NCBI RefSeq assembly: GCF_003724155.1
Contig: NZ_RJJQ01000008.1
Span: 1-64,000 of the forward strand
DNA from: Flexivirga caeni
GTDB taxonomy: Bacteria; Actinomycetota; Actinomycetes; Actinomycetales; Dermatophilaceae
DNA length: 64,000 nt
Direction of reading: 5' to 3'
Below are positions 1 through 64,000 of this stretch, piece after piece. The notes beneath the pieces were generated by a model. The model had not been told where the DNA came from and ran no database searches. It saw nothing but the letters and a program-made list of their open reading frames with translations. The position numbers and the translations under genes are program-made. Each line of letters opens with the position of its first letter. Position 1 is the stretch's first letter.

Positions 1-276
1 CAGCACCGCGTCCGCGAACCCCTTCACCACCTCCGCCGCCCGCACCACATCACCCAGACGCTCCCGCGACACAGCACCAGCACCAGCACCAGCGCCGTTG
101 CCACTGTCGGTATCGGTGTCGGTGCCTGTGCTAGGAGCTGCGCCCCGAGACGATTGCGCCACCAGCAACGCGACCGCGTCCGCGACCGGACCCGGCAAAC
201 CGGACACATCCAGCACACGTCCGCCAGGCCCCTCGCCGTGCCGCCCACCATCGCGCTGCTCACCGTCTGCCGCCAT
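1..276 (-). CDS. Probable DUF222/HNH endonuclease-family protein, N-terminal 92 residues only
   Basis: An open frame runs off the left edge without a stop. The ATG at 276 is preceded by a very strong ribosome binding site (AGGAGGTGA, 6 nt spacing) and a possible -10 (TAGAAT at 329-324). The visible protein has an acidic and Gly-rich start, a Gly-Leu-Pro-Gly-Pro segment, a Thr-Asp and Gly-Ala low-complexity linker (encoded by short tandem repeats near 80-125) and then an amphipathic helix containing VVRAAEVVKGFADAVL. That arrangement resembles the start of actinobacterial DUF222 proteins, which usually carry an HNH nuclease domain at the C terminus; that domain lies outside the window. The family call rests on general resemblance only; that it is coding is much surer than what it is. 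Confidence 0.5.
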   Translation of the reverse strand, partial: MAADGEQRDGGRHGEGPGGRVLDVSGLPGPVADAVALLVAQSSRGAAPSTGTDTDTDSGNGAGAGAGAVSRERLGDVVRAAEVVKGFADAVL

Positions 277-896
277 CACCGGTCACCTCCTCACGGTCGC
301 CACTGCCTTGCTTCTTATCCCCAATTCTAGGTGCGACCACCGACAACCCACCTCGCCGAAACCGCCGCACCCACAAGCACTTCCACGCGCGCAGCCGGCT
401 CCGCTCCTCCGGCTACTCGGCCGCCCACTCGAGCACCCCTGTCGCGCTGGCCGGCCGCCGTGATCACGCGACCCGGCTCGCCCCGACGTCCGCACGCTCA
501 CCGCTGCGCTCCTTCGCCGAACGGGGTACAACCCGAGGCGTTCACGGACCGGATATCTACCCCGCTCGACACCGACGTACCCCACTCGACACGTGATTGC
601 CCGGCCTCACTACGGCGCCTCCGCTACCCGGCCCACACCAGCGGCTGATCTGGATACGGCTCCTCCGCTGCGCTCTTCGATACGCTCCCCTGCTGCGCTC
701 CTCCGCTACTCAGGGCGGGCCTCCTCTGCCTACTCGATCAGCGAGACAAAACGCACCTCCGCGCGTGTTCCTGGCACTGCTTCCTGATATCGAGCCAGGT
801 GCGACCAATAGGTCCGCAGGGACGAGAATGCAGCCTCGCAATTGCGTTTGCCCCTGCACCGAGAAGCCGGGCCAAGAAGTTCCGGAAGCGGGGTGC
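277..896. other. 620-bp gene-free stretch between two minus-strand genes
   Basis: No frame here has a convincing start, ribosome binding site or actinobacterial codon pattern. The DNA is C-rich on the plus strand and contains degenerate palindromic repeats around 585-720. It holds the promoter region of the minus-strand gene ending at 276 and the 3' flank of the ABC transporter operon. It is a plausible junction between resident and acquired DNA, because the neighbouring exporter differs in base habit from the rest of the window. Confidence 0.5.
640..715. repeat. Degenerate intergenic palindromic repeats
   Basis: Two imperfect copies of a GATACG-CTCC ... CTGCGCTC-TCCGCTACTC unit lie at about 651-676 and 677-712, and a weaker copy (CCTCCGCTACCCGG) lies near 618-632. 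Units of this general type (GATACGCTC ... GCGCTACTCA) are common between genes in many actinobacteria. The copies are partly self-complementary. Function is unknown; here they sit directly downstream of the exporter operon. Confidence 0.4.
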
Positions 897-1616
897 TCAG
901 TCTCCCGCCTGGACCGTTGTCCGACCGTCACGGACTGTCACGATGGAGTCAGCCCTCGACGCAATAGCCGCGTCGTGGGTCGCGATCAGGATCGTCGTAC
1001 CGTACGCCTCTTGCAGCCGTCGCAAGAGTTTCAGGATGCCGGCGGCGTTGGCCGCGTCGAGGTTCCCGGTGGGCTCGTCAGCGAGGATGAGACCGGGGCT
1101 GTTGACGAGGGCACGAGCGATCGCAACTCGTTGCTGCTGGCCACCGGACAAGTGGCTCGGCAACGCGCGTTCGCGTCCGTCCAATCCGACCTCCGCGAGG
1201 AGCTCTTGAGCACGTGAGCGCCGATCGAATGACGTCTTACGCGACACCAAGGGCGCCAACACGTTGTCGAAGGCGGTCAGCGAGGGGACCAGGTGAAACT
1301 GCTGAAAGATGAATCCGACGCTGGCTCGGTAGTCGGCGAGGGCGTTGCCCCGTAGCCCAGTGATATCGGTGTCGTCGACCAGGATCCGGCCGCTGTCGGC
1401 GCGATCGATCGCGCCGATGAGGTGCAGCAGAGTGGACTTGCCTGAACCAGAAGGGCCGGTGATTGCGGTGATGGTTCCGGGAGCGATCTCCAGATTGACG
1501 TCGTCGGCTGCGGTCAAGACCGATTGGTCGCCCATGCGATAGCTCTTGCACAGGTCGGCGATGACGAGGCGGGAGCCGGCAGGGGCCGGCTTTCGCATCG
1601 AGTGTGTCGTGGTCAT
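897..1616 (-). CDS. ABC transporter ATP-binding protein, MacB/LolD type
   Basis: The 239-residue ATPase of an ABC exporter pairs with the FtsX-type permease encoded just upstream (46 bp gap). Walker A GPSGSGKST is at about residues 54-62, followed by the Q-loop FQQF, signature LSGGQQQR, Walker B with LILADEPTGNLD, and the H-loop THD. The LADEPTGNLD form and the short length are typical of the MacB/LolD/FtsE subgroup, which drives mechanotransmission rather than classical substrate translocation. The ATG at 1616 is chosen because AAGGAG lies 7 nt upstream; the longer frame from 1655 would start with no ribosome binding site. Substrate cannot be read from sequence. Codon use is less GC-biased than downstream genes, and the 7-mer common elsewhere is missing. 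Confidence 0.9.
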   Translation of the reverse strand: MTTTHSMRKPAPAGSRLVIADLCKSYRMGDQSVLTAADDVNLEIAPGTITAITGPSGSGKSTLLHLIGAIDRADSGRILVDDTDITGLRGNALADYRASVGFIFQQFHLVPSLTAFDNVLAPLVSRKTSFDRRSRAQELLAEVGLDGRERALPSHLSGGQQQRVAIARALVNSPGLILADEPTGNLDAANAAGILKLLRRLQEAYGTTILIATHDAAIASRADSIVTVRDGRTTVQAGD

Positions 1617-1661
1617 GGCGGTTCTCCTTGCGGCTACGAGTGGCTGCTCATGCAAAGGTGC

Positions 1662-4454
1662 CTACTCCGCCGAGAGCAGGCGTGCGTTCGGACGGCGTCC
1701 CACAGCAGTCGCCGGTATCAGACTTGCCAGTGCAGCAATGAGCACGCCGACAACGCCGACGCTGACGGTGGTCAGTACGGCGGCCCGGTCGAGGCCAACG
1801 GCCACGTCGAGAGCGACCAAGGCCCCCAGGACCCCGACTGCGGCACCCGCAATTGCGATGGCGATGGCCTGCCACATGATCAGCCGGACCAGGGTCAGGC
1901 GTCGCCAGCCGGTCGCTTGCAGGGTGGCGTATCGAGGCGCCTGCTCACGTAGGTCGAGATAGAGAATGTTGACGAGGCTGAGCACGCCGATGAGGGCAAG
2001 TACGCCGGCCGCAACGAGGTCCGGAGCACGCACTTGGACAGTCACCGCGGCACCAAGGACCGTGCCTACCACGGCGCCGTGGAAGGCACGCAGAATCCCG
2101 AGCAGGATCGCGACCGCGCAGACGCCAAAGGCCAAGCTGATAGCTCCGGCAGCAGCCCGGCCAGGTGTTCGCGCCAGCCAGGTGATCGCCATGGTCCTGA
2201 CTCCTCTCAGCCGCACTCCGGTGTGAGTGGCACGCGCACTTGGGCGGGTGACCTCCACGGGGGTGACCCGGCCCGCGGCCCAGGCCGGCAGCAAGCCCGC
2301 TGCGACTGCCAACAGTGCCGCCGCGGGAACGGCAACTGCATACCAGCCAGACGTGACGTGGACACCGGCGATCGGAGCGGTCAGGAGCGCGGCCACCGAC
2401 CCGAGCGCGCCGGCGACCAAACCGATGAGGCACAGTTCGGCGATCACTTCGAGACGAATTGTTCGAGGTCTCCAGCCGATGCAGGCCAGGACGCCGAGTT
2501 CTTGGCGCCGCGCGCGGACCGAGGCGTTTGCGCTGATCGTGACGGCAACGGCCGACGCAATCACGATCAGGATCAACAAGGCGAGAGTCTTGCGGTCGAT
2601 CGCATTCACAATCAAGGTGGCGACACCTAGCCGTGACCACTGCTCATCCACAGTCATCGTCGGCACTCCTCGCGCCGTCGACGGAATTGTCACGCGAACG
2701 GTGCTGGGTGACGAGCCCTTGGTGACATCGACCCGCAACCCAGTGGCCTGTTGAATCTGGTTCGCTACCAAGCGAACACGCGCTTGAGCAGTTGCCGAAT
2801 TGCCGGCGGCATGGGCTACTCGTACGCGGATCGCCGATATAGGAGCTCGCTGCGCATTCGAACCGGGTGGAGCGGTAAAGGTGCCTGAGTCTGCGAATCG
2901 AGGCAGAGCGCTCATGGGAACCAGCAGCATCGGCGGCTCTTGCAGGTAGCCGCGGGGGTTGCCGTCGGGTGCCAGTGCCTTTCCATGGAGCAGGGCACGG
3001 GTTGGAGCATCGGCTGGGGTGGCGGTCGGCGGCTGATACGTCTCCATCGGCACCTTTGCCAGATCGGAGGACTTGGTCAGCCGTGCCGGATCGAACTGGC
3101 CAACGACTTGCAACTGCACTTGATTCGGCCCAGACTCCGGCACCGGGGTGATCGTGCGGAAACCGCGCGTGTTGGTGGCGGGTGGCAGCGGCGGCCAAGG
3201 AACGTTGCTATACGTGTAGGTGCGCCACACGGAATCATCACGGGGTTGCAGCCGGGCTGTCAGGCCCGTCTCTGGCGTCCCGGTGTACTGAACGGGTCCG
3301 GGCTGAAACAAGATCGTGGGGTTCAGCGTCCCGTCGAAGTCGGTGCCCCCGTTGAGCCACGAATCGTGCGCTTGCACCGCCGTCACCGTCCGCGTCGCAA
3401 TGGGCTTCCCGCCTGCTCCCATCACCAGATCTCGAGCCTTCGACGCGGTCATGCCCGAGCCTGCAGTGAGCTTGCGTACCGCGGCCGAATCAAGCTCGTC
3501 CACCCGGATTGACGTTGTGTCATCGACGTACGTGCGAGACGACGCAATCGCCGGAACCGTATAGAAATTCGCGTAACCGTCGCTCTCGCTGGTGACTTTG
3601 CTACCCGCAAGCGACGTACCCGCGCTGACCGCACGCGACAATCCGTCCAATTGGTTTTCGGCAGACGGGTCGACTGCGGCGATCATGATGGGGAAGACGA
3701 TCGGCACCTGGACAATGAACTGACCTTGGCCGGCAGGCCACAGCGAATCGCCGTTGACACCTCCACCGGTGTCCCAGCACTGTGCGGAAAACATGTTGGC
3801 AGCGCTGAACGGAGACTCGTCGGACAAGACCGACGGATCAGGCTGGACGCACACTCGGACCCGGCGCTTGCCGATCTGCTCGACGTTCGACGACCCGCCG
3901 AGAGAAACGTTGTCCCCAACCAGTACATAACCCGACTCACCAGGCAAGCGGACGTTTCCCCGGAGCACGGTCGCGGCAGACCGGAAGCGGAACACGGAAG
4001 TCCGGCCGGGCCGAACGTACTTGGTGACATCGATCGGGTACATGATCCGCTCGAATGCTTCGCCAACCATCGCGATCGGCGCGGCCACCTGGACACCGCT
4101 GATGCCGCGGATCCGCGCCAGCTGAGCGAGGGTGATGCCGCCGAATGTCCCGGACAGGAAGTTCGGCCGAACCAGGCCCTGCGAGTGCGCAGATCCCGAC
4201 TTGTCCGCGGGCCGCATCAGCACGTCATACGTCGAATTCGCGCCATTCACGGTCCCGACAGTGCGCACCGCCGTCGCATGAACGGCTCCGCTCAACAGGA
4301 GAAATGATCCGACAGCTAGCGCCAGCACCACCGCAACAGACATCGCGCGCCGGCGATCACGCCATATTCTCGCAAGAACGTAACGGCTCAAGTCAAGCGC
4401 TTCCCCCCCATCCACCACCGACATGGAGGTTTGCTCAGGCAACCCGGATGACAC
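1662..4454 (-). CDS. FtsX/MacB-family ABC transporter permease, 930 residues
   Basis: A large permease forms an exporter with the ATPase downstream. A basic N terminus is followed by a first membrane helix (about residues 38-60), then a very long extracytoplasmic region (about 60-630), then a conserved FtsX block starting near KTLALLILIVIASAVAV and followed by the cytoplasmic RARRQELGVLACIGWRPRTI loop. Further helices continue to the C terminus, giving the duplicated FtsX architecture seen in large actinobacterial exporters of unknown substrate. Start is uncertain: a GTG at 4454 and an ATG at 4424 are in frame and neither has a clear ribosome binding site. Its 3' half is rich in weakly biased codons, supporting transfer together with the ATPase. 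Confidence 0.85.
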   Translation of the reverse strand: MSSGLPEQTSMSVVDGGEALDLSRYVLARIWRDRRRAMSVAVVLALAVGSFLLLSGAVHATAVRTVGTVNGANSTYDVLMRPADKSGSAHSQGLVRPNFLSGTFGGITLAQLARIRGISGVQVAAPIAMVGEAFERIMYPIDVTKYVRPGRTSVFRFRSAATVLRGNVRLPGESGYVLVGDNVSLGGSSNVEQIGKRRVRVCVQPDPSVLSDESPFSAANMFSAQCWDTGGGVNGDSLWPAGQGQFIVQVPIVFPIMIAAVDPSAENQLDGLSRAVSAGTSLAGSKVTSESDGYANFYTVPAIASSRTYVDDTTSIRVDELDSAAVRKLTAGSGMTASKARDLVMGAGGKPIATRTVTAVQAHDSWLNGGTDFDGTLNPTILFQPGPVQYTGTPETGLTARLQPRDDSVWRTYTYSNVPWPPLPPATNTRGFRTITPVPESGPNQVQLQVVGQFDPARLTKSSDLAKVPMETYQPPTATPADAPTRALLHGKALAPDGNPRGYLQEPPMLLVPMSALPRFADSGTFTAPPGSNAQRAPISAIRVRVAHAAGNSATAQARVRLVANQIQQATGLRVDVTKGSSPSTVRVTIPSTARGVPTMTVDEQWSRLGVATLIVNAIDRKTLALLILIVIASAVAVTISANASVRARRQELGVLACIGWRPRTIRLEVIAELCLIGLVAGALGSVAALLTAPIAGVHVTSGWYAVAVPAAALLAVAAGLLPAWAAGRVTPVEVTRPSARATHTGVRLRGVRTMAITWLARTPGRAAAGAISLAFGVCAVAILLGILRAFHGAVVGTVLGAAVTVQVRAPDLVAAGVLALIGVLSLVNILYLDLREQAPRYATLQATGWRRLTLVRLIMWQAIAIAIAGAAVGVLGALVALDVAVGLDRAAVLTTVSVGVVGVLIAALASLIPATAVGRRPNARLLSAE

Positions 4455-4518
4455 CTCGACTATTGCACGATCACGAACGGAGTGGGTGACTTTCAGCGGA
4501 TGCGGCTACCAGAACCGA

Positions 4519-5154
4519 CTACGCCAGCTTCGCCGCCATACGCTCGTGCTCCACCGAGTTCAGCACGCCAGCCCTCACGACGGCGCGCATCGCGTCCTGG
4601 TCGTCATAGAACGCACGGAAAACCGTCGGGACCTCAATGCCGTGTGCAGGCGCCGCGCCCACCTCGACCACATCCCCCGGCCGTATGACGCCAGGCTCCA
4701 CAACGCGCAGGTATGCACCCGAAAGACCATGCGCGACATACGTTTTCAGCCAGCCACGCTCGGCCATGTGCACCCGAAACGTGCCGCACGGGATCCGCGG
4801 GCCGGTCACTTCCAGCACGGCCGACCCGACCGACCACCGGGTGCCCACGACGGCATGGTCCACGTCGATGCCGACGGTGGTCAGGTTCTCTCCGAACATC
4901 CCGTCGGCGAGCGACCGGCCGAGCCGCTCACCCCACCAGTCCAGCTCTTCGCGGGCCACGGCATACACGGCCTGATCGTCGCCGCCGTGGTTGTCCCGGT
5001 CACCGATGAAGTCACCGAGCACACCGCTGCCCAGCCCGCCCCTCTTCGGGCCCGGCGCGCGCACCTCGACCCGATCGACGGGCCGCTTGTGGATGCCGGT
5101 CATCGTGGGCTTGGCCGAGTTTTGTTCTGCCCGGCCGACATTGGTCGACAGCAC
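4519..5154 (-). CDS. MOSC domain-containing protein
   Basis: A 211-residue soluble protein with a MOSC (molybdenum cofactor sulfurase C-terminal) domain. Family features visible are VLSTNVGRAEQN at the start, GDFIGDRDNHGGDDQAVYAY-like core (here GDFIGDRDNHGGDDQAVYA), the EELDWW helix and FGENLTTVGIDVDHAVVGTR. MOSC proteins such as YiiM act in reduction of N-hydroxylated compounds or in sulfur transfer; the substrate here is not evident. The core begins at the GTG at 5154; an ATG at 5241 would add 29 unconserved residues. A GGGAGG tract sits too close to the GTG to settle the start. It is divergent from the DUF885 gene at 5271. Confidence 0.8.
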   Translation of the reverse strand: MLSTNVGRAEQNSAKPTMTGIHKRPVDRVEVRAPGPKRGGLGSGVLGDFIGDRDNHGGDDQAVYAVAREELDWWGERLGRSLADGMFGENLTTVGIDVDHAVVGTRWSVGSAVLEVTGPRIPCGTFRVHMAERGWLKTYVAHGLSGAYLRVVEPGVIRPGDVVEVGAAPAHGIEVPTVFRAFYDDQDAMRAVVRAGVLNSVEHERMAAKLA

Positions 5155-5258
5155 CCTCCCGCTACCGCTCGCTCTGGACGCAACCGCATGCTCCTCGAAT
5201 CCCACGGGGCCGATTGTTCCTCGGCCGTATTCCCCGTGCAACGCGGAATCGGGCGGAC

Positions 5259-5264
5259 TAGCGT
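5259..5264 (+). promoter_or_regulatory. -10 box of a leaderless gene (TAGCGT)
   Basis: TAGCGT ends 6 nt before the GTG at 5271, so transcription should begin at or next to the start codon. No ribosome binding site precedes this GTG, which agrees with leaderless initiation. Confidence 0.55.
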
Positions 5265-5270
5265 GCAGGT

Positions 5271-6923
5271 GTGACTGACGACCTCACCCGCACCCCGACC
5301 CCTGTCGACTCGATCGCCGAGCGCTTCCACGAGAAGTCGATCGAGCTGTCCCCCATCAGCGGCACCTACATCGGGTCGCCCGACCGGCAGGACGAACTCG
5401 ACGACCTCTCCCCCGCCGGCCTCGCCGAGCGCCACGACCTGGTCCGCGAGACGCTCGGCGCGCTGGACGGCGTGACCGCCCAGGACGACGTCGACAAGGT
5501 CACCCTCGACGCCATGCGCGAGCGGCTCGGCCTCGAGATCGAATCGTATGACGCCCTCCTGCCGCACAGCTCCCTCAACGTGATCGCCTCCCCACTGCAG
5601 GAGGTGCGCGACGTCTTCGACCTGATGCCGACCGACACGCCGGAGCAGATCGCGACGATCGGCCGGCGGATGCGCGCCATACCGCGGGCCCTGGACCAAT
5701 GGTTCGAGTCGCTGCAGGTGGCGGCCGATCGGGGCAACGTCAGTCCGGTGCGCCAGGTGCAGGCGTGCATCCAGCAGACCAAGGACCACACCGCGGCCGA
5801 CGGCTACTTCGCCGGGCTGAAGCGGGACCACCCGGAGATCGCCGACGACGTCGACGTCGCCGCGCGCGCCTACGCCGCCGCCGGCGAGCAACTGCAGGAA
5901 CGCTTCCTGCCGCTCGCACCCGAGGCCGACGGGTGCGGCCGGGACGCCTATCCGCTGCACTCGCGGCAGTTCCTCGGTGCGCAGGTCGACCTGGAGGAGA
6001 CCTACGCGTGGGGCCAGGAAGAACTCGCCCGCATCACCGGCGAGATGCGGCGCGTCGCCGACCGCATCAAGCCGGGCGCGTCCGTCCGCGAAGCGATGGA
6101 CGCCCTGGAGTCCGACGCGGCATACCAGCTGCACGGCACCGACGCCCTGCAACGCTGGATGCAGGAGAAGGCGGAAGAGGCGATCAGCGCCCTCGCCGAC
6201 ACGCACTTCGACATACCGGGCCCGGTCCGCACCATCGAATGTTGCATCGCCCCAACGCAATCCGGCGGCATCTACTACACGTCGCCGAGCGACGACTTCT
6301 CCCGGCCCGGCCGCATGTGGTGGTCGGTGCCGAAGGGTGTCGAGGAGTTCGGCACCTGGCGCGAGCTGACCACCGTCTATCACGAGGGTGTCCCCGGACA
6401 TCACCTGCAGTGCGGCCAGACGATCTACCGCTCCGCGCTGCTCAACAGCTGGCGGCGCCTCGATGTCTGGTGCTCCGGGCACGGCGAGGGCTGGGCCCTG
6501 TATGCCGAACGGCTGATGGACGACCTGGGCTACCTCGAAGACCCCGGCAACAAGCTCGGCATGCTCGACGGGCAGTCGCTGCGCGCCGCCCGGGTCGTGC
6601 TCGACATCGGCGTGCACTGCGGTTTCGAGGCACCGGCGGAGGTCGGCGGCGGCGCGTGGACCTACGACAAGGCGTGGGAGTTCCTGGGTGCGCACTGCGA
6701 CATGGCCGAGGGCTTCCTGCGGTTCGAGCTCGACCGCTACCTGGGCTGGCCGGGACAGGCACCGTCATACAAGGTCGGGGAGCGGATCTGGCTGCAGCTG
6801 CGCGACGACGCCCGCGAGCGTGCGGGCGCCGACTTCGACCTGAAGTCGTTCCACCGGCGTGCGCTCGACATCGGCTCGGTCGGCCTGGACACACTGCGCG
6901 CGGCGGTGCTCGGCACACTCTGA
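5271..6923 (+). CDS. DUF885 family protein, probable zinc metallopeptidase fold
   Basis: The 550-residue protein has no signal peptide or membrane segment. The diagnostic motif is VYHEGVPGHHLQ at about residues 368-379, a His-Glu-(x)n-Gly-His-His arrangement like a zincin, followed by GHGEGWALYAERL, which should supply the third ligand and catalytic context. The C-terminal block with YLGWPGQAPSYKVGERIW is conserved in DUF885. Related proteins are annotated as peptidases (M32/M3-like) but substrates are mostly unknown. The GTG start lies 6 nt behind a TAGCGT box. The next gene follows after 27 bp and may be co-transcribed. Confidence 0.85.
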   Translation: MTDDLTRTPTPVDSIAERFHEKSIELSPISGTYIGSPDRQDELDDLSPAGLAERHDLVRETLGALDGVTAQDDVDKVTLDAMRERLGLEIESYDALLPHSSLNVIASPLQEVRDVFDLMPTDTPEQIATIGRRMRAIPRALDQWFESLQVAADRGNVSPVRQVQACIQQTKDHTAADGYFAGLKRDHPEIADDVDVAARAYAAAGEQLQERFLPLAPEADGCGRDAYPLHSRQFLGAQVDLEETYAWGQEELARITGEMRRVADRIKPGASVREAMDALESDAAYQLHGTDALQRWMQEKAEEAISALADTHFDIPGPVRTIECCIAPTQSGGIYYTSPSDDFSRPGRMWWSVPKGVEEFGTWRELTTVYHEGVPGHHLQCGQTIYRSALLNSWRRLDVWCSGHGEGWALYAERLMDDLGYLEDPGNKLGMLDGQSLRAARVVLDIGVHCGFEAPAEVGGGAWTYDKAWEFLGAHCDMAEGFLRFELDRYLGWPGQAPSYKVGERIWLQLRDDARERAGADFDLKSFHRRALDIGSVGLDTLRAAVLGTL

Positions 6924-6950
6924 CCGGCTCCGGCCTGGAAGGATGACGGG

Positions 6951-8837
6951 GTGCATATCGCCCTGCCGATCCTGCTGCTGACCGCGACGGTCGTGGCCGG
7001 CGCGACCCTCGCCCGGTGGCTGCGGCTGTCCGCGCCGCTGTTCCTGGTCGCTCTGGGCGCGGTGGTGTCGTTCCTGCCGTTCATGCCCTACCCGTTCGAC
7101 GTCGATCCGGAGATCATCCTGCTCGGCTTCCTGCCGCCGCTGCTCTTCGGCGCCGCGTCCAACACCTCGCTGATCGACCTGCGCCGCGAGCGGAACCAGA
7201 TCCTCCGGCTCTCGGTGCTGCTGGTGCTGTTCACCGCGTTCGGCGTCGCCGTGGTCGCGTGGAAGCTGCTCGACGTGCCGTTCTTCGCGGCGGTCGCCCT
7301 CGGCGGCATCGTCGCGCCGCCGGACGCCGTGGCCGCCACCGCCATCGCCCGGCGCATCGGGCTGCCGCGTCGGGTCGTCGGCGTCCTCGAGGGCGAGTCG
7401 CTCTTCAACGACGCCACCGCCCTGGTGATCGTCAACACGGCGAAGGGACTGATCGCCGGGGGCGCCGGGGCGGTCACGATCCTCACCGCGGGCCGCGACT
7501 TCCTGTGGGCGTCGCTCGGCGGCGCCGCGATCGGCTATCTGGCATACCTGCTGGTCAAGTGGGTATGGCGACACGTCACCGACACGGTCACCATCGTGTC
7601 GCTCAGCTTCCTCAGCCCCTGGATCGCCTACCTGCCCGCGGAGAAACTGCACGCATCGGGCGTGTTCGCGGCCGTCGTCTGCGGCGTCGCCACCTCGCAT
7701 GCGGCGCCGGCCCTGCAGACTGCCCAGTCGCGGGTGGCCGAGCGGCTCAACTGGGCGTCGGTGACCTACCTGCTGGAGAACATGGTCTTCCTGCTGATCG
7801 GCCTGCAGACCCGCACCATCGTCGAGGCCGTGCAGCGCTCGGACAGCGGCTTCGGCCGCACCGTGGTGATCGCCGTCATCATCCTGCTCACCACGATGCT
7901 GCTGCGACCCATCTGGCTGATCGGGCTGGACCTGATCGGTCGCCGGTTCGGCTGGCGGCATACCTCACTGACCGGCCGCGAGACAGCGATCGCGTCATGG
8001 GCCGGCATGCGCGGCGTGGTGACCCTGGCTGCCGCGTCCCTGCTGCCCACCGACACCCCCGAACGCGAGGCGATGATCTTCATCGCACTGGTGGTGACCG
8101 TGGGAACCCTTGTCATCCAGGGCTTCACGCTGGGCACCGTCGCGCGCTGGCTGGACCTGCACGGACCGGATCCCCGGGAGGACGCGCTGCAGACCGCCCA
8201 GCTCGTGCAGGCGGCCATCAACGCCGGCAACCGGCGACTCGAACAGGAGCTGGACGACAGCGAATTCGAGGTGCCCGAGCAGGTCGTGGAAACCCTGCGG
8301 CACCAGAGCACCCGGCGCGCGAACCTGGCCTGGGAGCGCCTCGGCCGCAGCGATCCGACCACCGAGACCCCGTCGGACGCCTACCGGCGGCTGCGGTCGG
8401 CGATGCTCGATGCGGAACGGTCCAAGGTGATCAAGCTGCGGGATAAGGGCGTCATGGATCACGAGGTGCTCGAAGAGGCGATGCAGTTGCTGGACATCGA
8501 GGAGTCGATGATCGCGCGCGCCGACGCCCAGGACCGCGAACTGAACGAGCAACTGCTGCTCACGCCGGAGGAGCGCCGCTTCGGCTGCGAGCACCTGGCC
8601 GAGGCGCCCTTCACCATCGATCCGCGGACGCCGGACGGGTGCGAGGAGTGTTTGCGCGACGGGACCGTGTGGGTCCACCTGAGGCTGTGTATGACGTGTG
8701 GCCACGTCGGCTGCTGCGACTCCTCGGAGGGCAAGCACGCGACCGAGCACTACACGCACACCGGTCACCCGGTGATGCGCTCCTTCGAGCCCGGCGAGGG
8801 GTGGCGGTGGTGCTTCGTGGACGACGTGCTCGGCTGA
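6951..8837 (+). CDS. Na+/H+ antiporter (CPA1/NhaP type) with C-terminal UBP-type zinc finger
   Basis: About twelve membrane helices fill residues 1-400. The cation-exchange core includes GGIVAPPDAVAATAIARR and EGESLFNDATALV, where the Asp pair and FNDATA block are CPA1 hallmarks, and the WAGMRGVVTLAAA segment. A soluble region of about 150 residues follows, and residues 544-628 form a UBP-type zinc finger: CEH, CEEC, LCMTCGHVGCC and KHATEHYTHTGH are all present, then the aromatic WRWCFVDD end. In eukaryotes this finger binds free ubiquitin C termini; its bacterial role is unknown. The GTG at 6951 follows a GGAAGGA ribosome binding site. Confidence 0.9.
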   Translation: MHIALPILLLTATVVAGATLARWLRLSAPLFLVALGAVVSFLPFMPYPFDVDPEIILLGFLPPLLFGAASNTSLIDLRRERNQILRLSVLLVLFTAFGVAVVAWKLLDVPFFAAVALGGIVAPPDAVAATAIARRIGLPRRVVGVLEGESLFNDATALVIVNTAKGLIAGGAGAVTILTAGRDFLWASLGGAAIGYLAYLLVKWVWRHVTDTVTIVSLSFLSPWIAYLPAEKLHASGVFAAVVCGVATSHAAPALQTAQSRVAERLNWASVTYLLENMVFLLIGLQTRTIVEAVQRSDSGFGRTVVIAVIILLTTMLLRPIWLIGLDLIGRRFGWRHTSLTGRETAIASWAGMRGVVTLAAASLLPTDTPEREAMIFIALVVTVGTLVIQGFTLGTVARWLDLHGPDPREDALQTAQLVQAAINAGNRRLEQELDDSEFEVPEQVVETLRHQSTRRANLAWERLGRSDPTTETPSDAYRRLRSAMLDAERSKVIKLRDKGVMDHEVLEEAMQLLDIEESMIARADAQDRELNEQLLLTPEERRFGCEHLAEAPFTIDPRTPDGCEECLRDGTVWVHLRLCMTCGHVGCCDSSEGKHATEHYTHTGHPVMRSFEPGEGWRWCFVDDVLG

Positions 8838-8854
8838 GCTGCCGCCCCGGACAC

Positions 8855-8860
8855 TAGGCT
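8855..8860 (+). promoter_or_regulatory. -10 box of a leaderless gene (TAGGCT)
   Basis: TAGGCT ends 7 nt before the GTG at 8868 in the 30-bp gap after the antiporter gene. No ribosome binding site is present. Confidence 0.55.
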
Positions 8861-8867
8861 GCTCGCC

Positions 8868-9497
8868 GTGACCGTCGATCTCGTGCTGGCCTCGGCCTCC
8901 CCCGCCCGCCTCGCCACGCTGCGCTCCGCGGGCGTCGAACCGCACGTGGTGGTGTCGGACGTCGACGAGCCGGCCGCCATCGCCCGCGCCGAGGAACGGC
9001 TGGGCGACACGCTGGCCACCGACGAGGTCGCGTTCCTGCTCGCTCGCGCCAAGTGCGAGGCGGTCGCCGCCGGAAGCGACGCGGACGCCCTGGTGCTCGG
9101 CTGCGACTCGGTGCTGGAATTCGCGGGCGACACCTTCGGCAAGCCGGCCGACGCCGGCGAGGCCGTGGCCCGCTGGCAGCGAATGCGCGGGAAGTCCGGC
9201 ACGCTGCACACCGGCCACTGGCTGATCGATGCACGCGATGAGTCGACGGGCGCCACCTTCGGCGTCCTCGCCTCCACCGTCGTGCACTTCGCCGACCTCA
9301 CCGACACCGAGATCGAGGCGTATGTCGCGACGGGCGAGCCATTGCGCGTCGCAGGCGCGTTCACGGTCGACGGTCTCGGCGGCCCCTACGTGCAGCGTAT
9401 CGAGGGCGACCACCACAACGTGGTCGGGCTCAGCCTGCCCGTGCTGCGCGAGATGCTCCGCGAGATCGGGGTCACCTTCGACCAGCTGCGGGGCTGA
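8868..9497 (+). CDS. maf: Maf-family nucleotide pyrophosphatase
   Basis: The 209-residue protein matches Maf/HAM1-fold house-cleaning pyrophosphatases that hydrolyse modified or canonical nucleoside triphosphates to monophosphates. The N terminus LVLASASPARLATLR is the family's substrate-binding loop (usual form LASxSPRR), DVDE follows, and the catalytic segment is LVLGCDSVLEF (usual form GaDTvV). The C terminus has AGAFTVDGLGGPYVQRIEGD, the usual GA-F-I-G-G-aP-v-I-GD block. Length is slightly above the usual 190-205. The start follows a leaderless promoter. It is convergent with the MFS gene ending at 9519. Confidence 0.9.
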   Translation: MTVDLVLASASPARLATLRSAGVEPHVVVSDVDEPAAIARAEERLGDTLATDEVAFLLARAKCEAVAAGSDADALVLGCDSVLEFAGDTFGKPADAGEAVARWQRMRGKSGTLHTGHWLIDARDESTGATFGVLASTVVHFADLTDTEIEAYVATGEPLRVAGAFTVDGLGGPYVQRIEGDHHNVVGLSLPVLREMLREIGVTFDQLRG

Positions 9498-9518
9498 ATC
9501 CGGCTGCGCCGCAACGGA

Positions 9519-10754
9519 TTACGCGGTGGCGCGAGCGACTGCCGACAGGCGCATCAGCCGCGGAAAAGCCAGGACGAGCAGGCCTGACACCACGAGCAGC
9601 ACGGCGAAGATGAGCATCGCCTCACGCCCGCCGATCCCGCCGATCAGGAAACCCATGGTCGCCGGAGCCAGCGAGGTGAGCACCAGCGAGAGCACGTTGT
9701 CCGCGCTCATCACCCGGCCTAGCTTCTCCGCGGGCGTCGTGCTGGTCAGCACCGAAATCACTGCCGCGTTGCAGGGGGCAAGCAGGAACGTCGCGCACGC
9801 CATCAGGACCATCAGCACGGGCGGCGCGTGGACGAACGCCATACCTGCGAAGGCGACCGCGCCGATGATCGGGGTGAGCAGCATCAGCACGCCGACGCTC
9901 AGGTGCCGGAGCAGGCGGCCGGATAGGAACGAGGCGACGAGCATCGACACGGCCATCGCACTGGACACCGCACCGATCCATGTGGCGTCGGTGCCGCGCT
10001 GCTGCATCGTGATCGTCACCGAGACGACCAGCCCGGTGCCGAAGAAGTTCAGGAACATCGACAATAGGGTGATCGCCCGCAGCAGGTTGTTGCCGAAAAG
10101 GAAGGTCAGCCCGCTGCGAATCGCCGGCAGCAGCGCCTCCCGCTGTTTCGTGCCCGGACCCGGCAGGGCCGTGCGCACCCGCGACGCGGTGAGGATCGCA
10201 ACCAGGTAAGTGACCACGTCGGCCACCATCGGCAGGCCCCGAGCGATGCCGAAGAGGAACCCGCCGATCGGCGGACCGGCCAGTCCCGCGGCCGCCGAAC
10301 GCACCTCGTTGTTCATAGCGGCGCGCGGGATGTCCCGTGTTCGCACGACGCTACGAACCGCGACCTGCTCGGCCGGGCCGTAGAAGCTGTTCGCGACACC
10401 GCCGCAGGCGGCAGCGATCATCAGGTGCGGCACGGTCACTCGATGGGCGAACGCGGCGGCCGCGACCGAGCCGTAGGCGATCGCGCCCAGCGCGGCGGCG
10501 GCGATCATCGTCCACCTCCTGTTCCAGCGGTCGACCAGCGCGCCCGCCGGCAGTCCGATCAGCACGAGGGCCATCGTGGCGGCACCGGTCACGAGTCCGA
10601 CGGCGAACGGGCTGTGCGTGGTGGCCAGGGTGATGAGCGGGAACGCCAGACTGCTCATCTGGCTGCCGAGACTCGAGACGGCGCCCCCAGCGATCAGCAA
10701 CGCGTAGTCCTTGTTATGTCGCAACGGTGGGCGATGTGAATTGCCCGTGGCCAC
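9519..10754 (-). CDS. MFS transporter (MFS_3/EntS-like drug or siderophore exporter)
   Basis: A 411-residue permease with about twelve helices. It starts with [21 protein letters not shown] and has the loop 2-3 motif [14 protein letters not shown], matching the MFS_3 group (enterobactin exporter EntS, macrolide exporters). It is clearly paralogous to the product at 12231-13484. I prefer the GTG at 10754, which has GGGAGGGGG upstream; the frame extends to a GTG at 10784 that would place this tract inside the gene. It is divergent from the lactate-type transporter at 10946. Substrate unknown. Confidence 0.85.
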
Positions 10755-10945
10755 CCCCGCGCGCCCCCTCCCGTGCACCGTCACAATTCCTCACCCTGCC
10801 ACCACCGGCCGGACAATTGTCTCTTCGGAAGATAACGGTTTGGTCAGCAGGCAAATCGACCGATCGCCAAGCCCCGATCGCTCCCGCGGTGCGGCTAGCG
10901 TCACTCCCCGGACCGCCATTCATCGCACCCAGCCGAAGGAGCGCC

Positions 10946-12220
10946 ATGACCGCGACCACGCCACGCAGCAAGCTCACGCCGGACCAGCGTAACGCCTTCG
11001 CTGCCGCCTATCTGGGCTGGGCGATGGACGCCTTCGACTACTTCCTCGTCGTGCTCATCTACGCCCAGATCGCCAAGGATTTCCACAAGTCGCTCACCGA
11101 GATGTCGCTCATCACGACGATGACGCTGATCATGCGACCGGTCGGTGCGTTCATCTTCGGGTTGTGGGCGGATCGCGCCGGACGCCGGATCCCGCTGATG
11201 GTCGACGTGTCGTTCTACTCGGTCGTCGGCTTCCTGTGCGCCTTCGCACCGAACTTCTGGATCCTGATGGTGCTGCGCATGCTCTACGGCATCGGCATGG
11301 GCGGCGAGTGGGGGCTGGGCGCGGCGCTCGCGATGGAGAAGATCCCGGCACAGCGGCGCGGGTTCTTCTCGGGCATCCTGCAGGGCGGTTACTCGATGGG
11401 CTACCTGCTCGCGTCACTGGCCTTCCTGGTGGTCAACACCTGGTGGGGCCTGTCCTGGCGCTGGATGTTCGCGCTGTCGATCGTCCCCGCGCTGATTTCG
11501 CTGATCATCCGCTCCCGGGTCGAGGAGTCGGAGGTATGGCGGCAGAGCCAGCAGCGTTTCAAGCAGACCACGACGAGCGTCGCCGACATCGTGAAGAACC
11601 CAGCCATCTGGCGGCGGTTCATCTTCCTGGTGCTGCTGATGACCGCATTCAACTGGATGAGCCACGGCACCCAGGACGTCTACCCGACCTTCCTGAAGGA
11701 GACGACCGACCACGCACTCGGCTTCGCCAAGTCGACGGCCACCTGGATCGCGGTGATCTACAACATCGGTGCGATCATCGGCGGCGCCATCGCGGGAGCG
11801 TTGTCGGAGCGCTACGGCCGCCGCACGCTGATCGTGCTGTGCTCCGTGCTGGCGCTGCCGATCGTGCCGCTCTTCGCCTACTCGACGTCGGTGGGCATGA
11901 TCATCCTCGGCTCGTTCCTGATGCAGATGATGGTGCAGGGTGCATGGGGCGTCATACCGGCGCATCTGACGGAACTGTCTCCGGACGAGATCCGCGGGTT
12001 CTATCCGGGCGTGACCTATCAGCTCGGCAACTGCCTGGCGGCGTTCAACCTGCCCATCCAGGAGTCCCTGGCGTCCTCGCATGGCTACCCGTTCGCGTTG
12101 TCGGTCACCATCGTGCCGGTCTTTGTCGCGGTGATCATCCTGACGCTGATCGGCAAGGAGCAGAAGGGGATTCGCTTCGGCACCCAGGACACGAGTGTGG
12201 TCGCCGAATCCACCGGCTGA
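10946..12220 (+). CDS. MFS metabolite:H+ symporter, SHS (lactate/carboxylate) family-like
   Basis: A 424-residue MFS permease. Near the N terminus it carries [19 protein letters not shown], the form typical of the sialate/lactate SHS (Jen1-like) and aromatic acid AAHS groups, then the [14 protein letters not shown] loop motif and [20 protein letters not shown] in helix 4. The second half repeats the loop motif ([14 protein letters not shown]). Uptake of a monocarboxylate such as lactate with protons is the likely role; dicarboxylates or aromatic acids are alternatives. ATG at 10946 has GAAGGAG 5 nt upstream. In-frame codons extend back to 10727 but have no start context. Confidence 0.8.
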
Positions 12221-12230
12221 CGGACGCAGC

Positions 12231-13484
12231 TCACGCTGCCGCGGCCTCGGGTGCGCCGACCGGCTGCACGTCGGCCAGCAGCGGCATGCGCCGCAGTGGG
12301 CCGATCAGCAGCACCAGCAGCGCGGTCAGCAGGGTGAGTCCGCCGAGCGCGACGAGCGCCGCCTCTCCGCCCCACCACTGTGCGAGCAGCCCGCCGACCA
12401 CGGGTGCGAGCGGGGACATCCCCATCACCGAAGTCATCAGCGCGCTCTGCACCCGGCCCTGCATCGCGTCCGGCGTGATGAGCATGACGTAGGTCATGAA
12501 CCCGGCGTTGCCTGCTGGGACCAGCAGAAATCCGACGGTGAGCACGGCCAGCACCACCAGGTAGCTGTGCACGAAAGCACACGCCACCAAACAGATTCCG
12601 AGCAACACGGCACCGGCGATCAGGGTCCTCCCGGCGGGCAGCTTCTTCAGCACCACCGCGGAGAGCACCGCTCCGACGATGGTGGCGACCGCGATCGCCG
12701 TCTCCGCGAGACCGATGCCGGCCGGGCGGACACCGCGATCGCGCAGCACGACGATCAGCACCAGCAGGAAGCCGTTCACGGCGAAATTGAGCAGGGTCGC
12801 GACGATGACGACAGGCCCCAGCACCTCGTGGCGCCAGACGAACCGCAGGCCGGATCTCATTGCCCGCATGGGCGGTTCGTGTGCTCCGCCATCCGGTGGC
12901 GGCGCCGGCAGCGGCGTGCGCACCAGCAGCGTCGCGGCGGCGGACATGACATAGGAGATGACATCGGCGAGCACGGGCAGCGACCGGGAGATCGCGAAGA
13001 GAGCGCCGCCGAGCGGCGGCCCCACGAGGCCGGTGACACCCTGCCGGCCCTGCACCGCAGACATGGCCGACCCCAGTTCCTCCGCCGGCACAACGGTTTT
13101 CGTGGCCAGCGTGTCCGCGGGCTCGAAGACGGCTTCCGCCGCGCCGACCACCAGACCGGCAATCACCAGGTGCGCGATCGTGAGGTGCCCGGCCTGATAG
13201 GCGACCACGACGGTCGTGTATGCCGCAGCGGCCACCAGCGCCGACCCGACCATCGCCGCACGCCGGTTCCAGCGATCGACGAACGCCCCGGCCGGCACCC
13301 CCGCGACGACGATGCCGGCGACCACCGCTCCCCCGACCAGTCCGGCCAGCGCGGCGTTGCCGGTCATCCACAGCGCGAGCAGCGGGAAGGCCAGGCCGCT
13401 CATCCGGGAGCCGATGCCGTTCAGCGTGTTGCCGACCATCAGCAACTGGAAGTCGCGATTGCGCCAGAGGGGCGGTGAACTCAT
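12231..13484 (-). CDS. MFS transporter (MFS_3/EntS-like), divergent from an ArsR-type regulator
   Basis: A 417-residue permease, paralogue of the one at 9519-10754: it shares the WRNRDFQLLMVGN start, the RMSGLAFPLLALW helix and the GAFVDRWNRR loop. Twelve helices are apparent. The ATG at 13484 is used because upstream codons (to 13736) run into the divergent regulator. A TAATCT box at 13515-13510 is a plausible -10. Divergence from a winged-helix regulator with repeated TTTGCGCAT sites between them suggests an inducible efflux pump. Substrate unknown. Confidence 0.85.
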   Translation of the reverse strand: MSSPPLWRNRDFQLLMVGNTLNGIGSRMSGLAFPLLALWMTGNAALAGLVGGAVVAGIVVAGVPAGAFVDRWNRRAAMVGSALVAAAAYTTVVVAYQAGHLTIAHLVIAGLVVGAAEAVFEPADTLATKTVVPAEELGSAMSAVQGRQGVTGLVGPPLGGALFAISRSLPVLADVISYVMSAAATLLVRTPLPAPPPDGGAHEPPMRAMRSGLRFVWRHEVLGPVVIVATLLNFAVNGFLLVLIVVLRDRGVRPAGIGLAETAIAVATIVGAVLSAVVLKKLPAGRTLIAGAVLLGICLVACAFVHSYLVVLAVLTVGFLLVPAGNAGFMTYVMLITPDAMQGRVQSALMTSVMGMSPLAPVVGGLLAQWWGGEAALVALGGLTLLTALLVLLIGPLRRMPLLADVQPVGAPEAAAA

Positions 13485-13525
13485 GACCGCCAGCTTTCCC
13501 CACCGCGGAAGATTAGGCAAGTAAG

Positions 13526-13548
13526 TTTGCGCATTTTTATTTGCGCAT
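13526..13548. promoter_or_regulatory. Candidate operator: two TTTGCGCAT direct repeats
   Basis: TTTGCGCAT occurs at 13526-13534 and 13540-13548, each containing the palindrome TGCGCA, 14 bp apart, in an AT-rich patch midway between the MFS gene and the ArsR-type gene. Position and spacing (more than one helical turn) suit binding of two regulator dimers. Binding is inferred, not shown. Confidence 0.5.
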
Positions 13549-13590
13549 CTGTTCTTGTGAATTTCTCGGGTCTTCGGCAGGCTTGGCGAC

Positions 13591-14247
13591 GTGAGCGAGC
13601 GACCTGACCGCACCGAGCCGAAGCGCATCGCCGACCCGCGTGAGCTGAAGGCCCTCGCCCATCCACTACGGATGCGCCTCGTCATCGAGCTGACCACACG
13701 AGGGTCCGCTCGTGCGGTCGATCTTGCGAACGCCATTGGCGAGCCGGCTAATTCGGTGAGTTTCCATCTGCGTCAACTGGCACGTTACGGCCTGATCGGA
13801 GAGGACACCGAGCGAGGCACGGACGCCCGTGAACGGTGGTGGCGAATGACCTCCGACGAGGGGTTCCAAGCAGACCTGGGCGAGTTGCGCAAGCTACCCG
13901 GAGGACCTCAGGCGGTCGGGTCCCTACAGAACCTCACCCAGGAGGCCGCACGGGCGGCGCTTTCGGTCGCACTCGAGGACGACAACGACGGGCCCGGCGA
14001 GCCGACGAGTTGGTTCAACGACTTCGGTGTGCATCTCTCGCGCTCCGAGGTCGAGGAGTTCCAGAACGAATTCGGGAAGCTGATCTCCCGCTGGATGGAG
14101 CGATCGCGGCAGGTCGCAGCAACCGACGACGGTGTCGAGCGTCATACGTATATCGGCTTCGCCTTCGGCGCACCCATGGACGCGGTGATCGGCACCAGCG
14201 AGCCCGGAGGCCGAACCGCGCCGGACGACGCCGAAGCCGCCCAGTAG
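13591..14247 (+). CDS. ArsR-type winged-helix transcriptional regulator
   Basis: A 218-residue regulator. The N-terminal winged helix (about residues 14-90) has ADPRELKALAHPLRMRLVIE, where LKALAHPLR is the ArsR/HTH_20 opening, and the recognition helix ANSVSFHLRQLARYGLI. The remaining 120 residues are acidic and helical with no metal-site Cys cluster, so a non-metal ligand is likely. It is divergent from an efflux-type MFS gene and probably represses it through the repeats at 13526-13548. GTG at 13591 is preceded by CAGGCT and 7 nt, a weak match to the leaderless arrangement seen elsewhere. Confidence 0.85.
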   Translation: MSERPDRTEPKRIADPRELKALAHPLRMRLVIELTTRGSARAVDLANAIGEPANSVSFHLRQLARYGLIGEDTERGTDARERWWRMTSDEGFQADLGELRKLPGGPQAVGSLQNLTQEAARAALSVALEDDNDGPGEPTSWFNDFGVHLSRSEVEEFQNEFGKLISRWMERSRQVAATDDGVERHTYIGFAFGAPMDAVIGTSEPGGRTAPDDAEAAQ

Positions 14248-14254
14248 GCTGCTT

Positions 14255-14455
14255 GGCGCGACAGGTTCGCGCCATACCTGCACGATCTGGGGTGGCGCGT
14301 CGCAAGAGGGAACCCGGTGTGAATCCGGGACTGCCCCGCAGCGGTATGTGAGAACGACCTCCGTCATACGCACTGGCCATCCGGCTGGGAAGCGACGGAC
14401 AGTAGGCGCCCACCACGGGCACGCTCACGAGTCCGAAGACCTGCCTGTCGCCCGA
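14255..14455 (+). ncRNA. Cobalamin (B12) riboswitch upstream of metE
   Basis: The 268-nt leader before metE contains hallmarks of the cobalamin aptamer in order: CAGGTTCGCGCC near 14260, a purine-rich GAGGGAACCCGGTG (about 14306), GAATCCGGGACTGCCCCGC (about 14322-14340) and the closing GAGTCCGAAGACCTGCCTG at about 14429-14447. This matches the usual B12 core order. Boundaries are approximate. A riboswitch here would turn off the B12-independent methionine synthase when adenosylcobalamin is available. Confidence 0.88.
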
Positions 14456-14515
14456 CCCCGGACCCGGGATCGGCCGATTCGTGACCTCTCGGGAAGGTCG
14501 CTAAGGAGTGTTCTC

Positions 14516-16807
14516 ATGATCAACCCCACCCCCACCCCCGCCACCGTCCTCGGCTGGCCTAGGCAAGGCCCAAAGCGCGAGCTGAAGCGCGCGATCGAGT
14601 CCTACTGGGCGGGCCGCAGCAGTGCCGCCGAGCTGGACAGCGTTGCCACCGGACTCCGCGCGGATGCCTGGAAACTGTTGGCGGACAACGGCATCGACGA
14701 AGTGCCGACCGGCGACTTTTCCTACTACGACCACGTGCTCGATGCCGCCACCATGGTCGGCGCGATCCCGCAGCGCTACCGGGACGCGGCCGAGACCGAT
14801 CTGGACGTCTACTTCGCGATGGCACGGGGCAACGACGCCGTCGCGCCGCTGGAGATGACCAAGTGGTTCGACACCAACTACCACTACCTCGTTCCCGAGC
14901 TCTCCCCCGCGACGACGTTCGCCGCCGACGCGTCCCGCCAGCTCGCGCACCTCGCCCAGGCAACCGCTGCCGGCCACACCGCGCGGCCGGTGCTCGTCGG
15001 TCCGCTCACCTTCCTGCTGCTGGCCAAGGCGGCACCGGACGCGCCGGCAGACTTCGAGCCGCTGTCGCTGCTCGACCCGCTGCTCGACGTGTATGCCGAG
15101 ATCCTCGCGGCCCTACACGACGCGGGTGCGCAGTGGGTGCAGCTGGACGAGCCGGCACTGGTGCTCGACCAGCCGGCGCACGTGCTCGATGCCGCACGCC
15201 ACGCGCTGGACCGGCTCGGCTCCGCGACCGCTCGCCCGAAGCTGCTGGTCGCGACCTATTTCGCCGCGCTGCAGGATGCCTTCGAGGTGCTCGCCGAGGC
15301 GCCGGTCGACGGTCTCGCGGTCGACTGCACCGTGCCGGAGAACGTGACGGCCGTGCTGGAGCACGGGCTGCCCGGCAAGCGCCTGGTCGCCGGCGTGATC
15401 GACGGCCGGAACATCTGGACTGCCGACCTGGACGACAAGCTTGCCATCCTGCGGCGTCTCGCCGGCCAGGTCGACGACCTGGTCGTCGGCAGTTCGTGCT
15501 CCCTGCTGCATGTCCCGCTGGACGCCTCCAAGGAGGTCTCCCTCGATGACGAGTTGCGCAGCTGGCTCGCCTTCGCTCGCGAGAAGGTGCTCGAACTGCG
15601 CACACTGGCAACGGCACTCGGCGATGAGGAGGCGGCCACCCCGGGTCTGGAGAGGTCCCGGCAGGCGATCGGCTCCCGGCATACGTCGGCTCGTACTCAT
15701 GACGACACCGTGCGCGCAGGGGTCGCCGCCGTTTCCGACGCGGACGCGCACCGGCGGTCAGCGTTCGAGCAGCGGCGCGAGGTGCAGCAGGCCGAGCTCG
15801 GACTCCCACTCTTGCCGACAACCACCATCGGTTCGTTCCCGCAGACCGACGCGCTGCGCAAGGCACGCGCAGCTCTGCGGCGCGGCGAGATCGACCAGGC
15901 GGCGTATGACGCAGCGATGCGCGACGAGATCGGCGCCGTGATCGCCCTACAGGAGGAGATCGGCCTCGACGTGCTGGTGCACGGTGAGCCCGAGCGCAAC
16001 GACATGGTGCAGTATTTCGCCGAGCAACTGGACGGATACCTGGCAACGACGCACGGCTGGGTGCAGTCCTATGGGACCCGGTGCGTGCGCCCACCGATCA
16101 TCTTCGGCGACGTGTCGCGCCCCGAGCCGATGACGGTCCGCTGGTGGCAGCACGCGCAGTCGCTGACGCAGCGCCCGGTCAAGGGCATGCTGACCGGCCC
16201 GGTGACGATGCTCGCGTGGTCGTTCGTGCGTGACGACCAGCCGCTCGGCGACACGGCACGACAGGTGGCGCTGGCGCTGCGCGACGAAGTGTCCGACCTG
16301 GAATCGGCCGGCTGCCGGGTGATCCAGGTGGACGAGCCCGCGCTGCGCGAGACGCTGCCGTTGCGGGTCGCCGACCGTGCGGCATACCTGGACTGGGCGA
16401 CCGAATCGTTCCGGCTGGCAACGAGTTCCGTCGATGACACCACTCAGGTGCACACTCACATGTGTTACGCCGACTTCGGTGACATCTTCGCCGCGATCGA
16501 CGACCTGGACGCCGATGTGATCAGTCTCGAAGCAACCCGGTCGGGTATGTCGCTCGCGGACGAACTGCACACCGCGGGCTACGGCAAGGGCGTCGGCCCG
16601 GGCGTCTATGACATCCATTCGCCGCGGGTGCCGTCGGCCGACGAGGTCCGTGAGCTGCTGACCAGGGCGGTTGGTGCGCTGGACGCCCGCCAGGTCTGGG
16701 TGAACCCGGACTGCGGGCTGAAGACGCGCCGCACCGACGAGGTCCGTCCGGCACTGGCCAACCTGGTGTCCGCCGCTGCCGCGGTGCGCGCGACTGTGTC
16801 CTCGTGA
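14516..16807 (+). CDS. metE: 5-methyltetrahydropteroyltriglutamate--homocysteine methyltransferase (cobalamin-independent methionine synthase)
   Basis: A 763-residue MetE making methionine from homocysteine and methyl-H4PteGlun. The N-terminal half starts GWPRQGPKRELKRAIESYW and carries the folate-side repeat; the C-terminal catalytic half starts at LPTTTIGSFPQT and holds the zinc ligands in HTHMCYADF and the late Cys in NPDCGLKTR. Length is standard. The ATG at 14516 has AAGGAG 7 nt upstream; codons before it belong to the riboswitch. Control by a B12 riboswitch implies the cell takes up or makes B12 and has a second, B12-dependent synthase elsewhere. The stop overlaps the thioesterase start. 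Confidence 0.97.
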   Translation: MINPTPTPATVLGWPRQGPKRELKRAIESYWAGRSSAAELDSVATGLRADAWKLLADNGIDEVPTGDFSYYDHVLDAATMVGAIPQRYRDAAETDLDVYFAMARGNDAVAPLEMTKWFDTNYHYLVPELSPATTFAADASRQLAHLAQATAAGHTARPVLVGPLTFLLLAKAAPDAPADFEPLSLLDPLLDVYAEILAALHDAGAQWVQLDEPALVLDQPAHVLDAARHALDRLGSATARPKLLVATYFAALQDAFEVLAEAPVDGLAVDCTVPENVTAVLEHGLPGKRLVAGVIDGRNIWTADLDDKLAILRRLAGQVDDLVVGSSCSLLHVPLDASKEVSLDDELRSWLAFAREKVLELRTLATALGDEEAATPGLERSRQAIGSRHTSARTHDDTVRAGVAAVSDADAHRRSAFEQRREVQQAELGLPLLPTTTIGSFPQTDALRKARAALRRGEIDQAAYDAAMRDEIGAVIALQEEIGLDVLVHGEPERNDMVQYFAEQLDGYLATTHGWVQSYGTRCVRPPIIFGDVSRPEPMTVRWWQHAQSLTQRPVKGMLTGPVTMLAWSFVRDDQPLGDTARQVALALRDEVSDLESAGCRVIQVDEPALRETLPLRVADRAAYLDWATESFRLATSSVDDTTQVHTHMCYADFGDIFAAIDDLDADVISLEATRSGMSLADELHTAGYGKGVGPGVYDIHSPRVPSADEVRELLTRAVGALDARQVWVNPDCGLKTRRTDEVRPALANLVSAAAAVRATVSS

Positions 16808-17304
16808 CCGACCCGGGCTGGGCGGGACGCAAGGCCGTGCTCACCGACCGGCTGGAGGACAAGCCGCCGGCGGTGAGCGCCATCACGCTCGCGCACATCA
16901 TGGGCCCAGGTGACACCAACCTCTACGGCACGGTGCACGGCGGCGTCGTCATGAAACTCATCGACGACGCCGCCGCGGCGGCTGCCGCGCGGCACTCCGG
17001 TGGTCCGGCGGTCACGGTGTCGGTCGACCAGCTCAATTTCCTGGCGCCCGCCCAGGTGGGCGATCTGCTGAAGGTGACAGCCGTCGTCGCGGCCGTCGGA
17101 CGCAGCTCGCTCGACGTTCTGACCACGGTGTTCGCCGAGCGGTGGAACCGGCCGGGTGAGGAGCGACAGATCGTGCGAGCGTTCCTCACCTTCGTCGCCG
17201 TCGACGCGGACGGCACCCCGCGCACCGTTCCGCGCCTGCTGGTGGAATCCAGCGAGGATCGCGCACGCGAGGCGGAGGCCCGGCGGCAACGTAGCCGGCG
17301 CTGA
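16804..17304 (+). CDS. Acyl-CoA thioesterase, hotdog fold (YciA/BFIT type)
   Basis: A 166-residue single hotdog-domain protein. The active-site helix region NLYGTVHGGVVMKLIDDAAA has the Asn/Asp-x-x-G-x-x-H-G-G pattern of the cytosolic acyl-CoA hydrolase group, and VSVDQLNFLAPAQVGDLL is the following strand block. It hydrolyses acyl-CoA to free acid and CoA; chain-length preference cannot be read. GTG overlaps the metE stop by 4 bp (GTGA), so it is translationally coupled to, and presumably shut off with, metE by the riboswitch. The C-terminal tail is Arg-rich. Confidence 0.88.
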   Translation: MTDPGWAGRKAVLTDRLEDKPPAVSAITLAHIMGPGDTNLYGTVHGGVVMKLIDDAAAAAAARHSGGPAVTVSVDQLNFLAPAQVGDLLKVTAVVAAVGRSSLDVLTTVFAERWNRPGEERQIVRAFLTFVAVDADGTPRTVPRLLVESSEDRAREAEARRQRSRR

Positions 17305-17308
17305 CTGC

Positions 17309-18619
17309 TCAGCGCTCCGCCGACCAGGGTCCGCGGATGACGGGGGCGGTGTCGTTGACATCGTCCTCGTCGTCCGTCGCGACGGGGTGCCGGCCGACCA
17401 TCGGGATGGTGCGCGCCTCGTCGCGTCCCGGGCCGGGCGCCGGCACGGGTGGCAGCCGGTGCGCCTCCCGCGGGTCCTGGGACGGCCGCGCCGGCATCGG
17501 CACGGTGGCGGGCGGAGGTGTCGGCTCCGGTGCGCGATCCGCGTTCTCGAAGTCGAGCGGCAATGGCATGTCGCCCAGCCACGGTGCCGGCGGGGCTGCC
17601 TTGCCGGGTGCTTCGGGTAGCTGCGGCGGCTTCTCGAAGCCGATGTCGATCTGCTGGAAGCCCTTGAGCCGGGCCGCCTTCGCCAGCCCCGTGTAGGCGC
17701 GCGCGTCGGCCTCGGTCAGCTCGACGTTGTCGGTAAACGGCGTGAGCAGTGCCCGCGGCCACAGACGCATCGCGAGAACAGCGTTGATCTCCATGCTGAT
17801 CACGATGATGATGCCGGCGATGTAGAGGAACAGGATCAGACCGAGAACGACTGCGAGGTCACCCATCGTCTTGTTGCGCTGCAGGACGTGCTCGACATAC
17901 AGACCGCCGAAGCGCTGCAGCACCTGCCACATCAGTGCGGCGAACAGCGCGCCGGGCCAGGTGTCCTGCCACCGCAAGGGCCGGCTGGTCGCGACCCGAT
18001 AGGCGACCATCAGCGCGAGCCCGTCGATGATGAGGGTGCCCGCCTTGATCCCCAACGACGCGAGGCCCTCCAGGTGCACCAGCCGCGGCACCACCTGGGT
18101 CAGGCCGATGGTCGCCAGCAGCGACGTGCCGAGCAGCCCGATCAGGCCGATCGACTTCCCGCGGCCGGTGAACGGGTTGGGCCGGGAGTTGCGCGGCACC
18201 TGCCAGACACTGTTGGCGATGAACTGGAAGGCCTGCGCCGCACCGAGTGCACCGTAGAGCGCGACCAGGGTGCTGACCGTGATCGAGACCCAGCTGCCGG
18301 ACAGCGCGTTCGGCGATTTGATGCGATCGCTGATGATCGGGAACTCACTCAGCGCCGACCGGATCAGGTGCTGCTGCAGGTGCGGGTCACCGGCCAGCAC
18401 GACGCCGAGGATCGTGGTCGCCAGGATCAGCAGCGGGAAGAGGGACACGAACGCGTAGTAAGCGAGCAGCGCCGAAAGATAACTGCCCATGTCGTCGAAG
18501 AACTTGTAGACGACGGCGATGGGATAACCCAGCGGCGGGAATCTCCGCTGGGCCCGGTCGATCGCCACGCGCGCTGGCACCCCATTACGGTAACCGGTCG
18601 ACTCATCTCTTCGCGGCAT
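17309..18619 (-). CDS. YihY/BrkB (UPF0761) family membrane protein
   Basis: A 436-residue protein with about six membrane helices in residues 40-320 (for example SALLAYYAFVSLFPLLILA), which with the N-terminal RFPPLGYPIAVVYKFFDD is the YihY/BrkB core. Residues from about 330 on form a cytoplasmic Pro/Ala-rich tail without a known domain. Family members were once called ribonuclease BN; that activity is not theirs, and function remains unknown (transport or envelope). The ATG at 18619 overlaps the stop of the upstream carboxyltransferase by 17 bp; codons run further upstream out of context. Confidence 0.85.
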   Translation of the reverse strand: MPRRDESTGYRNGVPARVAIDRAQRRFPPLGYPIAVVYKFFDDMGSYLSALLAYYAFVSLFPLLILATTILGVVLAGDPHLQQHLIRSALSEFPIISDRIKSPNALSGSWVSITVSTLVALYGALGAAQAFQFIANSVWQVPRNSRPNPFTGRGKSIGLIGLLGTSLLATIGLTQVVPRLVHLEGLASLGIKAGTLIIDGLALMVAYRVATSRPLRWQDTWPGALFAALMWQVLQRFGGLYVEHVLQRNKTMGDLAVVLGLILFLYIAGIIIVISMEINAVLAMRLWPRALLTPFTDNVELTEADARAYTGLAKAARLKGFQQIDIGFEKPPQLPEAPGKAAPPAPWLGDMPLPLDFENADRAPEPTPPPATVPMPARPSQDPREAHRLPPVPAPGPGRDEARTIPMVGRHPVATDDEDDVNDTAPVIRGPWSAER

Positions 18620-19877
18620 GCGCCAGCCGTCGCAGCAGTTCGGCGCGCAGCTCCGGCAGCGGGACGACCGCGTCGACCAGCAGTCCGACAGCCGCCTCCT
18701 GCGCCGTGCGCCCGTCGACCACGGCGGTCGGCAGAGCGAGCCTCGCCTCGGTCTCGGAGCGCGGTCCGCACATCGCGAGGAGGCCGGCGGCATACCCGGT
18801 GCGCACGATCACGCACACGTGCGGGACGGGGGCGGCCGTGACGACGGCCAGCAGGTCGGTGCCGCGCCGCAGCACGCCACCGCGGGCGGCCGCCACTCCG
18901 GCAGTTGGCCCCGGAAGGTCGACCAGGTGCAGCACCGGGATCGAGTGCGCGGCGCAGCGCCGCACGAAGCCGGCCGCCTTCTGCGCGCAGTCCGCCCCGA
19001 GGACACCACCCCCGGCCGCGGAGTTGTTGGCGACGATGCCGACCGAGCGGCCGTCGAGCCGGGCGAATCCGGTCACCAGTCCAGGAGCGAGGAGCGGCTG
19101 CAGCTCGAAGAACGAGTCGGCGTCGGCGATGCCGGCGATCAGGTCGTGGATGTCGAACGGCCGGCTCGCCCCGGCCGGCACCGTGTCCGCGGTGAGCGGG
19201 CGCACCGGCTCTTCGCCCAGGTAGGCCGGGGGCTGCTCCCCGCGCCGGGCGGGCACGTACGACAGGTAGAGCCGCGCCAGCTCGATCGCGTCAGCATCGT
19301 CGGCGGCCAGCAGGTCACCCGACCCCGAGACCGTGCAGTGCATCCGCGCGCCACCGAGCTCCACCAGCGAAACGTGTTCGCCGTCAACCGCTTCCGCTGC
19401 ATCGACGCTGCCGAGGCTCAGCACTGCGGCACCGTCGACCAGGATGACGACGTCGGTGAGCCCGGGCAGGAGTGCGCGGTCGCCGACGAGCGTGCCGAAG
19501 ACACAGCACAGCTGCGGCGCCCGTTGCGACAGGGCGACCGCCTGCTGCGCGATCCGGTCGATGCCGGGCCCGTTCGCGACGCCGGCGGGGTCCGGGTCCG
19601 CCGCACCGTCCAGCAGCCAGCAGACCGGCACTCCGCGGCGCACCGCGGATGCCGCCCCGCGCTCGATCTTGTCGATCGCCTGCGCGCTCCACGGCCCGGT
19701 GCGCGGTGCGGATGCGACGACGACCACTGGTCGCCCGTCGATGAGGGCGGACCCGGTCACGATGCCGTCGGCGACTGCCGAGGCGCGGCCGTCCTCGACG
19801 AACGATTCGTCGTCAACGAGCAGCGCGATGCGCCGCCGTGCGACCAGCGATCCGTCGCTCACCGTCTCCTGCGCCAC
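18603..19877 (-). CDS. Divergent acyl-CoA carboxylase beta-like (carboxyltransferase) protein
   Basis: A 424-residue protein aligned by eye to AccD/PccB/MccB carboxyltransferases: RRRIALLVDDESFVEDG (start block), DGIVTGSALIDGRPVVV, GEHVSLVELGGARMH, SRPFDIHDLIAGI and LVTGFARLDGRSVGIVANN are all family landmarks. It is about 100 residues shorter than usual. The two glycine-rich oxyanion segments are not preserved: the usual GGAVYSPAL is GDRALLPGL and the usual GGAY is AAGLL. It may therefore be catalytically impaired or have altered chemistry. GTG at 19877 follows the acyl-CoA dehydrogenase stop by 1 bp, so it is in the same operon; the biotin carboxylase partner is likely the gene at 22694. 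Confidence 0.75.
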   Translation of the reverse strand: MAQETVSDGSLVARRRIALLVDDESFVEDGRASAVADGIVTGSALIDGRPVVVVASAPRTGPWSAQAIDKIERGAASAVRRGVPVCWLLDGAADPDPAGVANGPGIDRIAQQAVALSQRAPQLCCVFGTLVGDRALLPGLTDVVILVDGAAVLSLGSVDAAEAVDGEHVSLVELGGARMHCTVSGSGDLLAADDADAIELARLYLSYVPARRGEQPPAYLGEEPVRPLTADTVPAGASRPFDIHDLIAGIADADSFFELQPLLAPGLVTGFARLDGRSVGIVANNSAAGGGVLGADCAQKAAGFVRRCAAHSIPVLHLVDLPGPTAGVAAARGGVLRRGTDLLAVVTAAPVPHVCVIVRTGYAAGLLAMCGPRSETEARLALPTAVVDGRTAQEAAVGLLVDAVVPLPELRAELLRRLAHAAKR

Positions 19878-19878
19878 A

Positions 19879-21054
19879 TCACAACCCTAGGCCGCGGGCG
19901 ATCACCATCCGCTGCACCTCGGAGGTTCCTTCGCCGATCTCCAGGATCTTGGCGTCGCGATAGAAGCGCGCCACCGGGTATTCCTCCATGAAGCCGTTGC
20001 CGCCGAAGATCTGGGTGGCGATGCGGGTCGCGGTGACCGCTGACTCGGTCGAGTAGAGCTTGGCGATCGCCGCCGCCTGCTTGACCTCCGCGACCGACCG
20101 GCGCCCGGCCTCCAGCTCGTCCTTCAGCCACGCGGCCTTGTAGGTCAGCAGCCGCGACGCCTCGACCATCACGGCAAGGTCGGACAACTGGAACGACACG
20201 CCCTGGTTCACGCCGATCGGCTTGCCGAAAGCCGTTCGGGTCTTTGCATATTCGGTCGCCGCCTCGAGACACGCCTGGGACAGGCCAACCGCGAGCGCCG
20301 AGATCGCGATGCGCCCGTCGTCGAGTGTCTTCAGGAACTGCCGGAAGCCCTTGCCGCGCTCCCCCAGCAGGTTCTCCTCGGGCACGACACAGCCGGAGAA
20401 GGTCAGTCCGTGCGTATCGGAGATGTGCCAGCCGAGCTTGTCGTATGCCGGCTCGGCGGTGAACCCGGGCGTGCCGGACGGCACCATGATCGCGCTGATC
20501 TCGGGACGGCCGCTCTCGTCGGTGCCGGTCCGGGCGGTCACGGTGACGACCGAGGTGATGTCGGTGCCGGAGTTGGTGATGAACGCCTTGGCGCCGTCGA
20601 TGGTCCACTGGCCGCCCGTCAGCGTTGCCCGGGTGCGGGTCGCGCCCGCATCCGAGCCGGCGTCGGGCTCGGTCAGCCCGAAACCGGCGAGCGCCCGGCC
20701 GGCCACCAGGTCGGGCAGGAACCGCTGCTTCTGCTCTGCCGAGCCGTAGGTCAGGATCGGGTTGATGCCCAGGCCCACGCCTGCGGACAGCGTGATGCCG
20801 ACGGACTGGTCGATCCGGCCGAGCTCTTCGATCGCCAGGCACAGGTAGGTGAAGCCGCCCTCGTCGAGACCGGCCCCGCCATACTCCTCCGGGACGACCA
20901 GGCCGAAGAGCCCGAGCTCGCCGAGCTTCGGCATGAGCTCGACCGGGAAGTGATGTTCCCGGTCCCACTGCGCGACGTGCGGCGCGACCTCGCGCTCGGC
21001 GAAATCGCGGACCACCTGGCGGAAGTCCTCGTGCTCCTGAGTCAGCTCGAACAT
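19879..21054 (-). CDS. Acyl-CoA dehydrogenase (short/branched-chain type)
   Basis: A 391-residue FAD enzyme introducing the alpha-beta double bond in acyl-CoA. It starts FELTQEHEDFRQVVRDFAER and has LTEPDAGSDAGATRTRA (FAD/substrate loop), the QIFGGNGFMEEYPVARFYRD signature and EIGEGTSEVQRMVIAR, which includes the Glu of the MCAD-type catalytic position. With the carboxyltransferase, biotin carboxylase and MerR regulator around it, a role in leucine or other branched-chain acyl-CoA breakdown is likely. ATG at 21054 has GAAGGA upstream. It diverges from the MerR gene across a candidate LiuR-like operator. Confidence 0.92.
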   Translation of the reverse strand: MFELTQEHEDFRQVVRDFAEREVAPHVAQWDREHHFPVELMPKLGELGLFGLVVPEEYGGAGLDEGGFTYLCLAIEELGRIDQSVGITLSAGVGLGINPILTYGSAEQKQRFLPDLVAGRALAGFGLTEPDAGSDAGATRTRATLTGGQWTIDGAKAFITNSGTDITSVVTVTARTGTDESGRPEISAIMVPSGTPGFTAEPAYDKLGWHISDTHGLTFSGCVVPEENLLGERGKGFRQFLKTLDDGRIAISALAVGLSQACLEAATEYAKTRTAFGKPIGVNQGVSFQLSDLAVMVEASRLLTYKAAWLKDELEAGRRSVAEVKQAAAIAKLYSTESAVTATRIATQIFGGNGFMEEYPVARFYRDAKILEIGEGTSEVQRMVIARGLGL

Positions 21055-21089
21055 GCTGCGGTGATCCTTCGTGAGTCGGGCGCCCCTAC

Positions 21090-21111
21090 TTGACGTTGAC
21101 GTAAACGTAAA
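21090..21111. promoter_or_regulatory. Candidate LiuR-like operator, three ACGT cores at 6-bp spacing
   Basis: The stretch TTGACGTTGACGTAAACG continuing to TAAA has ACGT cores at 21093, 21099 and 21105, between the acyl-CoA dehydrogenase and MerR genes. Similar ACGT-rich dyads are described for LiuR-type MerR regulators of branched-chain catabolism. It lies 35 bp from the dehydrogenase start and 14 bp from the regulator start, suiting control of both. Confidence 0.55.
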
Positions 21112-21125
21112 GCACGATCTTCGGC

Positions 21126-21521
21126 ATGACAACTCCGGACGGGCACCCGACGTGGACGATCGCGCAGCTGGCCGACGAGTTCGAGATCACCCACCGCACG
21201 ATCCGGCACTACGAGGAGCTCGGCCTGATCACTCCGGAGCGTCGCGGCACCGTGCGCGTCTTCCACCGCAGGGACCGGACGCGCCTGGCGCTGATCCTGC
21301 GCGGCAAGCGGATCGGCTTTCCCCTGGATGAGATTCGCACGATCATCGACATGTATGACGAACAGCCCGGCGAAGTCGGGCAGTTGCACTACCTGCTGGA
21401 GCAGATCGCCGAGCGACGGGTGGAGCTCGAACAGCGCCGGGCCGACATCGAGCAGACCTTGCGTGAGCTCGCGGTCGTCGAGGAACGCTGTCACGCGGAC
21501 CTGCGCACGCTGCGCCGCTAG
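21126..21521 (+). CDS. MerR-family regulator, LiuR-like
   Basis: A 131-residue regulator. The winged helix begins WTIAQLADEFEITHRTIRHY with EELGLITPERRG, a normal MerR DNA-binding start; LRGKRIGFPLDEIRTIIDMYD follows and the C terminus is a dimer coiled coil (about 75-130). No Cys cluster of metal sensors is present, so an acyl-CoA or similar ligand is more likely. Divergence from an acyl-CoA dehydrogenase is the standard LiuR/PsrA-like arrangement. The start at ATG 21126 has no strong ribosome binding site. Confidence 0.9.
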   Translation: MTTPDGHPTWTIAQLADEFEITHRTIRHYEELGLITPERRGTVRVFHRRDRTRLALILRGKRIGFPLDEIRTIIDMYDEQPGEVGQLHYLLEQIAERRVELEQRRADIEQTLRELAVVEERCHADLRTLRR

Positions 21522-21668
21522 CCGCTGCATCCGGCCTGGAAAATCTTTACCAAGACTTGGAGATCTTGTTGTTTTGCTACTCGTGAGTTGCACCTAGCGT
21601 CCTGGGCGTCGGCAGCCACCAGGACACCCACACCGGCCGACGCGATCCCTACCACGGAGGTTGAGCAG

Positions 21669-22655
21669 ATGTCGCTTCGCAAGAAAACGATTACTCGCAG
21701 AACGCTGACCATGATCGCCAGCGGGGCACTGACCGTGACCGCGCTGGGAGCAGCGGCCGTTCACAACGCACCGGCCGCCACCGCGGCGGGGTGCAACAAC
21801 AAGATCTTCCTGGTCGACGGCTACGGCAACGGCGAGACCGGAAACAGCTTCGGCGGTCCTAGTCTGAGCAAGGTCACCACCGCCCCCGGCTGGGACCGCG
21901 AGCTGTTCCGCTACCAGAACGGCATCATCCCGATCAAGGACCCGACCACGCTCAACGACACCGTTTCTCAGGCCGTGCCGGCATTGGAGCGCTTGGCAAC
22001 CGACTACCACGCGTCCTGCCCGAGCGCGAAGATCGCCTTCATGGGCTACTCGTTCGGCGCCCTCGTCGCGGGCGACGCGATCGCCGACCTGGCCGCCAAG
22101 AACTCCATCCCGCACAACCAGATGAACGCCGTGCTCTTCGGCGACCCGCGCCGGGCCCCGCAGAACAAGGGTGTCGAAGGTCTCGCCGGTGGCATTCTGA
22201 CCATGCTGCCCAACCTGCCGACCATCGACGCGCCCGGCCCGCGGGACTTCCACGGCGTCGACGTCAGCGAGGTCTGCAACGAGAACGACGTGATCTGCAA
22301 CGCCGCCAACCCGTTCACCAATGCGATGGCCGTGAACAACGAGGTGCAGGGCTACCTGCAGGGCGACCACACGTCATACCACTTCGACCCGTTCGGTGCG
22401 TTCTCCCACCCGGGCGATCACTGGTTCGCACAGACCCCGCGCGTCGGCTATGGCGCACCGCTGCCGCTGCCGATCCCGACCCCGAACGCCATGCTCAACA
22501 GCAACCCGGCATGGAACGCTGCTGTGTCGGCCATCGGGAATGTGATCGACAGTGCCGTCGCGGGCAACCTGATGAGCCAGTTCGGCATCCCGGGTGCCCA
22601 GCAGCTCGCCCAGGTGGCGATGGGTCTGGTGCACGAGGCCGGCGTCCAGTCCTGA
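21669..22655 (+). CDS. Secreted cutinase/PE-PPE-domain-like alpha/beta hydrolase
   Basis: The 328-residue precursor has a Sec signal: KKTITRRTL, then a hydrophobic core (about 14-32) ending in Ala-rich APAATAAG near residue 40. The mature part starts CNNKIFLVDGYGNGETG and has the nucleophile elbow FMGYSFGALVAGD (Gly-Tyr-Ser-Phe-Gly). Four Cys residues could form two disulfides, and QGDHTSYHFDPFG supplies a likely His. The pattern matches serine esterases of the cutinase and PE-PPE groups. GGAGG lies 8 nt before the ATG. It interrupts the acyl-CoA cluster, so a lipid-supply role is conceivable. Confidence 0.8.
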   Translation: MSLRKKTITRRTLTMIASGALTVTALGAAAVHNAPAATAAGCNNKIFLVDGYGNGETGNSFGGPSLSKVTTAPGWDRELFRYQNGIIPIKDPTTLNDTVSQAVPALERLATDYHASCPSAKIAFMGYSFGALVAGDAIADLAAKNSIPHNQMNAVLFGDPRRAPQNKGVEGLAGGILTMLPNLPTIDAPGPRDFHGVDVSEVCNENDVICNAANPFTNAMAVNNEVQGYLQGDHTSYHFDPFGAFSHPGDHWFAQTPRVGYGAPLPLPIPTPNAMLNSNPAWNAAVSAIGNVIDSAVAGNLMSQFGIPGAQQLAQVAMGLVHEAGVQS

Positions 22656-22681
22656 CCGGCCGGTCCGAACCACCTGTTCAG

Positions 22682-22687
22682 TAGGGT
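22682..22687 (+). promoter_or_regulatory. -10 box of a leaderless gene (TAGGGT)
   Basis: TAGGGT ends 6 nt before the ATG at 22694. The 15-nt string from the box through the ATG is repeated exactly before the gene at 34244. Confidence 0.6.
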
Positions 22688-22693
22688 CGGTGC

Positions 22694-24367
22694 ATGGCAC
22701 CGCTCCGCAAGGTCCTGATCGCCAACCGCGGTGAGATCGCGGTGCGTGTGGCGCGGGCCTGCACCGACTCTGGTCTGAAATCCGTTGCGGTGTATGCCGA
22801 TCCGGATCGGGATGCGCTGCACGTCCGGTCAGCCAACGAAGCCCATCCGCTCGGCGGGTCGACCGCCGCCGAGACCTACCTCGACCAGGCGAAACTGCTC
22901 GATGCCGCGCGCCGCGCGGGAGCGGACGCCGTCCACCCGGGCTATGGCTTCCTGTCCGAGCAACCAGAGTTCGCGCAGGCGGTGCTGGACGCCGGGCTGA
23001 GCTGGATCGGTCCACCCCCGGCAGCGATCGAGGCCCTGGGCGACAAGGTGACGGCGCGGCGCATCGCGACGACAGTCGGCGCGCCACTGCTGCCGGGCAC
23101 CGCGGGGCCCGTTTCCGGCGCGGCCGAGGTGGCGCAGTTCGCACGCGAGCACGGCCTTCCGGTCGCCATCAAGGCCGCGTATGGCGGCGGCGGTCGCGGT
23201 CTCAAGGTCGCCCGCACACTCGCCGAGATCCCCGACCTGTTTGACTCCGCGGCGCGTGAGGCGGTGGCCGCATTCGGGCGTGGCGAGTGCTTCGTCGAAC
23301 GATTCCTCGACCGGCCCCGGCATGTCGAAACACAATGCCTGGCAGATGTTTTCGGCAATGTCGTAGTCGTGTCGACACGCGACTGCTCGCTGCAGCGACG
23401 CAATCAGAAACTGGTCGAGGAAGCGCCCGCGCCATACCTCTCCCCGGCGCAGCACGCCGAGCTGGCACGCGCCTCGAAGGCGATCCTGTCCGCTGCCGGG
23501 TATGTCGGTGCGGGCACCTGCGAATTCCTGGTCGCACCGGACGGCGCGCTCACCTTCCTGGAGGTCAACACCCGGTTGCAGGTCGAGCACCCGGTCTCCG
23601 AGGAGGTCACCGGCATCGATCTGGTGCGCGAGCAACTGCGCATCGCGGCCGGCGAGCCGCTCGGCTACGACGACCCCGAGCCGCGCGGCCACTCCTTCGA
23701 GTTCCGCATCAACGCAGAGGATCCGGGCCGCGGCTTCCTGCCATCGCCCGGCACCGTGGCGACGTTCGAAGCGCCGGGCGGCCCCGGCGTGCGGATGGAC
23801 TCGGGCGTGACCGCCGGCGACGTCGTCAGCGGGGCATTCGACTCACTCCTGGCCAAACTGATCGTCACCGGCCGCACCCGCCGAGAGGCGCTGGAGCGGT
23901 CCCGCCGCGCGCTGGCCGAGCTGGTCGTCGACGGGCTGCCGACCGTGCTGCCCTTCCATCGAGCCGTGGTCACCGACCCCGCCTTCGCGACCGACGACGA
24001 GACGCCGTTCGCCATCCACACCCGGTGGATCGAAACCGAGTTCGCCGGGCAGCTCGCGCCGTATGCCGCACCGCCGGCTCCGGCACCTTCCGCGCACGGG
24101 CTGCGCCCTGCACCCAAGCGAAGCCGGAAGGCTTCGAATGGCATTGCCGCTACGCACGATTCGCTGACCGCGCCCATGCAGGGCACCGTGGTCCGAGTGT
24201 CCGTCCGTGAGGGCGATCAGGTGTCGGCCGGCGACACGATCGTGGTGCTGGAGGCGATGAAGATGGAGCAGCCGATCACCACCGACCGCGCGGGAACCGT
24301 GACCACCGTGTCCGTCGCCGCCGGCGACACCGTCAGAGCCGGTGCCGTGGTGGCGACGATCAGTTGA
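22694..24367 (+). CDS. Acyl-CoA carboxylase alpha chain: biotin carboxylase plus biotin carboxyl carrier
   Basis: A 557-residue two-domain subunit. Residues 1-450 are biotin carboxylase: [18 protein letters not shown] start, the Gly-rich ATP-grasp loop [29 protein letters not shown] and the catalytic [14 protein letters not shown]. After a short Ala/Pro linker, the last 75 residues are the biotinyl domain with EAMKME, Lys523 being the attachment site. It is somewhat shorter than usual 580-660 residue actinobacterial alpha chains. It should pair with the carboxyltransferase-like product of 18603-19877 or with a beta chain elsewhere. Transcription appears leaderless. The 3' end overlaps the convergent TetR gene by 8 bp. 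Confidence 0.93.
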
Positions 24368-25013
24368 GCTTGTATTCGTGGAGATCGGCGTCGATGATGC
24401 CGCGCAGGACGAGCGTCACCATCCGGCGCAGATAGGCCGGCCGGTCCGATTTCGACGTCGCCAGCAGAGCGCTCAGCACCACGCCGTCCAGGGCGGCGAC
24501 GATCGCTTCGGCACGCAATCGCGCCCCAGGCTGCTCGGTGCGGCAGACGATGCCATCGACGACCTCGATCAGGTCGGACCGCCAGGCGATGATCGGCTCG
24601 CTCAGCGAGGGAGTGCGCGCCGCCTCCAGCACCAGCTCGGACATCGTGACGATGAGATCCGGGTGCTCCGACCAGCGCAGCAGCATCTGCGTCGTCGCGC
24701 TGACCGCCCGGTCGACCCCGGCATCGTCGGTCGGGCTGGGCAGTTCGGCGCCGAGCGCGCGCACGTCCGCATGCAGCGCAGCCGCGACAAAGCTGCCGAG
24801 CGCCGTCAGCAGCGCCAGCCGGGTGCGGTAGTAGACCGAGCAGGTGCCCTCCGGCATACCCGCCGCACGATCGACCGCACGATGGGTCAGCCCGCGCATC
24901 CCGGACTCGCCGACCACGGCGATAGCACTGCGCAGGAGGAGTTCCTGGCGCGCCGCGGTGCCCTCCGGAGACGTGCCCCGGCGCCGCTCGACGGATCGCT
25001 GCTGGTGAGCCAC
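24360..25013 (-). CDS. TetR-family transcriptional regulator
   Basis: A 217-residue regulator. The N-terminal helix-turn-helix is [33 protein letters not shown], split here as [15 protein letters not shown] and [12 protein letters not shown], the classical TetR recognition segment. The C-terminal ligand domain is helical and unassigned. GTG start at 25013. It diverges from a 59-residue membrane protein gene across two perfect 16-bp dyads, the obvious candidate operators. It is convergent with the biotin carboxylase gene. Confidence 0.88.
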
Positions 25014-25081
25014 CCGGCCACTCTTTCACGACCACGGCGCCGGTGTGAGCGATGCCACGCCGAGCCGGTTTGCACGGCGAC

Positions 25082-25120
25082 CACTACAGGCGTAGTGTCT
25101 TGATTACTACAGACGTAGTG
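25082..25120. promoter_or_regulatory. Twin 16-bp dyad operators between TetR and a small membrane protein gene
   Basis: CACTACAGGCGTAGTG at 25082-25097 is a perfect 6-4-6 palindrome and TACTACAGACGTAGTG at 25105-25120 is near-perfect, 23 bp apart centre to centre. They lie between the TetR start (25013) and the start at 25143. The CTAC-N4-GTAG shape also resembles BlaI/CopY operators, but no such regulator is in view, so TetR binding is the simpler inference. Confidence 0.7.
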
Positions 25121-25142
25121 AACATGACTTCAGGAGTTCGCC

Positions 25143-25322
25143 ATGGTCGACATCAACGACTTCTTCATCGGCTTCGTGATCGTCAACGCGGTCGCGATCG
25201 CACTCTTCGCCGCCTTCGCCACCGTGACACTGACCCGCTTCTTCACCGCCAACCGCAGAGTGCGGATCGCCCGCCGGCAGCCGATCCGCCGCTACTACAC
25301 CCACCTCGCCACCGGTCACTGA
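25143..25322 (+). CDS. Small membrane protein, 59 residues, downstream of twin operators
   Basis: The ATG at 25143 follows CAGGAG with 7 nt spacing. The product has one membrane helix (about residues 8-31, GFVIVNAVAIALFAAFATV) and then a strongly basic cytoplasmic tail rich in Arg and Tyr (RRVRIARRQPIRRYY), ending THLATGH. No family is recognised. The two dyads immediately upstream indicate regulated expression, probably by the divergent TetR protein. A regulated single-helix basic peptide could be a stress or transporter-accessory protein; this is inference. Confidence 0.7.
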   Translation: MVDINDFFIGFVIVNAVAIALFAAFATVTLTRFFTANRRVRIARRQPIRRYYTHLATGH

Positions 25323-25390
25323 CCGCGCACCGCGCGCGAAGTAGATTGGGGTCCGACCGCCATACCCGCTAGCGGATCGGAACCCGTGCC

Positions 25391-25591
25391 GTGGCAACCT
25401 TCGTGAAGTTCGTCGTGCTGATCGTCGTCCTGGTCGGCGTGATATTCGCGCTGCGCTACGTGCGCCCGAAACTGCACCAGCAGCGGATGCGCAGGTGGGA
25501 GGACGCCGGACTGCTCCCCCACCAGGTCGACCCGTATGCACCGCACGAGGACGACTCCCGCGCAGACCGGGACCCTGGCGACGAACGCTGA
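25391..25591 (+). CDS. Small membrane protein, 66 residues
   Basis: GTG start at 25391. One N-terminal membrane helix (about residues 4-22, VKFVVLIVVLVGVIFAL) is followed by a basic segment RYVRPKLHQQRMRRW and an acidic C terminus (DDSRADRDPGDER). No family recognised. It is convergent with lpdA, 10 bp apart. Codon choice and the short gap suggest it is real; no clear ribosome binding site is seen. Confidence 0.55.
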   Translation: MATFVKFVVLIVVLVGVIFALRYVRPKLHQQRMRRWEDAGLLPHQVDPYAPHEDDSRADRDPGDER

Positions 25592-25601
25592 CCGCTGCGG
25601 G

Positions 25602-27005
25602 TCAGGACTCCGACTCGTGCAGCCGGCGCGCGGCCTCCGCGATCGTGCCGGTCATCGACGGGTAGACCGAAAAGGTGCTGGCCAGCTGATCGACGGTGAG
25701 GCGGTTCTGCACCGCGACGGCCAGTGGGTAGATCAGTTCCGACGCCTGAGGTGCGACAACCACTCCGCCGATCACGGTGCCGCCACCGGGACGGCTGAAG
25801 ATCTTCACGAATCCGTCGGTGATGTTGCGCATCTTCGCACGCGGGTTGGTCGACAGCGGCATGGTGATCGTGCGCGCCTCGACACGACCTGACTCGACGT
25901 CGGCCTGCGAGTAACCGACCGTCGCGATCTCCGGGTCGGTGAAGATGTTCGCGCAGACGCCACGCAGGTTGAGCGGCGCCACGGCGTCGCCCAGCGAGTG
26001 CGCCATCGCGATGCGGCCCTGCATGGCGGCCACCGAGGCGAGCGGAAGCACCCCGGTGCAGTCACCTGCCGCATAGACGCCCTGCACCGAGGTGCGGGAG
26101 ACCCGGTCGACGACGATGTGACCCGCGTCCCCGACCTCGACGCCGACAGTGTCCAGCCCGATGTCGCCGGTCAGCGGCACCGATCCGACGGCCAGCAGCA
26201 CGTGCGAGCCGCGCACTTCGCGCCCGTCCTCCAGGGTCACCACGACCTCGTCACCGTCCCGCCGGGCGGACTGCATGCGGGAGTGACCGAGCACCGTCAT
26301 ACCCCGCCGGCGGAAGACGTTCTCGATGACCGTCGCCGCGTCGGCGTCCTCGCCCGGCAGCACCCGGTCGCGCGACGAGACGAGCGTGACGTGGCTGCCC
26401 AATCCCAAGTAGGCATGGGCCAATTCGGCTCCGGTGACACCGGAGCCGACGACGATCAGCCGTTCCGGAAGCTCCCTCAGGTCATAGATCTGCTGCCAGG
26501 TGAGGATCCGCTCCCCGTCCGGTATGGCGGTGGGCATGACCCGCGGCGCACAGCCGACCGCGAGCAGGATGACGTCCGCGGCGAGCAACTCCGCGCCGCC
26601 GTCGGCAAGCTCGACCGCGACCTTGCCCGGCCCGGCGATGCGGCCCCGCCCGATGCGGACGCTGACGCCGACCCGCTCCACCTGGGCCCGGATGTCATGG
26701 CTCTGCGCACTGGCCAGGTCGAGGATCCGGCCGTTGACCTGCGTCGCGTGCGCCTCGGCATGCTGGTCGTCCCGGGTGCCCTCGAAGCCGACCCCCAGCC
26801 GGCCCGCCGCGGCGAAGCGGGACATGAAGTCGGAGGTCGCGATCAGCGTCTTGCTGGGCACGCAGTCGGTGAGCACCGCCGCGCCGCCCAGCCCGTTCTG
26901 CTCGACCACCGTGACCCGGGCACCGAGTTGCGCGGCGACCAGTGCCGACTCGTAACCGCCGGGACCACCGCCGATGATCACCACGTGTTGCTGACGCCCG
27001 TTCAC
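25602..27005 (-). CDS. lpdA: NAD(P)H-quinone reductase, LpdA-type flavoprotein disulfide reductase homologue
   Basis: A 467-residue FAD protein of the pyridine nucleotide-disulfide oxidoreductase family. FAD site VVIIGGGPGGYESALVAAQLG at the N terminus (read as VIIGGGPGGYESA), NAD site VVGSGVTGAELAH, second FAD block VYAAGDCTGVLPLASVA and the dimerisation domain are intact. The usual redox pair CxxxxC is replaced by GLGGAAVLTDCVPSK with one Cys, exactly the LpdA (Rv3303c-like) form that reduces quinones rather than disulfides. GTG at 27005 is preferred because GGAAGGA lies upstream; an ATG at 27023 overlaps that tract. Confidence 0.88.
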   Translation of the reverse strand: MNGRQQHVVIIGGGPGGYESALVAAQLGARVTVVEQNGLGGAAVLTDCVPSKTLIATSDFMSRFAAAGRLGVGFEGTRDDQHAEAHATQVNGRILDLASAQSHDIRAQVERVGVSVRIGRGRIAGPGKVAVELADGGAELLAADVILLAVGCAPRVMPTAIPDGERILTWQQIYDLRELPERLIVVGSGVTGAELAHAYLGLGSHVTLVSSRDRVLPGEDADAATVIENVFRRRGMTVLGHSRMQSARRDGDEVVVTLEDGREVRGSHVLLAVGSVPLTGDIGLDTVGVEVGDAGHIVVDRVSRTSVQGVYAAGDCTGVLPLASVAAMQGRIAMAHSLGDAVAPLNLRGVCANIFTDPEIATVGYSQADVESGRVEARTITMPLSTNPRAKMRNITDGFVKIFSRPGGGTVIGGVVVAPQASELIYPLAVAVQNRLTVDQLASTFSVYPSMTGTIAEAARRLHESES

Positions 27006-27086
27006 GGGAGCCCATCCTTCCATGCGGGCAGAGCCCGGCTACACCTGCCGGGCCACCGATCGCCTGCGGGCGGGACCGGCACGTCA

Positions 27087-27092
27087 TACGCT
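27087..27092 (+). promoter_or_regulatory. -10 box of a leaderless gene (TACGCT)
   Basis: TACGCT ends 7 nt before the GTG at 27100 of the purine nucleoside phosphorylase gene. It overlaps a GTCATAC 7-mer. Confidence 0.5.
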
Positions 27093-27099
27093 GGCGCCC

Positions 27100-27954
27100 G
27101 TGACTGCAACCACTGAACTCTCCGATCCGGCGACCGACCCCTTCGAGGTCGCCACAGCCGCGGCAGCGGTCATCGCCGAACGCACCGGTGCCCCGCGGCA
27201 CGACATCGCGCTGGTCCTCGGGTCCGGCTGGGGCCAGGCCGCCGACCGCATCGGCGAAACCCTGACCACCATCGACAACGCCGACGTGCCCGGCTTCGCG
27301 GCTGCCGCGGTGGCCGGACACTCCAGCGCGATGCGCTCGATCGCCATCGGCGACACCGGTGCCCGCGCCCTCGTCTTCGGCACCCGCACACACTTCTACG
27401 AGGGCAAGGGCGTGCGCGCGGTCGTCCACGGCGTGCGAACCGCCGCCGCGGCGGGCTGCCACACGATCGTGCTCACCAACGGCTGCGGCGGCCTCAACCG
27501 GTCCTGGGGACCCGGCACCCCGGTGCTGATCCGCGACCAGATCAACCTGACCGCGCACTCCCCCATCGAAGGCGCCAACTTCGTGGACCTCACCGACCTC
27601 TACACCCCGCGGCTGCGCGACATCGCCCGGTCGGTGGATCCCTCGCTCGACGAGGGCGTCTACGCGCAGTTCACCGGGCCGCACTACGAAACGCCGGCGG
27701 AAGTGCGGATGGCCGGGATCATCGGCGCCGACCTGGTCGGCATGTCGACCACGCTGGAAGCGATCGCGGCACGGCAGGCCGGCCTGGACGTGCTCGGCGT
27801 CAGCCTGGTGACCAACCTGGCCGCCGGCATCAGCGACCAGCCGCTCTCCCACGCGGAGGTCATCGAGGCAGGGCAGGCTGCAGCCGGTCGCTGTGGCCGC
27901 TTGCTCGCCGAGGTGGTCGGACGCATCGCGGCCGGACAGGACGCCGCCGAATGA
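27100..27954 (+). CDS. Purine-nucleoside phosphorylase, trimeric PNP family
   Basis: A 284-residue enzyme splitting purine (deoxy)nucleosides with phosphate to base and (deoxy)ribose-1-P. Family blocks: LVLGSGWG (phosphate loop), GFAAAAVAGHSSAM (usual GHxG), THFYEGKG, LTNGCGGLN (usual TNAaGG) and the base-binding stretch GPHYETPAEVRM followed by DLVGMSTTLEA. The GTG at 27100 follows a leaderless promoter; codons extend upstream to 27022 without support. The stop overlaps the next start by 4 bp (ATGA), coupling it to the phosphopentomutase-like enzyme. Confidence 0.92.
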   Translation: MTATTELSDPATDPFEVATAAAAVIAERTGAPRHDIALVLGSGWGQAADRIGETLTTIDNADVPGFAAAAVAGHSSAMRSIAIGDTGARALVFGTRTHFYEGKGVRAVVHGVRTAAAAGCHTIVLTNGCGGLNRSWGPGTPVLIRDQINLTAHSPIEGANFVDLTDLYTPRLRDIARSVDPSLDEGVYAQFTGPHYETPAEVRMAGIIGADLVGMSTTLEAIAARQAGLDVLGVSLVTNLAAGISDQPLSHAEVIEAGQAAAGRCGRLLAEVVGRIAAGQDAAE

Positions 27955-29585
27955 ACGACGACCTGCTGGCGGAGGCACGCGCCTGGCTCGCCGACGACCC
28001 CGACCCAGCCACCCGCTCCGAGCTCGAATCCGTCGTCGCGGCAGCAAAATCCGGCGACTCCGCGGCCATCGACGACCTGCGCGACCGGTTCTCCGGGCTG
28101 CTCGAATTCGGCACCGCCGGGTTGCGCGGCGCGCTCGGCGCCGGTCCGGCCCGGATGAACCGGGTCGTCGTCATCCGCGCGGCGGCGGGGCTCGCGGCAT
28201 ACCTGCAGGAGTCGCTCGGCAAGCCGGACGTCACCGTCGTGATCGGGTATGACGCCCGGCACAACTCCGACGTGTTCGCACGCGACACCGCAGCCGTCTT
28301 CGTGGCAGCGGGCGGCCGCGCGATGATCCTGCCGCACACCCTGCCGACTCCGGTGCTGGCCTTCATGATCCGCCACCTCGGCGCGGACGCCGGCGTGATG
28401 GTGACGGCGAGCCACAACCCGCCGCAGGACAACGGCTACAAGGTCTATCTGGGTGACGGCAGCCAGATCGTGGCACCCGCCGACGCGCAGATCAGCGCCG
28501 CCATCAGCCGGTTCCCCCGCGCCGCGGACGTACCGCTCGCCGACGACGGCTGGGAGACACTGTCCGACGAGGTCGTCGACGACTATCTCGACGCAGTCGT
28601 GCAGGTCGTGCGGCCGGATGGGCCGCGGGACATCACGATCGTGCACACGGCGCTGCATGGCGTCGGATCCGCAGTGTTCCGAGCGGCTTTCGAGCGAGCC
28701 GGGTTCCCGGCGCCGGAGTCCGTGGCCGACCAGGCCGAGCCGGACCCCGCATTTCCCACCGTGGCGTTCCCCAACCCGGAGGAGCCCGGCGCGATCGATC
28801 ACGCGCTCGCGCTCGCCGCGCGGACGGGTGCCGACCTGGTCATCGCCAACGATCCCGACGCCGACCGGTGCGCCGTGGCGGTGCCCCGTGCGACCGGCTG
28901 GGAGATGCTGCGCGGTGACGAGGTGGGCGCGCTGCTCGGCGCCTACCTGCTGGAGCGCGGCGTCGCGCCCGGCGGCGTCTTCGCCAACTCGATCGTGTCG
29001 TCGCGGCTGCTCGCCGCGATGGCCGCGGGTGCCGGGGTGCCGCACGCCGAGACGCTCACCGGTTTCAAGTGGATCAGCCGGGTGCCCGGCCTGGCCTACG
29101 GCTACGAGGAGGCGCTCGGCTACTGCGTCGACCCGGCCGCGGTGCGCGACAAGGACGGCATTAGCGCCGCGCTGCTGATCGCGGAGTTCGCCGCGACGCG
29201 CAAGGCCGCGGGCAGCTCCCTGGACGGGGTGCTCGCCGAGCTGGCCGCGACATACGGCACCCATGCGACGGACAGCTTCTCGGTGCGCGTCAACGACCTG
29301 TCGATCATCGGCACGATCATGGCACGATTGCGCGCGAACCCACCCGGATCCGTTGCCGGACAAGAGGTTTCGCGGATTGATGACCTGGCCGAGGGGTCAG
29401 CCGGTCTGCCGCCGACCGAGGGGCTGCGCTACTTCCTCGCCGACGACACCCGGATCATCGTGCGGCCGAGCGGCACCGAACCGAAGCTGAAGGTCTACCT
29501 GGAGACGATCGACGCCGACCCGTCGCTCGCCCGTGAGCGACTCGCCGCCGTCCGGGCCGACTTCGAGACGCTGACTGCGCCCTGA
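27951..29585 (+). CDS. Phosphohexomutase-family enzyme, probable phosphopentomutase/phosphoglucomutase
   Basis: A 544-residue alpha-D-phosphohexomutase. It has FGTAGLRGALGAG, the phosphoserine loop VMVTASHNPPQDNGYK, the metal loop NDPDADRCAV, the sugar loop YGYEEALGYCVD and the phosphate-binding end VRPSGTEPKLK. These place it near PGM2/PMM2-type enzymes, which interconvert pentose- or hexose-1- and 5/6-phosphates. Sitting between PNP and deoC, ribose-1-P/deoxyribose-1-P to 5-P conversion is the sensible role, since no deoB-type gene is in view. ATG overlaps the PNP stop. Confidence 0.88.
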   Translation: MNDDLLAEARAWLADDPDPATRSELESVVAAAKSGDSAAIDDLRDRFSGLLEFGTAGLRGALGAGPARMNRVVVIRAAAGLAAYLQESLGKPDVTVVIGYDARHNSDVFARDTAAVFVAAGGRAMILPHTLPTPVLAFMIRHLGADAGVMVTASHNPPQDNGYKVYLGDGSQIVAPADAQISAAISRFPRAADVPLADDGWETLSDEVVDDYLDAVVQVVRPDGPRDITIVHTALHGVGSAVFRAAFERAGFPAPESVADQAEPDPAFPTVAFPNPEEPGAIDHALALAARTGADLVIANDPDADRCAVAVPRATGWEMLRGDEVGALLGAYLLERGVAPGGVFANSIVSSRLLAAMAAGAGVPHAETLTGFKWISRVPGLAYGYEEALGYCVDPAAVRDKDGISAALLIAEFAATRKAAGSSLDGVLAELAATYGTHATDSFSVRVNDLSIIGTIMARLRANPPGSVAGQEVSRIDDLAEGSAGLPPTEGLRYFLADDTRIIVRPSGTEPKLKVYLETIDADPSLARERLAAVRADFETLTAP

Positions 29586-29599
29586 GCCGGTCCGCGGCG

Positions 29600-30241
29600 T
29601 CAGCCCGCGACCGACACCACCACGCAGATCACCGCGAGCACCAGCGCGGCGATCGGGCCCCACGCGGGCCCGGCCACGATCTCGTCGTTCGCGAGGTATG
29701 ACGCGTCGCGCGCCGTCGCCGACGCATAGTCCAGCTGGGCGTCGCGGATCGCGGATGCGACGCCGGCCGCGGAGCCGGGTCGCGTCCGCATGACGTCGGC
29801 CGGGTCGACAGGGTCGACCGTCCCACGCCCGGCGCCGGGTCGCCATCCGCTCCGGGCCACCGCCCGGCGGGGCCGCTGCGCCGCGATCGCCCACGAGCCG
29901 TAGGCGTGTCCGTGCTCGTCGACGAGCTTGAGATTCCAGCGCTGCTCGATCAGATCGATCGCCGGCCAGCCGAATCGCACGTCCCGCACCAGATTGCGCA
30001 GCTCGACGCCTGCTTGGGTGAGCCGGACGCACGGCCGCAGGAAGATCACCCAGACGACAAGCAGTTCCGCGATCGGCCAGAGGACGTCGCGCAGCGAGCT
30101 TCCGCCGTCGAACAGGACGATCACCACGGCGACGACGCCGAGGACCGTGAGGAGGACTCCGGGGACGAGCATGGCGGGCTGTCGATAGGTGCGACGCGGG
30201 CTGGACTGAGCCGAGCCACGACCGGGAAGAGTGAACTGCAT
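29600..30241 (-). CDS. Membrane protein with bacterial PH-like domain
   Basis: A 213-residue protein. Two close membrane helices (about residues 24-45 and 55-70) are followed by a PH-like segment, LRPCVRLTQAGVELRNLVR then VRFGWPAIDLIEQRWNLKL, resembling the bacterial PH domain of small actinobacterial membrane proteins. A further helix ends the protein (IAALVLAVICVVVSVAG). Function unknown. It is divergent from deoC with only 18 bp between starts, so its promoter must overlap or lie inside deoC. Confidence 0.7.
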   Translation of the reverse strand: MQFTLPGRGSAQSSPRRTYRQPAMLVPGVLLTVLGVVAVVIVLFDGGSSLRDVLWPIAELLVVWVIFLRPCVRLTQAGVELRNLVRDVRFGWPAIDLIEQRWNLKLVDEHGHAYGSWAIAAQRPRRAVARSGWRPGAGRGTVDPVDPADVMRTRPGSAAGVASAIRDAQLDYASATARDASYLANDEIVAGPAWGPIAALVLAVICVVVSVAG

Positions 30242-30247
30242 GGCAGG

Positions 30248-30253
30248 TAGGCT
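30248..30253 (+). promoter_or_regulatory. -10 box of a leaderless gene (TAGGCT)
   Basis: TAGGCT ends 6 nt before the GTG at 30260 (deoC), inside the 18-bp gap to the divergent PH-domain gene. Confidence 0.6.
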
Positions 30254-30259
30254 GCACCG

Positions 30260-31243
30260 GTGAGCCCATCATCTGCAACGTCGCGTGCTCGGGAGCTGCT
30301 CGGCGTCGGGTCGTTGACCAACAAAGCACTCCGCACCTGGCTGCACGGATTGCCCGGTGTCGACCAGGTCGGCATTGAGGCCCGCGCCGCCGCGCTGGCG
30401 ACCCGCTCGATCAAGACCACGAGCAAGGAGTGGGCGATCGACACGGCCATCGGCATGATCGACCTGACCACTCTCGAAGGCGCCGACACACCCGGCAAGG
30501 TCCGCAGCCTGTGCGCGAAGGCGAAGCTGCCCGACCCGACCGATCTCGGCACACCGCAGGTCGCCGCCGTCTGCGTGTATGGCGACATGGTGCACATTGC
30601 CCGGGAATCCCTGGGCGACAGCGGGATTCACGTCGCCGCGGTCGCCACGGCGTTCCCCTCGGGTCGCGCCAGTCTCGCGGTCAAGCTCGCCGACACGAAG
30701 GACGCAGTGCGAGCCGGCGCCGACGAGATCGACATGGTCATCGACCGCGGCGCGTTCCTCGCGGGCGACTACCGCCTCGTGTTCGACCAGATCGCCGCCG
30801 TGAAGGAGGCGTGCGCGCGGACCGGCGACGAGCCGGACGCCCACCTGAAGGTCATCCTGGAGACCGGTGAGCTCGCGACCTACGACAACGTGCGTCGCGC
30901 GTCCTGGCTGGCGATGCTCGCCGGCGCCGACTTCATCAAGACCTCCACCGGCAAGATCCAGCCGGCGGCGACCATGCCGGTCACGCTGCTCATGCTCGAA
31001 GCGGTCCGTGACTGGCGCGAACTCACCGGCGAGCTGGTGGGTGTGAAACCGGCCGGTGGCATACGCACCAGCAAGGACGCGCTGCGCTATCTGGTCATGG
31101 TCAGCGAGGTCGCCGGCGACGACTGGCTGACCCCCCAGCGGTTCCGCTTCGGCGCGTCGAGCCTGCTGACCGATCTGCTGCTGCAGCGTCAGAAGCTGCG
31201 CACCGGGGTCTACTCCGGCGCCGACTACGTCACCATCGACTGA
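30260..31243 (+). CDS. deoC: Deoxyribose-phosphate aldolase
   Basis: A 327-residue class I aldolase cleaving 2-deoxyribose-5-P to acetaldehyde and glyceraldehyde-3-P. The Schiff-base lysine is Lys227 in DFIKTSTGK and the second catalytic lysine is Lys263 in GVKPAGGIR; AVCVYGDMV and ADEIDMVIDRG are further family blocks. It is of the longer eukaryote-like DeoC subgroup (about 320 rather than 220-260 residues). Leaderless GTG start. The aldehyde dehydrogenase genes directly downstream can oxidise the acetaldehyde it forms. Confidence 0.95.
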   Translation: MSPSSATSRARELLGVGSLTNKALRTWLHGLPGVDQVGIEARAAALATRSIKTTSKEWAIDTAIGMIDLTTLEGADTPGKVRSLCAKAKLPDPTDLGTPQVAAVCVYGDMVHIARESLGDSGIHVAAVATAFPSGRASLAVKLADTKDAVRAGADEIDMVIDRGAFLAGDYRLVFDQIAAVKEACARTGDEPDAHLKVILETGELATYDNVRRASWLAMLAGADFIKTSTGKIQPAATMPVTLLMLEAVRDWRELTGELVGVKPAGGIRTSKDALRYLVMVSEVAGDDWLTPQRFRFGASSLLTDLLLQRQKLRTGVYSGADYVTID

Positions 31244-31259
31244 CCCCGAAAGACACGTA

Positions 31260-32711
31260 ATGACACGGAAATTCGAATACGCACCGGCACCGGAGTCGCG
31301 CTCGGTCGTCGACATCGCCTCGTCATACGGGCTGTTCATCGGCGGTGAGTTCGTCGACCCGTCCGGCGGGAAATCGTTCAAGACCATCAACCCGGCCACG
31401 GAGGAACAGCTCGCGGACGTCGCCGAGGCCGATGCCGCCGACGTCGACAAAGCGGTACGCGCGGCGCGGCGCGCCTACGAGCGCACCTGGAGCCGGCTGT
31501 CCGGCGCCGAACGCGGCAAGTACCTCTTCCGCATCGCCCGGCTGCTGCAGGAGCGGGCGCGCGAGTTCGCGGTGCTGGAGACGCTCGACAACGGCAAGCC
31601 GATCAAGGAGTCGCGGGACGTCGACATCCCGACCGCGGCGGCGCACTTCTTCTACCACGCGGGCTGGGCGGACAAGCTCGAGTACGCGGGTCTCGGCCCG
31701 AGTCCGCGTGCGCTGGGGGTGGTCGGCCAGGTCATCCCGTGGAACTTCCCGCTGCTGATGCTCGCGTGGAAGATCGCACCCGCGCTCGCTACCGGCAACA
31801 CCGTGGTGCTCAAGCCCGCCGAGACGACCCCGCTCACCGCGCTGCTCTTCGCCGATGTGTGCCAGCAGGCCGATCTGCCGGCCGGAGTGGTCAACATCGT
31901 CACCGGTGCGGGTGCCACCGGGCAGGCCCTGGTCGAGCACCCCGACGTCGACAAGATCGCGTTCACCGGCTCCACCGACGTGGGCAAGAGCATCGCCCGC
32001 ACCGTCGCAGGCACCCGCAAGCGGCTCACCCTGGAGTTGGGTGGCAAGGCCGCGAACATCATCTTCGACGACGCGCCGGTCGACCAGGCGGTCGAGGGCA
32101 TCGTCAATGGCATCTTCTTCAACCAGGGACAGGTGTGCTGCGCGGGCAGCCGCCTGCTGGTGCAGGAGTCGGTGGCCGAGGACGTCATACACCGCCTGCA
32201 GCGGCGCCTCGGCACGCTGCGCGTCGGCGACCCGATGGACAAGAACACCGACGTCGGCGCGATCAACTCCGCCGCCCAGCTGGCCCGCATCACCGCGCTG
32301 ACGGCGGCCGGCGAGGCGGAGGGTGCGACTCGGTGGAGCCCGCCGTGCGAGCTACCCGAGCACGGATTCTGGTTCCCGCCAACGGTTTTCACCGGCGTCG
32401 CGCAGACGCACCGGATTGCCCAGGAGGAGATCTTCGGCCCGGTGCTGTCGGTGCTCACCTTCCGCACCCCCGACGAAGCGGTCGCCAAGGCGAACAACAC
32501 CCCCTACGGCCTGTCCGCCGGCATCTGGTCCGAGAAGGGTTCGCGGATCCTGGCCATGGCCGACCGGCTGCGCGCGGGCGTGGTGTGGGCCAACACGTTC
32601 AACCGCTTCGACCCGACCTCGCCGTTCGGCGGCTACAAGGAGAGCGGTTACGGCCGGGAGGGCGGCCGGCACGGCCTGGCGGCATACCTGGACACGGAAG
32701 GAACGCACTGA
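31260..32711 (+). CDS. Aldehyde dehydrogenase (NAD-dependent family)
   Basis: A 483-residue ALDH. GVVGQVIPWNFPLLMLAWK (cofactor-binding entry), FTGSTDVGKSI, the general-base Glu in LTLELGGKAANII and the nucleophile in NQGQVCCAGSR are all in place, as is the EEIFGPVLSV end block. It follows deoC by 16 bp and most simply oxidises the acetaldehyde released from deoxyribose-5-P to acetate. Its TGA shares a base with the ATG of the half-length homologue downstream (TGATG), so the two products are made together. Confidence 0.93.
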   Translation: MTRKFEYAPAPESRSVVDIASSYGLFIGGEFVDPSGGKSFKTINPATEEQLADVAEADAADVDKAVRAARRAYERTWSRLSGAERGKYLFRIARLLQERAREFAVLETLDNGKPIKESRDVDIPTAAAHFFYHAGWADKLEYAGLGPSPRALGVVGQVIPWNFPLLMLAWKIAPALATGNTVVLKPAETTPLTALLFADVCQQADLPAGVVNIVTGAGATGQALVEHPDVDKIAFTGSTDVGKSIARTVAGTRKRLTLELGGKAANIIFDDAPVDQAVEGIVNGIFFNQGQVCCAGSRLLVQESVAEDVIHRLQRRLGTLRVGDPMDKNTDVGAINSAAQLARITALTAAGEAEGATRWSPPCELPEHGFWFPPTVFTGVAQTHRIAQEEIFGPVLSVLTFRTPDEAVAKANNTPYGLSAGIWSEKGSRILAMADRLRAGVVWANTFNRFDPTSPFGGYKESGYGREGGRHGLAAYLDTEGTH

Positions 32712-33595
32712 TGTCTCGCCTCGAGGTGCGCAAGACCTACAAGCTCTACATCGGCGGCGCGTTCCCCCGGTCGGAGTCCGGCCGGTCCTACGAGGTGATG
32801 TCCTCGGGTCGCGCGCCGAAGTTCCTGGCCAACGCGGCGCAGGGTTCGCGCAAGGACATCCGCGACGCGGTCGTCGCCGCGCGCTCCGCGGTGAAGGGGT
32901 GGTCGGGGGCCACGGCAATGGGCCGGGGACAGGTGCTCTACCGCGTCGGCGAGATCCTGGAAGGACGGCGAGAGCAGTTCGTCGCCGAGGTCGCCTCGTC
33001 CGAGGGACTGACCCGGCCGCAGGCGGCCAAGGTCGTCGACGCCGCGATCGACCGCTGGGTCTGGTATGCCGGGTGGCCCGACAAGCTGGCGCAGGTGCTC
33101 GGCAACCTCAACCCGGTCGCCGGGCCCTACTTCGACATCTCGGCTCCCGAACCGACCGGAGTGGTGGGCATCCTTGCGCCGCAAGAGAGTTCACTGCTCG
33201 GGCTGGTCTCGGTGATCGCGCCGGCGATCGTGTCGGGCAACACCGTCGTCGTGGTCGCGAGTGAGGACCGGCCGTTGCCCGCGATCTCGCTGGCCGAGGT
33301 GCTGGCCACCTCCGACGTGCCCGGCGGTGTCGTCAACATCGTGACCGGGCGCACCGCAGAGGTCGCTCCCTGGCTCGCGGCACATCGCGACGTGAACGCG
33401 ATCGATCTGGCCGGTGCGACCGCCGTGCCCTGGGGTGAGCTCGAGGCCGCCGCGGCCGACACGGTCAAGCGCGTCGTCCGTCCCGCCGGCACCGGAACGG
33501 ACGCGGTCGAGCCGGATTGGTTTGCAACGCCTGACCTTTCGCGCACACGTGCGTTCCTGGAGACCAAGACCGTCTGGCACCCCAAGGGCCAGTAG
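32711..33595 (+). CDS. Half-length aldehyde dehydrogenase homologue lacking the catalytic domain
   Basis: A 294-residue protein matching only the N-terminal cofactor-binding half of ALDH: KTYKLYIGGAFPRSESGRSY, VLYRVGEILEGRREQF, GVVGILAPQESSLLG, VIAPAIVSGNTVVVVAS and GVVNIVTGRTAEVAP. It stops near where the Glu/Cys catalytic region should begin and ends in a short basic tail (ETKTVWHPKGQ). No frameshift is visible and codon use is normal, so this looks like a maintained pseudoenzyme rather than a broken gene. Tight TGATG coupling to the full ALDH suggests a hetero-oligomer. Only 13 bp separate it from the kinase gene. Confidence 0.8.
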   Translation: MSRLEVRKTYKLYIGGAFPRSESGRSYEVMSSGRAPKFLANAAQGSRKDIRDAVVAARSAVKGWSGATAMGRGQVLYRVGEILEGRREQFVAEVASSEGLTRPQAAKVVDAAIDRWVWYAGWPDKLAQVLGNLNPVAGPYFDISAPEPTGVVGILAPQESSLLGLVSVIAPAIVSGNTVVVVASEDRPLPAISLAEVLATSDVPGGVVNIVTGRTAEVAPWLAAHRDVNAIDLAGATAVPWGELEAAAADTVKRVVRPAGTGTDAVEPDWFATPDLSRTRAFLETKTVWHPKGQ

Positions 33596-33608
33596 TCCTG
33601 CTGCATCC

Positions 33609-34229
33609 ATGACCGGACCCTCCCCGCACGCCCGGGTGCTCGTGATCGGCGGCCCGAGCGGCTCCGGCAAATCGCGCTGGTCGGCCAGCCTGTCCCGGGA
33701 GCACGGCTGGCCGATCGTGCGCCTGGACGACTACTACAAGGACGGCGACGACCGGAGCCTGCCGGTGCTGCCCAGCGGCCTCGCCGACTGGGACGACGTG
33801 CGGTCGTGGCGGTGCGACGACGCGGTGGCGGCACTGGCGCAGTTGTGCGGCACGGGCGAGATCGTCGCCCCCGTCTACGACATCTCCGCGTCGCGCGCGA
33901 CCGGCACCCACCGAGTGCTCCTGGGCGGTGCTCCTGTCGTGATCGCGGAAGGGATCTTCGCGCCATACGTCATCGAGCCGCTGCGGGAGCGCGGGCTGCT
34001 GCTCGGTGCCTACTGCGTGCACCACAATCGCTGGCTGACGTTCGCGCGCCGGCTGGTGCGCGATCTGTCCGAGCGACGCAAGCCGCCGCGCGTGCTGGTG
34101 CGCCGCGGGCTGCGGCTGGCCGCCGCCGAGCCGGCGATCGTCGACCTGCAGCGCGAGCTCGGCGCGCAGCCGGTGCGCCCCAAGGAACTGGCGCGCCGTC
34201 TCGCCGGGCAGCTCCCGGCGCGTGAGTGA
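33609..34229 (+). CDS. Uridine kinase-like P-loop protein
   Basis: A 206-residue P-loop kinase-like protein: Walker A LVIGGPSGSGKSRWS near the N terminus, then IVRLDDYYKDGDD (the DDxY motif of uridine kinase/PRK enzymes) and AEGIFAPYVIEPL (usual EGI-F). The C-terminal part has an Arg-rich helix. Family members phosphorylate uridine, cytidine or related alcohols with ATP/GTP. Place at the end of the deoC-ALDH run fits pyrimidine nucleoside salvage. The ATG at 33609 begins the conserved part; the frame is open further up without start support. Confidence 0.8.
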   Translation: MTGPSPHARVLVIGGPSGSGKSRWSASLSREHGWPIVRLDDYYKDGDDRSLPVLPSGLADWDDVRSWRCDDAVAALAQLCGTGEIVAPVYDISASRATGTHRVLLGGAPVVIAEGIFAPYVIEPLRERGLLLGAYCVHHNRWLTFARRLVRDLSERRKPPRVLVRRGLRLAAAEPAIVDLQRELGAQPVRPKELARRLAGQLPARE

Positions 34230-34231
34230 TC

Positions 34232-34237
34232 TAGGGT
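34232..34237 (+). promoter_or_regulatory. -10 box of a leaderless gene (TAGGGT)
   Basis: TAGGGT ends 6 nt before the ATG at 34244, with the same 15-nt string as at 22682-22696. It would start the MoxR-DUF58 operon. Confidence 0.6.
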
Positions 34238-34243
34238 CGGTGC

Positions 34244-35347
34244 ATGACGAACGGATGGACGAGCCCCGGGGGTGACTCGCCCGGCGACGGCCGAGGGCAG
34301 CCACCGCCGCCACCGCCACCGCAGTACGGGCAGTACGCGCCGCCACCTCAGTACGGGCAGTACGCGCCACCGCCACCGCAGTACGGGCAGTACGGGCCGC
34401 CGGGCGGTTACTACCCGCCGGTCTACCAGCTCGCGCCGAAGCCGGGCGTCATACCGCTGCGGCCGCTGACGCTCAGCGACATCTTCGGCGGCACGTTCGC
34501 GACGATCCGCGGCAATCCCGGCGCGACCATCGGGTTGTCCGCCGTCATGGCGCTGATCGTGGCCATCCCGTCGGTGATCATCACGGTGCTGCTGGTCAAC
34601 TCCGGCATCACCGTGACCAGCGACTCGGGAGTCACGACCAATCTCGGCAGCCAGATCGGGCTGGGGGTCGGCTCCCTGCTGTCCGGCATCGCCAGCGTGG
34701 TGCTCGGCGGCATGCTGACGACGGTGGTCTCCGAAGCCGTGCTGGGGCACCGGATCACGATCGGCGAGACCTGGCGGCGGGTGCGCGGCCGGCTGCTGCC
34801 GCTGATCGGGCTGATGCTGCTGATCGGCCTGGCGGCCGGGATCGCCGCTGGCATCGTGGTCGGCATCGTGGTGCTGCTGGCCGTAGCCGTCAGTTCCGTC
34901 GCCGCCGTGATCGCCGCAATCGTGCTCGGCCTCGGGCTGTTCGTGGCGATCGTCTGGATCGGACTCAAGGTCTCGCTCGCCGCGCCCGCGGTCGTGCTGG
35001 AGCGCATCGGTCCGGTGGCTGCCCTGCGCCGTTCGTGGTCGCTGACCAATGGCCAGTGGTGGCGGATCCTCGGCATCACCCTGCTGGCGCAGCTCATCGT
35101 CTATGTGATCAGCCAGGTGGTCTCCACTCCGGTCGCGCTCATCGCGGTCGCCATGTCGGGCACGAACGGGCTCAGTGCCGGCGCCGCCGTCGCCGTGCAG
35201 CTCGTCTCGGTGGTGGTGACCGCGTTCACGACACCGTTCACCGCAGGGGTCACCGCGCTGCTCTACCTCGACCAGCGCATCCGCAAGGAGGCGCTCGACG
35301 TCACGTTGATGGAAGCGGCCGGCAAGGACGCCACCGGTGGCAGATGA
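34244..35347 (+). CDS. Multi-pass membrane protein with Pro/Tyr/Gln repeat N terminus (GDPD membrane-domain-like)
   Basis: A 367-residue protein. Residues 1-65 are disordered with PPPQYGQYA repeats. From about 70 (LRPLTLSDIFGGTFATIRGNP) it matches the 'glycerophosphoryl diester phosphodiesterase membrane domain' style of actinobacterial proteins, with six or so long helices and the AALRRSWSLTNGQWWRILG loop. No phosphodiesterase domain is present. It heads the cluster 34244-39350 (with DUF4129, DUF4350, MoxR, DUF58), so an envelope-associated role is inferred. Leaderless ATG start; 11 bp overlap with the next gene. Confidence 0.8.
   Translation: MTNGWTSPGGDSPGDGRGQPPPPPPPQYGQYAPPPQYGQYAPPPPQYGQYGPPGGYYPPVYQLAPKPGVIPLRPLTLSDIFGGTFATIRGNPGATIGLSAVMALIVAIPSVIITVLLVNSGITVTSDSGVTTNLGSQIGLGVGSLLSGIASVVLGGMLTTVVSEAVLGHRITIGETWRRVRGRLLPLIGLMLLIGLAAGIAAGIVVGIVVLLAVAVSSVAAVIAAIVLGLGLFVAIVWIGLKVSLAAPAVVLERIGPVAALRRSWSLTNGQWWRILGITLLAQLIVYVISQVVSTPVALIAVAMSGTNGLSAGAAVAVQLVSVVVTAFTTPFTAGVTALLYLDQRIRKEALDVTLMEAAGKDATGGR
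34310..34402 (+). repeat. In-frame tandem repeat encoding Pro-rich PPPQYGQYA units
   Basis: Three tandem copies of a CCGCAGTACGGGCAGTACG-type unit (24-30 bp period) lie in the 5' part of the membrane protein gene. Copies are nearly identical, so unit number may vary between strains by slippage or recombination. Confidence 0.75.
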
Positions 35348-35972
35348 CGGGGCGCCACTCACCCCCGACGGCAAGACCGCGCACGGCTGGCTGCAGCACG
35401 AGCTGGCCAAACCGGTGTATGCCGACCAGCGCACGCTCCTGCAACGGCTGTGGGATTGGGCGACCAGCCACCTGCAGGACTTGCTGAACGGCGTCGGCAG
35501 CGCGTTGCCCACTTACGTGCTCGTTCCGCTGCTGGTGCTGATCATCGCGCTGGTGGTGTTTGGCCTGACCCGGCTGCGCGGCAACTTCGCCGGCGGGCGC
35601 GGCGCGGCGACCGAGGGTGTGCTGGCCGGTGTCGAGCTCAGCGCCGAACAGTTGCGGCAGCGCGCCGCGCGGGCGGAGGTGGAAGGGAAGCACGCCGCGG
35701 CATACCTCGATTTCTTCCGGGCTGTGGCACGACGGGCGGAGGAACGCGCGCTGCTACTCCCGCAGCCTGGTCGCACGGCGCACGAGGTCGGCATCGAGCT
35801 CGCGCCATTCTTCCCCGGGAGTGTTGGTGAACTCGCCTCTGCGGCAACCCATTTCGATGCGATTCGGTATGGCGCGGCTGACGCGAACGCAAGCGATGTC
35901 GACCGCATCCGGGCTCTCGACCAGGGCATCGAGCACGCCCGCCCGCAGCACCTCGCGCAGGCGGCCGGATGA
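35337..35972 (+). CDS. DUF4129 domain protein
   Basis: A 211-residue protein with a short N-terminal segment, one membrane helix (about residues 59-80, YVLVPLLVLIIALVVFGL) and a C-terminal cytoplasmic region (LSAEQLRQRAARAEVEGKHA, then FRAVARRAEERALL and GRTAHEVGIEL), the DUF4129 pattern. DUF4129 proteins accompany MoxR ATPases and DUF58 proteins in actinobacteria, with unknown function. GTG start overlaps the preceding gene by 11 bp, and the stop overlaps the following start by 4 bp. Confidence 0.82.
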   Translation: MADDGAPLTPDGKTAHGWLQHELAKPVYADQRTLLQRLWDWATSHLQDLLNGVGSALPTYVLVPLLVLIIALVVFGLTRLRGNFAGGRGAATEGVLAGVELSAEQLRQRAARAEVEGKHAAAYLDFFRAVARRAEERALLLPQPGRTAHEVGIELAPFFPGSVGELASAATHFDAIRYGAADANASDVDRIRALDQGIEHARPQHLAQAAG

Positions 35973-37066
35973 TCACCCGCAGCCGGGTCGTCCTGACGGC
36001 GATCGGCGGGGTCCTCGTGCTGATCCTTGTCGGGGTCGTGCTGCTGGCGCCCCGCACCACCGACCAGCCGCTCGACCCTGACTCGGCACAAGGAGATGGA
36101 ACGCGCGCCGTCGCCCAGGTGCTCGATCAGCATGGCGTGCACGTCTCGGTCGTGCGTCGCGCGGCCGGCTTGCGGGGGGTCGCGGGCGCGACGGTCGTGC
36201 TGACCCGCCCGGAGCTGCTGTCCGCGGCGTCACTACGACGCACCATGGCGGCCGCAGCGGGTGCGCGGCGGCTGGTCATCGTCGATGCCGACCCGCAGGT
36301 CGTCGACGCGTTGCAGCTTCCCGTTTCGGGGCTGGAACCCGTTGACAGTAAACCGGATCCATACTGCACTGTGCCGTGGCTGACCGGCCTGCGGCTGACT
36401 TTCGCCGACATCTCCTACACGCCGGAGGAGGGCGCGACCTGTTTCGGCGAGGGTGGCTCCGGCGCGATCGCGGTGCTGCCGGCGAGTGACCAGACACCGG
36501 AGACGGTGCTGCTCGGCAGCCGCGCCGCGCTCACCAACAAGACGATCACCTCTGCGGACAATGCCGCGATCGCCCTGCGCATCCTCGGCTCCGCCGACCG
36601 GGTCGTCTGGCTGGCGCCGACGCTCGCCACCGCGGACAACCCCCACACGCAGGGCGCGAAGTGGCCCGCCTGGTTCAGGCCGGGCGTGTGGCTCGCCGGC
36701 GCCGTGGTGCTGGTCGTGATGCTCTGGCGCGGAAGGCGGTTCGGCCGCCTCGCCGTCGAACCGCTGCCCGTGGTGGTGCCCTCCGACGAGACAACCCGCA
36801 GCCGCGGTCAGCTCTATCGCAAGGCCCGAGACCGCTCCCGGGCTCTCGCCGTGCTCCGTATGGCGACCCGGGCTCGGCTGGCCCGCTATCTCGGGCTGGC
36901 CGCGAACGCACCACCTGACGAACTCGTGGCGCGCACCAGCCAGGCGGCTGGGAGCGACCCACGACATACCGCCGAATTGCTTTACGGCACAGACCCGCCC
37001 GACGAGGCATCCATGGTCACCCTCGCGCAAGACTTGCACCAGCTGGAAAGGCAGGTACGACGATGA
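35969..37066 (+). CDS. DUF4350 domain membrane protein
   Basis: A 365-residue protein with membrane helices at about 8-28 and 240-258. The extracytoplasmic part (about 30-235) carries the DUF4350 fold: GTRAVAQVLDQHGVHVSVVR, RLVIVDADPQVVDAL and a late AIALRILGSADRVVWLAP. Two Cys residues (in DPYCTVPW and GATCFGEGG) could form a disulfide outside the cell. The cytoplasmic end is helical and basic. DUF4350 has a GATase-like fold and is a regular member of MoxR-DUF58 loci. ATGA overlaps on both sides. Confidence 0.8.
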   Translation: MITRSRVVLTAIGGVLVLILVGVVLLAPRTTDQPLDPDSAQGDGTRAVAQVLDQHGVHVSVVRRAAGLRGVAGATVVLTRPELLSAASLRRTMAAAAGARRLVIVDADPQVVDALQLPVSGLEPVDSKPDPYCTVPWLTGLRLTFADISYTPEEGATCFGEGGSGAIAVLPASDQTPETVLLGSRAALTNKTITSADNAAIALRILGSADRVVWLAPTLATADNPHTQGAKWPAWFRPGVWLAGAVVLVVMLWRGRRFGRLAVEPLPVVVPSDETTRSRGQLYRKARDRSRALAVLRMATRARLARYLGLAANAPPDELVARTSQAAGSDPRHTAELLYGTDPPDEASMVTLAQDLHQLERQVRR

Positions 37067-38046
37067 CATCGCTCTCCCCCGACCAAGCTGCCGCCGCGCA
37101 GCGCGCCCGCGACGCGCTCGGCGCGGTGCGCGGCGAGGTCGCCAAGGCGGTGGTCGGGCAAGACGCGGCCGTGTCCGCGCTGGTGATCGCCCTGCTGGCG
37201 CGCGGACACGTGCTGCTCGAGGGTGTGCCGGGCGTGGCCAAGACCTTGCTCGTGAGGTCGCTGGCCGCGGCACTCTCGATCGAGACCAAGCGCGTCCAGT
37301 TCACGCCTGACCTGATGCCCGGCGACATCACCGGATCTCTCGTATTCGACTCGGGCACTTCGGAATTCACCTTCCGGCCAGGTCCGGTCTTTACCAATCT
37401 GCTGCTGGCTGACGAGATCAACCGCACCCCGCCCAAGACACAGTCGGCGTTGCTGGAGGCGATGGAGGAACGCCAGGTGTCCGTCGACGGCGTCGCGCGG
37501 CAGCTGCCGGCTCCGTTCATGGTCGCCGCCACCCAGAACCCGGTCGAATACGAAGGCACCTATCCGCTCCCCGAAGCACAGCTCGACCGCTTCCTGATGA
37601 AGGTGTCGATGCCGCTGCCCGCGCGCGACGTCGAGCTGGAGATGCTGCGCCGGCACGCGGTCGGCTTCGACCCCAAAGACCTTGCCACCGCAGGGATCCG
37701 GCCCGTAGCGACCGCAGCCGACCTCGCGGCCGGTGCCGCCGCGGTGCAACAGGTGCAGGTGCGTGACGACGTCGCGGCATACATCGTCGACATCGCGAGA
37801 GCGACCCGCAACTCGCCGTCGCTGTCGCTCGGCGCGAGCCCCCGGGCGACCACCGCGCTGCTGGCGACCAGCCGCGCCTGGGCGTGGCTGTCCGGGCGCG
37901 AATTCGTCACGCCCGACGACGTGAAGTCGATGGCGCGTCCGACGCTGACGCACCGGCTGCAGCTGCGGCCGGAGGCGGAGCTCGAAGGCGTCGGCGCAGC
38001 AACGGTGCTCGACGCCGCGGTCGGCTCGGTCCCCGTGCCGCGGTAG
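37063..38046 (+). CDS. MoxR-type AAA+ ATPase
   Basis: A 327-residue cytosolic AAA+ chaperone-like ATPase. Walker A is LLEGVPGVAKTLL, Walker B LLADEINRTPPKTQ, the sensor region ATQNPVEYEGTYPLPEAQLD with the following Arg, and the lid domain contains SLGASPRATTALL. MoxR proteins help assemble or activate partner complexes, usually with VWA or DUF58 proteins; here DUF58 follows 8 bp later. ATGA overlap with the DUF4350 gene. Substrate complex not known. Confidence 0.93.
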   Translation: MTSLSPDQAAAAQRARDALGAVRGEVAKAVVGQDAAVSALVIALLARGHVLLEGVPGVAKTLLVRSLAAALSIETKRVQFTPDLMPGDITGSLVFDSGTSEFTFRPGPVFTNLLLADEINRTPPKTQSALLEAMEERQVSVDGVARQLPAPFMVAATQNPVEYEGTYPLPEAQLDRFLMKVSMPLPARDVELEMLRRHAVGFDPKDLATAGIRPVATAADLAAGAAAVQQVQVRDDVAAYIVDIARATRNSPSLSLGASPRATTALLATSRAWAWLSGREFVTPDDVKSMARPTLTHRLQLRPEAELEGVGAATVLDAAVGSVPVPR

Positions 38047-38054
38047 GCCTTCGT

Positions 38055-39350
38055 ATGGCGATCACCGGACGCACGGCGCTGCTCACCGCCCTCGGCATGG
38101 TGGCGGTGCTGGTGCACCCTGCGGTCAGCACGGTGTTCTGGTGGCTGCTGGTGGTGGCAGCCCTCGTCGGGGTCGACCTGTGGCTCGCACCGTCGACGGA
38201 ATCCGTTGCTGCCGAACGGTCCCCGGTGCGCCCGGTCCGGCTGGGCGAGTCGTCCAGCAGCATGCTGACGGTGCGCAACACCGGCAACCGGACCGTCCGC
38301 GGAGCCGTTCGCGACGCCTGGCAGCCGTCGGCGGGAGCGGGCGTCACGCGGATGGCGCTGCGGCTGCGGCCCGGTGAACAGGCGCGCCAGGTGATCGAGC
38401 TGACGCCGACCCGCCGGGGCGACCGGAGCGCGGACCGCCTCACCGTGCGTACCGCGGGGCCGCTCGGGCTTGCGCTGCGGCAGCGTTCCCGCGAGGTGCC
38501 GGGCGTGGTGCGCGCGCTGCCCAGCTTTCCGTCCCGGCGTCACCTGCCGAGCCGGATGGCCCAGCTGCGGCAGCTCGACGGCCGCTCGGCGGTGCGAATC
38601 CGCGGTCAGGGCACCGAGTTCGACTCCTTGCGGGATTACGTCGACGGGGACGACGTACGCAGCATCGACTGGCGCGCGACCGCCCGCCGGCAACGCCCGG
38701 TGGTGCGCACCTGGCAGCCCGAGCGCGACCGGCACATCGTGATCCTGCTCGACACCTCCCGCACCTCGGCCGCCCGCATCGGCGACGGAACCCGGCTGGA
38801 TGCCGGAATGGACGCGGCCCTGCTGCTCACGGCGCTCGCGTCGCGGGCCGGCGACCGGGTCGACTTCCTGGCCGGCGATCGCCGGATCCGGGCCCGAGTC
38901 ACCGGCATCTCCGATCGCGCGGAGCTGATGCACACCGTCATCAACGCCATGGCACCGCTGGAATCCGCTCTCGTGGAAGCAAACTGGCGTGGCCTCATCG
39001 GTGCCGAAGGCGTGATCCCGAAGCGGCGTTCACTCGTCGTGCTGATCACGCCGCTGGAGCCCGCGGCGATCCAGGAAGGACTGCTGCCCGTCCTCGCGAC
39101 CGCCGCCACCCGCCACCGGGTGATCCTTGCGTCGGTCGCCGACCCCGGCATACGGGCCATGAGCACCCAGCGCGGCACCGCCGCCGAGGTGTATGACGCC
39201 AGCGCCGCCGAACGCACCGAACTGCTCCGCCTCGACACCCGCACCGCACTGGAGCGGCTCGGCGTCACGGTGCTCGACGAGGAGCCGGACGCCCTCCCCC
39301 TCGCCCTCGTCGACCACTACTTGCTGCTGAAGAGTGGCGGCCTGCTGTAG
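38055..39350 (+). CDS. DUF58 domain-containing protein, MoxR partner
   Basis: A 431-residue protein. Two N-terminal helices (about 8-45) precede a beta-rich stretch, then the DUF58 core GTEFDSLRDYVDGDD and VRSIDWRATARRQRPVVR, and a VWA-like fold beginning HIVILLDTSRTSA, whose DxSxx arrangement resembles a MIDAS site (Asp-Thr-Ser). It is the usual partner of MoxR. Start at ATG 38055, which lies inside a GTATGGC 7-mer; the frame extends back to 37884 inside moxR without support. It is convergent with the spoIIM-like gene. Confidence 0.88.
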   Translation: MAITGRTALLTALGMVAVLVHPAVSTVFWWLLVVAALVGVDLWLAPSTESVAAERSPVRPVRLGESSSSMLTVRNTGNRTVRGAVRDAWQPSAGAGVTRMALRLRPGEQARQVIELTPTRRGDRSADRLTVRTAGPLGLALRQRSREVPGVVRALPSFPSRRHLPSRMAQLRQLDGRSAVRIRGQGTEFDSLRDYVDGDDVRSIDWRATARRQRPVVRTWQPERDRHIVILLDTSRTSAARIGDGTRLDAGMDAALLLTALASRAGDRVDFLAGDRRIRARVTGISDRAELMHTVINAMAPLESALVEANWRGLIGAEGVIPKRRSLVVLITPLEPAAIQEGLLPVLATAATRHRVILASVADPGIRAMSTQRGTAAEVYDASAAERTELLRLDTRTALERLGVTVLDEEPDALPLALVDHYLLLKSGGLL

Positions 39351-39374
39351 GCGGGTGTGGGGGGCTCCGTCGCG

Positions 39375-39511
39375 GTTCCCAAAGCGCGACCGTCGAGCCT
39401 TCGGGACGGGAAACCAGGGTCAGGGCGTCCCCAAAGCGCGACCGTCGAGCCTTGGGGACGGATTCTGCCGCAATCCGCGTCCCCAAGGCGCGACGGTCGC
39501 GAGTCCGGGAC
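39375..39511. repeat. Three hairpin repeats at exact 52-bp period between convergent genes
   Basis: Units begin at 39375, 39427 and 39479. Each has a 33-nt self-complementary body (second unit: GTCCCCAAAGCGCGACC, then GTCGAGCCTTGGGGAC, an 8-bp GTCCCCAA/TTGGGGAC stem) and a 19-nt linker that is not conserved. Unit 1 and unit 3 have changed stems (TTCCC/GGGAC; GTCCCCAA.../GTCCGGGAC). Lying between the ends of DUF58 and the SpoIIM-like gene, they may act as a bidirectional terminator or be a REP-like family. Confidence 0.75.
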
Positions 39512-39539
39512 GCCACCGCCCGCGCCCGACGCCACCCGC

Positions 39540-40535
39540 TCAACCCGCAACAGGGCGGACGGCGCTGAGATCCTGCGCGGTGACGTCGCCGGTGTAGCCC
39601 TCGCGCACGGCGCGGCGCCCGAGCACGAAGACGTAGGTGAGGAAGATGATCTCGGCCAGCACGCCGATGCCCACCCGCACGACGGTGGGCAGCCCGGACG
39701 GCGTCACGAACGCCTCGATCGCACCGCTGACGAGCAGCACGCCGATCAGCCCGAGCGCCACGACCACGAGTGACCGCCCCTCGTGCGCCATCGCGTCGGC
39801 GCGGGTGCGTCCGCCGGGTTCGACCCAGGACCAGAAGAGCCGCAGGCCGCAGCCGGCGGCAATGAAAACCGCTGTCAATTCGAGGATTCCATGCGGCAGG
39901 ATCAGCCCGAAAAATTCCGCGCCGTGGCCGTAGGACACCATGATGCCGCCCTGAACCCCGACGTTCACGACGTTGTTCCAGAGCACGTACGCAATGGGGA
40001 AACCGAGCACGCCGAACGCGATCGAGATGGCCGCCACCCACACGTTGTTCGTCCAGACACGCGCCGCGAAATCGGTCCCGCCATACTCCGAGTAGTAGTG
40101 CCGGAAGTCGTGGCCCACCAGTTGCTGCGCGGCCCCCGGCGAGATGAACGACGTCTGCACCGACGGATTGCGCGCCACCCAGACACCGATGACCAGCGCC
40201 GCCGCAACATTGACCGCCGCCGTGGTGATCCACCACCAGCGCGTGCGGTAGAGCACCGCCGGAAGCTCCCGGATGACGAAATCGCCGGCCCGCGACCACG
40301 AGAGCGTCCGCCGGCGCAGCGACGCGGTGCGCGCCTTCGCCAGCACTGTCGACAGATATTGCAGCACCGTGGGATCCGGGGCCGCGGAACGCAGGATGGA
40401 CAAGTGGGTTGCCACCCGCTGGTAGAGGTCGAGCAATTCGTCGGCCTCGGCGCCGGTGAGCGCACGGCGGCCGGCGAGCGAGCGCAGCCGCTCCCACTCC
40501 CCGTAGTGCGCCGAGACGAACGCGTCGAGGTCCAC
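39540..40535 (-). CDS. SpoIIM (stage II sporulation protein M) family membrane protein
   Basis: A 331-residue protein. The cytoplasmic N terminus (1-95) contains WERLRSLAGRRALTGAEADE and LDLYQRVATHLSILRS; about five membrane helices follow, with the SpoIIM-like block NNVWVAAISIAFGVLGFPIA and GAEFFGLILPHGILELTAVF. This organism need not sporulate: SpoIIM homologues accompany RDD and MoxR-DUF58 genes in many non-sporing actinobacteria. GTG at 40535 lies 8 nt behind TATAGT, and the divergent RDD gene starts 24 bp away. Confidence 0.88.
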   Translation of the reverse strand: MDLDAFVSAHYGEWERLRSLAGRRALTGAEADELLDLYQRVATHLSILRSAAPDPTVLQYLSTVLAKARTASLRRRTLSWSRAGDFVIRELPAVLYRTRWWWITTAAVNVAAALVIGVWVARNPSVQTSFISPGAAQQLVGHDFRHYYSEYGGTDFAARVWTNNVWVAAISIAFGVLGFPIAYVLWNNVVNVGVQGGIMVSYGHGAEFFGLILPHGILELTAVFIAAGCGLRLFWSWVEPGGRTRADAMAHEGRSLVVVALGLIGVLLVSGAIEAFVTPSGLPTVVRVGIGVLAEIIFLTYVFVLGRRAVREGYTGDVTAQDLSAVRPVAG

Positions 40536-40543
40536 GCCGAGTA

Positions 40544-40553
40544 ACTATAGGCT
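40544..40553. promoter_or_regulatory. Overlapping divergent -10 boxes of two leaderless genes
   Basis: On the minus strand TATAGT (40549-40544) ends 8 nt before the GTG at 40535; on the plus strand TAGGCT (40548-40553) ends 6 nt before the ATG at 40560. The boxes share two base pairs, so one polymerase must exclude the other. Neither gene has a ribosome binding site. Confidence 0.65.
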
Positions 40554-40559
40554 GCGGAC

Positions 40560-41417
40560 ATGCCCGCAGACATCGGCACGACACCCGCGCGTCCGCTGCG
40601 CGGCGGCGTCGACGACCTGCTGGTGACCGGCGAAGCGGTGCTGATCGACATCCCCGCCGCGAGCCTCCCGAGCCGCCTCCTGGCGGCGCTGATCGACTGG
40701 GCGCTCTATTTCCTCGTCCTGTTCGGGCTCTATCTGTTGCTGATCTTCACCTCCGGCGACAGCAGCAGTGCCACCTTCAGCACGCTCATGCTGCTGGCCA
40801 CGGTGACCTGCGTGCTCGTGCTGCCCGTGACGATCGAGACGCTCACGCGGGGCAGTTCGCTCGGCAAGCTGATCCTGAAACTGCGCGTAGTGCGCGACGA
40901 CGGCGGCCCGATCGTCTTCCGGCACGCCTTCGTGCGCGGACTGGTCGGGGTGATCGAGATCGTCTTCACCTCAGGGGTCGTCGCTGTCATAGCGTCGGTC
41001 TGCAATGCCCGCGGGAAGCGGCTCGGCGACTTCGCCGCCGGCACGTATGTCGTGCGCGAGCAGACCGGCATGAAGCTGGTCCCGCCACCACCGGCGCCGC
41101 CATACCTGCGCGACTGGGCGGTCCACGCCGACCTCGCGCCGCTGCCCGACGGGCTGGCACTGGCGATCCGGCAGTTCCTGATCCGCCGCGCCGCCCTCAC
41201 CCCGGCCGCCCGAACTGCCATGACTACCAACCTGATGCAGCAGGTGATGCCGCTCGTCGCACCTCCCCCGCCGCCCGCACATCCGGAGGACGTGCTGTCC
41301 GCGGTGCTCACGGCGCGCAGCGACCGGGAGGCTGCCCGGCTGCGCCGAGAGCAGGCCATCCGGGAACGCCTGCTCCCGCCGGACCCGCTGGGCCGGCGCC
41401 CTAGTAGCCGGGCTTGA
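40560..41417 (+). CDS. RDD family membrane protein
   Basis: A 285-residue protein. The RDD domain covers about residues 38-165: [20 protein letters not shown] (Arg, Asp-type start), [20 protein letters not shown] and [15 protein letters not shown], with about three helices. A C-terminal soluble region (about 180-285) with Pro-rich spacers and an Arg-rich end may be cytoplasmic. RDD proteins include putative Na+/H+ or substrate transporters, mostly unproven. It pairs divergently with SpoIIM and shares 17 bp at its 3' end with the adenosine deaminase gene. Confidence 0.88.
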
Positions 41418-42465
41418 CGACGTCCTCGATGATCGCGAGCCGCTCGTCGAAGGGCAGGAACGCCGACTTCATCGCGTTGATGGTGACCCACCGCAGATCG
41501 TCCACGCTCCACCCCGCCTCGTCGACCAGCAACTGCATCTCACGGGACATCGAGGTGCCGCTCATCAGCCGGTTGTCGGTGTTGACGGTGACCCGGAACC
41601 GCAGGTCTTTCAGGTGCGAGATCGGATGTGTCGCAATGGATTCGGCGGCACCCGTCTGCAGGTTGGAGGACGGGCACATCTCGAGCGGGATGCGCGTGTC
41701 GCGGACGTATGCCGCCAGCCGCCCCAACTGCTCATGGTTGGTCCCGACACCGGTGATGTCATCCATGATGCGCACCCCGTGCCCGAGCCGTTCGGCGCCG
41801 CACCACTGGATCGCCTCCCAGATGCTCGGCAGCCCGAAGGCTTCCCCCGCGTGGATGGTGAAGTGCGCGTTCTCGCGCTGGAGGTATTCGAACGCGTCCA
41901 GGTGCCGCGTGGGCGGGAAGCCGGCCTCGGCGCCGGCGATGTCGAAACCGGCAACCCCGTCGTCGCGGTAACGCACTGCGAGCCGGGCGATCTCGGTGGA
42001 TTTCGCGGCGTGACGCATGGCGGTCAGCAGAGCGCGCACGACGATCGTGCCGCCGCTCGCGCGCTCGCCGTCGCGGAAGCCGGCATTGACGGCCTCGACG
42101 ACCTCCTCGAGCGCAAGCCCGCCCGCGAGGTGCTGCTCGGGCGCGTAGCGCACCTCGGCGTAGACGACGCCGTCTGCTGCGAGGTCCTGCGCGCATTCGG
42201 ACGCCACCCGCCGCAACTGTTCCGCGGTCTGCATCACCGCGACCGAGTGGTCGAACGTCTCGAGATAGCGCACGAGGGATCCGGAGTCCGCGGCGTCGCG
42301 GAACCACCTGCCGAGTGCGACCGGGTCGGTCTCCGGCAGCGCGTCGTAGCCGCTCTCGAGTGCCAGCTCGATGATCGTCGCCGGCCGCAGGCCACCGTCC
42401 AGGTGGTCGTGCAACAGCACCTTCGGCAGGGCCAGGATCTCGGGGCGGATGTCGGATTCACTCAT
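41401..42465 (-). CDS. add: Adenosine deaminase
   Basis: A 354-residue zinc hydrolase converting (deoxy)adenosine to (deoxy)inosine. The first metal motif is [13 protein letters not shown] (His19, His21), then TIHAGEAFG (His and catalytic Glu), RLGHGVRI and the last metal Asp in [13 protein letters not shown]. Length is normal. ATG at 42465 is used; upstream codons belong to the cupin gene, which it overlaps by 8 bp. Inosine formed feeds the phosphorylase at 27100. It is convergent with the RDD gene. Confidence 0.95.
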
Positions 42466-42814
42466 CACGGTTGACCGTTTCGGGAGAGAAGGCGGGCATG
42501 CAGACGGCGAAGTAGTCGGCACCGTCCGGGCCGGTGGAGTAGCGAATGCGTTCGCCCGCAGTGGTTTTCAGGGATTGTCCGGCCGTGACCGTCGTGGTCT
42601 CGCCGGCGCCGTGCTCGACGATGACGGACCCGCTCAGCACCACGGTGAACTCGTCGAACTCCGGCGTCTGGAACGGCTCCGACCAATTTGGCGGCGCCTG
42701 CATGTGGGCGACGCTGACCTGTCCTTCGCCGGTGCTGGCCGCACCGATGTGCTCATCGATGATCTTGCCGCCGGGGACGGGGATGCGGACCGGTTCGGTG
42801 TAACGGGTGACCAT
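42458..42814 (-). CDS. Small cupin-domain protein
   Basis: A 118-residue single beta-barrel protein: [20 protein letters not shown] is the first cupin motif in reduced form and [19 protein letters not shown] the second. Metal-binding His residues are largely missing from the first motif, so metal dependence is doubtful. It precedes add with an 8-bp overlap and may bind a nucleoside-derived ligand. Leaderless ATG start behind TAGAGT. Confidence 0.78.
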
Positions 42815-42820
42815 CCCGAC

Positions 42821-42826
42821 ACTCTA
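42821..42826 (-). promoter_or_regulatory. -10 box of a leaderless gene (TAGAGT)
   Basis: Minus-strand TAGAGT ends 6 nt before the ATG at 42814 of the cupin-add pair, in the 35-bp gap after deoA. add would thus have its own promoter. Confidence 0.55.
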
Positions 42827-42849
42827 GTGAGTGCCGGGACAGCGGGTGC

Positions 42850-44133
42850 TCAGGAGACCCGGTCGATCACCAACGGCACTGTCTCGTCGGCCGATTCACC
42901 GATCAACCACGCGTCCCGCAGCGACTCCTTCGCCCGGGCGAAGCGGTCCGGGGTGTCGGTGAGCAGGGTCAGCAGCGGCTGCCCCGCGGTCACGGCATCC
43001 CCCGGCTTGGCGTGTATGACGACCCCGGCGCCTGCCTGCACCGGATCCTCCTTGCGGGCCCGGCCCGCTCCGAGCCGCCACGACGCGACACCGACCGCGA
43101 GCGCGTCCAGGCGCTGCAGCACACCGCTGCTGTCCGCGGTGATCACCTCGCTGTCGGTCGCCACCGGCAGTGCGGCGTCGGGGTCACCGCCCTGTGCGGA
43201 GATCATCCTGCGCCATACATCCATCGCGCTGCCGTCCCGCAACGCCTCGGCGGGGTCGACATCGGATTTGCCTGCGGCGGCGAGCATTTCGCGGGCCAGC
43301 GCAACGGTCAGCTCAACCACGTCGGCCGGCCCGCCGCCGGCGAGCACATCGACCGACTCCTGCACCTCGATCGCATTGCCGACGGCCAGCCCGAGCGGCG
43401 TCGACATATCGGTCAGCAGCGCGACGGTCCGCACACCGGCGTCGGTGCCGAGATCGACCATGGTGCGCGCGAGTTCGCGCGCCTGCTCCGCGGTCTTCAT
43501 GAAGGCGCCGCTGCCGACCTTCACGTCGAGCACCAGCGAGCCGGTGCCCTCGGCGATCTTCTTGCTCATGATCGAGCTCGCGATCAACGGGATCGACTCG
43601 ACCGTGGCAGTCACGTCGCGCAGCGCGTAGAGCTTCTTGTCCGCGGGCGCCAGACCGGCACCGGCCGCACAGATCACCGCACCGATCTCGTCGAGCTGGC
43701 GCAGCATCGCCTCGTTCGTCAGCGACGCCTGCCACCCGGGGATGGACTCCAGCTTGTCGAGGGTGCCGCCGGTGTGGCCCAGTCCGCGGCCGGACAGCTG
43801 AGGCACGGCCACGCCGTACGCGGCGACGAGCGGAGCAAGGGGCAGGGTGATCTTGTCACCGACCCCCCCGGTCGAATGCTTGTCGGCGGTGGAGCGAGAC
43901 AGCGAGCCGAAGTCCATCCGCTCGCCGGATACGATCATCGCCGTCGTCCAGTGTGCGATCTCCTCGCGGCTCATTCCGTTGAGGAAGATCGCCATCGCCA
44001 GCGCGGACATCTGCTCGTCGGCGACGGCACCTCGGGTGTAGGCGTCGATCACCCAGTCGATAGCGTCCTTGCGCAGGACTCGCTTGTCGCGCTTGGCGGC
44101 GATCACATCGACGGCATCGAAACTCTCGGTCAT
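42850..44133 (-). CDS. deoA: Thymidine/pyrimidine-nucleoside phosphorylase
   Basis: A 427-residue enzyme converting thymidine or (deoxy)uridine plus phosphate to base and (deoxy)ribose-1-P. It has RKDAIDWVIDAYTRG, the phosphate site KHSTGGVGDKITLPLAP, the family signature SGRGLGHTGGTLDKLE, the Lys-rich VLDVKVGSGAFMK loop and a C-terminal domain ending AGAGVVIHAKPGDAV. ATG at 44133; the frame continues upstream without support. It is separated from cdd by two plus-strand lipoprotein genes. Confidence 0.95.
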   Translation of the reverse strand: MTESFDAVDVIAAKRDKRVLRKDAIDWVIDAYTRGAVADEQMSALAMAIFLNGMSREEIAHWTTAMIVSGERMDFGSLSRSTADKHSTGGVGDKITLPLAPLVAAYGVAVPQLSGRGLGHTGGTLDKLESIPGWQASLTNEAMLRQLDEIGAVICAAGAGLAPADKKLYALRDVTATVESIPLIASSIMSKKIAEGTGSLVLDVKVGSGAFMKTAEQARELARTMVDLGTDAGVRTVALLTDMSTPLGLAVGNAIEVQESVDVLAGGGPADVVELTVALAREMLAAAGKSDVDPAEALRDGSAMDVWRRMISAQGGDPDAALPVATDSEVITADSSGVLQRLDALAVGVASWRLGAGRARKEDPVQAGAGVVIHAKPGDAVTAGQPLLTLLTDTPDRFARAKESLRDAWLIGESADETVPLVIDRVS

Positions 44134-44235
44134 GTCGGTGATTCTCGCAGTCGCCGGGAACCGCTTGCGCGTCCGGTGCGTCCATTGCACCGGAAACCAC
44201 ATCCACACACCAGCTCGATCCCTCTGGAGGAACCC

Positions 44236-44562
44236 ATGAAGCTCATCGCCCGCACCGCCGCAGCCGCCGTGCTGCTCAGCCTGCCCATGACCCTCGCCGC
44301 CTGTGGTGGCGGCGGCAGCAAGCCGTCCAAGGCAGACGCTGCCACCGGATACGCGAAGATCATGCAGTCCAAAGGGATCTCGAGTTCGGTCGCCAACAAG
44401 GTTGCGACCTGCACCCTGGACAAGACCTACGACAAGCTGAGCGCCAAGACCCTGAACGCGATGAAGAGCGGCAGCTCGAGCTCCAAGGGCGACGCCAAGG
44501 ACGAGACGACGCTCAAGAACGCCACCACTACCTGCGCCACGGCCGCGGTCAAGGGCAGCTGA
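44236..44562 (+). CDS. Small lipoprotein, tandem paralogue 1
   Basis: A 108-residue lipoprotein precursor. GGAGG lies 5 nt before the ATG. The signal peptide ends in the lipobox LAAC (Cys near residue 23), followed by a Gly/Ser/Lys linker. The mature part contains YAKIMQSKGISSSVANKVA, then CTLDKTYDKLSAKTLNAMK, a Ser/Lys-rich spacer and a second Cys, so a disulfide between the two non-lipid Cys residues is likely. Same organisation as the product of 44661-45074. No family recognised. Confidence 0.8.
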   Translation: MKLIARTAAAAVLLSLPMTLAACGGGGSKPSKADAATGYAKIMQSKGISSSVANKVATCTLDKTYDKLSAKTLNAMKSGSSSSKGDAKDETTLKNATTTCATAAVKGS

Positions 44563-44578
44563 CCCGCCCGCCGTACCT

Positions 44579-44619
44579 CGAAACGCCCCGATCGGTGTGC
44601 AACCGACCGGGGCGTTTCG
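44579..44619 (+). terminator. Strong stem-loop between the two lipoprotein genes
   Basis: CGAAACGCCCCGATCGGT (44579-44596) pairs with ACCGACCGGGGCGTTTCG (44602-44619) with one mismatch in 18 and a 5-nt loop. No U-run follows on the plus strand. Position 16 nt after the first lipoprotein stop fits a terminator or mRNA-stabilising hairpin. Confidence 0.8.
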
Positions 44620-44660
44620 ACGTCCAAGAGCCGACACATCACCACCCGGGAGGACACCCC

Positions 44661-45074
44661 ATGCGTTCGCTGCACTTCAAGCTGGCCGCTGCCGCCGGCC
44701 TGTTGCTCGCTCTGCCGCTCGGGCTCGCAGCCTGCAGTTCCGGCACGTCGCACAAGGCGGTGAGCTCACCCACGTCGTCGTCCGCCGCCGCCCCGAGCAC
44801 GTCCCCCAGCACGGCATCCGGCGGTTACGCCAAGCCCAGCAAGGCCCAGGTCGCAGCCGGTATGACGAACTACTTCGTCGGCAAGGGCGTGCCGCGGTCC
44901 CTGGTTGGCAATGTGACCAATTGCGTTGCCGACAAAGGATATTCGCAATTCTCCGAGGCCACGCTGCTCGCCCTCAAGAACGGCAAGATCGAGCAGCTGA
45001 ACCCGCTGGACGCCACCAAGCTGGCCAAGGTGACTACCAGCTGCCTGGCCGGCGGAGTGCCGACCGCCGGCTAA
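44661..45074 (+). CDS. Small lipoprotein, tandem paralogue 2
   Basis: A 137-residue lipoprotein precursor. GGAGG lies 8 nt before the ATG; codons before it are unsupported. The signal peptide ends LAAC (Cys near residue 25), then a Ser/Thr/Ala-rich linker of about 35 residues. The mature domain has TNYFVGKGVPRSLVGNVTN, CVADKGYSQFSEATLLALK and a late TTSCLAGG, aligning with the first lipoprotein through G(K/S)GV/I-S, VxxC, Y-x-FS/LS and the final Cys. It overlaps cdd (convergent) by 4 bp. Confidence 0.8.
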   Translation: MRSLHFKLAAAAGLLLALPLGLAACSSGTSHKAVSSPTSSSAAAPSTSPSTASGGYAKPSKAQVAAGMTNYFVGKGVPRSLVGNVTNCVADKGYSQFSEATLLALKNGKIEQLNPLDATKLAKVTTSCLAGGVPTAG

Positions 45075-45484
45075 CCACGTCCGACGTGCTCCAGATCGCC
45101 GGAGCCGAACGCCTGCGGCAGCACCTCCTGCATGGTGCGCACGCCGAGCGGGGTCAGCAGCAAGCACTCCGGACCGCCGTGCTCCCAGAGCAGCTGGCGG
45201 CACCGCCCGCACGGCATCAGCGCCTCGCCTTGCACGTTGACGCAGGACACCGCGACCAGCCGCCCGCCGCCGCCGCGCACCAGGTCGCTGACCATGCCGC
45301 ACTCGGCGCACAGCGCCACGCCATACGCCGCATTTTCGACGTTACAGCCCGACACGACCCGGCCGTCGTCGACCAGGCCGGCCACGCCGACCGGGAACTT
45401 GCTGTAGGGCACGTAGGCGTGCCGCATCGCGCTGGCCGCCTCGGCAGTCAGCGCGTCCCAGTCGACACCGGCATCCGCACTCAT
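45071..45484 (-). CDS. cdd: Cytidine deaminase
   Basis: A 137-residue homotetrameric-type zinc enzyme turning (deoxy)cytidine into (deoxy)uridine. AYVPYSKFPVGVAGLVDDG and SGCNVENAAYG bind substrate; the zinc and catalytic residues are Cys59-Ala-Glu61 in VALCAECGM and PCGRC (Cys92, Cys95). It lies 8 bp downstream of the last importer permease, so uptake and deamination are co-expressed. Its 3' end overlaps lipoprotein 2 on the other strand by 4 bp. Confidence 0.95.
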   Translation of the reverse strand: MSADAGVDWDALTAEAASAMRHAYVPYSKFPVGVAGLVDDGRVVSGCNVENAAYGVALCAECGMVSDLVRGGGGRLVAVSCVNVQGEALMPCGRCRQLLWEHGGPECLLLTPLGVRTMQEVLPQAFGSGDLEHVGRG

Positions 45485-45492
45485 CGGCTCAC

Positions 45493-46839
45493 CTATCCCT
45501 TGACGTAGGGCTCACCGTCGGCGGCGGGTGCGCGCACCCGCCCGACCAGGCCGGCGACCGCGAAGATGGTGGCCAGGTAGGGCAGCATCTGCAGCAGGTT
45601 GGAGTCGATGTTGACCGGTGTGGCCAGCAACGACAGCGCGGTCTGCAGTGCGCTCGCGAAGCCGAAGAACAGCGCCGCACCGAGGGCGCCACGCGGCGTC
45701 CACCGGCCGAAGATCAGCGCCGCGAGCGCGATGAAGCCCTGGCCGGAGGTCATGTTCTTGTTGAACTGCCCGACTGACCCGATCGTGAGCGCCGCACCGG
45801 CCAGGCCGGCGATGCCACCGCCGATGATGACGTTCTGGTAGCGCAGCCGCAGCACATTGATGCCGACTGTGTCGGCCGCCTTCGGATGCTCGCCGACCGC
45901 GCGCGTGCGCAGGCCCCACCGCGACCGCACCAGCATCACGTCGATGACGATCACGATGACGTACATCAGGTAGGTGATGATCGTCTGGTCGAACAGCAGG
46001 GAGCCGACGACGGGTATGTCGCCCAGCACCGGGATCTTGATCGGGTTGAACACGCTCGGCTGGTTGGTGCCGCCGCCGTTGTTGGCCATGATCGCGTCGA
46101 AGAGATAGCCGGTCAGGCCGAGCGCGAACGCGTTGATGACCACGCCGAGGATGACCTGGTTGACCATGAACTTGATCGCGAAGACCGCGAGCAGCGCACC
46201 GACGAGCGCACCGATCACCACTGCGGCGAGCAGGCCCACCCAGTTGCTGGCGATGGTGCCGAAGAGCGCCCCGGCGAAGGCACCGAAGAGCATCTGCCCC
46301 TCGATCGCCACGTTGATGACGCCGGTCTTCTCGCACATCACACCGGCCATCGCGCCGAGGATCAGCGGTGTCGCCAGGAAGAGCGTCTGCTGCAGCAGCG
46401 ACCCCACCTGAATCGGCTGCTTGCCTTCGGTGCCGGCCCAGGTCAGGAAGCCGAGCAGGAAGAGCACGGCGACACCGATGCCGACCCACCGCATCGTGCG
46501 CTTGCCGAAGCCCCGGGCGAGTTGCGCGATGCCGAGCAGCACGATCAGCACACCGCAGATCACGATCACCGTGACACCGGGAAGCGAGAACTTCGGCACC
46601 GAGACGCCCGGGTTGGCGCCGTTGAGGTCGAAGCGCGTCGAGTGCGAGCCGGCGGAGGCTGCCAGCGCAAGCGCAACGATCAGGCCGATGACGATGATCG
46701 CGACGCCGATGCCGATGCGGCGCCGGGTCGACATACGCACCTCGACCAGGTGCTGGGTAACGACCTCGCCCGGTGACACCTCGACGGTGTCGACCGAGGA
46801 CTCCACGATCGCGTCGCTCTTGCCGAGTTCGGGACTCAT
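45493..46839 (-). CDS. Nucleoside ABC importer permease 2 (BPD_transp_2 family)
   Basis: About 448 residues. After a cytoplasmic start and helix-rich N terminus, the core matches the YufQ/NupC-type permease: LATPLILGAMAGVMCEKTG, VINVAIEGQMLFGAFAGAL (the EG-Q-M-L motif), RAVGEHPKAADTVGIN (coupling loop) and SGQGFIALAALIFGRWTP. Compared with small family members it has an extra N-terminal membrane segment (about 45-140). The ATG at 46839 overlaps the preceding stop (ATGA); an ATG 9 nt upstream is also possible. It dimerises with the 46836-48107 product. Confidence 0.9.
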   Translation of the reverse strand: MSPELGKSDAIVESSVDTVEVSPGEVVTQHLVEVRMSTRRRIGIGVAIIVIGLIVALALAASAGSHSTRFDLNGANPGVSVPKFSLPGVTVIVICGVLIVLLGIAQLARGFGKRTMRWVGIGVAVLFLLGFLTWAGTEGKQPIQVGSLLQQTLFLATPLILGAMAGVMCEKTGVINVAIEGQMLFGAFAGALFGTIASNWVGLLAAVVIGALVGALLAVFAIKFMVNQVILGVVINAFALGLTGYLFDAIMANNGGGTNQPSVFNPIKIPVLGDIPVVGSLLFDQTIITYLMYVIVIVIDVMLVRSRWGLRTRAVGEHPKAADTVGINVLRLRYQNVIIGGGIAGLAGAALTIGSVGQFNKNMTSGQGFIALAALIFGRWTPRGALGAALFFGFASALQTALSLLATPVNIDSNLLQMLPYLATIFAVAGLVGRVRAPAADGEPYVKG

Positions 46840-48103
46840 CCGTTCCATCCCTTCGCGAGCACGGCCGAGCCAGCGGATTTACTGCGCCGGAGCCGGAAGA
46901 TCAGCCGGATCAGGCCCGGCGCCGCGATGAAGATCACCACAAGGGCCTGCAGGACCTGCACCAGGTCGGGCGGTGTCTGGGTCGCGACCTGGAGCTGGCC
47001 GCTGCCCGCGGACAGCGCCCCGAAGAGCAGGCCTGCCGCGAACGTGCCCCACGCGGTGCCGCGCCCGAGCAACGCGACGGTGATGGCGGTGAAGCCGACC
47101 CCGCCGTCGACGCTGGCGGTGACCTGGTAGTTGTTCGCCGTGCCGAGGATCTGCGAGACGCCGGCCAGGCCGCACAGCGCGCCCACCACGATCATCACAC
47201 CGATGTAGGTCGAGGCGACGCTCATGCCTGCGGTGCGTGCCGCGTCCTGGTTGGCGCCGACCGCACGCACCCGGAAACCGAAGGTGCCGTATTTCAGCAG
47301 CCACCACACGAAGACCGTGGCGGCGATCGCCAGGATGAACGAGAAGTTGACCCGCAGGTCGGAGCCCATCAGGTGCCAGAACTGTGCGTTGCCGGCGACC
47401 GTGCGCGACTGCGCTTGGTTGTATGGCGGCGCCTGGAACCATCTCTCGGTGAGCAGCCAGTTGACGAAGAACACCGCAATGTAGTTGAGCATGATCGTCG
47501 TGATCACTTCGTGCGCGCCGGTTTTCGCCTTCAGCAGGCCGGCCACCGCCGCCCAGATCGCGCCACCGACGATGCCGCCGACGATCGCCACGATGATGTG
47601 GATGCCGGCCGGCAGGTGCCACGCGAAGCCGATGTAGCCGGCGAGTGCCGCGGACATCAGGATCTGGCCCTGCGCGCCGATGTTGAACAGTCCGGCCCGG
47701 AACGCCAGCGTCACCGACAGGCCGGCCAGGATCAGCGGAGTGGCGTAGACCAGCGTCTCGGAGATCGGCGACAACGCCTGCGGGGCATTCGGGTTGTAGA
47801 TCGCACCCTGGAACAGCGCGATGTAGGCGTCCTTGACCGCGTCCCATGCCGCCGAGATGGTGTCCATGGGAGCGGCGGTGAAATAGCCCGCCGCTTCGCG
47901 GGTCGCGCTGTCGGAGGCGATGATCAGGATCGCGCCGACGATCATCGCGCAGATCACCGCAAGCACCGTGACCACGGCGGGGTGGTCGCTGCGCAGGATG
48001 TCGCCGATGGTGTCGCGCGTCTTCTGACCGCCGGCCTCCTGCTCGGCGACCAGCACGTCACCGCGCTCCGGTGGCGCGGGCTGCTGCTCCGGACCTTCGT
48101 CGG

Positions 48104-48107
<4 letters not shown>
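46836..48107 (-). CDS. Nucleoside ABC importer permease 1 (BPD_transp_2 family)
   Basis: A 423-residue permease of the YufP/NupB type. A hydrophilic N terminus (about 1-50) precedes about ten helices; ATPLILAGLSVTLAFRAGLF, NIGAQGQILMSAALAGYIG and GAHEVITTIMLNYIAVFF are family blocks, and RAVGANQDAARTAGM is the loop that contacts the ATPase. ATGA overlaps on both sides bind it into the importer operon. Confidence 0.92.
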
Positions 48108-49624
<1,517 letters not shown>

Positions 49625-49656
49625 GCAGAGACTCCCTACCTTCGTGCTGACAGGTT

Positions 49657-49692
49657 CGGGGTGGGCGGCCGCTGCGCGCGCCGCCCACCCCG
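49657..49692 (-). terminator. Intraoperonic 13-bp perfect hairpin after the binding-protein gene
   Basis: CGGGGTGGGCGGC (49657-49669) pairs perfectly with GCCGCCCACCCCG (49680-49692), loop 10 nt, in the 82-bp gap between the substrate-binding protein and ATPase genes. No U-run follows. Such hairpins commonly reduce read-through or stabilise the upstream message so that the binding protein is made in excess. Confidence 0.75.
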
Positions 49693-49706
49693 TCGATCGC
49701 CTGTGC

Positions 49707-50834
49707 CTACTTCGGCTGGCTCGGCGAGGTGATGGTGATCTTGCCGGAGATGATGTCCGCCTTCACCGTCGCGAGCTCCTTCTGCAGCACGCTCGGGACC
49801 TTCGAGGCGAAGTCGTGGAACGGCGCCAGGCCGACTCCGTTGTTCTGCAGCGTGCCGATGTAGTTGCCCGTCGGGAACGCGCCGGCCGACGCAGCCTTCA
49901 GGTAGGTTTCGACACCGCCGGCGAGGTTCTTGGTCGCGCTGGAGATGAAGTACTTGCAGTAGTTCGCCGCGCTCTCGCAGCCGTCGGTGTCCACCCAGAT
50001 CAGGTTGAGCTTGCCACCGGAGGCAGCAGCGGCCGCGCCGGCGCCGAGACCGGAGGCGCCCGCGACCGGGAAGACGATGTCGGCGCCCTGGCTGGCCATC
50101 GCCTGGGTGATCGACTTGCCCTTGTTCTGGTCGGTGAACGAACCGGAGAAGGTGCCGCCCTTCTGGTTCTTCTCGTTCCAGCCGAGGACCTTGACGCTCT
50201 TGGAGTGCTGCTTGTTGTAGTACTGCACGCCCTCCCAGAAGCCGTCCATGTAGATCGTCACCGGCGGAATGGCCAAACCGCCCCAGGTGCCGACCGTGCC
50301 GGTCTTCGTCATACCGGCGGCGAGGTAGCCGGCCAGGAAGGCGCCCTGCGCGGTGTTGTATTCGATGCCGTAGATGTTGCTGGCGTTCTGGTTGCCGTTG
50401 TCGATCTCGGCGAAGTGGACCTTCGGGTTGGCGGCGGCGACCTTCTTGAGGGCGTCGCCCATCAGCCCGCCGACCGCGATGACGGGGTCACACCCGCTCT
50501 GCGCGAACTTGGTGAGGTTCGGGGTGTAGTCGCTGCCGGAGTTGGACGGGACGTACTTGATCGAGACGTTCGGGTTGGCCTGGTGGGCGGCCTGCATGCC
50601 GGCCCAGGAGTTCTCGTTGAACGACTTGTCGTCCACGCCGCCGGTGTCGAGCACCATGCAGGCGTTCAGCTTCTTGCCGGTTGCCTTGGCGGTCGTGCCG
50701 CCGGTCGAGCCCGCAGACTTCGTGCTGCCGCCGGCTGCGCTGGTCGAGCTGTTCTTGGCTGGCTTGCTGCCGCAGCCGGCCAGGGCCATGGCTGCGATGG
50801 CCGAGACGGCCGCAATCTTCATCACCGAACGCAC
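49707..50834 (-). CDS. BMP-family nucleoside-binding lipoprotein
   Basis: A 375-residue lipoprotein; signal peptide with lipobox MALAGCGS (Cys near residue 21), Ser/Thr/Gly linker to about 55. The mature protein has ACMVLDTGGVDDKSFNENSW, the Bmp/PnrA/Med opening where DKSFN binds nucleoside, IAVGGLMGDALKKVA, FLAGYLAAGMTKTG and DIVFPVAGASGLGAG. GTG at 50834 has AAAGGAG 6 nt upstream. It supplies purine/pyrimidine nucleosides to the importer. Confidence 0.93.
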   Translation of the reverse strand: MRSVMKIAAVSAIAAMALAGCGSKPAKNSSTSAAGGSTKSAGSTGGTTAKATGKKLNACMVLDTGGVDDKSFNENSWAGMQAAHQANPNVSIKYVPSNSGSDYTPNLTKFAQSGCDPVIAVGGLMGDALKKVAAANPKVHFAEIDNGNQNASNIYGIEYNTAQGAFLAGYLAAGMTKTGTVGTWGGLAIPPVTIYMDGFWEGVQYYNKQHSKSVKVLGWNEKNQKGGTFSGSFTDQNKGKSITQAMASQGADIVFPVAGASGLGAGAAAAASGGKLNLIWVDTDGCESAANYCKYFISSATKNLAGGVETYLKAASAGAFPTGNYIGTLQNNGVGLAPFHDFASKVPSVLQKELATVKADIISGKITITSPSQPK

Positions 50835-51051
50835 GGTGTCTCCTTTGGTTGTGCAACTACGTTGTGTCGGGTTTGAGAAGGCTCCGCGGGGTGCGGGTGC
50901 TCAGGGTATGCCGGAGGGGTGACACCTGTCTCCCGGATCCAGCGCAAGTGGGCAGCTTATCGTCGCCGGCGGCGACGCGCCCACCGATCACCGCGATGGG
51001 ACCGAACCGTTACTTCCCGGCCGGGCGGACGGCGTTCGGAACGGGACGGAT

Positions 51052-52260
51052 TCAGGCTCCGTCGAGCGCTGCGACGGCCAGCAGCCGGGCCGCGATGCCG
51101 ATGGCGGACTCGTCGACGACCAGGTCCCCCTGGTGCAACTCGTAGGTCGCACCACCGGGGGTGCGGGTGCCGAGCCGGGCAAGCGCGCCGGGCGTTGACT
51201 GCAGCAGCCAGGAGAAGTCCTCGCCGCCGAGCGACTGCCGGGTGGGCACCACGGCCTGGTCGCCCTCGGTGGCACGGACCGCCCGGTCCAGTGCGGCGAC
51301 CGCCGCTGCGTCGTTGACGACCGGCGGCACTCCGCGGACGTGGTCGACCTTCGCCACCACCTGGTATGGCGCCACGACGTCCCGCACCGCCTGCTCGACC
51401 AGCCCGTCGATGCGGCGCCATTCGTCGGCGTCCAGGATGCGCAGCGTGCCCAGGGCGTGACCGGTCGCCGGGATGACGTTCGCGGCGTGACCCGCGTCGA
51501 CCTGTCCCCAGACCAGCGAGGCTCCCGACCGTGGATCGAGTCGCCGGCTGAGCACCGACGGCACCTCGGTGAGAACCTTCGCGAGCGCGAAGGTCAGATC
51601 GGCCGTGAGGTGGGGGCGCGAGGTGTGGCCACCCGGGCCGGTGAGGGTGACGTCCACCGCGTCGCAGGCCGCGGTGATCGGACCGACGGTCAGGCCGACG
51701 GTGCCGGCGTCGATGCTGGGGTCGCAGTGGACGGCGAACGCCCGGTCGACGCCGTCCATCGCGCCGAACTCGAGCACGTCGTGTGCGCCGCCCGGGACGA
51801 CCTCCTCGGCCGGCTGGAAGATGCAGCGCACGGCGAGGCCGCGTGCGATCAGCTCGGCTTCGACTGACTTCAGCGCCAGCGCGGCCCCGAGGACGGCAAC
51901 GGTGTGCACGTCGTGCCCGCACGCGTGGCAGACGCCGTCGACGGTCGAGCTGAACGGCAGGCCACTGCGCTCCGGCACCGGCAGCGCGTCGAGGTCGGCG
52001 CGCAGCGCGACGCGCTGGGTGGGCTCGGACGCCCCGATGTCGACGATCAAGCCGGTCCTGGGCAGGGGAGTGAGCGCCATGCCGGCTGCCGTGAGCGTGT
52101 CCGCGAGGAAGGAGGTGGTGCGCGTCTCCTGGTAGGACAGCTCCGGATGCGCGTGCAGGTCGCGGCGCCAGGCGATCAGTTGCGGGAGCAGCCGGTCGAC
52201 CTCGGCGAGGACCGCAGCGGTCGCGTGTTCGGTGGTGCGGGTCTGGGCAAGTTCACTCAC
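51052..52260 (-). CDS. M20-family amidohydrolase (peptidase M20D type)
   Basis: A 402-residue di-metal hydrolase. WRRDLHAHPELSYQETRT starts the domain, VDGVCHACGHDVHTVAVLG holds the metal Cys/His/Asp set, FQPAEEVVPGGAHDVLE has the catalytic Glu pair and the dimer/lid region includes GGHTSRPHLTADLTFAL. Late LGGEDFSWLLQ holds the last ligand. Members cleave N-acyl amino acids or auxin-like amides; substrate unknown. A TAGCAT box ends 9 nt before the GTG, possibly a short-leader promoter. Confidence 0.9.
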   Translation of the reverse strand: MSELAQTRTTEHATAAVLAEVDRLLPQLIAWRRDLHAHPELSYQETRTTSFLADTLTAAGMALTPLPRTGLIVDIGASEPTQRVALRADLDALPVPERSGLPFSSTVDGVCHACGHDVHTVAVLGAALALKSVEAELIARGLAVRCIFQPAEEVVPGGAHDVLEFGAMDGVDRAFAVHCDPSIDAGTVGLTVGPITAACDAVDVTLTGPGGHTSRPHLTADLTFALAKVLTEVPSVLSRRLDPRSGASLVWGQVDAGHAANVIPATGHALGTLRILDADEWRRIDGLVEQAVRDVVAPYQVVAKVDHVRGVPPVVNDAAAVAALDRAVRATEGDQAVVPTRQSLGGEDFSWLLQSTPGALARLGTRTPGGATYELHQGDLVVDESAIGIAARLLAVAALDGA

Positions 52261-52423
52261 AAGTCATTGATGCTACGACCGGTGCCTTCGGCGGCTGCGA
52301 CCAGCACCAGGAAGGGCTCGAATCCGCGGTCGGACTACGCCGCGCGCGCGGCGAAGATCTCGGCCGCGGTCTCGCGCACGTCGTGCTGCAGGGCGTCCGC
52401 TCCGGTCCGCCTCCGCTGGTCCC

Positions 52424-52519
52424 TCAGCTCGCGAGCACGCACACCAGCGTGATGAGCACGAGCAGCCCGAACACGACCGGGATGAACAGCTCCCGGATCC
52501 GCTTGGCCCGACGCAACAC
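52424..52519 (-). CDS. Possible 31-residue single-helix membrane peptide
   Basis: GTG at 52519 gives MLRRAKRIRELFIPVVFGLL then hydrophobic LVLITLVCVLAS: a basic start and one clear membrane helix, typical of genuine small membrane proteins. No good ribosome binding site is close (GGAGGG lies 18 nt upstream). Coding status is uncertain; the reverse-strand frame here is otherwise empty. Confidence 0.4.
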   Translation of the reverse strand: MLRRAKRIRELFIPVVFGLLVLITLVCVLAS

Positions 52520-52546
52520 CCGCCCAGGCTACCGGCCACCCTCCCC

Positions 52547-52632
52547 GATCGAGCGGCACACAAACGCATCGAGCGGCACAGAAAAATCCGCAAATTGCTG
52601 TGCCGGTCAATGCGTTTGTGTGCCGGTCAATA
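52547..52632. repeat. Left hairpin of the nuclease unit
   Basis: Arms 52548-52581 and 52598-52631 match at 30 of 34 positions around a 16-nt A-rich loop. Each arm contains two copies, 20 nt apart, of an AT(C/T)GA(G/C)CGGCACA submotif. Confidence 0.85.
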
Positions 52633-52698
52633 TGGGCCCGATGGAGGCTGTGGATAACTTCTGCGCGGATTGCGTGTGCTGCGGCAGGCTGCTGCGCC

Positions 52699-53811
52699 AT
52701 GACCTCTGCGCACGCCTTCACACCTGATCCGGTCCGTGCCCACGGACCGGAGAATCTCGCGGATGCGCGCCGAGCGCACCTTGCCTCCTGTGCCGAGACA
52801 GTGCGCCGAGTCCATGACCTCTTCGTGCCGACCGCTGCCGACCGGCTGGCATTGATCACCAGCAACGGATCAGTGTCCAGCGACATGTGGTCGCGGTTTC
52901 GACGCGGCGCCTTCGCCGCCTGCGACCTCAGGACGTTGAACGATCGCGATCGACGCATCCTGATGGCGCTCGCGGTACAGCACGCCGCGCGCACTCCGCT
53001 CACTTTCTCGCACAGCACGGCGGATGCGATCCTGGACCTTCCAGCGATCGGAAACGCCACCGAACTGGTCGAGTTCGCGACAGCTCCCGACATACGCGGA
53101 CGATCACCGCAGTCCCGAAGACGCCGGACCTCACTCGCGCCGGAGCACATCGAGGTCGAAGGGTTACGGGTGACGACCTTCGACCGCACGGTGATCGACC
53201 GGGCACGATCGGCGTCGCTGGAGTCGGCGATCGCGGCAGCCGACGCCGCACTGCGTCTCGGCGTGGTCGAGCAGTCCGCACTTCTCTCCCAGGCCCGGGC
53301 GCTGCCCAAGCGATCGCGTGGCTGCAAGATGGCCGAACTAGCCATGTGCCTCTCCGACGCTCGCGCCGAGTCGCCGCTGGAGTCCTTGAGCCGCACGCGC
53401 ATCTTCCAGCTCGGGCTGCCGATGCCCGAGTTGCAGGTCGAGTTCTTCGATGCGTCCGGCTTCATCGGGCGGGTCGACTTCTACTGGCGGCAACTCGGCA
53501 TCGTGGGCGAGGCGGACGGGCGGATGAAGTTTCACGTCGCGGACGGCCTGACCGGAGACGCGGCGGAGGAGGCAGTATGGCGCGCCAAGCGCCGCGACGA
53601 CCGGTTGCGCCGGCACCCCGACATACGCGATGTCGGGCACTGGGACTGGGGAGAGGCGCTGAACCCGCACCGGTTCGCGACGGTCATGGCGGGGCTCGGC
53701 GTCCGCCCGGAGCCATTCCGACCTGGGCAGAACGGCGGCTGGGCCCTCCCGGACGGACCCCTTCCCCGCAAGTCGATGCACACCTCCGTGATTGAGCGGT
53801 ACACACACTGA
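52699..53811 (+). CDS. Vsr/DUF559-like nuclease-fold protein inside a repeat-bounded unit
   Basis: A 370-residue soluble protein from ATG 52699. Residues about 50-220 resemble the AbiEi-type N-terminal region of actinobacterial DUF559 proteins. From about 222 the pattern ESPLESLSRTRIFQLGLPMP, GRVDFYWRQLGIVGEADGR and K277 gives the order Glu-x3-Glu, Asp260, Glu271-x-Asp273, Lys277, consistent with a PD-(D/E)XK/Vsr-like active site. The last 20 or so residues read into the right hairpin. No ribosome binding site is strong; the frame reaches back to a GTG at 52600 inside the left hairpin. Enzymatic activity is inferred. Confidence 0.7.
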   Translation: MTSAHAFTPDPVRAHGPENLADARRAHLASCAETVRRVHDLFVPTAADRLALITSNGSVSSDMWSRFRRGAFAACDLRTLNDRDRRILMALAVQHAARTPLTFSHSTADAILDLPAIGNATELVEFATAPDIRGRSPQSRRRRTSLAPEHIEVEGLRVTTFDRTVIDRARSASLESAIAAADAALRLGVVEQSALLSQARALPKRSRGCKMAELAMCLSDARAESPLESLSRTRIFQLGLPMPELQVEFFDASGFIGRVDFYWRQLGIVGEADGRMKFHVADGLTGDAAEEAVWRAKRRDDRLRRHPDIRDVGHWDWGEALNPHRFATVMAGLGVRPEPFRPGQNGGWALPDGPLPRKSMHTSVIERYTH

Positions 53812-53876
53812 ACGAGCGGCCCAGAAATACGGCCGGATCTACTGTGCCGGTCGATGCGTTTGTGTGCCGCTCGATC
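53791..53876. repeat. Right hairpin of the nuclease unit
   Basis: Arms 53791-53824 and 53842-53875 match at 26 of 34 around a 17-nt loop. The inner (left) arm encodes the nuclease gene's last codons and has diverged; the outer arm is almost identical to the far end at 52547. Confidence 0.85.
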
Positions 53877-54927
53877 AGGAGGCCAGGGCGCGGTTGAGCT
53901 CGGCGACGAGGGCGGGGCCGCGGTAGATGAAGCCCGTGTAGACCTGCACCAGCGAGGCGCCGGCGTCGACGAGCGCCCGGCCGTCGTCGGCGGTCATGAT
54001 GCCGCCGACACCGATGACGGGCAGACCGCCGGTCGAGGCGATCCGGGTGACGACATACCGGGCGCGACGGGTGAGCGGGGCGCCGCTCAGGCCGCCGGCT
54101 TCCGCGGCAAGCGGCAGGTCGGTGCCGGCCAGCCCGTCCCGCGAGAGCGTGGTGTTGGTCGCGATCACGCCACTGGCTCCGGCCGCCTGCGCGACTTCCA
54201 GCACGTCGTCGATCGCGCCATCGGTCAGGTCGGGCGCGATCTTGACGAAGATCGGCGTCCCCGACCGCTCCCCCGCGGCCCGCACCAGGTGCGTGAGCAG
54301 CTCCGCGAGCGGCCCCTTGTCCTGCAGCGAGCGCAGCCCGGGCGTGTTGGGACTCGACACATTGACGGCGAAGTAGTCGGCGCACCCGTCGAGCACCGCG
54401 AGGCTGGCCAGGTAGTCCTCGATCGCGTCCTCGACCGGCGTGACCTTGGTCTTGCCGATGCTCACCCCGATGGGTATGCCGACCGGGCCTGCCGCACGCA
54501 GGCGCTCCGCCAGCGCCTGCGCACCGGAGTTGTTGAAGCCCATCCGGTTGATGATCGCGTGGCTGTCGCGCAACCGGAACAGGCGCGGCTGCGGGTTGCC
54601 GGGCTGCGCATGTGCCGTGACCGTGCCGAGCTCGATGTGCCCGAAACCCAAGTATTCCCAGGTCTTGACGCCGACGCCGTCCTTGTCGACCCCGGCCGCG
54701 AGGCCGACGCGCCCCGGAAAATGCAGCCCCGCCAGCTCGACCGGAGTGGCCGGTCGAGGCACCCCCAGCTCCAGCGCCCGTATGACGCTGGGATGCTCCC
54801 CGATCCACTGCATCTGCCGCAGCGTCCGGTGATGCGCGGCCTCGGCGTCGCCGCCGCCGACGCGGAACAGCAACGGCCGCACCGCATTCCGGTAGCCGGC
54901 GTCGAGCGCGCGCACCCGCACGGACAT
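53875..54927 (-). CDS. pyrD: Dihydroorotate dehydrogenase (quinone), class 2
   Basis: A 350-residue FMN enzyme oxidising dihydroorotate to orotate with quinone, at the membrane. The N-terminal [14 protein letters not shown] helix pair marks class 2; the FMN core has [53 protein letters not shown] (substrate loop with catalytic Ser usual for class 2) and [20 protein letters not shown]-like end (here [20 protein letters not shown]). ATG at 54927. The stop codon abuts the repeat-bounded unit. manC-like gene ends 2 bp upstream. Confidence 0.93.
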
Positions 54928-54929
54928 GG

Positions 54930-56030
54930 TCAGGTCAGCTCGGCCCGGCCGCCGGACTTGAGCCGCTCGACGACGCTCTTGACGTCCTGCGCGCGGGCCC
55001 GGGTGGTGACCAGCAGCGCATCCGGCGTGTCCACGACGATGATGTCCCGCACCCCGAGGGTCACGACCACCCGGCCGGACCGCGGCGCGATGACCCCGCT
55101 GGTGTCCTCGGCGACGACGTCCGCCGCGTTGCCCAGGACCTTCACGCCGTCCTCGCTGTCGGCGAGCAGCGCGCCGAGAGAGTCGAAGTCGCCGACGTCG
55201 TCCCAGTCGAACTCGCCCGGGATGACAGCCACCCGGCCGTCGACCGCGGCAGGTTCGGCGAGCGCCTTGTCGATCGAGATCTCCCGCAGCCGCGGCCACA
55301 GCTCGGTCAGCCGCAGCGGGTTGTTCGCGATCGAGCGCAGATCGCTGGCCAGACCTGGCTGGTAGTGGTCGAGCATGTCCAGCAGCACGGTCGCCCGGAA
55401 GACGAACATGCCTGCGTTCCAGCGGTATTGGCCACTATCCAGATAGCTGCGCGCAGTCGCCGCGTCCGGCTTCTCGACGAACGACTCCACCCCGCGCGCG
55501 TGCGGCGCACCGTCGACGGCGAGCGGGTCACCCAGCTTGATGTAGCCGAATCCCGTTGCCGGACCTGTGGGTTCGATGCCGATGGTGACCAGCCGCCCGG
55601 TGCGCGCGACCGCGACCGCCTCCCGCACACTACGCCGGAACAACTCGTCGTCACGGATGACGTGATCGGCGGCGAACGACCCGACGACGGCGTCGTGGTC
55701 CTTCTGCTCCAGGATGGCCGCGGCCAGCCCGATGGCCGGCATCGACTCGCGCGGCGACGGCTCCACCAGCAGCGCATCGATGCCGAGATCGGGCAGCTGC
55801 TGGCGCACCTCGGGCGCATGCCGCAGGCCGGTCGCGATCAGCAGCCGGTCCTCCGACAGCGGCGCCAGCCGGTCGACCGTTCCCTGCAACAGCGACCACC
55901 CCGAGCCGGTGAGGTCGTGCAGGAACTTGGGTGAACCGGAGCGCGACAGCGGCCACAGCCGCGTGCCCGAACCCCCGGCAGGGATGACCGTCCAGAACCC
56001 CTCGATGGGACCGCTTTCCTGCGTCGACAT
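54930..56030 (-). CDS. Mannose-1-phosphate guanylyltransferase
   Basis: A 366-residue nucleotidyltransferase making GDP-mannose from GTP and mannose-1-P for glycan and lipid mannosylation. [20 protein letters not shown] with KFLHDL is the nucleotide signature, [14 protein letters not shown] the metal/sugar block, FGYIKLGDP and [14 protein letters not shown] the sugar-binding segments, and [15 protein letters not shown] the family-specific end. No isomerase domain is fused, so it is ManC/ManB-type monofunctional. Leaderless ATG start behind TAGCCT. Cotranscribed with pyrD (2-bp gap). Confidence 0.93.
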
Positions 56031-56037
56031 GGGGCTG

Positions 56038-56043
56038 AGGCTA
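56038..56043 (-). promoter_or_regulatory. -10 box of a leaderless gene (TAGCCT)
   Basis: Minus-strand TAGCCT ends 7 nt before the ATG at 56030. It separates the manC-pyrD pair from the upstream stress-protein gene. Confidence 0.6.
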
Positions 56044-56064
56044 ATGCACCCGCTCGGCGGGCGT

Positions 56065-56925
56065 TCAGCGCACCACGGCGATCGGGCAGCGCGCTCCGCC
56101 GAGCACCGCGTGGCTCACCGAACCGAGCAGCAGGCCGGCGAAACCGCCGTGCCCACGGGTCCCGGTCACCAGGAGCGAGGCGTCGTGCGCTTGCGCGAGC
56201 ATTTCGCGGGCTGCCAACCCTTCGCAGGCGACCTCGGACACCACCAGCTGCGGGTGTCGCTGCAGCGCTCGTTGCCCGGCCAGGCGCGCGACGTGGGCGG
56301 CATCGGCGGTGAGCTGCGTGCGCAGGTCGGTGACCGTGGTCAGGGCTGCCGCGGCTTCGGTGGTGTCGAACCACACGGTGACAATGCGCAGCTCCCGCCC
56401 GGCTCGCGCGGCCTGGTCTGCCGCGAAATCGACTGCGCGCGTGGCGATCTCGGAGCCGTCATACCCGACAACGACGGGGCCCTCTCCGGCGTCAGGCCCG
56501 AGGTCGCCGCGCACGACGACCACCGGGCAGGCCGCGTGCGCGCTCACCGCGTAGGCGACCGAGCCGATCAGCGCCGACGCGAGCGGCCGGTGCCCGCGGC
56601 TGCCGGTCACCAGCAGGCCGGCTGACCCGGACTGGTCGACGAGTATGGCGGCCGGCTCACCCATGAAACCAGCGGCCGAGACGTCCGTGGCGCCATACTC
56701 GCGCGCCGCCGCGGCACCCTCCTGCGCCAGCTTCTCCGCCTCCTGCGGCACCCCTTCGTTCAGCGAATCGGGGTAGGGCAGGGCGACGAACGTCACCGGC
56801 GGTATGACGGACACGACCCGCAGCGGCGCCGACCGCCGCCCCGCCTCCTGCGCGGCCCAGCGCACGGCGTTGCCGGAGTCCTCGCTGCCGTCATACGCGA
56901 CAACGACGGTGGCGGGACTCGTCAC
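56065..56925 (-). CDS. Tandem universal stress protein (two UspA domains)
   Basis: A 286-residue protein with two UspA folds (about 1-140 and 145-286). Each ends in the ATP-binding pattern: [20 protein letters not shown] with ACPVVVVR in the first and [20 protein letters not shown] with RCPIAVVR in the second, the G-2x-G-9x-G(S/T) form of ATP-binding Usp proteins. Start blocks are [18 protein letters not shown] and [21 protein letters not shown] overlaps the sdhB stop by 4 bp, so it is part of the sdh transcript, an unusual partner for succinate dehydrogenase. Confidence 0.93.
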
Positions 56926-57656
56926 CGCTTGGCCTTCATGAAGTCCCGGTTGAGCTGGTTGATGACGTCCAGCGGGATGCCCTTGGGGCACGCGGCCGCG
57001 CACTCGCCGAGGTTCTGGCAGCCGCCGAAGTCCTCGGCGTCGTGCTGGTTCAGCATCTTCACGACGCGCGAGTCACGCTCGGCCTGGCCTTGCGGCAACT
57101 CGCCCAGGTGGGTGATCTTGGCACCCAGGAAGAGCATTCCCGAGGCGTTCGGGCAGGCGGCCACACAGGCACCGCAGCCGATGCAGGTTGCGGCGTCGAA
57201 GGCGCGGTCGGCCTTGTGCTTCTGCACCTGGATGTTGTTCGCCTCGACGGCGGCTCCGGTGTTGACCGAGATGTAGCCGCCGGCCTGGATGACACGGTCG
57301 AACGCCGAACGGTCGACGATCAGGTCGCGCACCAGCGGGAACGCCTCGGCGCGCCACGGCTCGATGGTGATCACGTCACCATCGCTGAACGAGCGCATGT
57401 GCAGCTGACAGGTTGTGGTGACCTCCGGGCCGTGCGCCTGCCCGTTGATCATCAGCGAGCACATGCCACAAATGCCTTCGCGACAGTCAGAATCGAAGGC
57501 GACCGGCTCCTCGCCCTTGCCGATCAGCTCCTCGTTGAGCACGTCCAGCATCTCCAGGAACGACATGTCCTCGGAGATGCCCTCGACCGGATAGGTCACC
57601 AGTTGTCCAGCGGCGTCAGGTCCGGCCTGCCGCCAGATCTTCAGAGTGAGTTTCAT
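56922..57656 (-). CDS. sdhB: Succinate dehydrogenase/fumarate reductase iron-sulfur subunit
   Basis: A 244-residue subunit carrying electrons from SdhA to the membrane. The 2Fe-2S ligands are Cys58, Cys63, Cys66 and Cys83 ([17 protein letters not shown]); the 4Fe-4S and 3Fe-4S ligands are in [12 protein letters not shown] (158-169) and [14 protein letters not shown] (213-226). ATG at 57656 has AAGGAAG just upstream. It lies 142 bp below sdhA, and that gap is filled with inverted repeats. Confidence 0.96.
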
Positions 57657-57692
57657 CAGCTTCCTTGCGAAATTTCGGGGTGGAGGCGGGGC

Positions 57693-57798
57693 CCCCGCGA
57701 AGTATCGGAGCGAGGCAACGGGGTCCCCGCGAAGTATTCGGGGGAGCGAAGCGGAGGAGAAACTTCGTGGGGTGCCGCGAGCGGAGAACTTCGTGGGG
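57693..57798. repeat. Inverted repeats between sdhA and sdhB
   Basis: CCCCGCGAAGT occurs at 57693-57703 and 57725-57735, and its near-complement ACTTCGTGGGG at 57762-57772 and 57788-57798. The pairs can nest into large stem-loops; AAGTAT(T)CGG and GGAGCGA flank them. The last copy ends directly at the sdhA stop codon. A REP-like element controlling mRNA decay or read-through within the operon is likely. Confidence 0.75.
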
Positions 57799-59778
<1,980 letters not shown>

Positions 59779-59791
59779 CTGGCAGCAGTCC

Positions 59792-60520
59792 TTACTTGAT
59801 TCCGCCGAAGGCGATGGCGAGCGGTGGAATGACGAAACCGACCGCGACGACGAGCGCCACCACGATGGCGATGGTGTTAGCGATGACCCGGGCGCGCGGC
59901 GTCGGGGTGAAGCCGAGCGTCTGCGCGGCGCTCCAGATGCCGTGCCGCAGGTGCATGCCCAATGCGATCATCGCGACGACGTAGATGAGCGTCACCCACC
60001 ACACGTTGAAGCTGTGCACGACCAGCTCGTAGGGATCGTGAGTGATCGAGGGGTTGTCGCCGCCACTACCGACGTTGAAACGGATGATGGTGAACTGCAG
60101 CAGGTGCCAGATCAGGAAGAGCAGCAGGAAGACACCGCCCCAGCGCATCCACTTGCTCGAGAACGACTGGGCGACGGACTTCTTCACGACATACCGCTGC
60201 GGGCGGGCGGCCTTGGAGCGCTTCCAGAGCTGCACTGCGCTGTAGATGTGCAGGATCACGCTGACGCCGAGGACGACCTCCATGATCGTCAGGAAGCCGT
60301 GCCGCGGGAGCATCGGCTCGCCGATGGTCCGCAGGTGCTCGGAATACTCGTTGAACGCGAGGTGCCCGTCGAAGAGCTTGTAGAGATTGCCGTACATGTG
60401 CGCAATCACGAAGAGCACGAAGATGAAGCCGGTCACAGCCATCAGGACCTTCAGGAAGACTGTGCTTCCTGCCTTGCCGGTGCGGGCCCGTGGCGGCTTG
60501 GAGACGGTTGAGGTAGCCAC
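59792..60520 (-). CDS. sdhC: Succinate dehydrogenase cytochrome b subunit, five-helix diheme type
   Basis: A 242-residue membrane anchor with five helices. Candidate heme ligands are His in [41 protein letters not shown] and [10 protein letters not shown], which fits two b hemes and menaquinone chemistry. The GTG at 60520 is chosen because TAATCT ends 7 nt upstream and no ribosome binding site exists; the frame continues 21 nt further. First gene of sdhCAB plus the Usp gene. Confidence 0.93.
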
Positions 60521-60527
60521 GGCCCTC

Positions 60528-60533
60528 AGATTA
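60528..60533 (-). promoter_or_regulatory. -10 box of the sdh operon (TAATCT), leaderless
   Basis: Minus-strand TAATCT ends 7 nt before the GTG at 60520. A dyad at 60560-60573 lies just above the -35 position. Confidence 0.6.
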
Positions 60534-60565
60534 CGCCGCAAAGTACCTTGATATCGAAATAAGGT

Positions 60566-62266
<1,701 letters not shown>

Positions 62267-62301
62267 ATATGACGGAAACGCGGCGCCCGAAGGGAGATCC
62301 G

Positions 62302-63102
62302 ATGCTCGCCAGACAACGGCAGGACCTCATCGCCCATGCCGTGGAGGAGCACGGCGGCATCCGGGTCTCGGAGCTGGTCGCCGAGCTGCACGTCAGCGAT
62401 ATGACGATCCGGCGCGACATCGAGGCGCTCGCGCGCAAGGGCGTGGTGCGCAAGGTGCACGGCGGCGCCACGCGTGCCGACCGCAGCGCCGACGAGCCGA
62501 CCTTCACCGCGAAGTCCGAGATGTACCCCGTGCCGAAATCGGAGATCGCGCGCGCCACCGCCGCGCTGATCTCCCCCGGGTCGTCGGTGGCGATCTCGGC
62601 GGGCACGACGGCGTATGCCGTGGCGCACGAGTTGCGCGACGTCCAGCGGCTCACGGTCGTCACCAACTCGCCGCGGGTCGCCGACCTGCTCTTCGACCCC
62701 GAGGACCACGACCGGCTGGTGGTGCTGACCGGCGGGGTGCGGACGCCCTCGGACGCGCTGGTCGGCCCGGTCGCGAACGAGATGCTGCGCACCGTGCACG
62801 TCGACACGCTGATCCTCGGCGTGCACGGCATCGACCTGGACGCCGGCCTCACCACCCCCAATCTGCAGGAGTCCCAGACCAATCGGGCGCTGATCCACTC
62901 GGCGAAGAGCGTGGTGGTGGTGGCTGACCACAGCAAGTGGGGCACGATCGGGTTGTCGACGATCGCCAAGCTCGACCAGGTCGACACCCTCGTCACCGAC
63001 GCCGAACTCGACGAGGACGCCCGGCAGGCGATCAGCCGGTGCGGCGTCAACCTGGTCATCGCGCCGGGCGTGGACGACCGCTCGATGACCGCGGGCCACT
63101 AG
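62302..63102 (+). CDS. DeoR-family transcriptional regulator
   Basis: A 266-residue regulator. The N-terminal HTH is RQRQDLIAHAVEEHGGIRVS with VSDMTIRRDIEALARKG (recognition helix), then RKVHGGAT; the C-terminal DeoRC sugar-phosphate domain has ISAGTTAYAVAHEL, LTGGVRTPSDALVGP and LGVHGIDLDAGLTTPN. ATG at 62302 has AAGGGAG 6 nt upstream. DeoR proteins of this kind sense phosphorylated sugars; whether it controls the nucleoside genes at 27-51 kb cannot be told from here. Confidence 0.9.
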   Translation: MLARQRQDLIAHAVEEHGGIRVSELVAELHVSDMTIRRDIEALARKGVVRKVHGGATRADRSADEPTFTAKSEMYPVPKSEIARATAALISPGSSVAISAGTTAYAVAHELRDVQRLTVVTNSPRVADLLFDPEDHDRLVVLTGGVRTPSDALVGPVANEMLRTVHVDTLILGVHGIDLDAGLTTPNLQESQTNRALIHSAKSVVVVADHSKWGTIGLSTIAKLDQVDTLVTDAELDEDARQAISRCGVNLVIAPGVDDRSMTAGH

Positions 63103-63105
63103 TCT
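63100..63105 (+). promoter_or_regulatory. -10 box of a leaderless gene (TAGTCT)
   Basis: TAGTCT, whose first three bases are the regulator's stop codon, ends 7 nt before the GTG at 63113. Confidence 0.5.
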
Positions 63106-63112
63106 GCGACGG

Positions 63113-64000
63113 GTGAACACCGAGTCCCACGCTCTCGCCAGCGACGCCGCGGCGGCCACGCCCGATCCGCAGGATGTGCTGGTCCGCCGGTCACACACGG
63201 TGTCCACGGCTGCGGGGCTGCTCGCCTACACCAGTGAGTCCGGCACGGTCGTGTTGCGTGCCGACGACCTGAAAGACGGTGTCTGGCAAGGGCGTAAGCC
63301 GGTTGCGGAGGTGGCTGTCACGGCATACACCCTGGACGACGCGGACCCGCGGGAGCGGCCGGTGACGTTCGCGTTCAACGGCGGGCCGGGCAGTTCAAGC
63401 CTGTGGTTGCACCTTGGGTTGCTGGGACCCCGGCGGGTGGAGATGGGCGACGTGGGCGAGTTGCTGCCGCCGCCATACGGTTTGGTCGACAACGCCGAAA
63501 CGCTGCTCGCCGTCACCGACCTGGTCTTCATCGACCCGGTGTCGACCGGCCTGTCGCGGGTCGTCGCCGGCGGCAAGCCGAAGGAGTTCCACGGCTTCAC
63601 TGCGGACATCGGGTCGGTCGGCGAGGTGATCCGCGCCTGGACGACTCGCGAAAACCGTTGGCTGTCCCCCAAGTTCGTCGCCGGCGAGTCCTACGGCACG
63701 ACGCGCGCCGCTGCACTCGCGCAGCACCTGCAGGACAAGCTGGGGATGTATCTCAACGGGCTGATGATGATCAGCAGCGTGCTCGACTTCGGGACCGCCA
63801 ACTTCGAGCACGGCAACGACCGGGCGTATGCGCTCTATCTGCCCTTCTATGCCGCGACGGCGCACTTCCACGGCAAGCACGGCGACCGGCCGTTGCGGGA
63901 GGTGCTGGACGAGGCGGAGGAGTATGCGTCGCGCGACTACCCGTGGGTGCTGTCGCGAGGCAATCGGCTGACCGAAGCCGAGCGTGCAGAGGCGGTTTCG
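63113..64000 (+). CDS. Serine carboxypeptidase (peptidase family S10), N-terminal 296 residues
   Basis: The gene continues past the right edge. It starts with GTG 63113, 10 bp after the DeoR stop. There is no signal peptide. The S10 blocks are TFAFNGGPGSSSLWLHLG (oxyanion/GGPGSSS motif) and FVAGESYGTTRAAALAQ with the nucleophile Ser (GESYG); VFIDPVSTGLSR precedes it. The Asp and His of the triad should lie in the missing part. Cytosolic S10-like enzymes of this type are common in actinobacteria; substrate unknown. Confidence 0.9.
   Translation, partial: MNTESHALASDAAAATPDPQDVLVRRSHTVSTAAGLLAYTSESGTVVLRADDLKDGVWQGRKPVAEVAVTAYTLDDADPRERPVTFAFNGGPGSSSLWLHLGLLGPRRVEMGDVGELLPPPYGLVDNAETLLAVTDLVFIDPVSTGLSRVVAGGKPKEFHGFTADIGSVGEVIRAWTTRENRWLSPKFVAGESYGTTRAAALAQHLQDKLGMYLNGLMMISSVLDFGTANFEHGNDRAYALYLPFYAATAHFHGKHGDRPLREVLDEAEEYASRDYPWVLSRGNRLTEAERAEAVS

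Follow-up and report, generated by a model that had tools for sequence, protein, structure and literature searches.

A candidate bidirectional promoter, predicted leaderless in both directions, between divergent spoIIM-like and RDD genes of Flexivirga caeni

Does an overlap of two -10 boxes between divergent genes make the cell choose between them? The question is raised by a locus in the window, by which we mean the whole 64,000-nt stretch of Flexivirga caeni DNA analysed here (contig NZ_RJJQ01000008.1, positions 1 to 64,000), where genes for a SpoIIM-like and an RDD-family membrane protein are read away from each other. The original prediction described both genes as leaderless, held that their overlapping boxes prevent both promoters from being melted at once, and read the arrangement as a built-in choice between two membrane proteins. 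Some caution is due at the outset: two overlapping boxes alone do not imply a choice between two genes.

The intergenic region and its two boxes

The layout had been predicted correctly, to the base: the genes are divergent, 24 bp separate the minus-strand GTG from the plus-strand ATG (Table 1), and TATAGT and TAGGCT overlap by 2 bp. The bases common to both are the TA at 40548-40549, which is identical read on either strand and supplies the first two positions of each box, so that the two directions have a shared -10 element as bidirectional promoters do. The spacers of 8 nt (spoIIM) and 6 nt (RDD) lie within the leaderless-type range of 6-8 nt, where the genome's own peak is also found; the 8 on the spoIIM side is off the optimum and less usual than 6 or 7. 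Between the predicted starts, 40535 and 40560, the distance is 25 bp, the upper limit of the 7-25 bp by which bidirectional promoters were counted in Salmonella (PMC10268837).

The palindrome CTATAG places an in-frame TAG four codons upstream of the spoIIM start and of the RDD start, so that neither gene can begin further upstream; as it holds the stops of both frames, the promoter also closes both reading frames. Later in-frame starts are GTG at 40623 and 40638 for RDD and TTG at 40436 for spoIIM, and the PF01944 match begins at residue 1 of SpoIIM in 71 of 73 loci, the window included. Because both genes are flanked by convergent neighbours, DUF58 on the spoIIM side and an adenosine deaminase gene that overlaps the RDD 3' end, the space between the two start codons is their evident promoter. 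A compact plus-strand row at 34244-39350 (GPDPase_memb, DUF4129, DUF4350, MoxR-type ATPase, DUF58), in which the gene ends overlap or nearly touch, adjoins the pair.

Table 1. Features of the locus (window coordinates)
Feature	Position	Strand	Description
DUF58 gene	38055..39350	+	PF01882 E 1.1e-21; convergent with spoIIM; start 38055 chosen by us, open frame listed from 37884
SpoIIM-family membrane protein gene	39540..40535	-	331 aa; GTG start (first base 40535); predicted leaderless; PF01944 E 1.5e-40
Intergenic region	40536..40559	.	24 bp; entire space separating the two start codons
ANNNTANNNT element	40544..40553	.	10 bp; two divergent -10 boxes with one common TA; 23-bp bidirectional class
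-10 box TATAGT, spoIIM direction	40544..40549	-	Ends 8 nt upstream of GTG
Palindrome CTATAG	40545..40550	.	Supplies an upstream in-frame TAG to both frames: 40548-40550 on plus, 40547-40545 on minus
-10 box TAGGCT, RDD direction	40548..40553	+	Ends 6 nt upstream of ATG
RDD-family membrane protein gene	40560..41417	+	285 aa; ATG start (first base 40560); predicted leaderless; PF06271 E 1.3e-15
Adenosine deaminase gene	41401..42522	-	PF00962 E 3.3e-111; convergent with RDD gene, overlaps its 3' end

The signature in the genome and across relatives

How far such boxes could arise by chance was gauged in a 21% sample of the genome (0.864 Mb; 637 genes, 80% coding, 1812 candidate ATG/GTG starts), with a home-made gene caller whose start calls are rough. 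Upstream of these candidate starts, TANNNT was counted 121 times at 6-8 nt, where its frequency at spacings 10-30 would predict 11.7; the counts by spacer were 61 at 6, 46 at 7 and 14 at 8, compared with an average of 3.9 for each spacer in 10-30, and at spacer 8 alone, the window's minus-side spacing, the excess is weaker (14 vs about 4). Leaderless TANNNT promoters appear to be widely used in this genome. The chance of boxes before both starts of one pair is about 4e-5, or 0.004 across the 106 divergent pairs called, and judged by position the double box in ANNNTANNNT is not a chance match. TANNNT at spacer 5-9 occurs on both sides in 13 of the 106 pairs when any in-frame start within a wide range is accepted; within the sample, the boxes overlap in the window pair alone, and the next closest two-sided pair has its starts 34 bp apart. 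A pattern scan of the sample for the full architecture likewise returned the window locus as sole match. By a rough, hand-made composition estimate, a pattern this loose would turn up a few times by chance; taken alone it proves nothing, and position and conservation carry the argument.

The two genes travel together. The RDD protein was matched in 78 of 98 genomes, the window's own included, strongly in 76, and SpoIIM in 76; both are found in 76 and neither in 22, and the strong sets are identical, the weak RDD matches in G038 (8e-4) and G096 (4e-6) being counted as other RDD proteins. Every one of the 77 strong RDD loci (two of them in G097) keeps the divergent order with spoIIM, seen directly at 73 and by coordinates at 4. 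This co-occurrence and fixed order suggest that the SpoIIM-like and RDD proteins are partners rather than alternatives. In G056, G065, G073 and G084, about 1.6-2.1 kb separates the genes, which are still divergent. A plasmid search for spoIIM relatives gave three actinobacterial records. In the FastTree tree, SpoIIM proteins from Gordonia (L103, L106, L118) cluster with the window's family, possibly through horizontal transfer or as a tree artefact.

Of the 73 loci, window included, 58 carry TANNNT upstream of spoIIM at spacer 6-8 (38 at 6, 18 at 7, 2 at 8), and five further matches occur at other spacings within 60 nt. Within the genus, all five members compared keep the TA-sharing element and have a -10 box 6-7 nt upstream of the RDD start. 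Of 14 loci in the surrounding clade, whose fork support of 83 is not strong, 12 have the element as well; the 12 aligned clade rows were selected for the element, so the invariance of A, TA and T among them is circular.

A wider and stricter count, which took TANNNT at spacer 5-9 on both sides with no preference for overlap, covered 175 distinct loci, a set that is not random (up to 30 loci from the search of the class, the 80 best named ones and others picked by hand). A strict box precedes spoIIM in 116 of them and RDD in 93; 82 have one on each side. Among these two-box loci, 24 share bases, always exactly 2 bp, and 58 have boxes apart, four of them with one base between the boxes. The overlap is therefore not kept wherever both promoters exist, as an either/or switch would have it, and since the boxes stand apart in 58 of 82 loci, the pair can function without it. 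The TA-sharing loci, which include Nocardioides (5), Marmoricola and Amycolatopsis, are related and not independent. Across the strict two-box set, start-to-start distances cluster at 22-26 (24 loci); 27-28 is empty and six loci fall at 29-30. No locus of this set has a distance of 31, 33, 38 or 39 either, and as the loci are related, little can be read into single gaps. On the FastTree SpoIIM tree the sharing state changes at least 15 times among the 82 loci, against a mean of 21.4 (range 18-24) in 60 shuffles; on this tree, lineages retain TA-sharing for a time and the state changes frequently.

Under a more permissive rule, five bases are shared in another ten loci, an 18-bp form. This rule (any base, then A, with T at position 6, on one side and only if the boxes overlap) favoured overlap, and both the ten loci and the start distances 19-20 depend on it; the strict recount was used instead. 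In L234-L237 (genus code g83) a single base separates the boxes, such as TAGGAT and TAGCGT, and the start codons lie at a distance of 29-30 bp. The leaderless arrangement does not extend to every locus, because 48 of the 175 loci have no strict box on either side, 23 of them Streptomyces. These are all 23 distinct Streptomyces loci in rows L117-L163, where TANNNT at spacer 5-9 is absent from both sides and the genes are still divergent. In L045, L054, L056 and L068, TANNNTG adjoins spoIIM and the likely RDD start comes only after a purine-rich stretch, some tens of bases further downstream, as judged by eye; the spoIIM side is possibly leaderless there and the RDD side leadered.

Co-expression weighed against other readings

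The computed anatomy, positional signature, conservation, recurrence and gene co-occurrence describe, at the level of sequence, a well-formed, conserved bidirectional promoter that is predicted to be leaderless on both sides; the predicted absence of leaders draws support from the position of the boxes, the genome-wide signature and conservation. We think it likely that 40544-40553 works as a TA-sharing promoter of the 23-bp kind that co-expresses both proteins, the overlap being compaction with no switch at basal activity. From these data we infer the start sites and the sigma factor: RNA polymerase, probably with the housekeeping sigma factor, would bind the symmetric element either way, one at a time, and transcription would begin at, or a base or two from, each start codon, giving two leaderless mRNAs, one for the spoIIM-like and one for the RDD gene. 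Read-through from a neighbouring operon would not be expected, each gene ending against a convergent neighbour. We also infer the output ratio, the protein partnership and the absence of a switch: two proteins, probably of one membrane system, would be co-expressed from one site, and the overlap would most likely be a compaction that evolution easily reaches and leaves, not a switch at basal activity. Coupling between the two outputs would be expected only if one direction were activated, by analogy with E. coli, a member of another phylum.

Other readings have to be set against this one. Transcription could start elsewhere, inside the opposite gene, with one or both boxes unused and the mRNAs carrying leaders. 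In L054, L056 and L068 the likely RDD start does lie downstream, behind the purine-rich stretch seen by eye. A consensus TTGACA/TATAAT scan of 40300-40800 found no -35-containing promoter at the locus, as might be cited for this reading too; the scan requires a -35 box and is blind to this promoter type, and a search by eye for a -35 box within both coding sequences gave nothing convincing. Such leadered transcripts are nevertheless very improbable given the sharp spacer peaks, upstream of spoIIM and genome-wide, the box 6-7 nt before the RDD start in all five genus members, and the upstream stops at both genes. Only slightly less improbable is a selected either/or device by which the cell would choose the SpoIIM-like or the RDD protein. 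Mutual exclusion of two polymerases is expected, in line with the original prediction, and is stated for this promoter class, and strong activation of one side can repress the other direction (PMC12825309); TA-sharing also carries phylogenetic signal, its at least 15 changes lying below the shuffle mean and below the minimum of 18. Choice at this promoter, however, does not follow from exclusion. In none of the five bidirectional promoters tested in E. coli did the two directions compete markedly at basal activity, and when one side was weakened the other hardly changed; competition or exclusion set in once one direction was made strong or activated, and at the single promoter examined for this the competition reduced noise (PMC12825309). 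The genes are, moreover, present or absent together in all 98 genomes, and the majority of two-box loci have their boxes apart. Rv3694c and Rv3695 are the presumed M. tuberculosis orthologues of the pair. A single list of proteins that co-purify with the divisome protein Rv0954 names the two of them along with many more membrane proteins (PMC8093794); if the orthology holds, this too speaks, more weakly, against alternatives. We have consequently rejected classing the locus as a switch, on the E. coli basal data, the co-occurrence and the separated boxes; a choice that appears only under some activator is still conceivable. The likelier account is co-expression, the overlap being a compaction that is tolerated and has often evolved anew.

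A further reading keeps the compaction and drops the rest: independent leaderless promoters would have been brought close by loss of spacer, and the shared TA would be without any consequence. This is possible, if clearly less probable than the promoter that we propose. It fits the frequent interchange of shared and apart states on the tree, and the single overlap among the 13 two-box divergent pairs of the genome sample. Against it, the tight state is kept throughout the genus and in most of the surrounding clade, and start distances pile up at 22-26, so that something may keep it; with related loci, neither observation is proof.

The proposed co-expressing promoter also opens a wider question, which is the main interest of the locus: the pair may offer a natural series for asking if -10 sharing is selected. 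Since leaderless starts can be predicted, its promoter geometry can be read from sequence, and overlapping, abutting and separate forms are found in related species. More tentatively, and with considerable doubt on our side, this one gene pair may run across the actinobacteria as a series from promoters far apart, through abutting ones, to the TA-shared 23-bp form and perhaps a five-base 18-bp form, the tight form being reached repeatedly and the shared -10 itself being selected. If so, the 22-26 bp pile-up would reflect a selected shared -10, probably tying the outputs of partner membrane proteins together or quieting their noise. No decision between selection and accident for a shared -10 box was found in the literature examined.

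Comparison with known promoters and gene neighbourhoods

A literature search gave no paper on this promoter among the matches listed, and absence there is not absence from print. The surroundings of the gene are familiar: neighbourhoods of SpoIIM (COG1300) contain a vWA protein and a COG0714 AAA+ ATPase (PMC5898192), much as the window SpoIIM adjoins DUF58 and MoxR-type genes. That study deals with protein neighbourhoods and not with promoters, and RDD is absent from its main text.

Leaderless TANNNT promoters are also known in the actinobacteria. In a mapped actinobacterial transcriptome, TANNNT is centred 7-12 bp before 73% of primary starts, with no conserved -35, 26% of the genes that have a primary start are leaderless, and divergent promoters in close juxtaposition are termed a common feature (PMC3898074). 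One divergent pair there, prpD (Rv1130)/Rv1129c, has two leaderless mRNAs that are induced together (PMC3898074). The SpoIIM/RDD pair and a shared -10 are not described in the parts of that paper drawn on here, and the word 'bidirectional' is absent from its main text.

The closest likeness is to bidirectional promoters, where the symmetry of the -10 lets polymerase bind in either orientation, one at a time, and where common start spacings are 18, 10 and 23 bp, with small deviations allowed (PMC12825309). As in these, the window has two divergent predicted starts around a shared symmetric -10, and TA is shared as the 23-bp form requires. The predicted window spacing is 25 bp, with two extra bases on the minus side, a geometry derived from the hexamer positions. 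There are some differences: (i), both window mRNAs are predicted to be leaderless and protein-coding, so that the spacing of start sites is also that of start codons; (ii), the window boxes are TANNNT without a recognised -35, and their starts are predicted. The class itself is already known, and the window locus adds a candidate member to it.
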